Under the pieces are notes generated by a model that was not told where the DNA came from, searched no databases, and saw nothing but the letters and a program-made list of their open reading frames with translations. A stretch of 64,000 nucleotides of DNA from Acidimicrobiia bacterium (GTDB lineage: Bacteria > Actinomycetota > Acidimicrobiia > IMCC26256 > JAMXLJ01): positions 1-64,000 of the forward strand of contig DASRES010000081.1 of assembly GCA_035651955.1 (NCBI GenBank), given 5' to 3'. This document shows, piece after piece, positions 1 to 64,000 of this stretch (its first letter is position 1; each line of letters opens with the position of its first letter). Position numbers and translations under genes: made by a program.

Positions 1-218
1 ATCACCTCCGTCGCGAGATGATCGAAGTTCTTCTCCATCGTCGCCGCCGCGTCCGCGTTGAACTCGAGCGCGGCACGCACCTCGAAACCCGCGCGCTCCG
101 CGCCTAGGTCCAGTCCACCAGCGCCAGAGAACAAGCTGATCGCTAGGCCGATCGACTCTCCCGCCATGGCCACATTCTGTTCCGTGGGCAGGACACTCAC
201 GGTGGATTTGCGCTTCAC
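1..218 (-). CDS. C5 cytosine DNA methyltransferase, N-terminal part (runs off the left edge)
   Basis: Only the first ~70 codons are in the window. The translation contains SLFSGAGGLDLG followed by AGF and a FNADAAATMEKNF stretch, which is motif I (AdoMet binding) and the start of motif II of the Dcm/HhaI family. These enzymes flip a cytosine out of DNA and methylate C5. Two starts are possible: GTG at 218, which overlaps the stop of the preceding reading frame as GTGA, or ATG at 167, which places motif I about ten residues from the N-terminus. The catalytic PCQ motif and target-recognition domain lie outside the window, so specificity and restriction partner are unknown. Confidence 0.85.
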   Translation of the reverse strand, partial: MKRKSTVSVLPTEQNVAMAGESIGLAISLFSGAGGLDLGAERAGFEVRAALEFNADAAATMEKNFDHLATEV

Positions 219-486
219 AGTCCGCTGCCGCGTCGCTCGAGCTCGGCGATCCGCGCCTCCTGCTGGCGGATGAGCCAATCGGGCTGCCGTTGCACCTGCT
301 GGCTGATCGGAAGGGGAACGATCTCCAGTGGGTGTAGAACTCCTCGGGTGCGGTGAACTCGCTACGGCCCGGCCCCGATGCCTCACCTGCACGAGGGAAC
401 AAACGACGTTCCAGAACGGCCGTGCCGACGTTCCAGGTGAGGCTCGACGGGGGGCGAACCTCACGGAGTGAAAAGTCCTGGTCACT
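215..486 (-). pseudogene. Possible frameshifted ORF just upstream of the methyltransferase
   Basis: From 361 to the TGA at 215 one frame reads like protein (PLEIVPLPIS, then a charged helix ending RRGSGL), but it opens after a TAG at 362-364 with no ATG or GTG near its start. From 486 to about 325 another frame is protein-like (TAPEEFYT). The frames would join by one extra C in the CCC run near 325. A direct repeat CTGGAACGTCG (minus strand) occurs twice around 401-439 and could instead be regulatory. I do not recognise the product; it may be a decayed partner or controller of the methyltransferase. The rest of 219-585 holds no convincing intact gene. Confidence 0.3.
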
Positions 487-585
487 TCACATTCGCGGAA
501 GTCCCAGCGACCCGGGAGCGAGGCTATCGGCGGCGTGACCTGCGGGGTCGCAGGCAATCGGCAGCTGCGGGTATTGATCACGGCG

Positions 586-1770
586 ATGACTCCACCCGAG
601 GCAGTGCTGCTCGACGTCGGTGGCGTGTTGCTGCTCCCCGACCACGACCGCATCTGCGACGCGTTCCGGCGTGCCGGCAGCGTCGCACCGCGTGACGCGC
701 TCGATCGCGCGCACTACATGGCCGCGGCCGGGTTCACGACCGACAAGGACGCGCTGGGCGACTGGGTCGGGTGCTGGCAGCGCTACCTCGACGACTACGT
801 CGACGCGTGCGACGTACCGGCCGACGAACGCGAGGACGTCCACCGCCATCTCGACAGCGAGTTCGCGGACGCCGCGCTCTGGTCGGCGGTCGCGCCCGGC
901 GCGCGTGAGGGTCTTGCCGACCTCGCGCGCACGGGCGTCGCGCTCGGCATCGTCTCGAACGCCGACGGCGTGATGGGTGAGCGGCTGCGGCGGCTCGAGC
1001 TCCTGCAGGTCGGTCCGGGCGTTGGCGTCGAGGCCGCGTGCGTCATCGACTCGGGTGCGGTCGGCGTGATGAAGCCCGATCCGCGCATCTTCGAGCTCGC
1101 GCTCGACGCGCTCCGCCTCACCCCGGGCGTCACGTGGTACGTCGGCGACATCCCGGGCATCGACGTCGTCGGTGCGCGACGCGCGGGTCTGCGACCGTTC
1201 CTGCTCGACCCGTTCGAGCTCCACCACGGTGCGGACTACGAACGTGTCGGATCGCTGCGCGAGCTTGCCCGTCTCGTCGACGACGCGCGCCACGAGGGGA
1301 CGACGGACGGTCGGCGCCGGTTCAGCCTGGCATCCGCGTTCGCGGCCGCGCGCGACGGGGACGAGGGCATGGCGCGATGGGTGGGCGAGTTCCTCGCGAG
1401 TCGCGGGAGCGACAACGCGACGTTGGCGTCGGGGCTGGCCCAGGATCGCCATTGGTGGGCGGGCCCGGTGCGCGTTCCCGTCGACGATCTCGTCACGCTC
1501 GCCGGTCCCGAGGGCGACGACGTGCTGTGCGAGGTCGACCCCGACGAGTGGGAGCGCGACGTCGAGCACATGGAGCGCCATCTCGACGAAGGCTGGGAAC
1601 CGCCGCCCCTGATCGCGCAGTACGACGACGGTCAGCTCCTGCTGCAGGACGGCAACCACCGCCATGCCGCGATGCAGCGCGCCGGCGAGTCGGACGCGTG
1701 GGTCATCGTCTGGTTCGACGACCGCGACGAGCGCGACAGCTTTCGCGCGACGCACACGTCGAGATCGTGA
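586..1770 (+). CDS. HAD-family hydrolase fused to a ParB-like C-terminal domain
   Basis: The start at 586 puts the HAD nucleophile motif LLDVGGVLL within the first 15 residues; an earlier in-frame start at 535 would add 17 unsupported residues. Residues ~5-225 form a HAD hydrolase (nucleophile Asp, SNADG motif II, Lys in MKPDPRIFE, and GDIPGID for motif IV), probably a phosphatase or dehalogenase-type enzyme. Residues ~245-394 are a separate domain ending in LLLQDGNHRHAAM, which resembles the DGxHR element of ParB/sulfiredoxin-fold proteins. The gene converges on livF with a 5-base gap. Substrate is unknown; the fusion is seen directly, the second fold is inferred from the motif. Confidence 0.75.
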   Translation: MTPPEAVLLDVGGVLLLPDHDRICDAFRRAGSVAPRDALDRAHYMAAAGFTTDKDALGDWVGCWQRYLDDYVDACDVPADEREDVHRHLDSEFADAALWSAVAPGAREGLADLARTGVALGIVSNADGVMGERLRRLELLQVGPGVGVEAACVIDSGAVGVMKPDPRIFELALDALRLTPGVTWYVGDIPGIDVVGARRAGLRPFLLDPFELHHGADYERVGSLRELARLVDDARHEGTTDGRRRFSLASAFAAARDGDEGMARWVGEFLASRGSDNATLASGLAQDRHWWAGPVRVPVDDLVTLAGPEGDDVLCEVDPDEWERDVEHMERHLDEGWEPPPLIAQYDDGQLLLQDGNHRHAAMQRAGESDAWVIVWFDDRDERDSFRATHTSRS

Positions 1771-1775
1771 GGCGG

Positions 1776-2510
1776 TCAGCCCTCGACGACGGCAGCGCCG
1801 CGGACGATCGCGGCGACACGGTCGTCCGCACGGAGCTCCGCCGTCGGGCCCGACAGCACCACGCTGCCACGCTCCAACACGTAGGCGCGTGACGCCGCGG
1901 CCAGCGCGCGATCGATGCTCTGCTCGACGAGCAGCACCGCCCGGCCCTCGTCGCGCAGGACGGTCAGCGCGCGGTAGATGTCCCCGACGACGGCGGGAGC
2001 GAGACCCGACGACGGCTCGTCGATCAAGAGCACGACCGGATTTGCGACGAGGGCCTGCCCGATCGCGACCATCTGCTGCTGACCGCCGCTGAGCGCGCCC
2101 GCCTCGCGCGACGCGTACCGGGCGAGGACGGGGAACAGCTCCATCACACGTTCGACGCCCTGCTCGATCGCGTCGGCCTTCTTCCGCCGCCACGGGAACC
2201 CGCCGAGACGGACGTTCTCGGCGACGGTCAGGCTCGGGAACACGCGGTGGCCCTCGGGGACCAGCGCGAGCCCGGCGAGGTACAGCGCGGCCGGTCCGGC
2301 GCGCGAGACGTCACGACCGCACAGCTCGACGGTGCCGCTCGTCGGCCCGTGCCGCTCACCCGCGATCGCGCTCAACGTCGTGCTCTTGCCCGCTCCGTTG
2401 CGCCCGAGCAGCGCGACGAGCTCGCCCCGGTCGACCTCGAGCGACACGTCGGACACGACCGGCACCGACCCGTACCCGGTCGACAATCCGCGCACCACGA
2501 GCGCGCTCAC
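1776..2510 (-). CDS. livF: Branched-chain amino-acid-type ABC transporter ATPase LivF
   Basis: 244 residues, normal for LivF. Walker A is GRNGAGKST (near residue 37), the signature is LSGGQQQM, and Walker B is VVLLIDEPSSGL. It would hydrolyse ATP on the inner face of the membrane together with the LivG half of the upstream fusion protein. Its ATG overlaps the livMG stop by four bases (ATGA), so it is the last gene of the operon running leftward from 6460. The transported solute may be an amino acid or another small carboxylate, because this family is broad. Confidence 0.9.
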   Translation of the reverse strand: MSALVVRGLSTGYGSVPVVSDVSLEVDRGELVALLGRNGAGKSTTLSAIAGERHGPTSGTVELCGRDVSRAGPAALYLAGLALVPEGHRVFPSLTVAENVRLGGFPWRRKKADAIEQGVERVMELFPVLARYASREAGALSGGQQQMVAIGQALVANPVVLLIDEPSSGLAPAVVGDIYRALTVLRDEGRAVLLVEQSIDRALAAASRAYVLERGSVVLSGPTAELRADDRVAAIVRGAAVVEG

Positions 2511-4327
2511 GACACCAGTCCCTCGTTCGCGCCGAGGAACGCCGCCACGACGTCGGGATGCGCGGCGACGTCACCCGGCAGCCCGGTCGCGATGACACGG
2601 CCTTCGTGCAGCGCGGTCACCTCGTCGGCGATCTCGAGCACGAGCGGCACGTTGTGCTCGACGACGAGGACAGCCGCTCCGGCACGGGCGATTGCGACGA
2701 TCACGTCGCGCAGCACGTCGACCTCGGGCGCGGAGAGTCCCGCGCCCGGCTCGTCGAGCAGCACGACACCCGGCCGCAGCGCGAGGGCCCGCGCGACCTC
2801 GACGAGCCGTCGCGTGCCGTGCGGTTGCGTGCCGGCGCGCTCGTCAGCGCGCTCCGCGAGCCCGACCGCGGCCAGACACCGCCGCGCGGTGTCGACAGCG
2901 GCTCGCCGTCCGCGCACCTCGCCGCGCTGCTCCACCGCGACGAGCACGTTGTCGACGAGCGTTCCCCGCTCGACGAGCTTCGGCGTCTGGAACGTCCGCG
3001 CGACGCCCGCGGCGGCGATGCGGTGCGTCGAGCGGCCGTCGATCCGTGCCCCGCCGAGCGCGATCCGCCCGCGGTCGATCGCGTAGTAGCCGGAGACGAC
3101 GTTCAGCAGCGTCGTCTTGCCCGACCCGTTCGAGCCGATGAGCCCGTGGATCGTGCCCGGACGGACGGTGACGTCGACGTCGTCGAGCGCGCGGACGCCG
3201 CCGAACGCGCGCGACACGTTCCGCGCCTCGAGACGCTCCGCAGGTGCTCCGGACAGGAGCTCGGCCACCGCACCGACCGCCGCCGGCCGCGGCGCCGAGG
3301 GCTCCACCGCCCGAACGACCGGTTCGACGCGCGGACCGCCCAGTCCGGGCAGGCGCAGCGCCCGGAGCCACACGGGCCGCACCCGCACGCGCCTCGGCTC
3401 GAAGCCCATGATCCCCTCGGGCAGTCCGACCGCGAAGAGCACGAGCAGCACGCCGAAGATGATCCCTTCGTACTGCTCGAAGCGGCCGAGGTACTGCGAC
3501 AGGCCGATGACGATCAGGCCACCGACGAACGGCCCGAGCACCGTGCCGAACCCGCCCACCACGCACGCGGCGAGCAGGTAGATCGACAGCTGCGGCGAGA
3601 CGCTCCCCGGCGAGATGAACTGCTGCGTGTACGCGTAGAACGCGCCGCCGATCCCGGCCGGCAGCGCCGACAACAGGAACGCGAGCAGCTTGGTGCGGTA
3701 CGGCGGGATCCCGATCGAGCTCGCCAGCTCCTCGCTCGTCGCGAGCGTGACGAAGCGGTGCCCGAGACGAGACTCGAGCAGCAACCACGACAGCACGAGC
3801 AGCACGAGCACGGCCGCGAGCGTGACCTGGTACAGCGCCACGCCGCTGACGTGCTGATGAAAGTCGATGTTCGCGAGGAGCGAGATCCCCTGCTCCTTGC
3901 CGGTCAGCTTCAGGTTGGCGACCACGGTCGGGATGACGAGCGCGAAGAACAGCGTCGTCATGCCGAGATAGAACCCGCCGACGCGCAAGGACGGCACGCC
4001 GATCACGAGCCCGAGCACCGCGGACGCCACGAGCGCGACGCCGCACATCCCGGCCAGCCCGACGACCGACGCGTGGTCGTTGGCGACGATCGCGGCCGCG
4101 TACCCGCCGACTGCGTACACCGCGCCTGGTCCGAGCGACAGCTGCCCCGCGTACCCGGTCACGATGTTGAGCCCGATCGCGACCATCAGCCCGGTGAAGA
4201 TGTACTCCAGCCGCGTGAGCTGGTACGCCTGCGAATGGCCGAGGTACGGCCAGACGACGAGCGCGAGCACGACGACGATGCCGACACCCCACGCGGGCGT
4301 GATCCGCGCCGCGGCCGCTCGCCTCAT
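2507..4327 (-). CDS. LivM permease fused to LivG ATPase
   Basis: 606 residues in one open frame. Residues ~1-330 are a LivM-type permease with about nine hydrophobic segments and the YAGQLSLGPGAVYAVGGY signature. Residues ~360-606 are a LivG-type ATPase with Walker A GSNGSGKTT and Walker B VVLLDEPGAGL. The signature region reads QPHGTRRLVEVARAL, diverged from the usual LPYGxQR form. The start at 4327 overlaps the livH stop as ATGA. Most relatives encode these as two proteins, so the fusion fixes one ATPase to one permease half. It forms the complex with LivH, LivF and the lipoprotein encoded upstream. Confidence 0.9.
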   Translation of the reverse strand: MRRAAAARITPAWGVGIVVVLALVVWPYLGHSQAYQLTRLEYIFTGLMVAIGLNIVTGYAGQLSLGPGAVYAVGGYAAAIVANDHASVVGLAGMCGVALVASAVLGLVIGVPSLRVGGFYLGMTTLFFALVIPTVVANLKLTGKEQGISLLANIDFHQHVSGVALYQVTLAAVLVLLVLSWLLLESRLGHRFVTLATSEELASSIGIPPYRTKLLAFLLSALPAGIGGAFYAYTQQFISPGSVSPQLSIYLLAACVVGGFGTVLGPFVGGLIVIGLSQYLGRFEQYEGIIFGVLLVLFAVGLPEGIMGFEPRRVRVRPVWLRALRLPGLGGPRVEPVVRAVEPSAPRPAAVGAVAELLSGAPAERLEARNVSRAFGGVRALDDVDVTVRPGTIHGLIGSNGSGKTTLLNVVSGYYAIDRGRIALGGARIDGRSTHRIAAAGVARTFQTPKLVERGTLVDNVLVAVEQRGEVRGRRAAVDTARRCLAAVGLAERADERAGTQPHGTRRLVEVARALALRPGVVLLDEPGAGLSAPEVDVLRDVIVAIARAGAAVLVVEHNVPLVLEIADEVTALHEGRVIATGLPGDVAAHPDVVAAFLGANEGLVS

Positions 4328-5208
4328 ACCTCGCGGACCACGGCGTTGCGGAACAGCCCGGTCGGGCGGACCGCGAGGATGATCATGAGCAACGCGAGCG
4401 ACGCCACGATCTCGTAGCGCGGGTCGATGTACAGGTCGAAGAGCTGTTCCGCGACACCGATCGCGAGTGCGCCGATGATGCCGCCGCGGATGCTCCCGAA
4501 GCCGCCGATCGCCAGCGCGATGAATCCCTTGATGCTGTACGTGAGGCCGATCGTCACGTCGGCGTAGACGATCGGCGCGACGACGTACCCGCCGATGCCG
4601 GCCAGCAGCCCACCGATGAGGAACGCGATCACGCTGACGCGGCGTGGGTCGATCCCTCGCAGCGCGGCGACGTCGCGGTCGTCGGCCGTCGCGCGCATCG
4701 CCTGCCCCAGCCACGTCCGCCGGTAGAAGACCTCGACCGCGATCGTGACGACGACGAGCACCCCGATCGCGAACAGGAGCTGCGGGCGGGTCGCGATGCT
4801 CCCGATGTGCAGCCGCGTCGACGGGAGTGGGCTTGGCACCGGCCGCGGCGGGTTGTTCCCGTAGAGGCGGACGACGACGGTCTCGATCACGAGACCGAAC
4901 GCGAGGGTCGAGATGAACCAGCCGATGTTGTCCCGTGAACGGCCGAGGAACGGGCGGACCGCGATCCGCTCCTCCACGAGCGCGACGGCCGCGACGCCGA
5001 CCAGGACGACGACGACCGCGGCGACCTGCGGCCAGTGCTGTACGTCCAGCACCCAGTACGACAGCAGCACGCCGACCATCACGAGGTCGCCCTGCGCGAG
5101 GTTGAACACGCGCGTCGCGTTGAACACGACCGTGTAGCCGATCGTGATGAGGCCGTACACGGCCCCGACCGCGATGCCCGTGATGACCGCGTTGACGAAG
5201 AGCGTCAA
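4324..5208 (-). CDS. livH: Branched-chain amino-acid-type ABC transporter permease LivH
   Basis: 294 residues, highly hydrophobic, with the LivH hallmarks GAVYGLITIGYTVVFNAT and NLAQGDLVMVG near the N-terminus and an EAA-like loop (RATADDRDVAALRGIDPRRV) before the last segments. It is the inner-membrane partner of the LivM half of the next gene. The most plausible start is TTG at 5208, 43 bases after the binding-protein stop; no strong ribosome-binding site is visible. The last codon overlaps the livMG start. Confidence 0.9.
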   Translation of the reverse strand: MTLFVNAVITGIAVGAVYGLITIGYTVVFNATRVFNLAQGDLVMVGVLLSYWVLDVQHWPQVAAVVVVLVGVAAVALVEERIAVRPFLGRSRDNIGWFISTLAFGLVIETVVVRLYGNNPPRPVPSPLPSTRLHIGSIATRPQLLFAIGVLVVVTIAVEVFYRRTWLGQAMRATADDRDVAALRGIDPRRVSVIAFLIGGLLAGIGGYVVAPIVYADVTIGLTYSIKGFIALAIGGFGSIRGGIIGALAIGVAEQLFDLYIDPRYEIVASLALLMIILAVRPTGLFRNAVVREV

Positions 5209-5251
5209 GCCGCGTCGCCTCCCTGGCGACGGCGCGACGTCCGGACCGTCA

Positions 5252-6460
5252 CTACCCCGCGATGTACGGGAGGTCGTACGGGCCGAGCGGCGTCATCTTG
5301 CACATGCGCATCTGCGAGTTCGGCCATCCGCCGTGGTGCGTCGCGCTCCACGTGTACCGGATCGTCGGCGTCGTGAACGACTTGTCCTTGTAGCCCTCGA
5401 TCGCGTGCTTGATCTTGTCGGGGTCCAGCGAGTTGGTCTGCTCGATCGCGCTCTTCAGGATCTTGAAGTCGTCCGCGGTGAGCACGACCTGGCCGACGCT
5501 CGGGTTCACGCCCGTCTTCGCGGTGACGACCTTCAGCACGTCCGCCATCCCGGTGTCGGGCTGCTCGCCCTGCTGCAACGCGACGGCGCAGTTCGAGTAC
5601 GCGGTCGGCCCGAGATCGCCGAGCGACGTGTACCCGTCGAAGAACGACGCCGCGGTCGTGATGATCGGCGGCTTCCAGCCGACCGTGCGCATCGCGTCGT
5701 AGACGTGCCCCATGCCGGCGGCGGCGAACAGCACGAGCGCGTCCGCCCCGGACGACTGCAGCTTGCGGACCTGCGTCGTCACGTCCGGCGACGTCGGCTG
5801 GTACGTCTCGGTGTCCGTGATGTGGACGCCCTCCTTGCCGACCGACTTCTTCAGGTCGGACAGGAGCGTGTCGCCGAACGTCGAGCCATCCGTGAGGACG
5901 CCGACCTTCGTGGCCTTCAGCGTCGTCGCCGCGAACTGCGCCATCTTGTCGGTCGTGCCCTGGTTCAGCGGGTAGTTGTCGAAGAAGTACGGGTACTTCG
6001 CGCCGTCGTCCCACTGGTCGAGCGGGTCGAGCATGACCACCGGGACCTTGCTCTTCATGAACACGGGAACCGTCTGCGTCACGGTCGCGGACGTCCCCGC
6101 GTAGATGACCCCGGCGACGTGGTCGCTCACGAGCTGTTGCGCGGCCGCGACCGCGGTGGCCGGGTCGCCCTGGTCGTTCAGCGCGATGAGCTTCACCGGG
6201 TGCCCGGCGATGCCGCCCGTCGCGTTCAGCGCGTCGACCAGCGCGGCGTCGTTCACCTTCTGCGACGTGCCGATCGCCGCGAGCGGGCCGTTCAGGGTGA
6301 GGAGCGCGCCGATCTTGATGTCGCCGGCCGGGATCCCCGAGGACTTCGACGATGACGAGCTCTTGCCGCCGCTCGACCCGCATGCCGAGAAGACGAGCGC
6401 CGCCACCGCCACGACCGCCGCGAACCGTGCCCCCGACGACACGATGCCCCGCTTCATCAT
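5252..6460 (-). CDS. ABC transporter substrate-binding lipoprotein (Leu/Ile/Val-binding family)
   Basis: 402 residues. The N-terminus (MMKR, a hydrophobic stretch, then VFSAC) is a lipoprotein signal, so the mature protein would be tethered to the outer face of the membrane by Cys. A Ser/Lys-rich linker follows, then a type I periplasmic-binding fold starting IKIGALLTLNGPLAA. It delivers solute to LivH/LivM. It is the first gene of the livHMGF operon. A GGGGGG stretch lies just before the start; GTG at 6463 and ATG at 6457 are equally possible. The ligand cannot be read from the sequence. Confidence 0.88.
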   Translation of the reverse strand: MMKRGIVSSGARFAAVVAVAALVFSACGSSGGKSSSSSKSSGIPAGDIKIGALLTLNGPLAAIGTSQKVNDAALVDALNATGGIAGHPVKLIALNDQGDPATAVAAAQQLVSDHVAGVIYAGTSATVTQTVPVFMKSKVPVVMLDPLDQWDDGAKYPYFFDNYPLNQGTTDKMAQFAATTLKATKVGVLTDGSTFGDTLLSDLKKSVGKEGVHITDTETYQPTSPDVTTQVRKLQSSGADALVLFAAAGMGHVYDAMRTVGWKPPIITTAASFFDGYTSLGDLGPTAYSNCAVALQQGEQPDTGMADVLKVVTAKTGVNPSVGQVVLTADDFKILKSAIEQTNSLDPDKIKHAIEGYKDKSFTTPTIRYTWSATHHGGWPNSQMRMCKMTPLGPYDLPYIAG

Positions 6461-6546
6461 CACGCACCCCCCGACACGCAGTGACGGCGGAACTGTACCC
6501 ACGCGCCAGACCGTCCAAGTGCGATCGACGGCCGCGGGTCGGCGGC

Positions 6547-7446
6547 TCAGCTGTCGGACGACGCGCCGCGCGGCAGCGACGCGCCGGTCTCGCGCGCAGC
6601 GGGGACGAACAGGTCGACGAAGAGGCACGCGACGCCGGCCGCGGCGAGTACCACGAGCCCGACGACGATCCCCGCGTTCAACGCGCGCGCGACGGACCCG
6701 ATCAGGCTCGCCCACGGGCTGTTGCTGAGCTGCGGGACGACGAGCACGGGGACCACCCACAACACGAGCAGGTGCGCCACGCTGATCCCGAGGAGCCACT
6801 TGCCGATCAGCTTCACCGTCGAGTGCCGATCGCGGCTGATCGCGAGGGCGATCGCGAGGAGCACGATCGCACCGAGCGCGTAGAGCAGCGTCCGGCCCTT
6901 CAACGCCTTCCGGCCGGTCGACAGCGCGCCGTAGTGCGGCACCGCGATGCGGACGGGCGGCAGCTTCGCGAGGTCCGCGAGACCGAGGTTCGGTACAGCC
7001 GCGTGCACGAGCGTCGCGACCGTCGCCTGGTCGAGCACCGCAGGTGCGGTCGTCTGACCGATGAGCAGCTCGTGTGCGTCCACGACGAACTGGTCGAGCT
7101 TCGCACGGACGTCGGGACGGTCGAGCACTGCGCTGAGCCGCTGCTCGAGCGCATCGGTTGCGGCAACCGTTGCGGCCGGCCCGGCGGCGGGCGGTGTCGC
7201 GGTCGCCGCGTTGAGAGTCGGCGCGCCGACCGCGTCCGTCGCGATCGGCGCGATCGCCTTCGCCACGTAGTGGCGCACCTCGACGCTGCTGAGCACGGCG
7301 TCGGTCACCCGTCGCGTGCGCGCGGTGTCGAGGATCGTGTGCGACGTCCACCACGACGCGAACGCGAGGCCCGCGAGCAGCATCCCGATGTGCACGAGCG
7401 AGCGCGACGGCCCACCCCGCCCGGTCATGGACCCCAGCGTCTCCAT
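6547..7446 (-). CDS. Membrane protein with large extracytoplasmic loop, function unknown
   Basis: 299 residues. One hydrophobic segment lies near residues 18-33, then ~130 polar residues, then three segments at ~178-200, ~212-232 and ~245-275, ending in a short hydrophilic tail. The loop is Ala/Thr/Pro-rich and contains a repeated 'DR..V..KL..FV' helical region. I do not recognise a catalytic motif. Start may be ATG 7446 or ATG 7428. It lies between the transporter operon (86-base gap) and the kinase gene (66-base gap), all leftward; a functional link to the kinase is possible but unproven. Confidence 0.65.
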   Translation of the reverse strand: METLGSMTGRGGPSRSLVHIGMLLAGLAFASWWTSHTILDTARTRRVTDAVLSSVEVRHYVAKAIAPIATDAVGAPTLNAATATPPAAGPAATVAATDALEQRLSAVLDRPDVRAKLDQFVVDAHELLIGQTTAPAVLDQATVATLVHAAVPNLGLADLAKLPPVRIAVPHYGALSTGRKALKGRTLLYALGAIVLLAIALAISRDRHSTVKLIGKWLLGISVAHLLVLWVVPVLVVPQLSNSPWASLIGSVARALNAGIVVGLVVLAAAGVACLFVDLFVPAARETGASLPRGASSDS

Positions 7447-7512
7447 CCGTCCTCCCCGCCCGCGGATGCGCGCCGCAGTTGTAGCCGGTGCGAGCGCGCC
7501 CGGCGACCGGGT

Positions 7513-9210
7513 CTACCTGCCTGCGGTCGCGGAGGGCAGCGACCGGATCACGAAGTCGTCGAACAGGGCCGACGCAGCGCCGACGTCCTGTGCGCCGACA
7601 GCGACGCCCGCGCTGCCGGCACCGAGCGGCGATTCACGATCGACGAGGGTCGCCAGCTGGCTCCCGTCGAGGCGCAGCGTCAGCGCGACGCCCGCACCGC
7701 GATCGACGGTCCGGCACACGAACGCAACGTTCGTCCACGCGCCTGAGGGCGCGGCGCGCGTGCTCTTCATGAGCGGGACGGGAGACGTGCCGGCGCGGGC
7801 TGTCTTGTAGATCCCGTAGACGCCGTCTGCACCGACGACGCCTTCGTAGAAGCCGCCGTCGGTCGTGTGGCGGCACGCGAGGCCGTAGACGCCAGCGGGA
7901 GAGGTGAGCTTTCCCGCGACGTCGATCTCGTCGTCGGTGAGGTGCGTCAGGTCCGGGTGGTGCGGACGGCCGATGAAGTTGGTGTCGGACACCTCGGTGT
8001 GGTTCGCGCTGTTCACGAAGACGCGGTAGCGACCGTTGTCGAACTGCGCCCCGCCACCATCCTGGTCGAGTCCCGTGGCCCACCCAGCAGCGTTGCCGTC
8101 GAACTGGTCCTCGAAGATCACGGCCGACGGCGCCGAGCGCGCCTTGACGACGCGACGGCCACGAGAGGGCCACGAGGCAACGGCAGCGATGGCGCCCGCG
8201 ACGATGAGCACGAACGCGAGGATGACCATCCACGAGACGGATCGGCGGACGCGGCCACGCGAACGCGTCGGACGCGACACGCGAGTCGTCGGACCCGTGG
8301 AGTCAGCTTCGTTGACCGAGCCGGCCGCTGTCGTCGTGTGGACCGAGGTGACGGGCTCGCCGGCAGCCTGCTGGACCTTCTGCAGCTCATGCGCGAGTGC
8401 GAGCGCGCTCCCAGGTCGCTTCGCGGGACGCTTCGCGAGACCCCGCGCGATGACGTGCGCGAGGGCTGACGGCGCGATGTCGACGGGCAGTGGAGGCGCC
8501 GGCTCGTTCTCGATCCTCGCGACGACACGTGCGAGCGGCTCGTCGGGCCGGGGCTCGAACGGTCCCTTGCCGAGGAGGAGCGCGTACAGCGTGGAGCAGA
8601 GCGAGTAGACGTCGGACGCGGGCGTCGCCGGGGAGCCGTCGAGGATCTCGGGTGCCGCGTGCGCGACGGTCGCGGACACGACGCCGGTCTCCGTCTTCAC
8701 GTGACCCTGCAGCCGGGCGATCCCGAAATCGCCGAGCTTGGGCTCGCCGTAGCGCGAGACGAGCACGTTCTCGGGCTTGACGTCGCGGTGGAGGATCCCA
8801 GCCTGGTGAGCGGCTTCGAGCGCGTCGGCGATCCGGACACCGATCGTCAACACCTCGCGCCATGGCCGCACACCGTCGAGCGCGACGACCTCAGCAAGCG
8901 ACCCGCGCTTGAGGTACTCCATCACGATGTACGGGTGCCCGGCGAGCGTCTTGCCCGCCTCGTACACCGTCACGATGCTCGGGTGGTCGGACAGCGACCC
9001 GATCGCGTGGCACTCGCGCTCGAACCGTCGCCACACCTCGCTGTCCGGCGACGCGTCGATCACCTTCACAGCGACCTCGCGCGCGAGCTCGGTCTGCACA
9101 CCTCGATAGACCGTGCCGGTCGCGCCGGCTGCGACCTCCACCAGAACGTCGAAACCTGGCACGCTGTCGTTCGACAGCCGGAACGGCGACCGCTGCTCGG
9201 TCTCCTTCAC
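7513..9210 (-). CDS. Transmembrane Ser/Thr protein kinase (PknB-like) with extracytoplasmic sensor domain
   Basis: 565 residues. Kinase domain ~19-280: glycine loop AAGATGTVYRG, VAVKVID lysine, catalytic HRDVKPENV, DFG as LGDFGIARL, and an APE-like segment. All key residues are present, so it should be active. A juxtamembrane region rich in Thr/Arg precedes one membrane helix (WMVILAFVLIVAGAIAAV, ~330-350). The outer ~200 residues lack PASTA repeats and look like a beta-rich, concanavalin/LamG-like sensor (FEDQFDGNAAGW start). Its ATG overlaps the stop of the LPXTG gene upstream as ATGA, so the two are co-translated. Target proteins are unknown. Confidence 0.88.
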   Translation of the reverse strand: MKETEQRSPFRLSNDSVPGFDVLVEVAAGATGTVYRGVQTELAREVAVKVIDASPDSEVWRRFERECHAIGSLSDHPSIVTVYEAGKTLAGHPYIVMEYLKRGSLAEVVALDGVRPWREVLTIGVRIADALEAAHQAGILHRDVKPENVLVSRYGEPKLGDFGIARLQGHVKTETGVVSATVAHAAPEILDGSPATPASDVYSLCSTLYALLLGKGPFEPRPDEPLARVVARIENEPAPPLPVDIAPSALAHVIARGLAKRPAKRPGSALALAHELQKVQQAAGEPVTSVHTTTAAGSVNEADSTGPTTRVSRPTRSRGRVRRSVSWMVILAFVLIVAGAIAAVASWPSRGRRVVKARSAPSAVIFEDQFDGNAAGWATGLDQDGGGAQFDNGRYRVFVNSANHTEVSDTNFIGRPHHPDLTHLTDDEIDVAGKLTSPAGVYGLACRHTTDGGFYEGVVGADGVYGIYKTARAGTSPVPLMKSTRAAPSGAWTNVAFVCRTVDRGAGVALTLRLDGSQLATLVDRESPLGAGSAGVAVGAQDVGAASALFDDFVIRSLPSATAGR

Positions 9211-9794
9211 GTGCGTGAACGCGCGGACGAGGCGCGTGTGAACCGCGTGGCCCCCAGCAGCGCGACACCGGTCGCAAGCATGAAGACGCCGGTGAGCACG
9301 AAAGGCGTCGACGGGGAGCCAGTGTTCGGGAGTGATCGGTACGCGACCGGCCGCGGCGCGTCGTAGATACCCGGCTCGTCGTTGGTCGTCGTCTCCCCGA
9401 GAACCTGGATCTTCGCCGGGCTCTCAGTTGCCCCTTCGACGGCAACCGGGACAACAGCGGTCGTGGTAGTCGTCGGCCGCGGAGGCTTTTCGTCGCAGTC
9501 GTCGTCGCCATCGCAGTCAGTGTCGCGATGATGCGGCTCGTCGTCGCGATCGTCGCCGGCAGTCGAGTGCGGCGGATCGTCCGGTCGATCGCGAACCGCG
9601 GTCGGCGATGACGGCACCGTGGTCGGGCCGCTCTCCGCGTCGGTCGTCGCGGTCGTCGCGGTCGTCGACGGCGGGCGGTGATGCGCGCGGGACATCGCTC
9701 CCGCGGGAGCGGCGAGGACGAAGACCGCGATCGTGACGGCGCCAAGAGCGGCGAGCGGTCGCGCCACGCGCGCCGTCGACATCGGCCTGCCCAT
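9207..9794 (-). CDS. LPXTG cell-wall-anchored Thr/Asp-rich surface protein
   Basis: 195 residues from ATG 9794, which has GGAG eight bases upstream (ATG 9800 is in frame but too close to it). The N-terminus carries a signal peptide ending around AAPAGAMSRA. The middle is low-complexity (Thr/Pro/Asp runs, with a CDGDDDCDEK segment that might bind metal). The C-terminus has the sortase signal LPNTG, a hydrophobic helix (PFVLTGVFMLATGVALLGA) and a basic tail. It should be exported and covalently attached by a sortase; no sortase gene is in this window. It is translationally coupled to the kinase. Confidence 0.8.
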   Translation of the reverse strand: MGRPMSTARVARPLAALGAVTIAVFVLAAPAGAMSRAHHRPPSTTATTATTDAESGPTTVPSSPTAVRDRPDDPPHSTAGDDRDDEPHHRDTDCDGDDDCDEKPPRPTTTTTAVVPVAVEGATESPAKIQVLGETTTNDEPGIYDAPRPVAYRSLPNTGSPSTPFVLTGVFMLATGVALLGATRFTRASSARSRT

Positions 9795-9969
9795 TGCCAT
9801 GTCTCCGTGTACCGACCCTGCCCGGTTGTGGCGGGCATCCTGGCCTCGCCGACGCGCGCGGTCAAGTTCCGACCCGGCACGCAGGATCTCCCCGAGGGTT
9901 CGGCCGGTCGGCCGGGTAGCGTCGAACCGGGCGCACCCGACCCCGCTCCCCCCATCGAGGACCTGCCCG

Positions 9970-11538
9970 ATGACGACCGCCGTCCCGATCGACCCGAAGG
10001 TGCACGAACGCCGCTGGTTCACGCTCGCGGTGCTGTGCCTGAGCTTGCTGCTCATCGTGGCCGGGAACTCGTCGCTCAACGTCGCGCTGCCACCCATCCA
10101 GCGCGCGCTCGGCTCGTCGCAGAGCCAGCTGCAGTGGATGATCGACGTCTACAGCCTCGTGTTCGCGGGCCTGCTCCTGCCCGCGGGCGCGCTCGCGGAC
10201 CGCTTCGGTCGGAAGTGGGCGCTGCAAGGTGGGCTCGCCGTGTTCCTGCTCGCGTCGCTCGCGGCGAGCTTCTCCACCGCGACGTGGCAGCTCATCGTGT
10301 GGCGCGCGGTGACCGGCGTGGGCGCGGCGTTCATCATGCCGGGGACGCTGTCGGTCCTGAACAACGTGTTCCACGACCTGCGCGAGAAGCAGCGCGCGAT
10401 CGCGATCTGGGCCGGATGTGCCGGGCTGGGCGGCGCGCTCGGCCCCGTCCTGTCCGGTGTCCTGCTGCGCAGCTTCGCGTGGGGCTCGGTGTTCTTCATC
10501 AACGTCGTGATCTGCGCGGTCGCGATCGGGGCGGGCCTCGTGCTCGTGCCCAACTCGTCCGACCCGCACGAGGCGAAGCTCGACCCGGTGGGCGCGGCGC
10601 TCGCCGTCGCCGGCCTCGCGGGTGTGCTCTACGGGATCATCGAGGCACCCGAGAACGGATGGTCCGCGCCGATCACGATCATCACGATCGCCGCGGGCGC
10701 GGTCGTTCTCGCGGTGTTCGCCGCGTGGGAGCTGCACGCCCACCACCCGATGCTCGACGTGCGGCTCTTCCGGGTGCGCGAGTTCAACGTGGGATCGCTG
10801 ACGATCACGCTCGAGTACTTCGCGGGGTACGGGTTCTTCTTCGTCAGCGTCCAGTACTTCCAGATCGCGCACGGGTACTCGCCGTTGACCGCTGCGCTGC
10901 TCGCCCTCCCTGTCGGCGTGTTCAGCATGATCGGCGCGCCCTTGAGCGCGCGGTTCGTCGAGCGGTACGGGCCGCGGACGGTCGTCGGCGTCGGGCTGCT
11001 CATCTCGGCCGCCGGCCTCACGCTGCTCGGCTGGGTCTCGCCCGAGACGGACGCGATCCTGCTCCTCGTCGCGGCGGCACTCATGGGCATGGGGCTCGGT
11101 CAGACGACCGCGCCCTCGACGACGTTGATCATGACCTCGGTCCCCCGCGCGAAGTCCGGTGTCGGTTCCGCGGTGAACGACCTGTCACGCGAGCTGGGTG
11201 GCGCGCTCGGCATCGCGGTGCTCGGCAGCGTGCTGTCCACCGCGTACCAGCACAAGATCTCGCCGAAGCTCGTTGCGATCCCCGGTGTCCCGCACGGCGC
11301 GTCGACGTCCGTGTTCACGACGCTCGAAGCCGCCAAGCACCTTCCCGCCGCGACCGCGGGCCAGGTCGCGCACCTCGCGACGTCGACGTTTTCGAGCGCG
11401 TTCGGGATCGCCATGCTCGGCGGCGCGGCCGTGCTCGTCCTGAACTCGGCGCTCGTCTGGATTCGCCAGGTCCGTCCCGAGGCCGCCGAGCTGCGCGACG
11501 TCGACCTCCCACGCGCGTCGGCGGGGAAGCGGAGCTGA
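9970..11538 (+). CDS. MFS drug/proton antiporter, DHA2 family (14 TM)
   Basis: 522 residues with the 14-helix pattern of the DHA2/EmrB group. Visible motifs: NVALPPIQRALG in TM1, LADRFGRKW (motif A, TM2-3 loop) and a motif C-like GGALGPVLSG in TM5. It would export hydrophobic or toxic compounds using the proton gradient. GAGG sits about nine bases before the ATG at 9970. It is divergent from the LPXTG gene (175 bases between) and converges on the SDR gene at 11557. Natural substrate unknown. Confidence 0.88.
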   Translation: MTTAVPIDPKVHERRWFTLAVLCLSLLLIVAGNSSLNVALPPIQRALGSSQSQLQWMIDVYSLVFAGLLLPAGALADRFGRKWALQGGLAVFLLASLAASFSTATWQLIVWRAVTGVGAAFIMPGTLSVLNNVFHDLREKQRAIAIWAGCAGLGGALGPVLSGVLLRSFAWGSVFFINVVICAVAIGAGLVLVPNSSDPHEAKLDPVGAALAVAGLAGVLYGIIEAPENGWSAPITIITIAAGAVVLAVFAAWELHAHHPMLDVRLFRVREFNVGSLTITLEYFAGYGFFFVSVQYFQIAHGYSPLTAALLALPVGVFSMIGAPLSARFVERYGPRTVVGVGLLISAAGLTLLGWVSPETDAILLLVAAALMGMGLGQTTAPSTTLIMTSVPRAKSGVGSAVNDLSRELGGALGIAVLGSVLSTAYQHKISPKLVAIPGVPHGASTSVFTTLEAAKHLPAATAGQVAHLATSTFSSAFGIAMLGGAAVLVLNSALVWIRQVRPEAAELRDVDLPRASAGKRS

Positions 11539-11556
11539 GTCGCCGCGTCCGACTGC

Positions 11557-12483
11557 TCAGAGCGCGGCCGGCGGGCTGTGGACGCGACCGAGGTCGAACG
11601 GTCGGGGCCAACCGTTGCGCTCGAGGCGCCGGGTGTGCTCGGCGACGACCGCGCGCAGATCGTCGGGCTGCCAACCGTCCACGAGCGTCTCGCCGCGCAG
11701 ATCGCGCACGGGACGGTCGAGCTCGACGAGGAGCTGCAGGCTGTACGCGATGCGGCCCGTCAGCGCGGTCGCGTCGCACGTGCACAGCGCCAGCGTCGCC
11801 TCGGCGATCGTCTCGAGCGGCTCGTAGAGCGCGGGGTCGATCCATCCACCGGCGAGCAGCGCGGGCGTCGCGATCGCGGCCTGGGGCGTGAGCGCGTTCA
11901 CGGCGATCCCCTGCCCGTAGGTCTCGGCCGCGACCGACACCGTGAGCCGGTTGAGCGCCGCCTTGCTCGCCCCGTACGCGGATCCGCCGGTTGCCGGGAG
12001 CAAGCGCGGGAACGGCGGGCCGGGTGGGAGCTCGCCGGAGAAGCTCGTCAGGTTCACGATCCATCCCGCGCCGCGCTCGCGCATCGACCCGACTGCCTGC
12101 GCCATCAGGTCCCACGGCGCGCGCACGTCGAGCTGGTGGATCGCGTCGAGCTCGGGCGCGGTCCACTGCTCGAACGGCTTGTAGCCGTTGGACGCGGCGC
12201 TGTTCACGAGGATGTCGACGGGTCCGAGCTCGGCCGCGGCGCGTGCGACGAGCGTGCCGCGACCGCCGTCGGGGTCGCGCAGGTCGCACGGCAGGACGAG
12301 CGCCGTCCCGCCGACTTCCTGCACGCGCGCGGCCGCCTCCTCCAGCCCTTCGACGTTCCGTGACGTGAGCGCCACCGCGGCGCCTTCGGCCGCGAGTCGC
12401 ACCGCGACCGCGGTTCCCGTGCCGCCGCGGCTCGCGCCGGTGACGAGCGCGACGCGCCCTTCGCACGCGCGTTCCCTGCTCAT
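11557..12483 (-). CDS. Short-chain dehydrogenase/reductase (long form)
   Basis: 308 residues; the first ~250 form an SDR. The cofactor loop reads VTGASRGGTGTAVA, an altered TGxxxGxG, and the catalytic set is Ser in NLTSFSG with the YGASK motif. The extra C-terminal ~60 residues (VDGWQPDDLRAVV) are found in a subset of SDRs. Its start overlaps the stop of the WYL regulator (ATGA), so the two form one transcript and the regulator probably controls it. Substrate unknown. Confidence 0.85.
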   Translation of the reverse strand: MSRERACEGRVALVTGASRGGTGTAVAVRLAAEGAAVALTSRNVEGLEEAAARVQEVGGTALVLPCDLRDPDGGRGTLVARAAAELGPVDILVNSAASNGYKPFEQWTAPELDAIHQLDVRAPWDLMAQAVGSMRERGAGWIVNLTSFSGELPPGPPFPRLLPATGGSAYGASKAALNRLTVSVAAETYGQGIAVNALTPQAAIATPALLAGGWIDPALYEPLETIAEATLALCTCDATALTGRIAYSLQLLVELDRPVRDLRGETLVDGWQPDDLRAVVAEHTRRLERNGWPRPFDLGRVHSPPAAL

Positions 12484-13457
12484 ACGCGGTTCCGCTGCGC
12501 GATCGCGTCGCCGACGCGCGCGAGCGACGCGCGCAACGACCGGGGCTCCAGCACCTCGACGTCCTCCCCGAGCGCGACGAGCTGCGACAGTGCGACCTGC
12601 TCCGACTCGACGGGAAGATCGACCGTCTTCCAGCCGTCGCCGTCGGACGTCGCGGCCGCGGCGAGCGCGGCGTTGGCTGCCGTCGTGTCGGTCACGTGCG
12701 GCAGTCGCGCCTGCGCCTGGGGCGACAGGCGGATGCGGACGCGGTCGCGCAGGATGTCGGCGTTGAACGCGGCCTCCGATGCCGCCCACCACCGCGCGAG
12801 ATCGAAGCCGGCCGGCCGTTCGAACGGCTCGCCGGTCGGCTCGGCGGACGCGATCCGCCCGACCCGATACGTCCGCACGTCGCCAGTGCCGTCCACACGC
12901 GCGACGACGTACCACACACCCGCCTTGAGGACGAGCCCGAGCGGGTCCACGCGGCGCGTCACGAGACGGTCGCCGCGCCGATACGCGATCTCCACGCGCT
13001 GCTCGCTCCACAGCGCGTCGGCCACGACCGGCAACGCGTCGAGCGGCTCGTCGCGATGGAACCAGTGCGGTGCGTCGAACAGGAAGCGCGCGCGGACGCG
13101 GCCGGCGCGGCCGCGGAGCTCCGGTGGGAGCGTCGCGAGCAGCTTCGTCTGCGCGGACGCGAGGATCGCGCCCAGGCCGAGCTCGGCGGCCGCGGTTCCG
13201 GCGCCGGCGAGGAACAACGAGCTGGCCTCGTCGCCGGACAGGCCGTCGAGCCGGGTGCGCCAGCCGTCGAGCAGGCGCACACCGCCGCGCGGCCCGGTCT
13301 CGGTCCACAACGGCACACCGGCGGCCTGCAACGTGCCGACGTCCCGGTACACGGTGCGCACCGAGACCTCGAGCTCGTCCGCGAGCTCACGCGCGGTCGC
13401 GCTCCCACCCCGCTCCTGCAACCACAGGAGCAGCGCCAGCAGCCGGCTCGCCCGCAT
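12480..13457 (-). CDS. HTH-WYL transcriptional regulator (YafY/DeoR-like)
   Basis: 325 residues. The N-terminal winged helix (RLLALLLWLQERGGSATARE, then VSVRTVYRDVGTLQ) is the HTH_11 form; residues ~135-220 form a WYL domain (VDPLGLVLKAGVWYVVARVD) and a WCX-like tail follows. WYL domains sense small ligands or nucleic acids. The start at ATG 13457 is supported because the extra 19 residues upstream would cross the operator-like palindrome. It is divergent from the PPOX gene and cotranscribed with the SDR gene. Likely represses both promoters by binding 13480-13500. Confidence 0.88.
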   Translation of the reverse strand: MRASRLLALLLWLQERGGSATARELADELEVSVRTVYRDVGTLQAAGVPLWTETGPRGGVRLLDGWRTRLDGLSGDEASSLFLAGAGTAAAELGLGAILASAQTKLLATLPPELRGRAGRVRARFLFDAPHWFHRDEPLDALPVVADALWSEQRVEIAYRRGDRLVTRRVDPLGLVLKAGVWYVVARVDGTGDVRTYRVGRIASAEPTGEPFERPAGFDLARWWAASEAAFNADILRDRVRIRLSPQAQARLPHVTDTTAANAALAAAATSDGDGWKTVDLPVESEQVALSQLVALGEDVEVLEPRSLRASLARVGDAIAQRNRV

Positions 13458-13479
13458 GTCCCACAATCGTACGGAACGA

Positions 13480-13500
13480 CCCTGACAGCAGGTGTCAGGG
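13480..13500. promoter_or_regulatory. Perfect inverted repeat, probable WYL-regulator operator
   Basis: CCCTGACA-GCAGG-TGTCAGGG is an 8+8 bp perfect palindrome in the 65-base gap between the WYL regulator (start 13457) and the PPOX gene (start 13523). Its place between two divergent starts suits a site controlling both. That the WYL protein binds it is inference. Confidence 0.6.
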
Positions 13501-13522
13501 AGACGTCGCGACACTGAGCGCC

Positions 13523-14014
13523 GTGAGCTCCTGGGCCGACGTCACCCGTTCCGCACCCGATCTCGCCGCCGCCGTCCGCGCCCGCTTCGAGGCTACAGGC
13601 CTCGGCCTGCTCGCGACCGTGCGCGCCGACGGGTCACCGCGCATCACCGGGCTCGAGCCCTTGTTCGCGCTCGACGAGCTCTGGCTCGGGATGATGCCCC
13701 AGTCGCGCAAGGCGCTCGACCTCCTGCGCGACCCGCGCTTCGCGCTGCACAGCGCGACGGTCGACAAGAAGGTCGTCGAGGGCGACGCCAAGGTCGGCGG
13801 GCGCGCGATACCGGTCGACGAGCACGACGACGCGACGTTCGGCCGGTTCGTCGACGCGTTCGAGGAGCGCACCGGCGAACGGCTGCCCGGTGGCGCGTTC
13901 CACCTGTTCCGCGCCGACGTGCGCGAGATGTCGTTCCTGAAGCCGGCCGGCGACCACCTCGACATCGACTGGTGGAGCGAGGGAGCCGGTCTTCGTCACG
14001 TCGATCGGCACTAG
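13523..14014 (+). CDS. Pyridoxamine 5'-phosphate oxidase-family (split-barrel flavin-binding) protein
   Basis: 163 residues from GTG 13523. The pattern LGLLATVRADGSPRITGLEPLFALDELWLGMM followed in shortened form by KALDLLRDPRFALHS is typical of PPOX/F420-binding split-barrel proteins that bind FMN, F420 or heme and act as reductases or oxidases. It faces the WYL regulator across the palindrome at 13480. The physiological substrate cannot be assigned; the true PdxH active-site set is not evident. Confidence 0.75.
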   Translation: MSSWADVTRSAPDLAAAVRARFEATGLGLLATVRADGSPRITGLEPLFALDELWLGMMPQSRKALDLLRDPRFALHSATVDKKVVEGDAKVGGRAIPVDEHDDATFGRFVDAFEERTGERLPGGAFHLFRADVREMSFLKPAGDHLDIDWWSEGAGLRHVDRH

Positions 14015-14047
14015 GTTCCTCGTCCGTCCGCACAGGAGGAACCGCAC

Positions 14048-14824
14048 GTGGAAGCCACCGACGTCGACGTCCCGCACCGCTTCACCGGCAAGGTCGCGCT
14101 GTTGACCGGCGCGGCCTCGGGCATCGGTCGCGCGAGCGCGCTGCGGCTCGCGCGTGAAGGCGCGCAGGTGTTCGGCTTCGATCTCGACGGCGACGGCCTG
14201 GCGGAGACGGAGCAGCTCGTCACCGGAGCGGGCGGCACGATGCGCACCCGCCCGGGCGACGTCTCACAGCGCGCGTCTTGCTTCGACGCCGTCGCCGCGT
14301 GCGTCGACGCGTTCGGCGGCCTCGACGTACTGGGCAACATCGCCGGCATCGCGCGCGCGGAGCACTTCGTCGACGTCACCGAGGCCCAGTACCGCACGAT
14401 GATGGGCGTCAACGTCGACGGCTGCTTCTTCATGGCGCAGGCCGCGGTCCCGCACCTGCTCGAGCGGGCGGGGACGATCGTGAACATCGCGTCCAACGCG
14501 GGGCTGATGGGGCAGGCGTACACGGTCGCCTACTGCACCTCGAAGGGCGCGGTCGTGCAGATGACGCGCGCGCTCGCGATGGAGTTCGTGAAGACGCCGT
14601 TGCGCGTGAACGCGATCGCGCCCGGCGGCACGGTGACCAACCTGACGGCCGGGTTCCAGATCCCCGAGGACGTCGACTTCGAGCTGATGGCCCCCTACAC
14701 GGGGTTCCGCGGGATGGGCACGGCCGAGGACGTCGCCGCGCTGCTCGCGTTCGTCGCGTCCGACGAGGCCGCCAGCATCCACGGGGCGATCCTGTCCACC
14801 GACCGAGGCCTGACCGCGGGCTGA
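14048..14824 (+). CDS. Short-chain dehydrogenase/reductase
   Basis: 258 residues, standard SDR length. TGAASGIGRAS is the NAD(P)-binding loop, FDLDGDGL after strand 2 has an Asp suggesting NAD(H), NIAGIAR corresponds to NNAG, and the catalytic part is NIASNAG plus YCTSKGA. The GTG start at 14048 has a strong AGGAGG seven bases upstream. It lies 33 bases after the PPOX gene on the same strand and may share its promoter. Substrate unknown. Confidence 0.88.
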   Translation: MEATDVDVPHRFTGKVALLTGAASGIGRASALRLAREGAQVFGFDLDGDGLAETEQLVTGAGGTMRTRPGDVSQRASCFDAVAACVDAFGGLDVLGNIAGIARAEHFVDVTEAQYRTMMGVNVDGCFFMAQAAVPHLLERAGTIVNIASNAGLMGQAYTVAYCTSKGAVVQMTRALAMEFVKTPLRVNAIAPGGTVTNLTAGFQIPEDVDFELMAPYTGFRGMGTAEDVAALLAFVASDEAASIHGAILSTDRGLTAG

Positions 14825-14887
14825 GCCGTTCGGACCATTTCGGCCCCGAAGTCCTCAACTCGGTGGCGCGGTGGACGACCAGATGCC

Positions 14888-16549
14888 GTGGCAGGTGAGC
14901 GCGCGGTCGACGAGTCGACGCTGGAGACGGTCCTGTCCAACCTCCTCGCGGAGTACCCGGACGCGCCCATCGCCGCGATCGGTCACGACGGCTTGTTCGT
15001 CGACGTGCCGCCGTCCCTGCCCGTCGGTGCGCATCCCGTGCTCGAGGGACGCTCCGCGCTCGACCTCGTCGTCCCCGCCGACCGGGTCGTGGTCATCACG
15101 GCGTGGGGCGAGACCCACGCGACGGGGATCGCGCGCGCGGTCGTCAGGCTCGCGGCCGACTCGGGGACCGGCGCCTTCTACTTCGTCGACGCGCGGCACC
15201 TCTACGGCGTCTACGTCGGCGTGCTCCTCGCGGACGGTGGTGGCGAAGCCATCGGCGAGCAGCTCAAGTCGGCCCCGAAGATGCCGCCGCGCGTCTGTCG
15301 TGTGCACAAGGACGGGCTCGCCGTCATCAGCGCGATCGACGACGCGACGACGCGCGTCCTCGGGTGGGAGCCCGACGATATCGTCGGCCGGCGCTCCCTT
15401 GAGCTCATCCACCCCGACGATCACGACCGCGCGATCGAGAACTGGATCGAGATGCTCGGTGCGCCCGGTGGCGACCACCGGTGGCGCGGCCGCCACCAAC
15501 GCCGTGACGGGTCGTGGGTGTGGATGGAGATCACCAACCGCAACCGGCTCGACGATCCGGAGCACGGGGACGTCGTCGCGGAGATGGTCGACATCTCCGA
15601 CGAGATGGCGGCGCAGGAGGCGCTGCGCGCGCGTGAGCAGCTCCTCCACCGGCTCGCCGAGGCGCTCCCGCTCGGCGTGTTCCAGGTCGACAGCGACCGT
15701 TCGATCGTCTACGCGAACGAGCGGCTCGCCGAGATCACGTGCACGGGCCCCGCGACGACGGTCGACGCCCAGCTCTGCACCGTCGTGGCCGAGGACCGCG
15801 CCGTCCTGCAGCACGCGCTCGACGACGTCCTCGTCGACGGGCGCGACGCCGACCTCGAGGTCCGCATCGACGTGCCCGGTGCCCCGGCCGGACGACTGTG
15901 CCGGATCACGATGCGCGCGCTCACCGGCGACGACGACGTCGTGACGGGCGCGATCGTCTGCGTCGCGGACGTGACCGAGAGCGCGCGCCTGCGCATCGAG
16001 CTCGAACACCGCGCGACCTATGACGCGCTCACCGGCTGTCACAACCGCGCGTCGATCATCGCCGCGCTCGAGACGACGCTCGCGTCGGACAACGCCCGGG
16101 TCGGCACCGCGCTCGTGTTCGTCGACCTCGACGGCTTCAAGGCCGTCAACGACGAGCTCGGGCACGCGGCGGGCGACGACCTGCTGCGGATCGTGGCGTC
16201 GCGCCTGCGCGACACGACGCGCGACACCGATCTCGTCGGCCGTCTCGGCGGTGACGAGTTCCTCGTCGTGTGCCCGCGCGTTGCCTCGCTCGCCGAGGTC
16301 ACGCGCCTCTGTGACCGCGTCGCCGAGGCGCTGAGCGGGACGGTCGACGTCGCCGGTCACCAGCAGCGACTCCGGGCGAGCATCGGCGTGACGTGGTCGC
16401 GCGCGGGCGTCGTGTGCGCGGACGCGCCGCGTTGCGCCGAGGCGATCGTCGCCGAGGCCGACACCGCGATGTACGCGTCGAAGCGCGAGGGCGCAGGCCG
16501 CCCCGTGCTCTACGACGCGTGCCTGCGCGACGCCGACATCCCGGCCTGA
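14888..16549 (+). CDS. PAS-containing diguanylate cyclase
   Basis: 553 residues from GTG 14888. Residues ~1-125 are an unrecognised N-terminal domain; ~140-245 is a PAS domain (ISAIDDATTRVLGW, ELIHPDDHDR, then a PAC region); ~255-370 is a second PAS; ~375-545 is the GGDEF domain. The active site reads LGGDEF and is preceded five residues earlier by RDTD, a feedback-inhibition I-site (RxxD), so it should make cyclic di-GMP and be product-inhibited. There are no membrane helices, so sensing is cytoplasmic. No EAL protein is in the window. Confidence 0.9.
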   Translation: MAGERAVDESTLETVLSNLLAEYPDAPIAAIGHDGLFVDVPPSLPVGAHPVLEGRSALDLVVPADRVVVITAWGETHATGIARAVVRLAADSGTGAFYFVDARHLYGVYVGVLLADGGGEAIGEQLKSAPKMPPRVCRVHKDGLAVISAIDDATTRVLGWEPDDIVGRRSLELIHPDDHDRAIENWIEMLGAPGGDHRWRGRHQRRDGSWVWMEITNRNRLDDPEHGDVVAEMVDISDEMAAQEALRAREQLLHRLAEALPLGVFQVDSDRSIVYANERLAEITCTGPATTVDAQLCTVVAEDRAVLQHALDDVLVDGRDADLEVRIDVPGAPAGRLCRITMRALTGDDDVVTGAIVCVADVTESARLRIELEHRATYDALTGCHNRASIIAALETTLASDNARVGTALVFVDLDGFKAVNDELGHAAGDDLLRIVASRLRDTTRDTDLVGRLGGDEFLVVCPRVASLAEVTRLCDRVAEALSGTVDVAGHQQRLRASIGVTWSRAGVVCADAPRCAEAIVAEADTAMYASKREGAGRPVLYDACLRDADIPA

Positions 16550-16574
16550 TCGGCGCGCGGCGCCCGCTCGCGCG

Positions 16575-16946
16575 TCACGGCACCGTCGTCGACGACGTCG
16601 AAGACGGCGGGATGGACTGCGAGTGCGGCAACACCGTCGTCGACGTGGTCGCGCTCGTCGCCGACGCCGGCCCCGTCGTCGAGGTCGTCGTACCGCTCGC
16701 ACCAGGGGGCGTCGTCGTGGTCGTCGTCGCACCCGCGGGCGCGCGCGTCGTGGCCGTGGTCGGCGACGACGTCGGCGGCGGGCGGGTCGTGGCCGTCGTC
16801 GGGGGCTGCGTCACCGCGGGCACGTACACCGGCGCCGGTCGGGGCGCGGGACGCACGGCGAGCCACAGCGCCCCCACGCCGAGGAACGCGACGACGAGTG
16901 CCGCCGTCGAGCGGCGCACCGGCAGGCGGAAGCGGAAGCGACGCAC
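16575..16946 (-). CDS. Membrane-anchored Thr/Pro/Ser-rich protein
   Basis: 123 residues from GTG 16946, two bases after the mscS stop. A basic N-terminus precedes one hydrophobic segment (AALVVAFLGVGALWLAV), then ~85 residues made almost only of Thr, Pro, Ser and Ala. The layout is a signal anchor with an extended wall-spanning tail. No domain is recognisable. Such tails are common in actinobacterial exported proteins. Its location behind mscS suggests co-expression, not a known function. Confidence 0.55.
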   Translation of the reverse strand: MRRFRFRLPVRRSTAALVVAFLGVGALWLAVRPAPRPAPVYVPAVTQPPTTATTRPPPTSSPTTATTRAPAGATTTTTTPPGASGTTTSTTGPASATSATTSTTVLPHSQSIPPSSTSSTTVP

Positions 16947-16947
16947 G

Positions 16948-17817
16948 TCAGCCCTCCGCGCGCGCGACGGGCTCCGTGGTCGCGGTGGTCACCCCGGCGC
17001 GCTGCAACGCGCGGGCGATCCGCAGGCGGAGCACGCGTCCGACGTCGAACTGCTTGCCCGGCAACGTGCGCGCGACCAAGCGGAGCTGCAGGTGGTCGAC
17101 CTCGATGGTCTCGACCCCGGCGACGACAGGATCGCCGACGATCGCGCCGCTCCAGGCGGGATCGTCGCGCACCGACTCGGCTGCGTCGCGCACGACCTGC
17201 GTCGCGGTGTCGAGGTCCTGGTCGACCGGGATCGGCACGTCGACGACGACGCGCGACCACTCTCGCGAGAGGTTCGTGACCTGGCGGAGCGCGCTGTTGG
17301 GCAGGAAGACGAGCTCGCCCTGCACGGTCCGCAGCTTGGTCACGCGCAAGGTCAGCTCCTCGACCGTCCCGCGCACGCCGGCCGTCTGCCCGGGCTGGGA
17401 GAGCTGGACGACGTCGCCGACGCCGAACTGGTGCTCGCTCAGGAGGAAGAAGCCGGCGAGGACGTCACCGACGACCTGCTGCGCGCCGAAGCCGACCGCG
17501 ACACCGGCGACCGTGGCCGGCGCCACGAGGCTCGTGAGCGGCAGCCCGAACTTGTCCAGGATCAGGAGCGCCGCGACGAAGTAGACGAGCGCGACCACGC
17601 CGAGCTCGCCGGCCTGCACGAGCGCGCGGACGCGCTTGTTGCGCTCCGACGCGACCCCGGACCGGTCGATCTGCGCGAGCCCGTCGTGGTACAGGCGCTC
17701 CAGGTAACGCTGCGCGCCCCAGTGCACGAGACGCGCGAGCAGCACCGAGCCGATCGCGAGGAGACAGATCTCGAGCCCGTCGCCGCGGGCCCACCGGGAG
17801 AGGTCGCTGAGGTCCAT
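16948..17817 (-). CDS. Small-conductance mechanosensitive channel, MscS family
   Basis: 289 residues. Three hydrophobic segments in the first ~130 residues lead to the pore-lining helix and the conserved beta domain with VAVGFGAQQVVGDVLAGFF and GDVVQL, then VRGTVEEL and FLPNSAL, all MscS hallmarks. The protein forms an inner-membrane valve that opens under tension during osmotic downshock. The C-terminal domain is a little shorter than in E. coli MscS. It is followed at once by the Thr-rich protein. Confidence 0.9.
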   Translation of the reverse strand: MDLSDLSRWARGDGLEICLLAIGSVLLARLVHWGAQRYLERLYHDGLAQIDRSGVASERNKRVRALVQAGELGVVALVYFVAALLILDKFGLPLTSLVAPATVAGVAVGFGAQQVVGDVLAGFFLLSEHQFGVGDVVQLSQPGQTAGVRGTVEELTLRVTKLRTVQGELVFLPNSALRQVTNLSREWSRVVVDVPIPVDQDLDTATQVVRDAAESVRDDPAWSGAIVGDPVVAGVETIEVDHLQLRLVARTLPGKQFDVGRVLRLRIARALQRAGVTTATTEPVARAEG

Positions 17818-17935
17818 CGATGCCTGCCGGGCGCCGGCCGCGACACACCCACGCGGGTCTGCGGCACCGGGGCGCGCGCGTACCCTCGCCGCGGACGCGC
17901 GACACCACCACGTTCAGACGCGGACCCGCGCCCGG

Positions 17936-18349
17936 TCAGTCGATGAACGCGCGCGCGCCGACGAGCAGGGCGGGCGCGATGTCGCGCGGCGCGCGCTCGC
18001 GCAGCGCCCACAGCGGCGTGCGACCGCCGAGCGAGAGGTTCGGCGTCGCGAACCAGGTCGTGACCACGTCGTCGGGGACCTGGTGGTCGTCGAACGTCGC
18101 GAACAGCGTGTCGATCAGCCGGAGCCTGGCCTCCATCTCGGGCGGCAGCGGCAGCCAGCCCTCGCACCAGTCGTCGAGGACGCTCGGCGGCGCGCCGGTC
18201 AGCTCGCCCATCAGCTCGTCCCCGGCCCGCTCACGCAGTCCCGCGACGAGTCCGAGCACCTGCGTCGACACGAGCGCGTGATACCCGTCGACACCGACGA
18301 AGCGCTCGCGCGCGAGGTCGACGACGCGCGCGTCTCGCCCCTGGTTCAT
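17936..18349 (-). CDS. MbcA/ParS/Xre-type antitoxin-domain protein (orphan)
   Basis: 137 residues from ATG 18349. The C-terminal half (RLRLIDTLFATF, then TTWFATPNLSLGGRTPLWAL and the LLVGARAFID end) matches the DUF2384 toxin-binding domain that pairs with RES-domain toxins such as MbcT. No RES toxin gene is adjacent on either side; the next features are mscS and a tRNA cluster. It may be a lone regulator or an antitoxin whose partner is elsewhere or lost. Confidence 0.65.
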   Translation of the reverse strand: MNQGRDARVVDLARERFVGVDGYHALVSTQVLGLVAGLRERAGDELMGELTGAPPSVLDDWCEGWLPLPPEMEARLRLIDTLFATFDDHQVPDDVVTTWFATPNLSLGGRTPLWALRERAPRDIAPALLVGARAFID

Positions 18350-18482
18350 CCCGCGCCTCCCTGTGACCCGCCCCTGGGCCGCCGGGCACAGTGCCACGCT
18401 GCGTGGTAGGGGTGCAACGGTCGCAGCACATCGCGTGACGAACCCGCGGACCGGAACCCCTGGCCGCTTCACGGGCCGACGC

Positions 18483-18491
18483 TGGTACGAT
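18483..18491 (+). promoter_or_regulatory. Extended -10 promoter element for the tRNA cluster
   Basis: TGGTACGAT gives a TGN-extended -10 hexamer (TACGAT, 18486-18491) about 22 bases before tRNA-Glu. No convincing -35 is visible. The 18350-18482 stretch otherwise holds nothing I can identify. Confidence 0.45.
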
Positions 18492-18513
18492 GCGCTACCT
18501 CCGGTGGAGTCGG

Positions 18514-18586
18514 GCCCCCATCGTCTAGCGGCCCAGGACGCCGCCCTTTCAAGGCGGTAGCGGGGATTCGAATTCCCCTGGGGGCA
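18514..18586 (+). tRNA. tRNA-Glu (anticodon TTC)
   Basis: Acceptor stem GCCCCCA pairs with TGGGGGC; the anticodon stem CCGCC/GGCGG encloses loop CTTTCAA with anticodon TTC, decoding GAA/GAG. The T arm carries GATTCGAATTC. CCA is not encoded. It is the first of three tandem tRNA genes. Confidence 0.95.
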
Positions 18587-18625
18587 CGTTCGGGCGCCGC
18601 GTCACGCGGCACCGGAACGCAGACT

Positions 18626-18700
18626 GGTCCTGTGGTGCAGTTTGGAGTGCACGCCGCCCTGTCAAGGCGGAGGCCGCGGGTTCAAATCCCGTCAGGACCG
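18626..18700 (+). tRNA. tRNA-Asp (anticodon GTC)
   Basis: Acceptor GGTCCTG pairs with CAGGACC, discriminator G. The anticodon arm CCGCC-CTGTCAA-GGCGG gives GTC, decoding aspartate. The T loop is GGGTTCAAATCCC. CCA is not encoded. It follows tRNA-Glu by 39 bases, likely on the same transcript. Confidence 0.95.
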
Positions 18701-18779
18701 CGCACCACGGAAGCACGGAGACGAAGCGGAAGCCTGGGCGGAGCCCGGGAGGCCGAAGCGGAGTCGACCCAGCAAGCAC

Positions 18780-18855
18780 GGCCGGGTAGCTCAGTCGGCA
18801 GAGCACACGCCTGAAAAGCGTGGGGTCACCGGATCGACGCCGGTCCCGGCCACCA
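18780..18855 (+). tRNA. tRNA-Phe (anticodon GAA), integration site of a 4.1-kb element
   Basis: Acceptor GGCCGGG pairs with CCCGGCC, discriminator A and an encoded CCA (18853-18855). The anticodon loop CTGAAAA gives GAA. The T loop reads ATCGACG, with A where T54 is nearly invariant, so modification at that position would be lost. The last 45 bases from 18811 are repeated exactly at 22918, marking the tRNA as the attachment site of the element downstream. Confidence 0.93.
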
Positions 18856-18857
18856 CA
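18811..18857 (+). repeat. attL core: 47-bp direct repeat within the tRNA-Phe 3' half
   Basis: Begins CTGAAAAGCG at the anticodon loop and ends two bases past CCA. It is identical over all 47 bases to 22918-22964; flanking bases differ on both sides (C versus T before, C versus T after). This is the usual footprint of tyrosine-integrase insertion into a tRNA 3' end. Confidence 0.88.
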
Positions 18858-18937
18858 CGAAAGTGCTGATCATAGGCCGAATTGGTTCCTTCCTGGCGTG
18901 TTCGGCGGCGGTGCTTCGCTGTCCGAATTGTCGATCT

Positions 18938-18956
18938 CGTGCCACGCGCGTGCCAC
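18938..18956 (-). repeat. Left paired repeat, candidate integrase arm-type site
   Basis: On the minus strand GTGGCACG-CGC-GTGGCACG, a tandem 8-bp pair at 11-bp spacing, 80 bases inside the left att core. It matches 22790-22808 in 17 of 19 bases and in the same orientation. The rest of 18858-19097 shows no gene I can support. Confidence 0.5.
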
Positions 18957-19097
18957 TTCGACGCGGGCCTCAGGTGCGTGCCGCGGCACCCAGCGACCAT
19001 GCTGACATCGACGCGACACGAACGCGCTTGAATGGGGTCGCGGCCCGTAGGGTCGCCGCGATCGCAGGAAGGTAGCGACCGATCCCTCGCAGGCGAG

Positions 19098-19613
19098 TCA
19101 GCCCAGGGTCCGGCGGATGTCCTTCACGAGCAGGAAGAGATGGAGATCGTCGGTGGGCGACGTCTCGAACTCCGGCACGAGGTGCAGGTAGAAGTCCCTG
19201 GCGTCGGGCGTCTCGGCGTGGACGAGGAGACCCCGGCAGCCGATCTCCTCACCGAGGGCATAGGTCCGGGCGATCACGTCCTGGAGGAGCGCGGCGCCGA
19301 GGCCGCGCCCCTCGTGGGCGGAGTCGACGCCGAGGCGGGCGAGAAGCGCGACGGGTTGCGGGTACCGACCCGCCCCTCTCCGCACGCGCGGCGGCGCGTC
19401 GGCCAGCGAGACGCTCGCCATGCACCAGGCGTAGTAGGCGACCACCGCGTTGGAGTCGATCGGAGTGACGACGAGGACGCGCGTCGTCCCGGAGTTGGCG
19501 GACTGGCGAGCGTGCCGGCGCAGCCACTCGGTCTGTTCCGGTGACCGGCACTCGAACCCATCGAGTTCGTGTCCCGTGGCGAGCAGTGCGGGTGGCCGAT
19601 AGGCGCCCGTCAC
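19098..19613 (-). CDS. GNAT acetyltransferase toxin (TacT/AtaT-like)
   Basis: 171 residues from GTG 19613. The GNAT core is clear: PVALLARLGVDSAHEGRGLG (strand 4 and the acetyl-CoA pyrophosphate loop), ALLQDVIART, then HAETPDARDFYLHL with the catalytic Tyr, and an EF.TSP.D.LHLFL end typical of TacT toxins. Family members acetylate the amino group of charged tRNAs and stop translation. The start overlaps the stop of the DUF1778 antitoxin gene (GTGA), the usual antitoxin-first arrangement. It is within the tRNA-Phe element. The tRNA target cannot be told from sequence. Confidence 0.87.
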   Translation of the reverse strand: MTGAYRPPALLATGHELDGFECRSPEQTEWLRRHARQSANSGTTRVLVVTPIDSNAVVAYYAWCMASVSLADAPPRVRRGAGRYPQPVALLARLGVDSAHEGRGLGAALLQDVIARTYALGEEIGCRGLLVHAETPDARDFYLHLVPEFETSPTDDLHLFLLVKDIRRTLG

Positions 19614-19891
19614 TCCGTGCTGAACGGCGCGGGGCGATCCATGAGCCGACGCAAACCCGGGAGCTCCCGCGCCCGACGGCGATTGACCGCCTCCCACGCG
19701 GCCGCGGACGCGGCGTCGAGCGTGAATTCGGTTCGGTCTGCGAGCACACGGCGAGCCGCGATGGTGAGGTTGGAGATCACGAACTCGGTGAGATCCGTCC
19801 CCTGCTCGGCCACCGCACGATCGATCAACGCACGCTCGTCCTTGGTGGTTCGAACCTCGAGCCGCTCCCGGCGCAGCCGCGTCGTGGTCAT
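19610..19891 (-). CDS. DUF1778 ribbon-helix-helix antitoxin (TacA-like)
   Basis: 93 residues from ATG 19891 (GGAG a few bases upstream). The N-terminal half (RLEVRTTKDERALIDRAVA, then TDLTEFVISNLTIAA) is the RHH DNA-binding domain; the C-terminal half (FTLDAASAAAWEAV, LPGLRRLMDRPAPF) is the toxin-wrapping tail of the family. It neutralises the GNAT toxin and, with it, represses their promoter. A clear promoter and repeated CTGTC motifs lie just upstream. An in-frame longer form from 19987 would run through that promoter and is rejected. Confidence 0.88.
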   Translation of the reverse strand: MTTTRLRRERLEVRTTKDERALIDRAVAEQGTDLTEFVISNLTIAARRVLADRTEFTLDAASAAAWEAVNRRRARELPGLRRLMDRPAPFSTE

Positions 19892-19901
19892 CGTCGACTC
19901 C

Positions 19902-19957
19902 CTGTCGGCTGTCCTAGGCTGTCCGGCCATTGTACGGCCACACGCCTCTTTCGGCAA
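19902..19957 (-). promoter_or_regulatory. Toxin-antitoxin promoter and probable operator repeats
   Basis: On the minus strand TTGCCG (19952-19957), a 17-base spacer and TACAAT (19929-19934) form a good sigma-70-type promoter. Between it and the antitoxin start, GACAG occurs three times (19902-19906, 19909-19913, 19919-19923, seen as CTGTC on the plus strand), a layout expected for cooperative RHH binding. Confidence 0.6.
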
Positions 19958-20023
19958 CCCTGTCGCGCCGTGTCGGGCACGTCGCACGCGACCACCGGGA
20001 CGGCGTTCGTGTGACGCGACCGT

Positions 20024-22558
20024 CTACAGCCCGAGCGCGGCACGCAGCCGTCGCGGGTTCATGACCGCGACGTCCGGGTCGTCGGGGTCGGGGAACTCGT
20101 CGAGGAGATGTGCGAGCTCCTCCCTCCCGACGGGATCGTCGGCCGCCTCACGTGGTGTGCGGCCGCCGAGCGCGGGAATCGGTTCGTCGAGCCAGCGGCG
20201 TTCCTGATCGGCGATGAACGCGGCGAGCGCGTCTCGGAGCGCGGGATCGTCCGCTCGCACGGGCGCCGCGGTCGACGAGTCGGGTTCGTGGTCCGCGAGG
20301 GCGTCGGTGAGGGACCGCGCGGCGTCGTCGATGAGGGTCGCGTCAGGAATCACGGCCGCGATCGCCGCCTTCAGCGCCGCGGCACGCTCCCGCGAGTTGA
20401 CCTCGCCGATGAGCTCGTCGCCGGCGACCTCGACCCGGGCGACAACGGTGCGGTCCCCGACCGATGAGCGTTGCGTCAGGTGCCAGACCGACTGGTCGTC
20501 GGCGCGTTCGTACCCGGCGTCGCGCAGCGCACGTTCGACCGTCGACGGATCACCGATGCTCCAGCGGAGCGTGTGCAGTTCGAGATCGTGCCCATCGGCG
20601 TTCGTCAGGCGCGTCGGTCGGAGCAGGTCGCCGAGGAACGCGACGAGATCGTCCGCGTCACCGCCGTCGATGACCTCGACCAGCTCGGTGGCGGCCGCGC
20701 GGGGGACCTCGATGAACCCGCTGAAGGCGCGGTAGGTGTCGCCCACGGGGAGCGGACGTCCGGCGACGAGTGTCCCCGGGCGGGCATGCCGGTCGCGATG
20801 GGTGTTGACGACCGTGATCGATTCCCCGTGACCGATGTCGTGGAGCACCAGCCGGTCACGGTCGACGCGCTGGATCTCGAAGACGCCGCGATCGACGAGT
20901 GCCCACTGCGCGGCGAGCAGCGCTTCGTCGTCGGGCAGCAGCGCACTGCGAGCGGCGACGAACTCCGCGAAGACGCCGTCCTCGTGCAGAGCGACGTCGG
21001 CCAGGAACGGTGCATCCACGAGCTCGTCGTAGAGGGTGGCCGACTCGGACGGTTCGGCCATCGCCGCGGCGAGCGAGCGCACGCTCCTAGGGTGACGACT
21101 CCGCAGGAAGCGCACCGCCTTGTCGTAGAGCCAGCTCGCACGATCCGCGAGAGTGTGTTGCTGGGTACCGAGGTGGCAGGCCTTGTACTTGCGACCCGAC
21201 CCGCACGGGCACGGATCGTTGCGTCGAGCGGCCGGACGCGGCCGTCGCAAGGCGAAGGTCGCGACTTCCTCCTTGAGCGATGCCGCGTCGCTCCGGCTCC
21301 CGTCTCCCTCGGTGTCATCGGGCGGGTCGTCAATGTCGGCGTATTCGCGCAACAGCAAGCAGGCGGTCGCTGCATCGCCGCGGTCGGACGCGAACCCGGC
21401 CGCGTCCAGCCGAGCCGGCAGGTGCGGACAGGACGCGTCGACCTCGGAGAGCAGCGCAACAGCGGTTGCCGCGTCGCCCGACCAGTCGGCGCAGCGCGCC
21501 TGCAGCCAGCGCACACCGACATGCGGCACGCCGCCGGCGCGAGCGTCGAGCGCGGCCGCCAAGGCGCGCACGTTTTCGAGTGGAATCTCACGCGTAGCGC
21601 GTTCTCGCCAGAACGCCGCGGCGACCGCTCCGTCGTCGAGCGCGGTAGCGAGCTCGCGATCGTCGACTCGGGAACTTGCCGACCCCTCGTTCGGCGAGGC
21701 CAGCACCGCGTCGAGGAGTGCAGCGAGGCGCTCGACCTGATCGGCACCGAGCTGGTAGATCACGCCGAGCCGGTTCCGGTCCTGCCACGCCCGCAGCGCA
21801 TCCCAGTCGAAACCCTCCGCGGCGACGATCCCGGAGCGCTCCACGAGGCCCGCCGACCGGTACAGATCCGGCAACGGCGCTACAGGGTCGCCGATGAACG
21901 CGTCTCGATCCGCGACCAACGCCTCGTGCAGCGGACCGTCACCCGAGCTGAACACCAGCGTCGTCGGCTCCCGATCGCGAAGCGTCTCGCGTTCGAAGCG
22001 CACCGCACGGCCGAACCCAACGCGCAGCGCCGCCGTCTGGCGTTCGCTGGGACTCGGCGCAACCGAACACGGCGACCAACACAGCCCGCCACCGACCACG
22101 GCGACCGAGGCCCAACCACCCGCGAGGTCATCGAGCCAACCGTCGGATCCGAACACGACGTCGGTGTCACGATCATCCAACCAGAGGCCGTCGGTCTCCA
22201 GCCGTCCGAGAACCGTCCCCGACCGATCTACGAGATCGACGCCACCGGCGACCAGCCACCAGCCGAGCGGCGCCAACCACGGATGCATCCGGACGAACCC
22301 GTCGGCCGCGTCGCCGGGATCCACCCACACCGTCCAGGTCGTCCCTTCCACGACGGCCGGCACGAAGATCGTCCCACCGGCGACGTCAGCGAAGCGCGTG
22401 TCGAACTGCAAGAACCGGTCGATCCGGCCACGCACCGACGACCTCGATCCGGACACCACGCCGCGTGCGACGAGCGCGTCCGTGATCGCATCCCGGTCCA
22501 ACACGCCCGTCCCGAGCACGCCGACGATCGACTCGGCCAGCCCGCCATCCCCGACCAC
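20024..22558 (-). CDS. Large SEC-C motif protein of unknown function (element cargo)
   Basis: 844 residues from GTG 22558. N-terminal ~50 residues look like a winged helix (LDRDAITDALVARG, then RGRIDRFLQFDTRF and GTIFVP). The middle is mixed alpha/beta with helical, TPR-like stretches. Near residue 450 is a zinc-binding SEC-C motif, RNDPCPCGSGRKYKACH. The C-terminus reads LDEPIPALGGRTPREAADD then EELAHLLDEFP, a tail recurring in SEC-C and MbcA/ParS-like proteins. It is not SecA. No nuclease or ATPase motif is visible. It is the main cargo of the tRNA-Phe element, 132 bases before the antitoxin gene, so a defence or host-takeover role is possible but unproven. Confidence 0.7.
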   Translation of the reverse strand: MVGDGGLAESIVGVLGTGVLDRDAITDALVARGVVSGSRSSVRGRIDRFLQFDTRFADVAGGTIFVPAVVEGTTWTVWVDPGDAADGFVRMHPWLAPLGWWLVAGGVDLVDRSGTVLGRLETDGLWLDDRDTDVVFGSDGWLDDLAGGWASVAVVGGGLCWSPCSVAPSPSERQTAALRVGFGRAVRFERETLRDREPTTLVFSSGDGPLHEALVADRDAFIGDPVAPLPDLYRSAGLVERSGIVAAEGFDWDALRAWQDRNRLGVIYQLGADQVERLAALLDAVLASPNEGSASSRVDDRELATALDDGAVAAAFWRERATREIPLENVRALAAALDARAGGVPHVGVRWLQARCADWSGDAATAVALLSEVDASCPHLPARLDAAGFASDRGDAATACLLLREYADIDDPPDDTEGDGSRSDAASLKEEVATFALRRPRPAARRNDPCPCGSGRKYKACHLGTQQHTLADRASWLYDKAVRFLRSRHPRSVRSLAAAMAEPSESATLYDELVDAPFLADVALHEDGVFAEFVAARSALLPDDEALLAAQWALVDRGVFEIQRVDRDRLVLHDIGHGESITVVNTHRDRHARPGTLVAGRPLPVGDTYRAFSGFIEVPRAAATELVEVIDGGDADDLVAFLGDLLRPTRLTNADGHDLELHTLRWSIGDPSTVERALRDAGYERADDQSVWHLTQRSSVGDRTVVARVEVAGDELIGEVNSRERAAALKAAIAAVIPDATLIDDAARSLTDALADHEPDSSTAAPVRADDPALRDALAAFIADQERRWLDEPIPALGGRTPREAADDPVGREELAHLLDEFPDPDDPDVAVMNPRRLRAALGL

Positions 22559-22789
22559 GCCACGATCATGCTCGATCGCCGCGCTCGACCGACGGTCGCG
22601 CGAACTGACGACGCCGTCCGCCGGCGAAGGCTGTGCACCGCGCAGTACCGGTCCGTGACTGCGCTCTCGTGGTGCGCAACATCGAGGTGTTCATGAGACG
22701 GCGTCCGCAAGGCGAGGGGCGCGCGGAACCCGCCGCGTGACCGCGATCTCGACGGCCGCCTACGGTCCGCGTCACCGGCTGCCGTAGCC

Positions 22790-22808
22790 CGTGCCATGTG
22801 CGTGCCAC
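22790..22808 (-). repeat. Right paired repeat, candidate integrase arm-type site
   Basis: On the minus strand GTGGCACG-CAC-ATGGCACG, the counterpart of 18938-18956 in the same orientation, 109 bases inside the right att core. Similarity continues a few bases (TTC(C)GACGC) beyond the pair on the plus strand. Confidence 0.5.
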
Positions 22809-22917
22809 TTCCGACGCGCAACCAGGTGTCCTGACGGTCGACCAGCGGTCCGCCAAGAGTCGGCCTGACCAGCGGCAACGCTCCCCGACCAGGCGCGACG
22901 CGAAACGGCTCAGCGGT

Positions 22918-22964
22918 CTGAAAAGCGTGGGGTCACCGGATCGACGCCGGTCCCGGCCACCACA
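22918..22964 (+). repeat. attR core: second 47-bp copy of the tRNA-Phe 3' end
   Basis: Exact copy of 18811-18857, beginning at the anticodon loop. The tRNA 5' half is missing, so this is not a functional tRNA gene but the displaced 3' end left by integration. Confidence 0.88.
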
Positions 22965-23071
22965 TCGAGCACGACCGGGGACGTCGAGCGCGCAATGGGC
23001 GCGGACGCGCAACGACGCGCCCGCGTGATGCGGACGCGTCGGAACGTCGAGCGCGCGTCGCGCTCGGAGGC

Positions 23072-23272
23072 TCAGAGCTGCGAGCTGTCCTCGACCTGCT
23101 CGAGGAACCGCCGGATCTCCGAAGCCCGGAAGCGGCGGTGGCCGCCGAGCGTCCGGATCGCGGAGATCTTGCCCGCGCGTGCCCACCGGGTGACCGTCTT
23201 CGGGTTGACCCGGAACATCGCTGCCACCTCCGACGGCGTGAGCAACGCGTCCTGGTCGGGCGTTCCCTGCAT
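23072..23272 (-). CDS. bldC: BldC-like MerR-type DNA-binding regulator
   Basis: About 66 residues from ATG 23272 (GGAGG just upstream; ATG 23290 is also in frame). The sequence LLTPSEVAAMFRVNPKTVTRW, given in part, then AGKISAIRTLGGHRRF, is the single winged-helix form of BldC, which lacks the MerR effector domain and binds DNA head-to-tail as oligomers. In Streptomyces BldC holds back development, and its gene also lies near purM and purF. Here it is downstream of purM on the same strand with a 327-base gap, so it probably has its own promoter. It is outside the att repeats. Confidence 0.9.
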   Translation of the reverse strand: MQGTPDQDALLTPSEVAAMFRVNPKTVTRWARAGKISAIRTLGGHRRFRASEIRRFLEQVEDSSQL

Positions 23273-23599
23273 GGGTCCTCCAGTTGTCATCTGGTCCCGC
23301 CGCCCCCCGCGCCGGCACCGGATCGCCCCAGCCCCCTGCAGATCGCCGACGGTCGCCCCCGGAAGAATCAGCCTGTCCGATTCGTCCGCGAGCGGATCGT
23401 CTGGGCGAACCCTGGTTCGATCAGCGTGATTGTATCAATGCGACCCCCTCGGGGCGACGAGTCCGTCCGCGACCAGCGGGTCCGAGAGGGTGGAACGGCC
23501 TCGCACGCCCTGTATCGGCCGCGAAGCCCCGAACCTGGAGAGGCTTTCGCAAACCGCCGTTCACCTCCGGTTTCGGACACATCTCCGGCCCGGCCGGGG
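23273..23599 (-). promoter_or_regulatory. purM-bldC intergenic region with probable purM terminator and bldC promoter
   Basis: No gene is seen. An AT-rich patch at 23424-23440 gives TGATACAAT on the minus strand, a TGN-extended -10 (TACAAT at 23429-23434) for bldC with a leader of about 150 bases; no good -35 is visible. A weak hairpin AAACCG/CGGTTT (23551-23556 with 23568-23573) could end purM transcription. Confidence 0.4.
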
Positions 23600-24658
23600 T
23601 CAGCGGCTCCCGAGGGTCACGGTCCCGTGCCCCGCCCGGATCTCGCCCACGACCCAGGCGTCGTGCCCCTGTCCGTGGATCGCGGCGAGTGCTGCGGGGG
23701 CGTCGGCGGGCTCGACGACCGCGAGCATCCCGAGACCGAGGTTGAAGACGCGCGCCATCTCGTCGTCGGGGACCGCACCGGCCTGCTGGACCTCGGCGAA
23801 GATCCGGGGCTCGGTCCAGGTTCCCCGCTCGACGACCGCGTCGCACTCACGGGGAAGGACCCGCGCGAGGTTCCCCGGGATGCCGCCCCCGGTGACGTGC
23901 GCGAACGCGTGCACGTCGACCCGAGCCCGGAGCTCGGCCATGACGGGCGCGTAGACGACGCTCGGGACGAGCAGCTCGTCGCCGAGCGAGCGGTCCGCGC
24001 CGGGCCACGCGGGCTCATCGAGCGACCGTTGCGCGACCTCGAGCAGCGCGCGCCGGGCCAGCGAGTAGCCGTTCGAGCGCAGGCCCGGGCTCGCGATGCC
24101 GACGACCGTGTCGCCGGGACCGACGCCGGCGGGGAGCACACGGTCACGCTCGACGACCCCGACCGCGAAGCCGACGAGGTCGAACTCGCCCGGCTCCATG
24201 ACGCCGGGGTGCTCGGACATCTCGCCACCGAGCAGCGCGCACCGCGCCTCGCGACACCCGCGCGCGACGCCGCTCACGATCTGCTCGACGGTCTCGGGGA
24301 CGAGCCGCCCGACGGACACGTAGTCGAGGAAGAACAGCGGCTCCGCGCCCGTCGTCGCGATGTCGTCGACGCACATGGCGACGACATCGACGCCGATCGT
24401 GTCGTAGCGCCCGACGATGCGCGCGATCGCCGACTTCGTGCCGACGCCGTCGGTCGACGCGACGAGCAACGGGTCGCGCGCGCTCAGCCGGGCGAGCGAG
24501 AACAGGCCGCCGAAGCCGCCGATGTCGCCGACCACTTCGGGACGCGCGGTGGAGCGCACGTGGGCCTTGATGAGCTCGACGGCCTTCTCGCCCGCGTCGA
24601 TGTCGACGCCCGCGTCGGCGTAGCGCAGCGGGCGTGCGGTGTCGCCGGCGTCGCCCAA
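23600..24658 (-). CDS. purM: Phosphoribosylformylglycinamidine cyclo-ligase (AIR synthetase)
   Basis: 352 residues. Family motifs are clear: [11 protein letters not shown] near the N-terminus, [21 protein letters not shown] and [12 protein letters not shown]. It makes AIR from FGAM with ATP, step five of purine synthesis. The best start is TTG 24658, one base after the purF stop, with no separate ribosome site, so translation is probably coupled to purF. Confidence 0.95.
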
Positions 24659-24659
24659 C

Positions 24660-26123
24660 TCAGCGGGACGCGGGCTCGGTGAGGTCGACGTCGACCACCT
24701 CGAGCACGTGCTTCGCGTCCGCGCCCGGCACGTCGACCGGGTACTCGCCGGTGAGGCAGGCCGTGCAGAACGCGCTCGGCGGCGCGCCCGTCGCCGCGGT
24801 GAGACGGTCGAGCTCGAGGTACGCCAGCGAGTCGGCGTTGATGTAGTCGCGGATCTCGCCGACGGACATGTCCGCCGCCAGCAGCTCGGAGCGCCGCCCG
24901 GTGTCCATGCCGAAGAAGCACGGCCAGCGGTACGGCGGCGACGACACGCGGAAGTGCACCTCGGCCGCGCCCGCCTCGCGCAACATGGCGACCACCTGGC
25001 GCGTCGTCGTGCCGCGCACGATCGAGTCGTCGACCACGACGAGCCGCTTCCCGCGGATGTTCTCGGGGATCGGGTTGAGCTTCATGCGCACGCCGAGCCC
25101 GCGTTCGCGCTGCGTCGGCTGGATGAACGTGCGCCCGACGTAGCGGTTCTTCACGAGCCCGTCGCCGTAAGGGATGCCGGACGCGCGCGCGAAACCCTGC
25201 GCGGCCGGCACACCCGACTCGGGCACGGGCATCACCATGTCGGCCGCGACCGGCGCCTGCCGTGCGAGCTCCTCACCCATGCGCTGGCGCGCCGCGTGCA
25301 CGCGGTTGCCGTACAGCTCGCTGTCGGGCCGGGCGAAGTACACGAACTCGAACAAGCAGAGGTTCGGCGCCGGCTCGGCGAAGCGGTGCGACCGCACGCC
25401 GTTCGCGTCGATCACGACCATCTCACCGGGCTCGACCTCGCGGACGAAGTGCGCGCCGATGATGTCGAGCGCGGCCGTCTCGCTGGCGACGACCCAGCCG
25501 TCCTCGATGCGGCCGAGCACGAGCGGCCGGAAGCCGTGCCGGTCGCGCACGCCGACGAGGTGCGCCTCGTCCATCAGCACGAACGAGAACGCGCCGTCGA
25601 GCCGGGGGAGCACCCGCTCGAGCGCGACCTCGAGGTCACGACCGTCGGAGCGGAGCTCGGCGCCGTACTCGCGCGCGACGAGCTCGGCGACGAGGTCGCT
25701 GTCGCTCGTGGAGTCGGCGTCCGACATGCGGGCCTCGAGCCCCGGGAGCATCCCGAGCTCACCGGCGAGCTCCGCGGTGTTCGTCAGGTTGCCGTTGTGC
25801 CCGAGCGCGAATCCCGCGTCGCCGACGGACCGGTAGACGGGCTGCGCGTTGCGCCAGTCGCTCGAGCCGGTCGTCGAGTAGCGGACGTGCCCGATCGCGA
25901 GCGGACCCTCGAGCGGCGCGAGCCGGCGCTCGTCGAACACCTGCGTGACGAGCCCCATGTCCTTCACGACGGTGACCGTCTCGCCGTCGCTCGCCGCGAT
26001 CCCCGCGGACTCCTGGCCGCGGTGTTGCAGCGCGTACAGCCCGAGGTAGACGAGGTTGGCGACCGGCTCGCCGGGGGCGTACACGCCGAAGACGCCACAC
26101 GCCTCGCCGATGTGGGGGTCCAT
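24660..26123 (-). CDS. purF: Amidophosphoribosyltransferase
   Basis: 487 residues from ATG 26123 (GTG 26129 is in frame). The first residues place Cys9 ([13 protein letters not shown]) as the glutaminase nucleophile after a short propeptide. The PRPP site is [12 protein letters not shown]. Cysteines in [12 protein letters not shown] and [11 protein letters not shown] match the 4Fe-4S ligands of the Bacillus-type enzyme. It catalyses the committed step, PRPP plus glutamine to phosphoribosylamine. It leads the purF-purM unit and faces cysC across a 90-base gap. Confidence 0.96.
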
Positions 26124-26213
26124 CACCACGAGTATCGCACGCACGCCGCGCGCGCCCGAACCTCGTGCGGCGCGGGTCACACGCTCGCGGCGTTGCCCGG
26201 TACGTTCTCGGGC

Positions 26214-26750
26214 GTGCGCGGCGCGAACGACCGTGGCTTCTGCCTCTGGTTCACCGGCTTCTCCGGCGCGGGCAAGAGCACGATCGCGGACATCGTCGCG
26301 GCCCGATTGCGCGACCGGGGACACCGGGTCGAGGTCCTCGACGGCGACGAGGTGCGCGAGCACCTCTCGAAGGGACTCGGGTTCTCGAAGGAGGACCGCG
26401 ACACCAACATCCGCCGCATCGGGTTCGTCGCGTCGTTGCTCGCCCGCAACGGCGTCGTCGCGATCACTGCCGCGATCTCCCCCTACCGCGAAGTGCGCGA
26501 CGAGGTCCGCAGATGGATCGACGACTTCGTCGAGGTGTGGGTCGACACGCCCCTCGAACGCTGCGAGGAACGCGACGTCAAGGGCCTGTACGCGCGGGCG
26601 CGATCGGGCGAGGTCGCGGCGTTCACCGGCGTGTCCGACCCGTACGAGCCGCCGCTGCGACCCGAGGTCCACGTGCGCACCGAGGGCGCGACGCCCGAGC
26701 AGTCGGCCGCGGTCGTGCTCGCCTATCTCGAGTCGCGCGGGCTCGCGTGA
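26214..26750 (+). CDS. cysC: Adenylylsulfate (APS) kinase
   Basis: 178 residues from GTG 26214. Walker A is [11 protein letters not shown], followed by [25 protein letters not shown], and [12 protein letters not shown], all CysC signatures. It phosphorylates APS to PAPS for sulfation or reduction. No CysN/CysD sulfurylase is nearby. Its stop overlaps the start of the PHP gene by four bases (GTGA). A sulfotransferase that would use PAPS is at 56.8 kb. Confidence 0.93.
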
Positions 26751-27589
26751 TCGACCTGCACTGCCACTCGACCGTCTCGGACGGGACCGACAGCCCGACC
26801 GCGCTCGTCGACCTCGCCCGAGCGGCCGGACTGCATGCCCTCGCGATCACGGACCACGACACGCTCGACCACGTCGACGAGTCGGTGCGCGCGGGCGCGG
26901 CGGTCGGCGTGCGTGTCGTCCCGGCGTGCGAGCTGTCGTGCACGACGCCACCCGGCGTCGGGACCATGCACCTGCTCGTCTACTTCCCGGCCGCGCAGGG
27001 CGCGCTCGAAGACGCGCTCTTCGCTCTCCGAGGCGGGCGCGACGAGCGCAACATGCAGATCGTCGAGCGTCTGCGCGAGACGGGCGTCGACATCACGATG
27101 GCGGACGTGCTGCGCGAAACGGGGGACGGCACGGTCGGGCGCCCGCACATCGCGGCGGCCTTGGTGCACAAGGGCTACGTCGACTCGATCGACGAGGCGT
27201 TCGACACGTGGCTCGCACGCGGACGTCCCGCGTACCTCGAGCGCACGCGCTTGTCGCCCGGGGACGCGATCCGCCTCGCGCACGACGCTGGCGCGGTGAC
27301 GTCGCTCGCGCACCCGGGTTCGCTCGACCTCGACGACGACGCGCTCGACGGGTTCGTCGGCGCGCTCGTCGACGACGGGCTCGACGCGCTCGAGTGCGAG
27401 TACGCGCGCTACACGCGGGAGGAGCGCGACGAGTACCGCGCGCTCGCCGGCCGTCACGGGCTCCTCCCGACCGGCGGGTCCGACTACCACGGCGCCTACA
27501 AGCCGGACCTGCGGCTCGGCGTCGGCCGGGGCGACCTCGATGTCCCCGACGAATGGCTCGACGCGCTCGAGGCGCGCCGACCGCGCTGA
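26747..27589 (+). CDS. PHP-domain phosphoesterase (YciV/TrpH-like)
   Basis: 280 residues. Metal-binding motifs are present: [12 protein letters not shown] at the N-terminus, ITDHDT, ELSC, SLAHPG and GGSDYHG near the end. Characterised relatives remove the 3'-phosphate from 3',5'-nucleotide bisphosphates such as pAp or trim short RNAs. Overlap with cysC (GTGA) suggests it clears pAp, the by-product of PAPS use; that link is inference. It converges on purL across a hairpin. Confidence 0.85.
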
Positions 27590-27605
27590 TGCTTCGATGA
27601 AGCGT

Positions 27606-27626
27606 GAGTCGGTCCAGAACCGACTC
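27606..27626. terminator. Hairpin between convergent PHP and purL genes
   Basis: GAGTCGGT-CCAGA-ACCGACTC, an 8-bp perfect stem with a five-base loop and no T tract. GATGAAGCGT occurs on both sides (27597-27606 and about 27634-27643), the core word of the palindromes at 36820 and 48065. It could stop transcription from both directions. Confidence 0.55.
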
Positions 27627-27642
27627 CGCGCTCGATGAAGCG

Positions 27643-29889
27643 TCAGTGACTCGTCGTCACGCCGAGCGCGTTGGGGATCGCGTCGCGCCACGCGCGCGTC
27701 GCGGCAGCGAGCGACACGTCGAACGCGCCCGTCGCGACGAGGCGGTCGCCGCCCGTCTCCCCGATGTCGGCGGCGGGGACGCCGGCTTCGCGCGCGCGCC
27801 CGAGGACGTCGCCGACCCGCGCCGGCGACACGCCGACGACGACGCGTGACGCCGACTCGCTGAAGCACGCGGCCGCGGGCGCGACGTCACCGGGCACGTC
27901 GTCGAGGTTTACCGCGAAGCCGGTCGAGCCCGCGATCGCCATCTCCGCGAGCGCGACGGCGAGCCCACCGTCGGCGCAGTCGTGGACGGCGTCGACGACC
28001 CGCTCGGCGACGAGCGCGCGCACGAGGTCGTGCAACGCTGACGCGGCATCGACGTCGGCCGACGGCGCGCGGCCCGTCCGCATGCCGTGCCGCGACGCCC
28101 ACTCCGACCCACCGAGCTCGGGCGCGGTCGCGCCCAGCACGACGACGCGGTCGCCGGACGGGAACGCGACACCGGGCGGCACGGACACGAGCGGGTCGAT
28201 CAGCCCGATCACGCCGACGACGGGTGTCGGGTCGATGTCGGCGCCGCGCGACTCGTTGTAGAAGCTGACATTGCCGCCGATGACGGGGATGCCGAGCGCG
28301 CGGCACGCCTCGGCGATGCCGTCGACGACCTCGGCGAACTGCCACATCACCTCGGGATGCTCCGGGTTCCCGAAGTTGAGGCAGTTGACGAGCGCGAGCG
28401 GGCGCGCGCCCGCGCACGCGACGTTGCGGGCGGCCTCGAGCACGACGAGGCGGCCGCCCGTGCGCGGGTCGAGCGCGCAGAAGCGCGCCTTGCCGTCGGT
28501 CGCGAGGGCGAGCCCCTTGTTTGCAGTGCCCTTCAAGCGGAGCACGGCGGCGTCGCCCCCCGGGCCGACCACCGTGTTGAGGAAGAGCTGGTGGTCGTAC
28601 TGCCGCCACACCCACGACTTGTCCGCGATCGTCGGCGTCGCGAGCAGCGCGAGGAGCTCGTCCGACAGGTCGCGCCCGGCGGGGAAGCGCGCGCCGAGCT
28701 CGTTCCACGGATCCGCGGCGTTCACCGTGTCGAGCTGTGCCGGTCGCGTGGCCGGCCGGTCGTACACCGGCCCGTCGCCCAGGCTGCCCGCGGGCACGTC
28801 GGCGAGCGCGGGCGCGTCGGAACCGCCGTCGAACAGACCGTCGTAGACGCGGAAGCGGCCGGTGTCCGTGACGCGCCCGACGACCGACGCGCGGATCTCC
28901 CACCGCCGGCACAGCGCGAGCACCTCGTCGACGTCCTCGGGACGCACGATCGCGAGCATCCGCTCCTGGCTCTCCGACGTCATCACCTCGACGGGCGTCA
29001 TCCCCGGCTCGCGGTGCGCGACGCGCGCGACGTCGACGTCCATGCCGACGGATCCCTTCGCCGCGGTCTCGGAGGCGGCACACGACAGGCCCGCCGCCCC
29101 GAGGTCCTGCACGCCGACCGCGAGCCCGGCGTCGAGGAGCGCGAGGCACGCCTCGATGAGCTTCTTCTCCTCGAAGGGATCCCCGACCTGGACCGACGGG
29201 CGCTTCTCCTCGGAGCCCTGCTCGAAGCCCGCCGACGCGAGGACGCTCGCGCCGCCGATGCCGTCCCGGCCGGTCGACGCCCCGAGCAGCACCGCGAGGT
29301 TGCCCAGGCCCTCCGCGCGGGCGAGGACGAGGCGCTCCTTCGGCAGCACACCGAGGCACAGCACGTTGACCAACGGGTTGTCGCGATAGCAGTCGTCGAA
29401 CACGACCTCGCCGCCGACGGTCGGCACACCGACGGCGTTGCCGTATCCGCTGATCCCCGCGACGACGCCCTCGAACAGATACCGCGTGCGCCCGTCCGAC
29501 AGATCGCCGAAACGCAGCGGGTCCATGAGCGCGATCGGGCGCGCACCCATGCTGAAGATGTCGCGGATGATCCCGCCGACACCGGTCGCGGCACCCTGGT
29601 ACGGCTCGACGGCGGACGGATGGTTGTGGCTCTCGATGCGCACAGCGACGGCCATCCCGTCGCCGACGTCGACCACGCCCGCACCCTCGCCCGGGCCGAC
29701 GAGCACCCAGGGTGCCTCGGTCGGGAACCGCCCGAGATACCGGCGAGACGACTTGTACGAGCAGTGCTCGGACCACATCACCGAGTACATGGCGAGCTCG
29801 AGCTCCGTCGGTTCACGGCCCAATTCGGCGACGACGGCGTCGAATTCGGAGTCCGTCATTCCCAGGCGGAGGTGCACCGGTTCGCTCAC
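27643..29889 (-). CDS. purL: Phosphoribosylformylglycinamidine synthase, large subunit
   Basis: 748 residues, the small-type PurL that works with PurQ and PurS. Motifs include [36 protein letters not shown], and [10 protein letters not shown]. It uses ATP and ammonia channelled from PurQ to convert FGAR to FGAM. It is separate from purQ/purS, which are 1 kb to the right. Start GTG 29889 faces the gene at 29976 across 86 bases. Confidence 0.96.
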
Positions 29890-29975
29890 GATCCCTCGCG
29901 CTTGTTTCCACGTATCGCGGGCGTGGTAGAACAGCGAACCGCCGAAATCCCCCCGGCTGATTTGGAGCTGATGCG

Positions 29976-30392
29976 ATGCCTCCCCGCCGCAAAGCCACCA
30001 CGATGACCGCCGAGCACAAGCAGGCCCTCGCGCAGGGTCGTGAACAGAGCCGAGCCGTCCGGAATTACCTCGAAGCGCTCGAGCAGAACCGGCCCCGGCG
30101 AGGTCGGAAGCGGACGCCGGACTCGATCAAGCGCCGGCTCCAGGCCATCGAGGCCGGGCTGCCGGACGCATCGCCGATCCAGCGGCTGCAGATGCTCCAG
30201 GAGCGTCGTGACCTCGAGAGCGAGCTCGAGCAGAGCAGCGCGAGCGTCGACCTCGGCGCGCTCGAGAAGGCGTTCGTGAAGGCGGCTCGGCCGTACGCCG
30301 AGGCGAAGGGCATCTCGTACGCGACGTGGCGCGAGTTCGGCGTCCCCGCCGACGTGCTCGGCAAGGCCGGCATCACCCGATCCGGCTCGTAA
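29976..30392 (+). CDS. Conserved small actinobacterial protein of unknown function
   Basis: 138 residues; GGAG lies eight bases before ATG 29976. It is basic at the N-terminus ([18 protein letters not shown]), has a long predicted coiled coil in the middle ([18 protein letters not shown]), and a compact end reading [22 protein letters not shown] in part. That last pattern recurs in actinobacterial hypothetical proteins and may be a small DNA-binding helix pair; I cannot assign a role. It is divergent from purL and converges on pyrE with a 17-base gap. Confidence 0.75.
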
Positions 30393-30409
30393 CCGATCCG
30401 ACGTCGCGG

Positions 30410-30958
30410 TCACGAGCCGTACGCGAAGCCGAGATCCGGCGCGGTCACGACCGGGACGAACGGCACGCCGCGCTCCTCCAGCGCCGCGCCCACCTCGCCA
30501 CCACGGTCGAGCAGTGCCGCGGCGCCGACGACGCGCGCGCCGTAGTCGACGATCGCGTCCACGGCCTGCAGCAACGAGCCGCCGGTCGTGATCGTGTCGT
30601 CGACGACGAGGACGCGGTCGCCCGCTTCGAGCGGGCCGGCGATGCGCCCGCCGACACCGTGGTCCTTGGCCTCCTTGCGGACCGCGAAGCCCCGTACGCC
30701 GGTCGCGAGCGCGACCGCCATCGTGACGGGGTCGGCGCCGATCGCGAGACCGCCGACCGCGTCGAACCCGTCGATCCCGGCGGCGTCGAGCGCCTCGACG
30801 ATCGCCTCGCCGACGAGTGGCACGCAGTCGCCCCGGAACGTGAGGAGCCGACCGTCGACGTACCAGCTCGACGTCCGCCCCGACGCGAGCGTGAACTCAC
30901 CGGTGCGGATGGCGTGGGTGCGCAGCGCGTCGACGAGCTGCTGCTGCGCGCGCCTCAT
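30410..30958 (-). CDS. pyrE: Orotate phosphoribosyltransferase
   Basis: 182 residues. The PRPP motif is [13 protein letters not shown] and the orotate/flexible-loop region is [14 protein letters not shown]; the N-terminus has [14 protein letters not shown]. It converts orotate to OMP in pyrimidine synthesis. It ends the purA-to-pyrE operon; its ATG overlaps the purQ stop (ATGA), so a pyrimidine gene is translationally tied to purine genes. Other pyr genes are outside the window. Confidence 0.94.
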
Positions 30959-31641
30959 GGAGCGACGGGCGCGCCGACGTCCGCGGTCGCGAGCAGCGAA
31001 CGGAGCAGCACGACGCCGTCGTCCGAGCCGAGCAGGAGGTCGGACGCGCGCTCGGGGTGCGGCATCAGCCCGACGACGTTGCGACCCTCGCTGCAGATGC
31101 CCGCGATGTCGTCGAGGCTGCCATTCGGGTTGTCGACGTACCGCAGCACGACGCGATCGTCGGCGCGCAGTCGCGCGAGCGTCTCGTCGTCGCAGACGTA
31201 GTTGCCCTCGAAGTGGTTGACGGGGATGTGCAGCACCTCGCCGACGCGCGCGAGGCCGGTCAGCGCGCTGTCCGTCGTCTCGACGCGCAGCCCGACCGTC
31301 GTGCACACGAACTTCAGCCCGACGTTCTTCTGCAGCGCGCCGGGCAGCAGGCCGGCCTCGGTCAGCACCTGGAAGCCGTTGCAGATGCCGACGACCGGCC
31401 CGCCGTCGCGCGCGAACTCGGCCACCACGTCCATCACCGGTGAGAACCGCGCGATCGCGCCGGTCCGGAGGTAGTCGCCGTGCGCGAAGCCACCCGGGAT
31501 CACGAGTGCGTCCGCACCCCGCAGGTCGCGGTCCGCGTGCCACACGAGCTCTGCAGCACCGCCGAGGCGCTCGACGGCCTCGACGATGTCGAGCTCGCAG
31601 TTCGTCCCCGGGAAGACGACGACGCCGACCCGGGCGGTCAC
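30955..31641 (-). CDS. purQ: Phosphoribosylformylglycinamidine synthase, glutaminase subunit
   Basis: 228 residues from GTG 31641. A class I glutamine amidotransferase: FPGTNCE at the N-terminus, nucleophile Cys in [11 protein letters not shown] and the His/Glu pair in LMPHPERA. It supplies ammonia to PurL. It overlaps purS (GTGA) and pyrE (ATGA). Confidence 0.96.
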
Positions 31642-31904
31642 GACGCACCCTCCAATTGCGTCAGCGCGACCGCGTAGTCCTCGATGACGGGGTTGGCGAG
31701 CAGGCGCCGGCACATCTCGTCGACCTGTGCGCGCGCGCCGGCCTCGTCGCGGGCTTCGAGCACGAGCGTGATCACCTTGCCGACCGTGACGTCGGCGACG
31801 TTGTCGTAGCCCAGTGCGGGGAGCGCGCGCTCGATGTTCGCCCCCTGGGGATCGAGGATGCCGGGCCGGTGCGTGATGTCGATCCGCGCTTCGAACGTCG
31901 CCAT
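31638..31904 (-). CDS. purS: Phosphoribosylformylglycinamidine synthase subunit PurS
   Basis: 88 residues, typical length. Family pattern GILDPQGANIERALPALGY with VGKVITL and the CRRLLANPVIEDY end. It bridges PurL and PurQ in the FGAM synthase complex. It lies 53 bases after purC and overlaps purQ by four bases. Confidence 0.95.
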   Translation of the reverse strand: MATFEARIDITHRPGILDPQGANIERALPALGYDNVADVTVGKVITLVLEARDEAGARAQVDEMCRRLLANPVIEDYAVALTQLEGAS

Positions 31905-31957
31905 CGCGTGCCCGATGCTATCCGAGAGCGTGTGTCACTCCGGGCCGGCTCGCCCGC

Positions 31958-32838
31958 TCATTCGGGCGCGAACCACTCGTCGAAGCTGCGCTCGGTCAGC
32001 AGCTCGTAGGCCTCGACGTAGCGCGCTCGTGTGCCGGTGATCACGTCGTCGGGCAGGCGGGGCGCGGGCGTGGTCTGCCGGTCCCAGCCCGTGCGCAGGT
32101 AGTAGTCGCGGACGTATTGCTTGTCGAAGCTCGGCGGCGACGCGCCGACGCGGTACTCGTCCGCCGGCCAATAGCGCGACGAGTCGGGAGTGAGGATCTC
32201 GTCGATGAGCAGCAGCTCGCCGTCGACCTCACCGAACTCGACCTTCGTGTCGGCGAGGATCACGCCGCGCGCCGCCGCCCGCTCGGCGCCGAGCCGGTAG
32301 AGCGCGAGCGTCATGTCGCGCAGCTGCTCGAACCGGTCCGCGCCGACGAGCTCCGCGGCCTCGCGGTCGCTCAGCGGCTGGTCGTGACCGGTCTCGGCCT
32401 TGGTCGTCGGCGTGAACAGCGGCTCGGGGAGGCGCTCGGCCTCCTGCATGCCTGCCGGCATCGGCCGTCCCTGCACCGTCCCGCGTTCCCGGTACTCGCT
32501 CCACGCGCCGCCGAACAGGTACCCACGCGCGATGCACTCGAGCCGGATCGGGCGCGTCGTGCGGACGAGCATCGCCCGGCCCGCCACGTCGGGACCCGCG
32601 GTCTCGGGGAAGTCGGTCGGGTCGCACGAGATGACGTGGTTCGGGACGACGTCGGCGGTCTCGTCGAACCAGAACGAGGCGATGCCCGTCAGAACGCGGC
32701 CCTTGTCGGGGATCTCGTCCTCGAGCACGACGTCGAACACCGAGATCCGGTCCGACGCGACGATCAGCAGCCGGTCGTGGTCGACCTCGTACAGATCCCG
32801 GACCTTCCCGCGGTAGACGTGTGCGAGCGGAAGCTTCG

Positions 32839-32842
<4 letters not shown>
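31958..32842 (-). CDS. purC: SAICAR synthetase
   Basis: 294 residues from ATG 32842. Family motifs: VYRGKVRDLYEVD, ASDRISVFDVVL, LECIARGYLFGGAW and LADTKVEFG. It joins CAIR and aspartate with ATP. The length suits the longer actinobacterial/yeast-type enzyme. Start overlaps the purB stop as ATGA. Confidence 0.96.
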
Positions 32843-34160
<1,318 letters not shown>

Positions 34161-34164
<4 letters not shown>

Positions 34165-35450
34165 GCGGACCCTTCCGTGACCGGACTCGCGGCGATGTCG
34201 CGTCGGTACCACGCGCCTTGCCACGAGATTCGCGAGGCGGCCTCGTACGCACGCTCCCGCGCGCGCTCGACCGTGTCGCCGAGCGCGGTGACGTCGAGGA
34301 CGCGGCCGCCCGAGGTGACGACGCGCCCGTCGGCGTCACGCTTCGTCCCCGCGTGGAACACGACGACGTCGTCGACCTCGGCCGCACGGTCGAGACCGTC
34401 GATCGGGTCGCCGGTGCGCGGCGATGCCGGGTAGCCGTCGCTCGCCATGACGACCGTGACGCACGCGTCGTCCCGGAACCTCACCGGCGTCGTGAGCGCG
34501 CCGCGCGCGGCTTCGGCGCAGTGCGTCGCCAGGTCGCTGGCGAGACGGGGCACGACCACCTGGCACTCCGGGTCGCCGAAGCGCACGTTGTACTCGAGCA
34601 CCTTCGGCCCGTCGGCCGTGAGCATGAGACCGGCATACAGCACGCCTCGGTACGCGATCCCGCGCGCCGCGAGCGTGGCGAGCGTCGGCTCGACCGCGCG
34701 TGCCATCACGTCGTCGACGAGCACGGGGTCGGCGACGGGGACGGGCGAGTACGCGCCCATGCCGCCCGTGTTGGGCCCGGTGTCGCGATCCCCGGCGCGC
34801 TTGAAGTCCTGAGCGGGCGCGAGCGGAACACCGCGCGACGAGCCGTCGCACAGCACGAGCAGGGAGAGCTCGGGACCGGTGAGACCCTCCTCGATCACGC
34901 ACGTCCGCCCCGCGTCACCGAACGCCTCGCCCGACAGGTAGGCGCAGACGGCGTCGCGCGCGTCGGCGAGCGACTCCGTAACCACGACACCCTTCCCCGC
35001 GGCGAGCCCGTCCGTCTTCACCACGTAGAGGCCCGGCAACGTGTCGAGGAACGCGAGCGCGCGCTGCTCGTCGCCGGTGGAGAAGCGCGCGTGGCGTGCC
35101 GTCGGCACGCCCGCGTCGACCAACACGTCCTTCATCCACGCCTTCGAGCCCTCGAGGCGGGCGGCCTCCGCGCGCGGGCCGAACGCGGCGCGACCGCGCG
35201 CTTCGAGCGCGTCGACGGCACCGGCGACGAGCGGCGCCTCGGGCCCGACGACGGTCAGGTCGGCGTCGACGTCGTCCGCGAGCGCCGCTACGGCGGCAGC
35301 GTCGTTCACGTCGAGCGGGACGCAGCGGCCGAGCGGCGCCATGCCCGGGTTCCCGGGCGCGCAGACGAGCGTCTCGACGTCAGGCGAGCGGGCCAGCATC
35401 CACGCGAGGGCGTGCTCGCGACCGCCGGAGCCGACGACGAGGACCCGCAC
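34161..35450 (-). CDS. purD: Phosphoribosylamine-glycine ligase (GAR synthetase)
   Basis: 429 residues from GTG 35450. ATP-grasp enzyme: VLVVGSGGREHALAW at the N-terminus, YVVKTDGLAAGKGVVV, and RDTGPNTGGMGAYSP, then VLEYNVRFGDPECQ for metal binding. It makes GAR, step two of the pathway. It starts three bases after the purA stop and overlaps purB. Confidence 0.96.
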
Positions 35451-35453
35451 CGG

Positions 35454-39460
<4,007 letters not shown>

Positions 39461-39495
39461 GGGTCAGGTCACCTCGGAGTGGGATGTCACCAGAG

Positions 39496-39514
39496 TTGAC
39501 AATCCCGCGCTCAA
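39496..39514. promoter_or_regulatory. HAIR-like HspR operator upstream of clpB
   Basis: GTTGA-N11-TCAAC, with TTGA at 39496-39499 and TCAA at 39511-39514, 36-54 bases before the clpB ATG. The spacing equals that of the known HAIR consensus (CTTGAGT-N7-ACTCAAG, which is TTGA-N11-TCAA). Flanking bases diverge from consensus, so affinity is uncertain. Confidence 0.6.
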
Positions 39515-39578
39515 CTTCATTCCCCGTGGGGACGTTTTCTCGACCATGGGACGAGTCTCTGTCCCGACGGAGCGGGGG

Positions 39579-39980
39579 TCAGCCGCGCCTCAGGCGGACG
39601 ACGGCCTTGCTGACGGGGACGAGGTCGCGGCGGTAGTGGCGGTGGACGCGGTCGACGGCCTCGCGGGCCTCGTCGTAGGCCGCCTGCAGGTCGTCGCGCA
39701 GCTGCTCGATCTCGGCGCGCGCGTCGTCGAGCTCGGCCTCGAGCTCGAGGATCTTCTTCACGCCGGCGAGGCTCACGCCGTCGTTGGTCAGCTCCTGGAT
39801 GCGACGCAGCAGCGCGACGTCGCGCTCGGAGTACCGGCGGCTGCGCCCCTGCGTGCGCGCCGGCTCGATCAGCCCCTTGCGCTCGTAGATGCGCAGCGTC
39901 TGCGGGTGCACGCCCGCGAGCTCGGCGGCGACCGAGATGATGTAGAGCGCGCGCTCGTCGTTATTCATGGTCACACTCAC
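39579..39980 (-). CDS. hspR: HspR heat-shock repressor (MerR family)
   Basis: 133 residues from GTG 39980 (ATG 39968 is possible). The MerR winged helix reads YIISVAAELAGVHPQTLRIY, then RKGLIEPARTQGRSRRYSE; a coiled coil follows (LDDARAEIEQLRDDL). In actinobacteria HspR binds HAIR sites with DnaK as co-repressor and shuts off dnaK and clpB. Here it follows dnaJ, as in Streptomyces and mycobacteria. It is preceded by a hairpin and by a mini-ORF sharing its first 17 bases. Confidence 0.93.
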   Translation of the reverse strand: MSVTMNNDERALYIISVAAELAGVHPQTLRIYERKGLIEPARTQGRSRRYSERDVALLRRIQELTNDGVSLAGVKKILELEAELDDARAEIEQLRDDLQAAYDEAREAVDRVHRHYRRDLVPVSKAVVRLRRG

Positions 39981-40050
39981 TCAGCGGGCGGGATACCCGC
40001 CCGCTGCCCTTCGGGACGTTCGCCGTTCCGTCGTTCATGGTCACACTCAC
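39961..40050 (-). CDS. 29-codon mini-ORF between dnaJ and hspR, duplicated from the hspR start
   Basis: GTG at 40050-40048 overlaps the dnaJ stop (GTGA) and the frame ends at TAA 39963-39961, after passing both hspR starts in another frame. Its first 17 bases (40034-40050) are identical to the first 17 of hspR (39964-39980), so both begin with codons for MSVTM. Between them is a strong hairpin. This looks like a duplicated start region that could act as a leader ORF linking hspR translation to dnaJ; whether it is translated is unknown. Confidence 0.4.
   Translation of the reverse strand: MSVTMNDGTANVPKGSGRVSRPLSECDHE
39983..40005. terminator. Strong hairpin just before hspR
   Basis: AGCGGGCGGG-ATA-CCCGCCCGCT, a perfect 10-bp GC stem with a three-base loop and no T tract, two bases before the hspR GTG. 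It could attenuate dnaJ-to-hspR readthrough, protect mRNA ends, or block hspR ribosome access unless translation of the mini-ORF opens it. Confidence 0.6.
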
Positions 40051-41213
40051 ACTCCCAGGTGCGCGCGCGGGTTCCCGGGCAACGCCTGCGCGAGCTTCTC
40101 GACGGCCTCGCGCGCGCCGTCCTCGAGCTCGGTCGGGACCGACACGTCGAAGGTGACGAGCAGGTCGCCGGGCGATCCCTTGGCACGAGGGATGCCGCGG
40201 CCGCGCACACGCACGGTCTTGCCGCTCTGCGTCCCCGCGGGGACCTTCACCGTGACCGGGTCGTCGAGCGTCGGCACCTTCACCTGCGCGCCGAGCGCCG
40301 CCTCCGGGAACGTGACCGGCAGTCGCACCGTCAGGTCGTGGCCCTTGCGCCCGAACACGGCGTGCGGGCGCACGTGCACGATCACGTACAGGTCACCCGG
40401 CGGGCCACCGTTCCCGCCCGCGCCGCCGCGTCCCTTCACGCGGATGCGCTGTCCGTCGTCGACACCCGCGGGGATGCGCACCTTCACGTCACGGTGACGG
40501 ACCTCGATGCCGTGGCCCTTGCAGGTCGGGCACCGCTCCTTGATCAGCTGGCCGCTGCCGCCGCAGCGCGGGCACACCTCGGACACGGAGAACGGGCCCT
40601 GGTCGCGGGCGATCATCCCGACGCCGCCACACTCGGGGCAGCGCTCCGGCATCGTCCCCGGCTTCGCACCCGAGCCACCGCACGTCGAGCACACCGCGTC
40701 CGCGGTGAAGCTCACGGTCGTCGTCACGCCGTGCACCGCGTCGAGGAAGTCGAGGTACAGCTCGGCCTCGAGGTCCTGCCCGCGCCGCGGCCCACGTGCC
40801 GCTCCGCGCCCGCCGCGCCGGCCCGCAGCGCGCCCGAACAGGCCGCCGAGCAGGTCCGAGAACCCGCCGATGTCCTCGAAGTTGATCGTCTGGCCGCCGG
40901 CACCGAATCCGCCGCCCGGGAAGCCACCCGCACCGCCGAAGCCGCCGAAGCCGCCCGGTCCGCCGACCCCGGACGCGACCATCTCGCGGACCTGGTCGTA
41001 CTCCTTGCGCTTCTCCGCGTCGCCGAGGACGTCGTACGCCGCGGACACCTCCTTGAAGCGCTCCTCGGCCTGCGCGTTCCCCTGGTTCGCGTCGGGGTGG
41101 AACTGCTTGGCGAGCTTGCGGTAGGCGCGCGAGATGTCCTTCTCGGACGCGTCCTTCGACACGCCGAGCTCCGCGTAGTAGTCCTTCTCGAACCATTCGC
41201 GCTGTGGCGCCAC
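40047..41213 (-). CDS. dnaJ: DnaJ co-chaperone
   Basis: 388 residues. J domain with HPD (KQFHPDANQGN), Gly/Phe-rich linker (~80-125), four CxxCxGxG zinc repeats (CSTCGGSG, CPECGGVG, CPRCGGSG, CPTCKGHG) and the C-terminal substrate domains. It stimulates DnaK ATPase and delivers unfolded proteins. It is separated from grpE by 153 bases that hold small GC hairpins (GGCGCC-TTC-GGCGCC near 41250) and no gene. Confidence 0.96.
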   Translation of the reverse strand: MAPQREWFEKDYYAELGVSKDASEKDISRAYRKLAKQFHPDANQGNAQAEERFKEVSAAYDVLGDAEKRKEYDQVREMVASGVGGPGGFGGFGGAGGFPGGGFGAGGQTINFEDIGGFSDLLGGLFGRAAGRRGGRGAARGPRRGQDLEAELYLDFLDAVHGVTTTVSFTADAVCSTCGGSGAKPGTMPERCPECGGVGMIARDQGPFSVSEVCPRCGGSGQLIKERCPTCKGHGIEVRHRDVKVRIPAGVDDGQRIRVKGRGGAGGNGGPPGDLYVIVHVRPHAVFGRKGHDLTVRLPVTFPEAALGAQVKVPTLDDPVTVKVPAGTQSGKTVRVRGRGIPRAKGSPGDLLVTFDVSVPTELEDGAREAVEKLAQALPGNPRAHLGV

Positions 41214-41366
41214 GCGCTACCTCTCCGCCTTACGTCGTCTTCGCTCTTGGCGCCTTCGGCGCCGGGTGATCCCCGTGGTCGCGCTCGCTGCTCGCGCGGG
41301 ATACCCGGCTCGCAGACGCTCGCCGCTCCCGGGGCCACGCTTCCGCTCGCCTAGCGGCTCGCTCGC

Positions 41367-41936
41367 TCACCTCGCGACCTTCACCATCGCGGGACGCAGG
41401 ACGCGTCCCTTCACGCGGTAGCCCGCGCGCATGACGTCCGCGACCACGGGCGGCCCCTCGTCGGCACCCGCAGCGCGCTCTTCCTGCATCACCGCTTCGT
41501 GCTCGTTGGGGTCGAACTCCTCGCCCGGCTCGCCGATGCGCTTCAACCCGTTGCGCTCGAGCACGCCGAGCAGCTCCGCGTAGACCAGCTCGACGCCCTT
41601 CTGGACGCGCTCGTCGCCCTCGAGGTTGAGCAGCGCGAGCTCGAACGCGTCGAGCACGGGCAGCAGCTCCTCGACGAGCCGCTCGGTCGCACGCTCGATC
41701 AACGCCGTCTGCTCGCGCGTGATGCGCTTGCGGTAGTTCTCGAACTCCGCCTGCACGCGCCGCGCGAGCTCGAGGTACTCGTCGCGCTCCGCACGCGCGC
41801 GCGACAGCTCGTCGAGTTCGAGCGTCACGGCTTCCTCTTCGCGCGCGTCACGCGCTTCCTCGTCCGCGGCGACGGGTGCGGCGTCCTCCGCCGCACCCGT
41901 CTCGTGACGGACGTCGTCGTTGCCGTCCATCGTCAC
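41367..41936 (-). CDS. grpE: GrpE nucleotide exchange factor
   Basis: 189 residues from GTG 41936 (ATG 41930 also possible). Acidic N-terminus, long helix ([13 protein letters not shown]), then the compact beta domain ending in [21 protein letters not shown], the family signature. It releases ADP from DnaK. GTG overlaps the dnaK stop (GTGA). Confidence 0.95.
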
Positions 41937-43798
41937 GCGCTCCGCTCGTCGTCGACGATCTCCGCGTCGGCGACCTCGTCGTCGGACGACGGGCCCGCGC
42001 CGCCGGGTGCGCCGGTGGTCGGCCCGCCCTCGGGTCCGGGTCCGCCCGCGCCCGCCTGGGCCTGCTGCGCGGCCGCGTACAGCCGCTGCGCGAACTCCTG
42101 GCTCGCAGTGATCAGGCCCTCGTGGGCACGGCGGACGGCCTCGACGTCCGGACCGGCCAGCGCGTCCTTCAGCGCCTTGAGCGCGTCCTCGATCTTGGTG
42201 CGTTCCTCGGGCTGGACCTTGTCGCCCTGCTCGTTGAGCAGCTTCTCGGTCTGGAAGACGAGCGAGTCGGCCGCGTTGCGCGTCTCGGCCTCCTCACGCC
42301 GCTTCCGGTCCTCCTCGGCATGTGCCTCGGCCTCGCGGACCATGCGGTCGATCTCGTCCTTGCCGAGCGCGGTACCGCCCGTGATGGTCATCGCCTGCTC
42401 GCGGCCCGTGCCGAGATCCTTGGCGGACACGTTCACGATGCCGTTCGCGTCGATGTCGAACGTCACCTCGATCTGCGGGACACCACGCGGTGCGGGCGGG
42501 ATGCCGACGAGCTGGAACGTGCCGAGCAGCTTGTTCCGGTACGCCATGTCACTCTCGCCCTGCAGCACCTTGATCTCGACGCTGGGCTGGTTGTCCTCCG
42601 CGGTCGTGAAGACCTCGGAGCGCTTGGTCGGGATCGTCGTGTTGCGCTCGATGAGCTTCGTCATGATCTGGCCCTTGGTCTCGATGCCGAGGGACAGCGG
42701 CGTGACGTCGAGCAGGAGGATGTCCTTCACGTCGCCCTTGAGGACACCGGCCTGGATCGCGGCGCCGACCGCGACGGCCTCGTCCGGGTTGACACCCTTC
42801 TCGGGCTCGCCACCGGACAGCTCGCGCACGAGCTCCTGGACGGCGGGCATGCGCGTCGAGCCGCCGACGAGCACGACGTGATTGATGTGGCCCTTGCTCA
42901 GCCCCGCGTCGCGGATCGCCTGCTCGAAGGGACCGCGGCACGCCTCGAGCAGGTCGGCCGTCAGCTCCTGGAACTTGGCGCGCGACAGGCTGAGCTCGAG
43001 GTGCAGCGGGCCGTCGCTCGTCGCGGTGATGAACGGCAGGTTGATCGACGTCTCCGCGAGCGAGGACAGCTCGATCTTCGCCTTCTCCGCGGCCTCCTTC
43101 AGACGCTGCGTCGCCATCCGGTCCGCCGACAGGTCGACGCCGTGCGCGTTCTTGAACTCGGTCACCATCCAGTCGATGACGCGCTGGTCCCAGTCGTCAC
43201 CGCCGAGGTGGGTGTTGCCGGCGGTCGACTTGACCTCGAACACGCCCTCGCCGATCTCGAGCACGGACACGTCGAACGTGCCGCCGCCGAGGTCGAACAC
43301 GAGGATCGTCTGGTCGTTCTCCTTGTCGAGCCCGTACGCGAGCGACGCCGCGGTCGGCTCGTTGATGATGCGCAGCACCTCGAGGCCCGCGATCTCGCCG
43401 GCCTCCTTGGTGGCCTGGCGCTGCGCGTCGTCGAAGTACGCGGGAACGGTGATGACCGCCTGGCTGACGGTGTCGCCCAGGTACGACTCCGCGTCCCGCT
43501 TCAGCTTCTGCAGGATGCGGGCCGAGATCTCCTGGGCCCGGTACGCCTTGCCGTCGACGTCGATCGTCCAGCTCGTGCCCATGTGGCGCTTGACCGAGCG
43601 GACCGTGCGATCGGGGTTCGTGATGGCCTGGCGCTTCGCCACCTCGCCGACCAGCACCTCGCCGGTCTTCGAGAAGGCGACGACGGACGGTGTCGTGCGG
43701 GAACCCTCGGCGTTGGGGATCACCACCGGCTCGCCCGCCTCGAGCACCGAGACGACGGAGTTGGTGGTGCCGAGGTCGATGCCGACGGCCTTGGGCAT
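41933..43798 (-). CDS. dnaK: DnaK (Hsp70) chaperone
   Basis: 621 residues. [26 protein letters not shown] and [13 protein letters not shown] mark the ATPase domain; the peptide-binding domain starts near [16 protein letters not shown] and the tail is rich in Gly/Pro/Ala. Actinobacterial type lacking the Gram-negative insertion. GGAGG sits eight bases before the ATG. First gene of dnaK-grpE-dnaJ-hspR, driven from 43895-43924. Confidence 0.97.
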
Positions 43799-43894
43799 GG
43801 GGGTTGCCTCCGTGTGGTTGGGTGAGATCTGGTTGGCTGAGATTCGGGGAAGGTGCGGCGCACCGGTCCCGTGGGACCGCGTTGCCTGCGCCGC

Positions 43895-43924
43895 ACGCTA
43901 GAACTTTGAGTGCAGTGCTGTCAA
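43895..43924 (-). promoter_or_regulatory. dnaK promoter overlapped by a HAIR-like HspR operator
   Basis: On the minus strand TTGACA (43919-43924), an 18-base spacer and TAGCGT (43895-43900). TTGA/TCAA at 43906-43909 and 43921-43924 are 11 bases apart, the HAIR spacing, so HspR bound there would cover the -35 and spacer. The leader to the dnaK ATG is about 90 bases. Confidence 0.65.
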
Positions 43925-44014
43925 CTTCGCTGCTCGCTGCCGCATTCCCGCCCGGCCCGACCTGCGCCGGAATGCCCCGAGACAAGGCGGCACCCCGTCG
44001 GTAGATTTCCCGCC

Positions 44015-44440
44015 ATGCCCCGAGGCGATGTGTTCCTGGACCACCTTCGTCAGGTGTCCCTGTTCTCCGCCCTGTCCCGCAAGGAGCTCGGCCTCGTCGC
44101 CCGGCGGGCCGAGGACGTGAAGGTCAACGCGGGCAAGGTCCTCGTGAGCGAGGGCGCGCCCGGCTCCGAGTTCTTCGTGATCGTCGACGGCACCGCCAAG
44201 GTCACCCGCAAGGGTCGCAAGGTCGCGACGCTCGGACCCGGGGACGCCTTCGGCGAGCTCGCCCTGCTCGACCGGGCACCCCGCAACGCGACGGTCGTCG
44301 CGGAGACGCCGATGGAGGTCGTCGTGCTCGGCCAGCGCGAGTTCGCGGGGATCATCGACGAGGTCCCCGGCTTCTCGCGCAAGCTCCTCGCGGGCCTCGC
44401 CCATCGCCTGCGCGAGTACGACGCCAAGAGCGTCCAGTAG
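44015..44440 (+). CDS. Stand-alone cyclic-nucleotide-binding domain protein
   Basis: 141 residues from ATG 44015. It is a single cNMP-binding beta barrel: FSALSRKELGLVARRAEDV, then VSEGAPGSEFFVIVDG and the phosphate-binding cassette FGELALLDRAPRNATVVA with Glu and Arg in place. There is no DNA-binding domain or enzyme domain after it, so it probably senses cAMP or another ligand and acts through a partner. It is divergent from dnaK and 89 bases before the iron-sulfur reductase gene on the same strand. Confidence 0.85.
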   Translation: MPRGDVFLDHLRQVSLFSALSRKELGLVARRAEDVKVNAGKVLVSEGAPGSEFFVIVDGTAKVTRKGRKVATLGPGDAFGELALLDRAPRNATVVAETPMEVVVLGQREFAGIIDEVPGFSRKLLAGLAHRLREYDAKSVQ

Positions 44441-44529
44441 GCGCATCGGGCCCGCGCATCGGGCCCGCGTCGAACCGGGATGGCGAGGTGACCCCGCGGT
44501 AGCTTTTCGCGCTCCCGGAGCGGGACAGT

Positions 44530-46773
44530 GTGCGGAGGCGGCGCGTGCGGAGGCCCAAGCCCCATCAGGTCGTGCTGTGGATCGGCGTGCTCGCCGCGCT
44601 CGGCGCGCTCGCGTCCGGACTGGTACCGAACCTGACCCACTGGGAGGACCACTCGCGCGTCGCCCGCCGGGTGTTCGGCGACATCCCGGGGCCGGTCGAG
44701 GTCGCCTTCTACTTCGCGGTCGCGATCATGCTGTTCGTCGTCGCGTGGCTCGTCTCGCTGCGCGTGCAGAACTACGAGCGGGGCCAACCCGACGACCGGC
44801 GGACGCGGCGAAGCAACGTCAAGCAGCGGATGGAGGACTTCCGCGCGGGCGTCTGGATGCGCACCCTGCTGCGCGACCCGTCCGCGGGCGTGATGCACTC
44901 GCTCATCTACTTCGGCTTCATCGGGCTGTTCATGGCCACGGTGATCCTCGAGATCGACCATCAGCTCCCGAGCTCGTGGAAGTTCCTCCACGGCCATACC
45001 TACATGGCGTACTCCTCGGTGTCCGACCTCGCGGGGGTCGCGTTCGTCGTCGGGATCGGCTGGGCGATCGTGCGGCGCTACGTCATCCGGCCGTACCGCA
45101 TCCGGATCAAGACCAAGCCCGAGGACGCGTTCATCCTCGGCACGTTCCTGCTCATCGGTGTGACCGGCTTCTTCGTCGAGGCGTTCCGGATCGCGCTCGT
45201 CGGCCGTCCCGGCTTCGAGCGCTGGTCACTCGTCGGCTACCCGATCTCGGGCTGGTTCTCGGGATGGAACGCGCACACGCTGAGCGACCTGCACCGGTGG
45301 TTGTGGGGCGCGCACTTCGTGCTGTTCCTCGGGTTCCTGCTGGTGCTGCCCACGACGAAGCTGCGTCACATGATCACGTCGCCGATGAACATGTACCTGC
45401 GCGACCGTGAGCGGCCCAAGGGCGCGATGAAGCCCATGCCGAACCTCATGGAGACGGAGCTCGAGACGTTCGGCGCGTCGACCGTCGAGGACTTCACCTG
45501 GAAGCAGCTGTTCGACACCGACGCGTGCACGATCTGCGGGCGGTGCACGTCGGTGTGCCCCGCGCACAAGACCGGGAAGCCGCTCGACCCCCGCGAGATC
45601 GTGTTGAAGGTCGGCGAGGTCATGGCGGCGACGGGGACGCCTGCGGTGTCACCCCCCGTCGGTACGGTCCCCGAGATCACCGTCACCGCGGACTCGTTGT
45701 TCGAGCGCGTCTCGAGCGAGGAGCTGTGGGCGTGCACGTCGTGCAAGGCGTGCGACGAGATCTGCCCGGTGAACATCGAGATCCTCGACAAGATCCTCGA
45801 CATGCGCCGGTACAAGTCGCTGATGGAGAGCGACTTCCCCACCGAGCTCGGGAACACCTACCGCTCGATGGAGAACAGCTCCAACGTCTACGGCATGAAC
45901 CAGGGTGACCGCGCCGACTGGGCCGCGAGTCTCGACGGCGTCGACATCATCGAGCCGACGGGCACCCTCGACCACGAGTACCTGTACTGGGTCGGGTGCG
46001 CGGGCAGCTTCGACGACCGCAACAAGAAGGCCAGCCGCGCGATCGCGACCCTGCTGCAGCGGGCCGGGATCGACTTCGCGATCCTCGGGCCGAGCGAGCT
46101 GTGCACCGGTGACCCGGCCCGTCGATCGGGCAACGAGTACATCTTCCAGATGCTCGCCATGCAGAACGTCGAGACCCTGAACGGGCTCGGCGTGCGCAAG
46201 ATCATCACCCAGTGCCCGCACTGCTTCAACACGCTCAAGAACGAGTACCCGCAGCTTGGCGGCGACTACGAGGTCGTCCACCACTCGCAGCTGCTGATGC
46301 AGCTCATCGAGACGGGCCGGCTGTCGCTCGCAGGCGCGTCGCTCGACGAGCGCGTCACGTACCACGACTCGTGCTATCTGGGACGGCACAACGACGTGTA
46401 CCTCGCGCCGCGCAAGGTCATCGGCTCGCTCGGGGGGATCGACGTCGTCGAGATGCCGCGCAACGGCACGCGCGGGATGTGCTGCGGCGCGGGCGGTGCG
46501 CGCATGTGGATGGAGGAGCGCATCGGCAAGAAGGTCAACGACGAGCGCACGGAGGAGGCGCTCGCCACCGGTGCGCAGCGGATCGCGGTGGCGTGCCCGT
46601 TCTGCTACGTGATGTTCGACGACGGCGTGAAGGGCAAGAGCGCGGACGAGGACGTCAAGGTGCAGGACATCGCCGAGATCCTCGTCGACGCGATCGAGCG
46701 AGGTGACGGCACGGCGGCGGTCGCCACGCCGAGCAGCGTCCCGGAGACGCCCTCGTTCCAGCCCGGGATCTGA
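44530..46773 (+). CDS. Membrane-bound Fe-S oxidoreductase (EtfD/HdrDE-like)
   Basis: 747 residues from GTG 44530. Residues ~1-290 carry about six membrane helices related to nitrate reductase gamma/HdrE (heme b). Then two 4Fe-4S motifs, CTICGRCTSVCP and CTSCKACDEICP, and two CCG-type domains (CPHCFNTLKNEYP with HDSCYLGRHNDVY, then GMCCGAGGARMW and ACPFCYVMF) that bind a second cluster type. The order matches mycobacterial EtfD (Rv0338c), which passes electrons from ETF to menaquinone in fatty-acid oxidation. No etfAB is nearby, so that role is inferred from architecture. Confidence 0.88.
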   Translation: MRRRRVRRPKPHQVVLWIGVLAALGALASGLVPNLTHWEDHSRVARRVFGDIPGPVEVAFYFAVAIMLFVVAWLVSLRVQNYERGQPDDRRTRRSNVKQRMEDFRAGVWMRTLLRDPSAGVMHSLIYFGFIGLFMATVILEIDHQLPSSWKFLHGHTYMAYSSVSDLAGVAFVVGIGWAIVRRYVIRPYRIRIKTKPEDAFILGTFLLIGVTGFFVEAFRIALVGRPGFERWSLVGYPISGWFSGWNAHTLSDLHRWLWGAHFVLFLGFLLVLPTTKLRHMITSPMNMYLRDRERPKGAMKPMPNLMETELETFGASTVEDFTWKQLFDTDACTICGRCTSVCPAHKTGKPLDPREIVLKVGEVMAATGTPAVSPPVGTVPEITVTADSLFERVSSEELWACTSCKACDEICPVNIEILDKILDMRRYKSLMESDFPTELGNTYRSMENSSNVYGMNQGDRADWAASLDGVDIIEPTGTLDHEYLYWVGCAGSFDDRNKKASRAIATLLQRAGIDFAILGPSELCTGDPARRSGNEYIFQMLAMQNVETLNGLGVRKIITQCPHCFNTLKNEYPQLGGDYEVVHHSQLLMQLIETGRLSLAGASLDERVTYHDSCYLGRHNDVYLAPRKVIGSLGGIDVVEMPRNGTRGMCCGAGGARMWMEERIGKKVNDERTEEALATGAQRIAVACPFCYVMFDDGVKGKSADEDVKVQDIAEILVDAIERGDGTAAVATPSSVPETPSFQPGI

Positions 46774-46895
46774 GCTGCGCCTCCGGTCGCGCTCGCAGGC
46801 TCGCCGCTCCCCTGCCAACACCACGACCAGTCGCGCAACGCGATCCGCACCCGCAGCCGGGTGACACGCGTGTCAGCTGTGGGCACAATCGCGTC

Positions 46896-48047
46896 ATGGC
46901 GATCATCGATGCCGATCAGCACCTGTTCGAGTCGCGGTCGCTGTGGCGTGACCACGCCGACCCGGCGGACCGCGACGACGCGCTGGCGATCGTCGACGAC
47001 GAGGTCGGCAACGCGTGGGTCAGCTGGCGGGGCGAGCGGATCTCGCTCGCGCACGTCACGACCCCGGGTGATCCGGACGACGTCGGGCGCCAGCAGGCCC
47101 GGGCGCGAGCCGGGCTCCCGCCGGAGCACCACTACGACGACGTCCTGCCCCGTGACTACTGGGACCCGGTTGCTCGCCGCGACCGTGTGGACGCGCTCGG
47201 GTTCGACGCAGCGGTGCTCTTCCCCAACTACGGGCTCGTGTGGGAGCACGCGCTCGCGCGCGACCTCCACGCGACGCTCGTCAACCTCGGCGCGTGGAAC
47301 CGCTGGTGCGCGACCGTCGCGCACGAGGGGAAGGGGCGATTGCATCCCGTCGCGCACCTGACGTTGCGCGACGTCGCGTGGCTCGAGGATCAGCTCGACA
47401 CGCTGTCACGCGCCGGCATCCGCGTCGCGATGATCCCGCCCGGCCTCGTCGACGGCCGGCCGCTGTCGCACCCCGATCTCGACCGCGCGTGGGCCGCGTT
47501 CGCCGACCACGGCGTCACACCGGTGTTCCACATCGCGAGCAGCGTCCGGCCGTTCCCCGAGCCGTGGTACGAGAACGAGAGCGACCCCGATCCGAACAAC
47601 CTCCTGCTGACGTCGGTGTTCATCTGGGCCGCGCCCGCGCTCGCGCTCGCCGACCTCGCGCTCAACGGCGTGCTTGCACGCCATCCCGACCTCCGCGTCG
47701 GCGTGATGGAGCTCGCCGCGGTGTGGGTACCGATGTTCTTCCAGTTCATGGACGGCGGCTACCGGTTCACGTCGCGGCTCGCGGGCAGCGAGCACGCCGA
47801 GCTCGAGATGGCACCGAGCGAGTACGTGCGCCGCCAGGTGCGCATCGCCGCGTTCTCGTACGAGCAGCCGCACCACCTCGCGCGCGCCGCCGGCGACGTG
47901 TTCATGTGCTGCAGCGACTGGCCGCACTCCGAGGGCACCGACCACGCGCTCGACGAGTACGGCGCGCTCGGGCACGGGAACGTCGACGCGACGAGCGAGC
48001 CGGGCCTGTTCGGCGACAACGTGGCCTTCCTGCTGCGTCAGGACTGA
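46896..48047 (+). CDS. Amidohydrolase family protein (ACMSD-like TIM barrel)
   Basis: 383 residues from ATG 46896. The N-terminal DADQHLFE is a DxH metal motif, VFHIASS carries a further His and CCSDWPHSEGTDHALDEY is the C-terminal Asp/His region typical of amidohydrolase-related decarboxylases and hydrolases. Substrate is unknown; similar proteins occur in aromatic or lipid breakdown clusters, but no such cluster is seen here. It converges on tag across a palindrome. Confidence 0.8.
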   Translation: MAIIDADQHLFESRSLWRDHADPADRDDALAIVDDEVGNAWVSWRGERISLAHVTTPGDPDDVGRQQARARAGLPPEHHYDDVLPRDYWDPVARRDRVDALGFDAAVLFPNYGLVWEHALARDLHATLVNLGAWNRWCATVAHEGKGRLHPVAHLTLRDVAWLEDQLDTLSRAGIRVAMIPPGLVDGRPLSHPDLDRAWAAFADHGVTPVFHIASSVRPFPEPWYENESDPDPNNLLLTSVFIWAAPALALADLALNGVLARHPDLRVGVMELAAVWVPMFFQFMDGGYRFTSRLAGSEHAELEMAPSEYVRRQVRIAAFSYEQPHHLARAAGDVFMCCSDWPHSEGTDHALDEYGALGHGNVDATSEPGLFGDNVAFLLRQD

Positions 48048-48064
48048 GCCCACGAGTTCCTTTT

Positions 48065-48103
48065 GTGAAGCGTCATGCACACACCATGTGCATGACGCTT
48101 CAC
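48065..48103. terminator. Perfect 17-bp palindrome between amidohydrolase and tag (copy C)
   Basis: GTGAAGCGTCATGCACA (48065-48081), five-base loop, and its exact complement 48087-48103. GTTCC/GGAAC extends the pairing outside. The tag stop codon (48100-48102) lies inside the stem. It is closely similar to 36820-36868 and sits between convergent genes, as expected for a two-way terminator. Confidence 0.7.
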
Positions 48104-48684
48104 GGAACGGTGGGCGACTTGAAGCAGCGGGCGACGTGGTCGTCGACGAGACCCGCCGCCTGCATGAACGCGTAGACGATCGTCGGGCCGACGAACTTGA
48201 AGCCGCGGGCGCGCAGGTCCTTGCTCAGGCGCGTCGAGATGTCGCTGACCGCCGGGACGTCACGCTCGTCGCGTGGACGGTTCACGATCGGTGCGCCGTC
48301 GACGAACGACCACAGGTAGGCGTCGAGCGTGTCGCCGGTCTCGTCGCGCAGCGCGAGCGTGGCACGCGCGTTCGTGATCGCGGCGTCGATCTTCTGACGG
48401 TTGCGCACGATGCGCGCGTCGGACAGCAGGCGGGCGCGGTCGTCGTCGCCGAAGCGCGCGATTCGCACGACGTCGAAGTCGGCGAACGCGTCGCGGTACC
48501 CGGCGCGCTTGCGCAGGATGGTCGACCACGACAGCCCGGCCTGCGCGCCCTCCAGCACGAGCAGCTCGAACAGCGCGCGATCGTCGTGGTGTGGGACGCC
48601 CCACTCGTCGTCGTGGTAGGCGACCATGAGCGGGTCGCTGCCCGCCCAGGCGCAGCGTGCGGCGCCGCCCTCAGCCCGCGCCAC
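48100..48684 (-). CDS. tag: DNA-3-methyladenine glycosylase I
   Basis: 194 residues. [19 protein letters not shown] near the N-terminus and DDHVARC near the C-terminus supply the Cys/His/His/Cys zinc ligands of Tag; [19 protein letters not shown] and [17 protein letters not shown] are family signatures. It removes 3-methyladenine from DNA. Its GTG start lies within the last codons of dcd (14-base overlap), so it is cotranscribed. Confidence 0.94.
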
Positions 48685-49246
48685 GCGGGAAGTTGAGGTA
48701 GTAGCGACTCGGCGTCGGACCGCGCTGGCCCTGGTACTTCGAGCCCGTCTGCTTCGACCCGTACGGACTGTCGGCGGGCGTCGTCATGCGCAGGAACGAG
48801 ATCTGCCCGATCTTCATGCCCGGGTAGATCGCGATCGGGAGGTTGGCGACGTTCGACAGCTCGAGGGTCAGGTGCCCGTCCCAGCCTGCGTCGACGAATC
48901 CTGCGGTGCTGTGGATGAGGAGGCCGAGACGGCCGAGGCTCGACTTGCCCTCGAGGCGCGCGACGAGGTCGTCGGGCAGCGCGACGCGTTCGAGCGTCGA
49001 GCCGAGCACGAACTCGCTGGGATGGAGGATGAACGTGCGGCCGTCGGGGACCTCGACGAGCTCGGTCAGGTCCTCCTGCGGTTCCTTCGGGTCGATGAAC
49101 GGCGTCGTGTCGTTGCGGAACACACGGAAGTAGCGGTCGACGTGCAGGTCCACCGAGCTGGGCTGCACCGACCCCTCGGCGAGCGGCTCGATGACGACGC
49201 GGCCGGCCGCGAGCTCTTCCTTGATCGTCCGGTCCGACAGGATCAC
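48671..49246 (-). CDS. dcd: dCTP deaminase, probably bifunctional dUMP-forming
   Basis: 191 residues. [12 protein letters not shown] start, [29 protein letters not shown], and [21 protein letters not shown] with the catalytic Glu. The HSTAGF and TLELSN forms match the actinobacterial/archaeal Dcd-Dut enzymes that go from dCTP straight to dUMP, rather than the E. coli form. It feeds dTMP synthesis and keeps dUTP low. Confidence 0.93.
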
Positions 49247-49324
49247 GGGCTCGGAGCCTACGCGGTGCGCTCACGCGCGCCGCGAAGCCGCGACGGGCCG
49301 GTTGCTAGGGTTCGCGGCTGTCTC

Positions 49325-49398
49325 GCGGGTGTAGTTCAGAGGCAGAACATCAGCTTCCCAAGCTGAGAACGCGGGTTCGATTCCCGTCACCCGCTCCA
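49325..49398 (+). tRNA. tRNA-Gly (anticodon CCC)
   Basis: Acceptor GCGGGTG pairs with CACCCGC, discriminator T and encoded CCA (49396-49398). The anticodon arm TCAGC-TTCCCAA-GCTGA gives CCC, decoding GGG. The T loop is GGGTTCGATTCCC. It lies just before the DUF1801 gene; no second copy of its 3' end is seen in the window. Confidence 0.95.
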
Positions 49399-49417
49399 CG
49401 ACGTGAGGTGTTGCTCG

Positions 49418-49813
49418 ATGGCCGACCCGAAGACCGACGCTTCCAAGCTCATCGACAAGCGGATCAGGGAGCTCGGCGACTGGCGGGGTGAGACGCTCGG
49501 CGCGGTGCGAGCGATCATCAAGGACGCCGACCCCGACGTCGTCGAAGAGTGGAAGTGGGCCAAGGCCACCAGTCCCGGTACGCCGGTCTGGTCGCACAAC
49601 GGCGGGATCTGCACCGGCGAGACCTACAAGAACGTCGTCAAGCTCACGTTCTTCAAGGGAGCGACGCTGAAGGATCCGTCGGGGCTGTTCAACTCCAGTC
49701 TCCAGGGCAAGGTCAGGCGGGCGATCGACATCAAGGAAGCGGACAAGATCGACGCACGTGCGCTGAAGGCTCTCGTCCGAGAAGCGGTGGCGCTCAACGC
49801 GAAGGGCAAGTAG
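49418..49813 (+). CDS. DUF1801 (YdhG-like) family protein
   Basis: 131 residues from ATG 49418 with GAGG about nine bases upstream. LIDKRIRELGDWRGETLGAV, then EEWKWAKATSPGTPVWSHNG and KLTFFKGATLKDPSGLF fit the iron-chaperone-like DUF1801 fold. Function in bacteria is unclear; related proteins are linked to iron or stress. It starts 20 bases after tRNA-Gly, so it may share the tRNA promoter or have arrived beside the tRNA. Confidence 0.8.
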   Translation: MADPKTDASKLIDKRIRELGDWRGETLGAVRAIIKDADPDVVEEWKWAKATSPGTPVWSHNGGICTGETYKNVVKLTFFKGATLKDPSGLFNSSLQGKVRRAIDIKEADKIDARALKALVREAVALNAKGK

Positions 49814-49825
49814 CGCGCCCAGGCT

Positions 49826-50746
49826 TCAGAGGTCGCGCCACGCGTCGGGCTGCGTCCCGTCGACGTCCGTGAAGCCGTACTCCCGGGCCAGGTCCGCCGC
49901 GGTGACGGACCGCTGGTTCCATCTGGCGCGGTCCGGATCCGCGGCCAGCGCCGCGATCCCCCGCCCGACGTAACGCGGTGACTCGGACGCGGCGAACCCG
50001 GGCGGCGCCGTCGGCCGAAGGCCCCCGCGATCGGCGCGGAGCGCGTCGCGCCAGGTCTCCTCGGTGACGCCGAAGCCTTCGAGCATCATCTCCGACCGCA
50101 ACCAGCCGGGCGTGACGGCGACCGCAGCACCGCCGAAGGGCGCGAGCTCGTGGCCCTGCGAGAACGCGAGCCGGTTCACCGCGACCTTGGCGAGGTCGTA
50201 GAACACCGAGATGCGGTAGTTCGACGCGTTGTACTCCGTCGTGCCGTCCGTGATCTCGACCACCAACCCACCGGGCGCGTCGATCACCAGCGGCAAGAGA
50301 TGATGCGACGTGACGAGGTGTGTCTCGACGCCCAGGCGCAGGATGCGCAGCCCGGTGTCGAGGTCGTGCTCCCAGATGGGCGTGTTCCACTCGGCGGGAC
50401 CGCCCTTGAGACGCTCGGCACCCCAGATGTCGTTCACCAGGACGTCGACGTGTCCGCGCTCGGCGCGGATCCGCTCCGCGAGCGCCGCCACCCGCGCGCG
50501 GTCGAGGTGATCGACCGGGATCGCGATCCCGACGCCGCCGAGCGCGGTCACCAGGTCCGCGGTCTCCTCGATCGTCTCGGGCCGGTCGTACTCCGAGCGG
50601 CGGGTCCGCGTCGTACGGCCGGTGCAGACGACGGTCGCACCCGCTTCCCCGAGCGCGGCCGCGATCCCGCGGCCCGCGCCCCGCGTCGCACCGGCGACGA
50701 CCGCGACGCGCCCGCGCAACGCGTCAGGATCCGGTGACCAAGGCAT
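49826..50746 (-). CDS. Short-chain dehydrogenase/reductase
   Basis: 306 residues from ATG 50746. The cofactor loop is AGATRGAGRGIA and Arg residues after strand 2 (TGRTTRTRRSEYD) suggest NADP. VNDIWGAE replaces the usual NNAG, and the catalytic region is ITDGTTEYNA with YDLAKVAVNR, so the catalytic Tyr and Lys are kept. It converges on the DUF1801 gene and lies 65 bases after the LLM oxidoreductase gene. Substrate unknown. Confidence 0.83.
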   Translation of the reverse strand: MPWSPDPDALRGRVAVVAGATRGAGRGIAAALGEAGATVVCTGRTTRTRRSEYDRPETIEETADLVTALGGVGIAIPVDHLDRARVAALAERIRAERGHVDVLVNDIWGAERLKGGPAEWNTPIWEHDLDTGLRILRLGVETHLVTSHHLLPLVIDAPGGLVVEITDGTTEYNASNYRISVFYDLAKVAVNRLAFSQGHELAPFGGAAVAVTPGWLRSEMMLEGFGVTEETWRDALRADRGGLRPTAPPGFAASESPRYVGRGIAALAADPDRARWNQRSVTAADLAREYGFTDVDGTQPDAWRDL

Positions 50747-50811
50747 CGAGCGGACTCTGGCACGTCGAAGGAGCACGAGGACGGCAACGGTTCCGCGTCA
50801 CGCGCTGATCG

Positions 50812-51666
50812 TCACGTGACCGCGGGTGCGAGCGCGCGCCACGCGTCGAGCGGCATCCCGGATCCCGCCGCGCGCAACACCTGGATGCAGACGTGGTCCG
50901 CGCCCGCGTCACGGTGCTCACGAACGCGCGCCGCGATCGCGTCGTCGTCCCCCCATGCCACCAGCGCGTCGACGAGGCGGTCGCTGCGGGAGTCGACGTC
51001 GTCGTCGCTGAAGCCGAGACGCTTCCAGTTGTTCACGTAGTTCGGCAGGTTGCAGTAGACCTCGAGGGCCTGCCGTGCGATCTCGCGCGCGGGTCCTGCG
51101 TCACGCTCGAGCACGACTCCCTGCTCGACGAGCAGCCTCGCATCCTCGCCGAGGATCGAACGCGCGAACCCCGTGTGCTCGGGCGTGACGAGGTACGGGT
51201 GGGCACCGAGCGACCGGTCACGCGCGAGCTCCAACATGCGAGGCCCGAGCGCGGCAAGGCAGCGCTCATCGGGTGCGACGCCGTGGTCGTCGAGCCCGTC
51301 GAGGTACGCGCGCATCGTCGCGACCGGTCGCGTCCACGACATGCCCGGCTGCGCGTCGATCAACGGACCGTGGCTCACACCGAGCCCGAGCAGCAACCGG
51401 GACCGCCGGTCGTCGTCGAGCCCGCGGTGCCACGCGCCGACGTCGGCCGGTGTGTGCATCCAGATGTTGAGGATGCCGGTCGCCACCGTCAACGTCGACG
51501 TCGACGCGAGCAGGCGGTCGAGCGACGTGAAGACGTCGCCGCCGACGTCGGGGATCCACGCCGCGCTGTACCCGACGGACTCGAGCTCCTCGACCGCCTC
51601 GGCGATCGCGCCCGGGTCGCCGTAGCGCAGCTCGTGCGACCACACACCGGTTCCCGTCAGGTTCAC
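50812..51666 (-). CDS. F420-dependent LLM-class oxidoreductase
   Basis: 284 residues from GTG 51666. Luciferase-like TIM barrel: AVEELESVGYSAAWIPD, VATGILNIWMHTPAD (bulge region), LGLGVSHGPLID and an AHPYLVTPEHTG segment. This layout is the actinobacterial TIGR03620-type LLM subgroup that uses coenzyme F420. Substrate unknown. It precedes an SDR on the same strand and follows a TetR gene, which may control it. Confidence 0.85.
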   Translation of the reverse strand: MNLTGTGVWSHELRYGDPGAIAEAVEELESVGYSAAWIPDVGGDVFTSLDRLLASTSTLTVATGILNIWMHTPADVGAWHRGLDDDRRSRLLLGLGVSHGPLIDAQPGMSWTRPVATMRAYLDGLDDHGVAPDERCLAALGPRMLELARDRSLGAHPYLVTPEHTGFARSILGEDARLLVEQGVVLERDAGPAREIARQALEVYCNLPNYVNNWKRLGFSDDDVDSRSDRLVDALVAWGDDDAIAARVREHRDAGADHVCIQVLRAAGSGMPLDAWRALAPAVT

Positions 51667-51699
51667 CCGTGCATCATGCCCGGTACCCGTGACACACCG

Positions 51700-52302
51700 T
51701 CATCCGCGCAGCAGGCGCGCGAGCAGCGCGTCGACCGCCTTCTCCGCCGTGTCCTGGGCGGCCGCACGGTCGTCCGAGCGCGCGACGACGAGCGCGAGCT
51801 CGTTCACGCTCGCGAGGAGCATGTGCGCGAAGAGGTCGGCGAGCTCGGCCGGGACGAGCCCGGCGTCGGCCGCCGTCTGCATGACCGCCTTCACGCCGCC
51901 GAGCGCGTTCTCCTCCTCGATCTCGCGCCACCGCTCCCAGCCGAGCACCGCGGGCGCGTCGATCAGGACGATGCGGCGGACGACGGGATCGCCGGCGAGA
52001 CGGATCCACGCGAGCGACCCGGCCCGCAGCCCCGCGACGGGATCCGGGTGTGCGGGATCGGTCACGTCCGCGACGGCCGCGAGCGTCTCCTCGGCGATGC
52101 GCAGCTCGACGCTCGCGAGTACGGCGTCGAACAGCGCGTCCTTGCCCTTGAAGTGGTGGTACAGCGCGCCGCGGCTGACGCCGGCCTCCTCGAGGACGGC
52201 CTCGATCGACGTGCCCTCGTAGCCCCTGGCCGCGAACAGGCCCGTCGCGACCTCGACGAGGTGCTCGCGCGTCGTACGGCTCTGCTCGGCCCGCCTGCTC
52301 AC
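51700..52302 (-). CDS. TetR-family transcriptional regulator
   Basis: 200 residues. N-terminal HTH: FAARGYEGTSIEAVLEEAGVSRGALYHHF, quoted in parts, is the TetR signature; the C-terminal ligand domain is variable. A perfect palindrome 39 bases upstream of its start is its probable operator. The LLM and SDR genes downstream on the same strand are likely targets. Confidence 0.92.
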   Translation of the reverse strand: MSRRAEQSRTTREHLVEVATGLFAARGYEGTSIEAVLEEAGVSRGALYHHFKGKDALFDAVLASVELRIAEETLAAVADVTDPAHPDPVAGLRAGSLAWIRLAGDPVVRRIVLIDAPAVLGWERWREIEEENALGGVKAVMQTAADAGLVPAELADLFAHMLLASVNELALVVARSDDRAAAQDTAEKAVDALLARLLRG

Positions 52303-52340
52303 CGGCTCGCTCCTGGACCGCGACCCTCCACGGCTCCCGT

Positions 52341-52357
52341 CGACCGACGGTCGGTCG
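52341..52357. promoter_or_regulatory. Perfect 17-bp palindrome, probable TetR operator
   Basis: CGACCGAC-G-GTCGGTCG, centred 47 bases upstream of the tetR start, between tetR and the stop of the gene at 52372. The form is typical of TetR operators and implies autoregulation. Confidence 0.65.
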
Positions 52358-52371
52358 GATAGCGGATCAGG

Positions 52372-52683
52372 CTACCGCCGCGAGCGGCGTCGCGGCGCCC
52401 GCCGCCTGCGCTCCCGGCCCTGCCAGGCGAACAGCCGCTCGGGCTGCGGGATCCGCGCGAGCGCGGCGTTGACCACGCGCAGTGCCTCGGTCGCCCGGAA
52501 GTCGTCCGAGTCCTGGTAGAGACGCGCGAGGTAGCGGTCGGCGAGCCGCTCGAGCGGGACCCGGTCACCGTGGGACCACTCGACGAGCTCGTCGACCTGC
52601 CGGCGCCGTTCGTCGGCGGCCCCGTCACCGGCCGGGATGGTCTCGATCCGCGCGAGCAGGTCGCCGTGCACGACGTCCGTCAT
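52372..52683 (-). CDS. Small hypothetical protein
   Basis: 103 residues from ATG 52683. Mostly helical and charged (RRRQVDELVEWSHGDRVPLE, then RYLARLYQDSDDFRATEAL) with an Arg-rich tail. No known domain. It faces the STAS-like gene head to head with only nine bases between start codons, so their transcripts must overlap or one is leaderless. Confidence 0.55.
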   Translation of the reverse strand: MTDVVHGDLLARIETIPAGDGAADERRRQVDELVEWSHGDRVPLERLADRYLARLYQDSDDFRATEALRVVNAALARIPQPERLFAWQGRERRRRAPRRRSRR

Positions 52684-52692
52684 GTCCCGAGC

Positions 52693-53010
52693 ATGACCGA
52701 TTCGGCCGCGCCGTTCGCGCCGCTCCGCCACGACTCGATGATTCCCGGATGCGGCCGTCGTCGTAGCTGCGTGTACCAACCGACACGCTTCGCGACCGTC
52801 GTCATGACGCGCGACGGGGCGGAGCTGACGCGCTGGGAGCTCTGCCGCGTGGCACCGATCGATCTCTCGCTCGTGGACGAGGTCGCGCGCCTGCGCCTGC
52901 ACGCGCTCGCGCTCGGATGCGACCTGCGGCTCCGCGACGTCTGCGACGACCTGCGTGAGCTCATCACGCTCGCAGGCCTCGCGGACGTCCTGACCGACGC
53001 GGAGCGCTGA
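52693..53010 (+). CDS. STAS-like (anti-sigma antagonist fold) small protein
   Basis: 105 residues from ATG 52693; a later ATG (52738) could be the real start. The pattern LSLVDEVARLRLHALALGCD, then LRLRDVCDDLRELITLAGL resembles STAS-domain proteins, which often act in sigma-factor partner switching. The phosphorylatable Ser is not clearly identified. It converges on the ECF sigma gene (10-base gap), which makes a regulatory link attractive but unproven. Confidence 0.6.
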   Translation: MTDSAAPFAPLRHDSMIPGCGRRRSCVYQPTRFATVVMTRDGAELTRWELCRVAPIDLSLVDEVARLRLHALALGCDLRLRDVCDDLRELITLAGLADVLTDAER

Positions 53011-53020
53011 CGACCGGCCG

Positions 53021-53998
53021 CTACAGGGTCGGCGGCAGACCGAACGCCGCGAAGAGCGACGGGTCGTCGACGAAGTTGTGCAACGCGGTGATGCGCTCGC
53101 CGGTCGTCTCGACGAGGACGATCGACCAGGGCGTGTGCCCACCCTTGCCGTCGGAGCGGTACTGGCCGAACGCGGCGCAACCGTTGGCGACGATCGGGAC
53201 GAGCTTCGACCCGGCGCAGCCGCTGCCCGGGCCGAGCAGCCAGCGGCCGATCTCGTCCGCACCCTGCAGCCAGAGCACGTACGGCGGCATCGACTGGACG
53301 GCGTCCTCGTGCAGCAGCGTGACAAGTCGCTCGACGTCGTAGCGCTCGAAGGCGTCGACGTAACGCGCCAGCAGCTCTCGCTGCTGGACGTCGACGAGGT
53401 CGGACGGCGACGTCTCGGCGTCGTGGTTCGCGAGGGTGGCGCGGGCGCGCTGGAGCGCGCTGTTGACGGACGCGACGCTCGTGTCGAGCAGCTCCGCGAC
53501 CTCGCTCGCCTGCCAGCGCAACACCTCGCGCAGGATCAGCACCGCGCGCTGGCGGGCCGGCAGATGCTGCAGCGCGGCGACGAACGCGAGGCGGATCGTC
53601 TCGCGCTGTGCCATGACCTCGGCAGGATCGTCGTCGAGGTCCAGCACGCGGTCGTCCGCGATCGGGCCGACCCAGGAGTGCTCGGGAAGCCGCGCGCCGT
53701 CGAACGCGTCCGTCGTCGACGCGGGGCCGATCTCCATCGGCCGGGCGCGGCGCTGGCGGCCGCGCAGCATGTCGAGACACACGTTCGTCGCGATCCGGTA
53801 CAGCCACGACCGGACCGTGGACCGGCCCTCGAAGCCGTCGATGGCGCGCCACGCGCGCACCAGCGTCTCCTGGACGGCGTCGTCGGCCTCGAACCCCGAG
53901 CCGAGCATCCGGTAGCAGTAGCCGGTCAGCTCCCGGCGGTACGGCTCGAGATCGTCGAAGCCGATCTCGCGGGTGGCGGCGTCGGAGCGAGCGGGCAT
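53021..53998 (-). CDS. ECF sigma factor with C-terminal SnoaL-like domain (TIGR02960 type)
   Basis: 325 residues from ATG 53998 (ATG 54025 also in frame). Region 2: LTGYCYRMLGSGFEADDAVQ and RSWLYRIATNVCLDMLRGR; an LPEHSW linker typical of this group; region 4: LQHLPARQRAVLILREVL with SVASVNSALQRARATL. The last ~115 residues form an NTF2/SnoaL-like domain that in such sigma factors controls activity in place of an anti-sigma factor. No dedicated anti-sigma gene is adjacent. Confidence 0.9.
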   Translation of the reverse strand: MPARSDAATREIGFDDLEPYRRELTGYCYRMLGSGFEADDAVQETLVRAWRAIDGFEGRSTVRSWLYRIATNVCLDMLRGRQRRARPMEIGPASTTDAFDGARLPEHSWVGPIADDRVLDLDDDPAEVMAQRETIRLAFVAALQHLPARQRAVLILREVLRWQASEVAELLDTSVASVNSALQRARATLANHDAETSPSDLVDVQQRELLARYVDAFERYDVERLVTLLHEDAVQSMPPYVLWLQGADEIGRWLLGPGSGCAGSKLVPIVANGCAAFGQYRSDGKGGHTPWSIVLVETTGERITALHNFVDDPSLFAAFGLPPTL

Positions 53999-54158
53999 GA
54001 CCGTCGAGTCTACGAGGAGTCCCATCGTCGGATACGACGGCCCCGCGGTCGCGAACTCATCGCGCCGCTTCAGGGTGACGTGTGAGTCGTGTGCGCCGCG
54101 GTGTGCACGGCCCACGACGAACCGCGCGATGCCGGTGCCGGCAGTCGGCGCGAGCCGA

Positions 54159-54851
54159 TCAGCCGGTGGCGCGTGCCCGCGTGCGCCGCCGGATCTCGTA
54201 CGCGCAGTGCGGCGCGCCGGCCACCATGTGCTTGACGCGCTCGACCTCCGCTTCCGGCAGCACGGCGCGGATGAAGTCGATCTCGCTCGTGCACGCCTGC
54301 CCGTACCGCTGGGCGACGGCCCAGATCGCGCAGTTGTGCTCGATGACCCGATAGAGGTCCGCGCCCGCCTTCTCCCAGGTCGCGAGGTAGCCGTCGGCGT
54401 CGAGGATCGCGGTCAGCTCGGCGACCTTCGCAGCGAGCCCGCGCTTCTTCGCGAGGCGGGCGCGGGCGTTCTCGATGCGGTGCTCGCGTCGCCGCTCGAA
54501 CAGGCCGTCGACCATCGCCGGATCGCGGTCGGAGAGATAGCCGAGGAGCTCGTTGGTGAGCTCGCCGTACGCCTTCGGGAACAGCGCGTCGGCGGCGGGT
54601 GTGGTGGCGTACAGCAACGCGCGGCGACCGCGCGCGCCTTCACGGGGTCCGGTGTCGTTCGCGGCGACCAGGCCGTCGCGCACGAGCGCGCTCAGGTGCT
54701 GGCGCGCGCCGCTCACTGTCATCCCGAGCTGCTCCGCGACCTGCTCGGCGGTCGCCTCGCCGCGGCGCCGCACGGCGTACAGCACGGCGCGACGCCCGCC
54801 GGGCAGCGTCGGAGACGTTCGCGAGGACGGGCTGGTCGTCTTGGGCGTCAT
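54159..54851 (-). CDS. ArsR/SufR-like winged-helix regulator with C-terminal Cys motif
   Basis: 230 residues from ATG 54851. Winged helix: VLYAVRRRGEATAEQVAEQL, then TVSGARQHLSALVRDGLV. The C-terminal part has EHNCAIWAV, QACTSE and GAPHCAYEI, the Cys spacing of SufR-type regulators that bind an Fe-S cluster. Its start overlaps the stop of the queA-like gene (ATGA). It probably regulates that operon; the usual suf genes are not here. Confidence 0.82.
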   Translation of the reverse strand: MTPKTTSPSSRTSPTLPGGRRAVLYAVRRRGEATAEQVAEQLGMTVSGARQHLSALVRDGLVAANDTGPREGARGRRALLYATTPAADALFPKAYGELTNELLGYLSDRDPAMVDGLFERRREHRIENARARLAKKRGLAAKVAELTAILDADGYLATWEKAGADLYRVIEHNCAIWAVAQRYGQACTSEIDFIRAVLPEAEVERVKHMVAGAPHCAYEIRRRTRARATG

Positions 54852-55912
54852 CGTCGTGCACGCAGCAGGAGGTGGCTGTCGCCGAACTCGTGCCACAGGT
54901 AACCATGTTCGAGCGCGGCGGCATACGCGTCGTCGAGGACGTGCGCCGGCGCGATCGCCTGCAGCATCCAGAGGTGCGACGCCTCGGGCTCGTGCCATCC
55001 CGTCAGCAGGCCGTCGATCGACGGGAGCGCGGAGTCGGGCGTGACGACGACGTCGGTCCACCCGTGCCCGGGGTGCACCGTGCCCTGCTCGTCGGTCACG
55101 GTCGCGAGCGCGCGCACGACCGTCGTGCCGCCCGCGACGACGCGACCGCCGCGCGCGTGCGCCGCGTTGATCACGTCAGCGGTCGTCCCGGGCACGCGGT
55201 AACGCTCGGGATACGGCCGTTCCCCGCCTTCGAGCGACGACACTCCCGTGTGCAGCACCAGCGGCGTGATGAGCACGCCCCGCCGGACGAGGTCGGCGAC
55301 CAGCCGGTCCGTGAACGGCCGGCTCGCGCTCGGCATCTCCGCGCTCCCGGGCTCGAGCGCGAAGGCGGTCTGGTACGAGCTGATCGGCCAGTCCCGCTCC
55401 ACGTGCGCGTACCGGATCGCGCGACCGTGACGGCTGACGTACTCCAGCACCGGAGCGCCGATGCGCAGCTCGGCGAGCCACAGCCGCGTCGAGCCGTCGA
55501 AGCGAGCGAGCAGGTGGGCGTCGCCTCCCCCAAGGAGCGCGACGTCGACGGCCGCGTCGAGCCGCAACGGGACGGTCGCGCCGGCATCGGGTTGGCGCAC
55601 CTCGACGAGCCACACACCGCCCGGCATCTCGGTCGACAGGTGTACGACGACCGGATCGCCGCCCGGGAGCCGCGCGTCGAGCGCGGCCGGGATCGTCGCC
55701 GACGTGTTCACGACGAGCACGTCACCCGCGTGGAGGTACGACGCGAGGTTCGCGAAGTAGGTGTGCACCGGAGGTGCGTCGCCGTCCGACACCAGGAGGC
55801 GCACCGCGTCGCGTGTGATGCCGCGCGCCTCCGGCGGTTCGTGGGCCTCGTGCGCGGGATCGAGCGTGAACCGCAGCGACGCGACCGCGGGGGCGCCGGC
55901 GACCGGCGTCAT
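54848..55912 (-). CDS. QueA-like S-adenosylmethionine:tRNA ribosyltransferase-isomerase
   Basis: 354 residues. HTYFANLASYLHAGDVLVVNTSATIPA at the start (quoted here only to show DVLVVNTS), YVSRHGRAIRY, and VVAGGTTVVRAL plus HEFGDSHLLL near the end match QueA. QueA makes epoxyqueuosine in tRNA. No tgt, queC-F or queG genes are nearby; many actinobacteria carry such stand-alone paralogues of unknown job. It is flanked and overlapped by an SDR and a SufR-like regulator. Confidence 0.82.
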   Translation of the reverse strand: MTPVAGAPAVASLRFTLDPAHEAHEPPEARGITRDAVRLLVSDGDAPPVHTYFANLASYLHAGDVLVVNTSATIPAALDARLPGGDPVVVHLSTEMPGGVWLVEVRQPDAGATVPLRLDAAVDVALLGGGDAHLLARFDGSTRLWLAELRIGAPVLEYVSRHGRAIRYAHVERDWPISSYQTAFALEPGSAEMPSASRPFTDRLVADLVRRGVLITPLVLHTGVSSLEGGERPYPERYRVPGTTADVINAAHARGGRVVAGGTTVVRALATVTDEQGTVHPGHGWTDVVVTPDSALPSIDGLLTGWHEPEASHLWMLQAIAPAHVLDDAYAAALEHGYLWHEFGDSHLLLRARR

Positions 55913-56631
55913 CGGACCGTCTCCAACGACCGCGCGACCGCGCGCGCCTCGTACCGTCCGCTCGGCTGCTCGCCCTCGATGAGCGCGACGATGCCGGGAA
56001 CGCTGACCTCGGGGAGCGGACGGTCACCGATGTCCTCGCCCGGGAACGCGTCCTGGTGCATCTCGGTGCGCATGTCGCCGGGATCGACGACGAGCACGCG
56101 CAGGTCGGGACGTTCGACGGTGAGCACGCGACTCGCGTGCTCGAGCGCCGCCTTCGACGACCCGTACGCACCCCAACCCTCGTACGCCTCGACCGCGGCA
56201 TCGGACGTGATGTTGACCACGGCGGCCCCGGCGCGGAGCGCGTCACCGAGATCGTGCACGAGCGCGATCGGAGCGACGACGTTCACGTCGTACACGCGCC
56301 GCAGCACCGACGCGTCGACGTCGCTCAACGCGGGAAGCGGGCTCTGGCCGAGCGTGCTCGCGTTGTTGACGAGGACGCGCACGTCGCCGAGGTGGGTGGC
56401 CGCGTCGACGAGCGCGGCACGGTGGCCGGGATCGGTGACGTCACCCGCGACGCCGACGACCGCGGTGCGCGTCGCGAGCTGCCCGACTACGGCGTCGAGC
56501 CGGTCGGAACGGCGGGCGTCGACGACGAGCGCCCACCCCCGATCGGCGAGCGCGTCTGCCAGCGCGAGGCCGAGGCCCTGGGAGCCACCGGTGATCACCG
56601 CGACCGGTCGGGTGCGATCGGAGCCTGCCAT
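55909..56631 (-). CDS. Short-chain dehydrogenase/reductase
   Basis: 240 residues from ATG 56631 with GGAGG five bases upstream. ITGGSQGLGLALADAL binds the cofactor, VDARRSDRLD suggests NADP(H), VNNAST and the catalytic NITSDAA/YGSSKAALEH follow. It resembles sepiapterin-reductase-type SDRs. First gene of a three-gene operon with the queA-like and SufR-like genes (4-base overlaps throughout). Confidence 0.87.
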   Translation of the reverse strand: MAGSDRTRPVAVITGGSQGLGLALADALADRGWALVVDARRSDRLDAVVGQLATRTAVVGVAGDVTDPGHRAALVDAATHLGDVRVLVNNASTLGQSPLPALSDVDASVLRRVYDVNVVAPIALVHDLGDALRAGAAVVNITSDAAVEAYEGWGAYGSSKAALEHASRVLTVERPDLRVLVVDPGDMRTEMHQDAFPGEDIGDRPLPEVSVPGIVALIEGEQPSGRYEARAVARSLETVR

Positions 56632-56791
56632 GTCGCCCTCCTTGCCTTCTGCCCGCCTTGCCTTGGTCCCGTCTTCGCCGGGTGGAGCAAAGAACAAGGT
56701 ACTACTTGTTCTTATGCCCGGCGTGCGGCGGCGAGCGGCCGGGAACTGTGGGAGGCTCCCCGCTCGCAGCCGTCGAGGCAGGGGGTGCGAG

Positions 56792-57415
56792 GTGGCGCTG
56801 CGCGTCGTCGGGGCCGGTCTGGGTCGGACGGGGACGAACTCGCTGAAGTTCGCGCTCGAGCGGCTCCTCGGCGAGCCCTGCTACCACATGATCGAGGTGT
56901 TCGGCCGCCCCGAGGACATCGAGGTGTGGCACGGCGCGGCCGACGGCGTACCGCCGGACTGGGACGCGTTCCCGTCGGGGTACGGCGCGACGGTCGACTG
57001 GCCCGCCGCGTCGTTCTGGTCGGAGCTCGCAACCGCGAACCCTGACGCGATCGTGCTGCTGTCGACGCGCGACGCCGACGGCTGGTGGCGCAGCGCGGAC
57101 AACACGATCTTCGAGGTGATGCGCCGGCCCGTCCCGCCCGATCCGGTCGCGGCCGCCCAGCTCGCCATGATCGACGCGGTGTTCCGCGCACGGTTCACGC
57201 CCGAGTGGGACGACGAGGACGCGGCGAAGCGCGCGTACACCGCCCACAACGAGCGCGTGCGCGAGGCGGTCCCGCCGGACCGCCTGATGGAATGGCAGCC
57301 CGGCGACGGGTGGGAACCGATCTGCGACGCGTTGCACGTGCCCGTTCCCGACGAGCCGTTCCCGCACGTGAACACGACCGAGGACTTCCGCACGATGCTC
57401 GGCCTCGGCGCCTGA
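56792..57415 (+). CDS. Sulfotransferase-family P-loop protein
   Basis: 207 residues from GTG 56792. VVGAGLGRTGTNSLKFALER is the 5'-phosphosulfate-binding loop of the Sulfotransfer_4/17 group, and VLLSTRDADGWWRS the 3'-phosphate region. It should transfer sulfate from PAPS to an unknown acceptor. It is divergent from the SDR-queA operon (160 bases). The APS kinase at 26.2 kb could supply PAPS. Confidence 0.82.
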   Translation: MALRVVGAGLGRTGTNSLKFALERLLGEPCYHMIEVFGRPEDIEVWHGAADGVPPDWDAFPSGYGATVDWPAASFWSELATANPDAIVLLSTRDADGWWRSADNTIFEVMRRPVPPDPVAAAQLAMIDAVFRARFTPEWDDEDAAKRAYTAHNERVREAVPPDRLMEWQPGDGWEPICDALHVPVPDEPFPHVNTTEDFRTMLGLGA

Positions 57416-57515
57416 GATCACGTCGTCGGACGAGGGCCCGGGCGGGCCGGTTGATCCGGGGATGATCTTGCGGAGGTCGGCTCACGACGTTCCGAGTGAC
57501 GCCGATCGAGGGGCC

Positions 57516-57605
57516 ATGAGCCGCCCGACGACTCCTCCCCGACCGGCGACGCCGCCCGACCTCGCGGTCCTCGTCGCCGAGCGCATCATCGCCCTGTCCC
57601 GCTGA
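57516..57605 (+). CDS. Possible 29-residue ORF
   Basis: ATG 57516 to TGA 57605 encodes a short Pro-rich then hydrophobic peptide (LAVLVAERIIALSR end), overlapping the convergent phosphodiesterase gene by 20 bases. GAGG lies four bases before the ATG. Evidence is weak; the rest of 57416-57585 shows nothing else. Confidence 0.2.
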   Translation: MSRPTTPPRPATPPDLAVLVAERIIALSR

Positions 57606-59313
57606 CCGACGGGACGCGCGCCGCGCCCGCCGGCGCGCGCGTACCGGCGAGCGGCGAGCCGACGACGTCCGCGGGCACCGGCCGGCGGAGCAGGCCGAGG
57701 ATCGTGGGCGGGAGGTCGAGCACCGACGCCTCACCGTGGTCGCCAGGCGCGACGCCAGGACCCGCGATCCACGCGAACCCGCCGTCGGCGTGCGTGCCCG
57801 TCCGGTGCAGCGGGAAAGGCCCAACGATCCCGACGTCGGGGTGCTCGAACGCGTCGATCGGCTCCGACCAGCGCACCACGAGATCCGCGTAGCGATCGAC
57901 GGCGGGGTCGTACGGACCTCCGTCGACACGCTCGACGTCGAGCACGGCCGCGTGACCCGTGCGCGGATTGCGGATCGCGGCGAGCATCGTCTCGACCTCC
58001 GCGCACGCGCGCCCGAACTCGTCGCGGGCGACGACGCCGTGCCGGTCGCGGCCGGCGAGATTGACGCGCACGTAGCCGTCGCCGAACGTGGGCAGCGCGA
58101 ACGCGCGCATGTGCTCCCAGTAGGGCTGGTAGTGGCCGATGAACAGCATCTCGCGCGTCGATTCGCGCGGCAGGACGCCGCCGGTCTCGTCATGCCACTC
58201 GCGCGGTATCGGAAGCCCCAGGACACCGTGCGGGACGTGCTTCACCCGCGAGAGCAGGGTTCGCGCCGGTGCGCCGACGCGTGCCGCGTGGTACAGCGGA
58301 TGACGCTTCACCGCCGCGCCGAAGCCGGCTCGGGGCCGGTCCACGAGGTACTCGTCCATCGTCAGCCGCCAGGGACGAGCGCGTCGCGGCACGACGACCG
58401 GGTAGCCGGCGCGCCTCCACGACTCGTGGTCCGGATCCCGCAGCAGGCCACGCCCGAACGCCAGCCGGTGCATCAACTCGGGCAACAGCACGATCGATGC
58501 GAGATCGCCGTGACCGGCACGCATACCGTCGAGCGAGAACACGACGACGTGCGCGTCGTGGGCGTGCGCGACCAGCTCGCCGATCGCGCGATCGATCGCC
58601 CGATAGACGCGCGTCAGCTGGCGGGCCGCGTGCGCGCCGCGCTCGTGCGCGAGCGGGTGCGCGTCGTCGACACCGTGCCAGGCGAACTCCGACAGCGAGT
58701 GCGTCTCGGACATCACGGTGACGAACAACTCGGACGGGAACCGCTCCTGGAGGTGCAGCGCGATGCGCGCGCGTCGTCGCGCGCCCTCCACGAGCGCGCC
58801 CGTCAGCCGCTCGACGCGCCGCTCGTCGTGCCAGCCGCAGCCGTAGTCGTTGCCGAACGCGGGGTGGACGCCGAAGCGGGCGTCCACCTCGTCGAGCAGC
58901 CCCGGGGGGTTCGCGGCGCGCGGGTACAACGGCGCGTGGCCACCCCACGCCGTCACCTGGACGCCGGGTCCGCCGCACGTCGTGCGGGGGACGTCGAACA
59001 CGACCGTGCGCGCGCCGGCGCGGTCCCAGAACGGTGGCGACCCGCCCGTGCGATCACGCGCTGGCTCCTGGAACACCTCATAGGTGTCGCGGTCGAAGGT
59101 CAGGCGGAGCCAGTCGCCGTCGAAGCGCGCCGCACGGCCCGTGACGAACTGCGGCCACAGCATGCCGTGGCGGTGGGCGGGACCGCTGCGCAACGAGTAC
59201 CGCGCGGCCCGGGGCCGCAACCGGCCGAGCTCCGGCAGCACCCCTTGGCGGGCGAGCACGTCGACGAGCGTCCGCGACCCCGAGTCGAGCCCGATCGCCA
59301 CCACCCGCCCCAT
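57586..59313 (-). CDS. Type I phosphodiesterase/alkaline-phosphatase-superfamily protein
   Basis: 575 residues from ATG 59313; a further 27 residues upstream are possible but unlikely. The N-terminus VVAIGLDSGSRTLVD holds the first metal Asp with an unusual SGS where the nucleophile Ser/Thr is expected further on; FSLDGMRAGHGD and GPGVAPGDHGEASVLDLPPTIL supply later metal-binding Asp/His. It is close to actinobacterial sulfatase/PDE-like proteins found beside glycosyltransferases. Divergent from a GT2 gene (110 bases), suggesting a shared polysaccharide or glycolipid job. Confidence 0.78.
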   Translation of the reverse strand: MGRVVAIGLDSGSRTLVDVLARQGVLPELGRLRPRAARYSLRSGPAHRHGMLWPQFVTGRAARFDGDWLRLTFDRDTYEVFQEPARDRTGGSPPFWDRAGARTVVFDVPRTTCGGPGVQVTAWGGHAPLYPRAANPPGLLDEVDARFGVHPAFGNDYGCGWHDERRVERLTGALVEGARRRARIALHLQERFPSELFVTVMSETHSLSEFAWHGVDDAHPLAHERGAHAARQLTRVYRAIDRAIGELVAHAHDAHVVVFSLDGMRAGHGDLASIVLLPELMHRLAFGRGLLRDPDHESWRRAGYPVVVPRRARPWRLTMDEYLVDRPRAGFGAAVKRHPLYHAARVGAPARTLLSRVKHVPHGVLGLPIPREWHDETGGVLPRESTREMLFIGHYQPYWEHMRAFALPTFGDGYVRVNLAGRDRHGVVARDEFGRACAEVETMLAAIRNPRTGHAAVLDVERVDGGPYDPAVDRYADLVVRWSEPIDAFEHPDVGIVGPFPLHRTGTHADGGFAWIAGPGVAPGDHGEASVLDLPPTILGLLRRPVPADVVGSPLAGTRAPAGAARVPSVSGTGR

Positions 59314-59423
59314 GTGCTCCCCCTCTGCATCCGCGGTCCGCACCCGCTGACCCGGGTACGCTCGGCGCGGCACGATTCGTATCCTGCCGAGCACGACGCG
59401 TCACCTTCTACCGGGAGCCGTGC

Positions 59424-60557
59424 GTGACTCACCACGATGAGCGCGAACATTCTCGCTCGCTGTCCGTGATCGTGCCCACCCGCGACGGCGGCTCCCGCGC
59501 CGCCGACGCCGTCGCCAGCGTCCTCGACGACCCGGCGACGTCCGAGGTCGTCGTCGTGCTGGACCGGGCCGGTCCACCGGGCCGGGCAGTCGCCGCGCTC
59601 GCCGACACCGATCCTCGCGTGCGCGTGGTCACGGGCGCCGCGCGCGGCCCCGCACAGGCCCGGGCCACGGGCGCCGGGCTCGCTCGCGGCGACATCCTGC
59701 TGTTCCTCGACGACGACGTCGTCGCCGGCCCGCTCCTCGCGACCGGTCACCTCCGCGCGCACGCGCACCACGACCACGCGGTCGTCGTCGGCACCATGCC
59801 GGTCTCCGCCCGCGCGTGTCGCGGCAACGCGACGGCACGCGTCTACGCACGCGACTACGGGCGCGTGGTCGCGCGCTACACGGACGGCGACGCGGTGCTC
59901 TTCGACCTCTGGGGCGGGAACCTGTCGATCCGCCGCGACGAGTGCCTCGCAGTCGGGATGACGAACCGTGACTACGTGCACGCGCACCACGAGGACCGCG
60001 ACTTCGGCCTCCGGTGCCACGCGGCCGGCCTCACCGGCGTGTACGACGAGGAACTCCGCGCCGAGCACCGCTACACGCGATCGGTGCGCGAGTTCCTCGA
60101 CCTCGCGCGCGAGCAGGTCCATGCGGGCCGCGCGTTGTACGCGCTCCACGAGGACGCGCTCGGTCCGTGGCGACCCGAGCGCTACCTCGACGGGCTCCCG
60201 CCTCGTCTCGCCGCGGCCATCGACGGCGTCGCTCGCCTCGGCGTGCCCGACGTGACAGTGGCGGCGTTGTGCGCGCTCGGCGCGGTCGCCCGGCTGGTGC
60301 AGGCTCGCCGCTGGGAGGACCGGTCGGTCTGGGTCGCCCGCGCCGTCGTCCAGCACGCCGCCGCCCGGGTCGGCGACCCGCGGGCCGGCGTCACCACGTC
60401 CTCACGCAACGATCACGCGCTCGCCCTCGCGTCGACACAGGCGCTTCACGTCGGTCCGCGACCCTCGGAAGCGTCCGTTGCGACGCGGAGGAGGTCCGCA
60501 TGGAGGACGCGACCGCGGCCGTGGAGTGGCTCGCACGCCGGATCCGCTGGGAGCTGA
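59424..60557 (+). CDS. Family 2 glycosyltransferase
   Basis: 377 residues from GTG 59424. LSVIVPTRDGG begins the GT-A fold, LLFLDDDVVAG is the DXD metal motif, WGGNLSIRRDECL and HHEDRDFGLRCHAAGL are acceptor-side motifs. No membrane helices, so cytoplasmic. The last ~50 residues are Ser/Arg-rich and look like readthrough; a strong ribosome site for another ORF lies within them at 60487-60494, so the true end or a frame change there should be examined. Confidence 0.85.
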   Translation: MTHHDEREHSRSLSVIVPTRDGGSRAADAVASVLDDPATSEVVVVLDRAGPPGRAVAALADTDPRVRVVTGAARGPAQARATGAGLARGDILLFLDDDVVAGPLLATGHLRAHAHHDHAVVVGTMPVSARACRGNATARVYARDYGRVVARYTDGDAVLFDLWGGNLSIRRDECLAVGMTNRDYVHAHHEDRDFGLRCHAAGLTGVYDEELRAEHRYTRSVREFLDLAREQVHAGRALYALHEDALGPWRPERYLDGLPPRLAAAIDGVARLGVPDVTVAALCALGAVARLVQARRWEDRSVWVARAVVQHAAARVGDPRAGVTTSSRNDHALALASTQALHVGPRPSEASVATRRRSAWRTRPRPWSGSHAGSAGS

Positions 60558-60718
60558 CGCTCGACGCGCTGCGCGCGCGGGCGTCGTGCCACGCGGTGTC
60601 GGGCTCAGCGGGCGACGAGTGCCGCGATGCCCGCCACCATCATCACGAAGCCGAGCACGATGTAGACGAGCGTCCGCGCGACGGGCGCCTGCGCGAGGTC
60701 GCTGGTCTGCTGCCGTGA
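60500..60718 (+). CDS. Possible small protein with strong ribosome-binding site
   Basis: ATG 60500 follows GGAGGAGG by five bases, the best Shine-Dalgarno in the area. The first ~30 residues (EDATAAVEWLARRIRWELTL) form a plausible amphipathic helix; the remainder runs antisense through the gene at 60605-60904. It overlaps the end of the glycosyltransferase by 58 bases. Translation is plausible, function unknown. Confidence 0.35.
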   Translation: MEDATAAVEWLARRIRWELTLDALRARASCHAVSGSAGDECRDARHHHHEAEHDVDERPRDGRLREVAGLLP

Positions 60719-60904
60719 GCCGCTCGCGCTGCGCGCCCTGGGCGCAGGGCCACGCGCGGAGGCCTTCCGGCCCCGTGACGCGGACCGGGCCGCGTGCTCG
60801 CGCGCGTCGGCTCGTCGACGAGCGAGCGCGTACAGGTTGCCGAAGAACATGGCGGCCCCGACGGCGGCGAGCAGCTCGCGCAGCACCTCGTCGTAGAAGC
60901 TCAC
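60605..60904 (-). CDS. Small two-helix membrane protein
   Basis: 99 residues from GTG 60904. An N-terminal hydrophobic segment (LLAAVGAAMFFGNLYAL), a basic Arg/Ala/Ser-rich loop of ~45 residues, and a C-terminal segment (LVYIVLGFVMMVAGIAALVA). No known domain. It is divergent from nucS (66 bases). Confidence 0.65.
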   Translation of the reverse strand: MSFYDEVLRELLAAVGAAMFFGNLYALARRRADAREHAARSASRGRKASARGPAPRARSASGSRQQTSDLAQAPVARTLVYIVLGFVMMVAGIAALVAR

Positions 60905-60970
60905 GGGGCGGATCGTACCGGGAGGGGCGTCGTCGGCTCCCTCGGGCCGAGCCGTGATACAACCCGCCGC

Positions 60971-61630
60971 GTGCGTCTCGTGGTCGCGTGGTGCTCCGTG
61001 GAGTACGAGGGCCGGCTGGGCGCGCGCCTCGCGCGTGCACCACGGCTCGTCCTCATCAAGGCCGACGGCTCCGTCTCGATCCACTCCGACTCGGGCGCGT
61101 ACAAGCCGCTCAACTGGATGACGCCACCGTGCACGCTGCGCGAGGAGCCCGGACGGATCGTCGCGACGAACGCGCGCGGTGAGCGGCTCACGATCGAGCT
61201 CGACGAGGTGCTGCACGATCACGTGATCGACCTCGGCGACGACCCGGGGCTCGAGAAGGACGGCGTCGAGGCGGAGCTGCAGGCGCTGCTCGCGGCGCGC
61301 GTCCAGGCGCTGAAGGACGACTTCGTGCTGATCCGGCGCGAGTACCCGACGGACATCGGGCCCGTCGACCTGCTGTGCCGCGACGGCGACGGGCAGGCGG
61401 TCGTGGTCGAGGTCAAGCGCATCGGCGAGATCGCGGGCGTCGAGCAGCTCCTGCGGTACCAGGAGCGGCTCGATCGCGACTCGCGGCTCGCGCCGACGCG
61501 CGGGATGCTCGTTGCCACGCGCGTGAAGCCGCAGGCGCGCGTGTTCGCCGAGAGCAGGGGCGTCGAGTGCGTCGAGATCGACGTCGACGCGCTACGCGAC
61601 GGCGTCGACCGTCCGCTCCGCTTGTTCTGA
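60971..61630 (+). CDS. nucS: NucS/EndoMS mismatch endonuclease
   Basis: 219 residues from GTG 60971. N-terminal DNA-binding domain (SVSIHSDSGAYKPLNWM) and C-terminal RecB-like nuclease with GPVDLLCRD, VVVEVKR (Asp, Glu, Lys of the active site). The C-terminal RPLRLF is a beta-clamp-binding motif. It cuts mismatched DNA and replaces MutS/MutL repair in actinobacteria. Its 3' end overlaps the convergent dinG by 39 bases. Confidence 0.95.
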   Translation: MRLVVAWCSVEYEGRLGARLARAPRLVLIKADGSVSIHSDSGAYKPLNWMTPPCTLREEPGRIVATNARGERLTIELDEVLHDHVIDLGDDPGLEKDGVEAELQALLAARVQALKDDFVLIRREYPTDIGPVDLLCRDGDGQAVVVEVKRIGEIAGVEQLLRYQERLDRDSRLAPTRGMLVATRVKPQARVFAESRGVECVEIDVDALRDGVDRPLRLF

Positions 61631-63616
61631 GTCCGCGGTACCGAGCGGGACCGACGCGACCGCGTCACGCAAGAAGCGCGCCACCTCCGCGCGGTCGATG
61701 CAACGCCGGACGGGCGGGAGCGCGTCGAGCAGGACGTTCCGATAGCGGTAGCGGTCGTGCGCGAGGCGTACGTCGAGCACCGCGACGACGCCGCGGTCGG
61801 TGCGCGACCGGATCAGCCGGCCGACACCCTGGCAGAGCGCGAGGCTGGCGGCGGGGAGGTCGACCGAGCGCCACCCGGAGCCACCGTCACGTTCCACGAG
61901 CTCGCGACGCGCGGCGAGCAACGGGTCGGCGGGCGTCGGGAACGGCAGCCGGTCGATCACGACGAGCACGCACGAGCGCCCGATGACGTCGACACCCTCC
62001 CAGAACGACCGCGTGCCGACGAGCACCGACGTCTCGTCGTCGCGGAACCGCGCGGTCAGCGCGGCACGCGAGCCCTCGCCCTGCGCGAGGACCGTGACGT
62101 CGACGCGCTCGCGCAGCAGCGCCGCGAACCGGGTCACGTTCGCGTTCGTCGTGCACAGCACGAGCGTGCGGCCGCCGGCCGCTTCCACGAGCCGGCACAG
62201 CTCGTCGCCCGCGGCGTCGGCCCACTGCGGGTCGCTGGGCGGTGGCAGCGTCCGCTTGGGCACGTACAGCAACGCCTGCTGCCGCCAGTCGAACGCGGGC
62301 GCGACCGCGAGCGCGCGGTAGCCGGCACCGGGGCCGTCCGCCTCCGGATCGCCGTCGTCGTTGTCCGGCGATGCGTGGGCCGTACGCAGCGGCGCGTCCG
62401 GGTCGAGCCCGATGCTGCCGGCGAACGCGGGGAACGGCTCGCGCGCGCCGAGAGTCGCGGAGACGAAGACGGTCGGCTTCTGCGCGAGCACGGGACCGAG
62501 ACGGGCGGCGACGTCGACGGGCGCGGCCCGCAGGAACGGCCGTCCCCGGTCCGACTCGACCCACACGACGTCGTCGTCGTGGTCGTCGATCATCCGGGCG
62601 AGCGTGTCCACCCGCGCGGCGACGAGCCTCCGCGCGAGCGCGACCGCGGTCCCGTCGCTCGCCGATCGCTCGAGCTTCGCGAGCGCGCCGTCGACGTCGC
62701 GGACGCGCTGACGGACGCCGGTGAGCGCGTCCATGAGCGCGGTATCACGGCCTGGGCGCACGCGCCCGTCCGCCGACCCGATCGCGGTCGTGAGCGCACC
62801 GACCGAGCGCTCGAGCGCATCCGTCGCCGACTGCGCGACACCGAGGTTGCGCGCCCGGCTCGCGAGCTGGCTGATCCCGTTGGGCGTGAGCGACGTGCCG
62901 AACGCGTTCGTCGCCGCGTCGGCAAGTGCGTGCGCCTCGTCGACGACGACCTGCGCGTGCTCCGGGACGATCCAACCGCCGATCGCCAGGTCGGCGCACC
63001 ACAACGCATGGTTCACGACGACCACGTCCGCGTCAGCCGCACGCGCGATCGCGTGCTCGGCGAAGCACTCGGCGCCGTACGCACACCGTGCCGCGCCGGG
63101 GCACTCCATCGGCGAGCAGCTCACCGCAGACCACGTCGCGTCGGACACGTCCGCGGCGTCGGCACGGTCGCCCGTCTCCGACGTCGCGGCCAGCGCGCGA
63201 CACGCGTCGAGCTCCTCGTCGAACGCGGGCCCGGGCGCGACGTCGAAGAGCGCGTCCGGCGCCGATGCCGCGGCGAGCTTCGCACGGCAGAGGTAGTTCG
63301 AGCGGCCCTTCACCAGGGCAAACGAGACGTCGACGCCCGCGTGCTCGGCGAGGTGCGGGAGGTCCTTGCCGACGAGCTGGTCCTGCAGCGCGATGGTCGC
63401 GGTCGAGACGACCGTACGGCGGCCCGACGCGACCGCGGGCGCGAGGTACGCGAGCGACTTCCCCGAGCCGGTGGGCGCCTCGGCGACGAGGTGGTGGCCA
63501 CGCTCGAACGCGTCGGCCACGGCATCGGCGAGCTCGTCCTGCCCTGGCCGTCGTTCGCCGCCCAGCGCGTCGACCGCGCGTCGAAGGAGGGCGCGCGCGT
63601 CGTTCAACTCACTCAC
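61592..63616 (-). CDS. dinG: DinG-family ATP-dependent DNA helicase
   Basis: 674 residues from GTG 63616. Walker A APTGSGKSLAYL, a cysteine set (NYLC, SCSPMEC, RCAYGAEC) for the XPD-type 4Fe-4S cluster, DEAH box VVVDEAHALAD, and later motifs SATLGA, GTRSFWEGVDV and QGVGRLIRS. It unwinds 5'-3' and handles R-loops and damaged forks. Its start lies before the dnaB stop (8-base overlap), so they are cotranscribed. Confidence 0.93.
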   Translation of the reverse strand: MSELNDARALLRRAVDALGGERRPGQDELADAVADAFERGHHLVAEAPTGSGKSLAYLAPAVASGRRTVVSTATIALQDQLVGKDLPHLAEHAGVDVSFALVKGRSNYLCRAKLAAASAPDALFDVAPGPAFDEELDACRALAATSETGDRADAADVSDATWSAVSCSPMECPGAARCAYGAECFAEHAIARAADADVVVVNHALWCADLAIGGWIVPEHAQVVVDEAHALADAATNAFGTSLTPNGISQLASRARNLGVAQSATDALERSVGALTTAIGSADGRVRPGRDTALMDALTGVRQRVRDVDGALAKLERSASDGTAVALARRLVAARVDTLARMIDDHDDDVVWVESDRGRPFLRAAPVDVAARLGPVLAQKPTVFVSATLGAREPFPAFAGSIGLDPDAPLRTAHASPDNDDGDPEADGPGAGYRALAVAPAFDWRQQALLYVPKRTLPPPSDPQWADAAGDELCRLVEAAGGRTLVLCTTNANVTRFAALLRERVDVTVLAQGEGSRAALTARFRDDETSVLVGTRSFWEGVDVIGRSCVLVVIDRLPFPTPADPLLAARRELVERDGGSGWRSVDLPAASLALCQGVGRLIRSRTDRGVVAVLDVRLAHDRYRYRNVLLDALPPVRRCIDRAEVARFLRDAVASVPLGTADSEQAERTVDAVA

Positions 63617-64000
63617 GCGCCATGTTGGCGAACTTCGTGAGGTGGTCGAGGAAGGCGAGGCGCGCGACACCGGTTGGGCCGTTGCGGTGCTTCGCGACGA
63701 TGACCTCGGCGGTGCCGCGCTGGTCCGACTCGGGGTTGTACTGCTCGTCGCGGTAGATGAAGCAGACGACGTCGGCGTCCTGCTCGATGCTCCCGGACTC
63801 GCGCAGGTCGGCGAGCATCGGCCGCTTGTCGGTGCGGTACTCGAGCTGGCGGTTGAGCTGCGAGAGGCACATCACCGGGCAGTCGAGCTCGCGGGCGAGG
63901 ATCTTGAGGCCGCGTGACATGTCGGCCACCTCGACCTGGCGGTTCTCGGCGCGCCGCGTGGACGTCATGAGCTGCAGGTAGTCGACGACGACGAGCCCGA
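63609..64000 (-). CDS. dnaB: Replicative DNA helicase DnaB, C-terminal part (runs off the right edge)
   Basis: About 130 C-terminal residues are present. LVVVDYLQLM is Walker B, VMCLSQLNRQLEYR is the RecA-fold H3 region, then RESGSIEQDADVV and VAKHRNGPTG with the arginine finger, and FANMARE at the end. It is the ring helicase of the replication fork. The N-terminus and any intein lie outside the window; no intein is seen in the part present. Confidence 0.95.
   Translation of the reverse strand, partial: GLVVVDYLQLMTSTRRAENRQVEVADMSRGLKILARELDCPVMCLSQLNRQLEYRTDKRPMLADLRESGSIEQDADVVCFIYRDEQYNPESDQRGTAEVIVAKHRNGPTGVARLAFLDHLTKFANMARE

Follow-up and report, generated by a model that had tools for sequence, protein, structure and literature searches.

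A HAD-type hydrolase fused to a predicted ParB/Srx-fold domain, and the pairing of that domain with two unrelated phosphatase families

The gene considered here occupies positions 586-1770 of the forward strand in the window, by which is meant the whole 64,000-nt stretch of DNA analysed, taken from the start of a contig of 131,665 bases in a 4.1-Mb draft genome. In a single frame it encodes a HAD hydrolase followed by a ParB/Srx-fold domain. The open frame can start at GTG 535 or at ATG 586, and stops at 1770; 394 aa is the likely length of the protein, because the HADs of its relatives start about where ATG 586 lies. An AlphaFold2 model of this full-length chain has a pLDDT of 91.6 and a pTM of 0.70. 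The neighbour at 1776-2510, on the reverse strand and thus convergent with the fused gene, resembles an ABC-transporter ATPase by eye. An artefact or a shifted frame was ruled out as the source of the fusion: a second genome (G142, represented by loci L017, L035 and L077) carries the same joining of HAD and domain, with a longer linker. A preliminary description of this DNA had placed a HAD phosphatase and a ParB/Srx-like domain in one frame, and this was borne out; one frame of 394 residues contains a PF00702 match and a predicted ParB/Srx fold, and the fusion is confirmed as genuine.

The HAD half (residues 1-235; 586-1290, forward strand) matches the Pfam families PF00702 (E 8e-15) and PF13419 (1.1e-8). 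Its best NCBIfam model is TIGR02252, of the REG-2-like/HDHD3 HADs (E 1.5e-20), and its best PDB match by sequence is HDHD3 itself (3k1z, E 5.2e-9); it differs from that family in scoring 73.9 bits against a cut-off of 155.2, and in having DxGGV/I as motif I. The top structural match of the full-length model, among matches that span residues 1-237 only, is the HAD phosphatase 4ygq (Z 22.1, rmsd 4.7, 182 residues). A motif check located motif I, DVGGV, at residues 10-14 (613-627); motif II, SNAD, at 124-127 (955-966); motif III, KPDPRIF, at 163-169 (1072-1092); and motif IV, GDIPGID, at 187-193 (1144-1164), all on the forward strand. The nucleophile D10 is present, and it is kept, with S124, K163, D188 and D193, in all eight HADs aligned (the window's and seven relatives). 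Equally constant, in the same eight, is Gly12 in the place of the second Asp (D+2) of motif I. That second Asp is usual in phosphatases; DxG is also found in motif I of some known phosphatases, such as YihX. The fold and motifs I-IV are those of a HAD phosphatase, save for this one residue. The window's genome holds another HAD as well (L085, contig C86 of G000), 44-45% identical to the first, without the domain and in a separate starred group of the HAD tree.

The C-terminal half (residues 241-394, 154 residues; 1306-1767, forward strand) matches no Pfam or NCBIfam model. ParBc (PF02195) matched none of 15 members of the domain family at E ≤ 10, in a search whose filters remove most weak matches; the weak Pfam matches obtained, to DndB (0.26) and DUF6551 (0.37), come from one member each and are at chance level. 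Three kinds of comparison nevertheless converge. The phage family phrog_1033, annotated 'ParB-like partition protein', matches 21 of the 24 members at E ≤ 0.1, with a best value of 2.8e-6 and 0.0025 for the window's own copy. A 15-row profile searched against the PDB found a sole match, to ParB 4umk, at an E of 0.18 that is weak alone; its GERR aligns on the sequence DGNHR of the domain. An AlphaFold2 model of the domain, built on 24 copies, has a mean pLDDT of 94.3 and a pTM of 0.88, and Foldseek returned 11 matches to it at E ≤ 0.001, the best being ParB, Noc, Srx, SerK and SbnI. With VIA-align the model superposes on ParB 7bnr_A (Z 11.3, rmsd 2.4, 79 residues), Arabidopsis Srx 6ky4 (Z 11.2, rmsd 3.1, 82 residues), SerK 5x0b (Z 9.9, rmsd 5.3, 87 residues) and SbnI 5ujd_A (Z 8.7, rmsd 3.9, 85 residues); Osa 4ovb spans the whole domain, weakly (Z 5.1, rmsd 5.0, 101 residues). 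From the profile match, the phage family and the model together, the domain is therefore predicted with confidence to have the ParB/Srx fold. The structure prediction that the preliminary description had proposed for its suggested ParB/Srx relation thus brought ParB, Srx, SerK and SbnI all among the best fold matches, and no unrelated fold.

DGNHR (residues 355-359; 1648-1662) is identical in 24 of 24 copies and, through its alignment with the 4umk motif, corresponds to the GxxR that constitutes the P motif of ParB-fold proteins; those ParB-fold proteins that were tested needed the arginine of this motif to bind nucleotide (PMC12704722). A second invariant element, GSDN (residues 274-277; 1405-1416), belongs to a helical extension at the domain's N-terminus and is present in all 24 rows, the window's included. 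Two residues after DGNHR a Glu is nearly invariant in the domain alignment (E121), and no Glu there is strictly so; the window protein has Ala at this place (residue 361, 1666-1668). The residue preceding DGNHR is Gln in 13 of 24 copies, comprising every copy on the HAD side (see below) except L024, and Glu in the other 11, namely all ten linked to a histidine phosphatase and L024. Judged from the alignment, this Gln/Glu alternation is a lineage mark beside the P motif.

The closest structural relatives invite comparison with systems of known function. Sulfiredoxin is likewise a single-domain ParB fold with GxHR at the phosphate site. Its catalytic Cys lies in GCHR. The domain differs in its helical extension with GSDN, and in having Asn at the position of that Cys in 24 of 24 copies; sulfiredoxin proper is ruled out by this replacement, and no Srx reaction is to be expected. 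SerK and SbnI share the fold, a small-molecule setting and the lack of a DNA-binding domain; they differ in that the alignment reaches no further than 87 and 85 residues, with identities of 18 and 15%, and in their longer chains of 241 and 254 residues. The catalytic Glu of SerK is E30, and E30 mutants are named in PDB titles among the fold matches. A ParB of the ParABS kind was also ruled out: the chain ends with the fold, has no helix-turn-helix and no dimerisation domain, and gives no PF02195 match. No parA was recognised among the neighbours, which were judged by eye from their first residues. Membership of a defence system was considered too, and none of the three proteins tried gave a PADLOC match at E ≤ 0.1.

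A 2025 survey, for which PF02195 served as query model, found ParB-fold domains in frequent fusion with other domains and able to bind ATP, CTP or GTP (PMC12704722). The fusion described here is like the ParB-CTPase-fold fusions of that survey in joining a GxxR-bearing ParB fold to another enzyme domain, and in being an orphan with no ParA seen; it differs in belonging to a family without a match to the survey's query. The survey's main text contains neither the word 'phosphatase' nor 'haloacid'. A search of the open-access literature, judged from titles and the beginnings of abstracts, found no account of a ParB-fold/phosphatase pair, and no paper on the DGNHR motif was found there. As far as seen, then, the divergent domain family and its fusion fall within the known range of ParB-fold fusions and are apparently undescribed so far.

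The distribution of the domain was followed in several samples. A six-frame search matched 19 of 296 genomes of the class sample, 16 of them strongly (E ≤ 1e-31); the other three (L025-L027), at E 0.004-0.007, were treated as chance and left uncounted. In the order sample, the same kind of search matched 11 of 58 genomes. The phylum sample, with at most nine candidates scored per genome, gave 5 of 396, four from the class and one weak. A contig scan with the alignment gave 20 loci, and one with the window's domain alone gave no match, in a method that depends on a short exact motif and misses distant relatives. One of these 20 (L047) is from a named strain, Ilumatobacter nonamiensis YM16-303; the 19 from metagenome assemblies are labelled Acidimicrobiia, Acidimicrobiales, Ilumatobacter or Ilumatobacteraceae, Microthrixaceae, or only Actinomycetota or Actinomycetes, with one Nitriliruptorales. 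After duplicates were merged, 24 genomes were collected: the window's, L030-L048, L020, L022, L023 and L024. Not counted are G385 (E 9.7e-5), a viral contig (L066) and contig-end fragments of G092 and G107 (L028/L049/L060 and L029/L061). On these searches the domain is apparently a narrow actinobacterial family, mostly of Acidimicrobiia and usually a stand-alone gene.

Outside this group little was met with. Phage records gave no match, and among plasmid records only two, both from Rhizobium, did. The viral-contig protein, of 1318 aa, includes a ParB-like segment with LLEDGNHR (L066, 5001-5216), 29% identical over 68 residues. One Rhizobium plasmid (L050, 5959-6405) has a distant copy of the domain with an internal TGA, overlapping a P-loop kinase gene by 8 bases; in the other (L067, 3001-3162) only the first 64 residues of the domain match, and the start of the match lies within the final part of a P-loop kinase gene. 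The P-loop kinase was considered as a third partner and dropped: both Rhizobium copies are broken, and none of the eight other kinase records examined, from ten listed, holds the domain.

The genes next to the domain are more regular. With partners assigned by hand, two of the 24 copies are fused to the HAD (the window's and L035), and seven (L024, L030, L031, L034, L036, L040 and L048) are directly preceded on their own strand by a gene for this HAD, at 59-68% identity to the window's. A histidine phosphatase resembling the CobC/PspA kind takes the HAD's place upstream in ten copies (L020, L022, L023 and L041-L047), the window's not among them. Its fold is unrelated to that of the HADs; the example in L044 matches PF00300 at E 2e-36, its NCBIfam matches all fall below cut-off, and the other nine are 57-80% identical to it. 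Three copies have neither phosphatase adjacent (L032, L033 and L039, the last with only 439 bases upstream), and two lie at contig ends (L037 and L038). Where measured, the spacing between domain and phosphatase genes runs from a slight overlap to about 115 bases. The preliminary description had also proposed looking for stand-alone neighbours of each half; both halves do exist as separate genes, often adjacent.

Whole genomes divide in the same way. Among the 16 with a strong match to the domain, 12 have the HAD at 58% identity or more (partial only in G166), and in the remaining four (G083, G110, G190 and G259) it is the histidine phosphatase that is present, at an identity of at least 67%; no genome has close forms of the two together, none lacks both, and cross matches do not exceed 41%. 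The HAD is on another contig than the domain in G080, G107, G200 and G166, and in the first three of these it is divergent to an aminotransferase-like gene. A gene that by eye resembles class-I aminotransferases (MEFRR...PPYxF) is the divergent neighbour of HADs found away from the domain (L072, L073, L075, L081, L082, L084, L103, L107 and L108). The class sample contains 25 genomes with a HAD of the wider family at E ≤ 1e-50, 11 with the domain and 14 without, and eight with the histidine phosphatase at that threshold, four with the domain (67-100% identity) and four without (48-53%).

Among solved structures, the histidine phosphatase is closest in sequence, at a distance, to phosphoserine phosphatase 1 (4ij5, E 1.7e-10), and SerK is an ADP-dependent serine kinase that makes O-phosphoserine (PMC5120207). 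Together these hint at a possible phosphoserine link, as a lead only. Replacement of a missing phosphoserine phosphatase was considered and set aside: canonical SerB (TIGR00338) is over cut-off in 2 of the 16 genomes with the domain, versus 73 of 296 in the class sample, so that its absence is uninformative.

In the domain tree, a starred branch (95/90) separates the ten copies linked to a histidine phosphatase from all others, whether HAD-linked, fused, unlinked or at a contig end; a single swap of partner is therefore enough. Support for grouping the window's copy with L035, the other fused one, is 79/79. The fusion would have arisen in one or two events, and both copies may derive from one. 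The HAD tree has 32 rows, after exclusion of L079 (partial) and of L080 and L087 (distant). All nine linked or fused HADs fall within a starred set of ten (98/97), the tenth being that of G158, in which no domain is detectable; a wider starred set of 14 adds three unlinked HADs from genomes with the domain, and that of G103, a genome without it.

A possible promoter element accompanies many of the stand-alone genes. In 9 of 21 stand-alone copies (L020, L023, L037, L040-L043, L046 and L047), the start codon of the domain gene is preceded by GGGTA at a distance, counted from the first base of GGGTA, of exactly 15 or 16 nt; of 141 further predicted ORF starts within these loci, 3 have it anywhere from 8 to 20 nt upstream (Fisher 3e-7, for copies that are related by descent and a background of crude starts). 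We take the element to resemble the -10 box of stress sigma factors, and its position suggests a near-leaderless, stress-related expression of the domain genes. In the window, GGGTAT (569-574, forward strand) starts 17 nt before ATG 586 and is, speculatively, a putative element of this kind.

The whole may be understood as metabolic: a small-molecule phosphatase and an enzyme of ParB fold, the latter with the help of a nucleotide, would act on one metabolite. We favour this reading tentatively, rating its chances a little short of even. That is, the N-terminal half would be a HAD-type small-molecule phosphatase; the C-terminal half would be a single-domain module of the ParB/Srx/SerK fold, binding nucleotide through DGNHR; this module would act on the phosphatase's metabolite, phosphoryl transfer like that of SerK or Srx being the likeliest reaction; the pair would make and remove, or remodel, one phosphorylated small molecule; and the fusion would tether the two enzymes. 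The analysis itself establishes the predicted fold, the conservation of the motifs, a fusion present in two genomes and the gene pairing with two phosphatase families; that the ParB-fold half binds nucleotide and is catalytic, that the HAD is an active phosphatase, that both have one substrate, and which way the reactions run, is what we infer beyond it. The pairing outlives the exchange of the HAD for a differently folded histidine phosphatase, which makes a common chemistry, that of a phosphomonoester, a likelier object of conservation than a protein-protein contact. A two-step nucleotide or phosphate reaction, which the preliminary description had thought conceivable, is made likelier by the gene pairing. 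Several observations count against metabolic coupling or its parts: three copies have no phosphatase neighbour, with the HAD elsewhere in the genome; HADs of the wider family also occur in genomes without the domain, 14 of 25 in the class sample; the HAD's motif I is without its second Asp; the window protein has Ala for a nearly invariant Glu; and NTP binding is not to be assumed, as 17 of 28 purified ParB-fold proteins in the 2025 survey showed none (PMC12704722). A more specific form, which we think unlikely to be right in full, would have a ParB-fold small-molecule kinase and a HAD or histidine phosphatase run one phosphorylation cycle, bifunctional in some lineages and possibly expressed under stress.

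The main rival, rather unlikely in our estimate, makes the ParB-fold half a non-catalytic switch that senses a nucleotide and controls the attached or neighbouring phosphatase. ParB is itself a CTP switch, and motifs of the nucleotide pocket change according to the domain that is fused (PMC12704722); two genomes, besides, have both halves in one chain. A regulator that touches its partner's surface is hard to reconcile with pairing to two unrelated phosphatase folds, however, and the domain is unlinked in three genomes; a metabolite-sharing enzyme is preferred because a regulator that grips its partner would hardly survive such a swap. The same swap bears on the suggestion that the halves are merely neighbours, a conserved two-gene unit serving unrelated tasks that was joined when a stop codon happened to be lost. 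The splitting of the pair in three genomes would suit this, as would the HAD-bearing class-sample genomes that lack the domain and the chance that the two fused copies are one event; but the exchange keeps a phosphatase in the same position, and each of the 16 domain genomes has exactly one of the two close phosphatases, which leaves mere neighbourhood decidedly unlikely. Least probable, to our minds a long shot, is action on nucleic acid, with the domain a nuclease or a DNA clamp in the manner of ParB, Noc or Osa, and the phosphatase trimming or recycling nucleotides. ParB and Noc do stand among the closest structural matches, the phage ParB-like families match in sequence, and Osa aligns end to end, if weakly; set against these are a protein that ends with the fold, with neither helix-turn-helix nor dimerisation domain, and the negative searches already given for Pfam, for parA by eye and for PADLOC.

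Many ParB-fold proteins outside chromosome segregation are without a known job, and for these a genomic partner gives a useful hint. That the neighbours of this domain are phosphatases of two unrelated kinds, one of which is also found fused to it, points to a phosphorylated small molecule. The protein is small and confidently modelled, and suited to tests of nucleotide binding and phosphoryl transfer; these would show whether ParB-fold kinases extend past SerK and SbnI.
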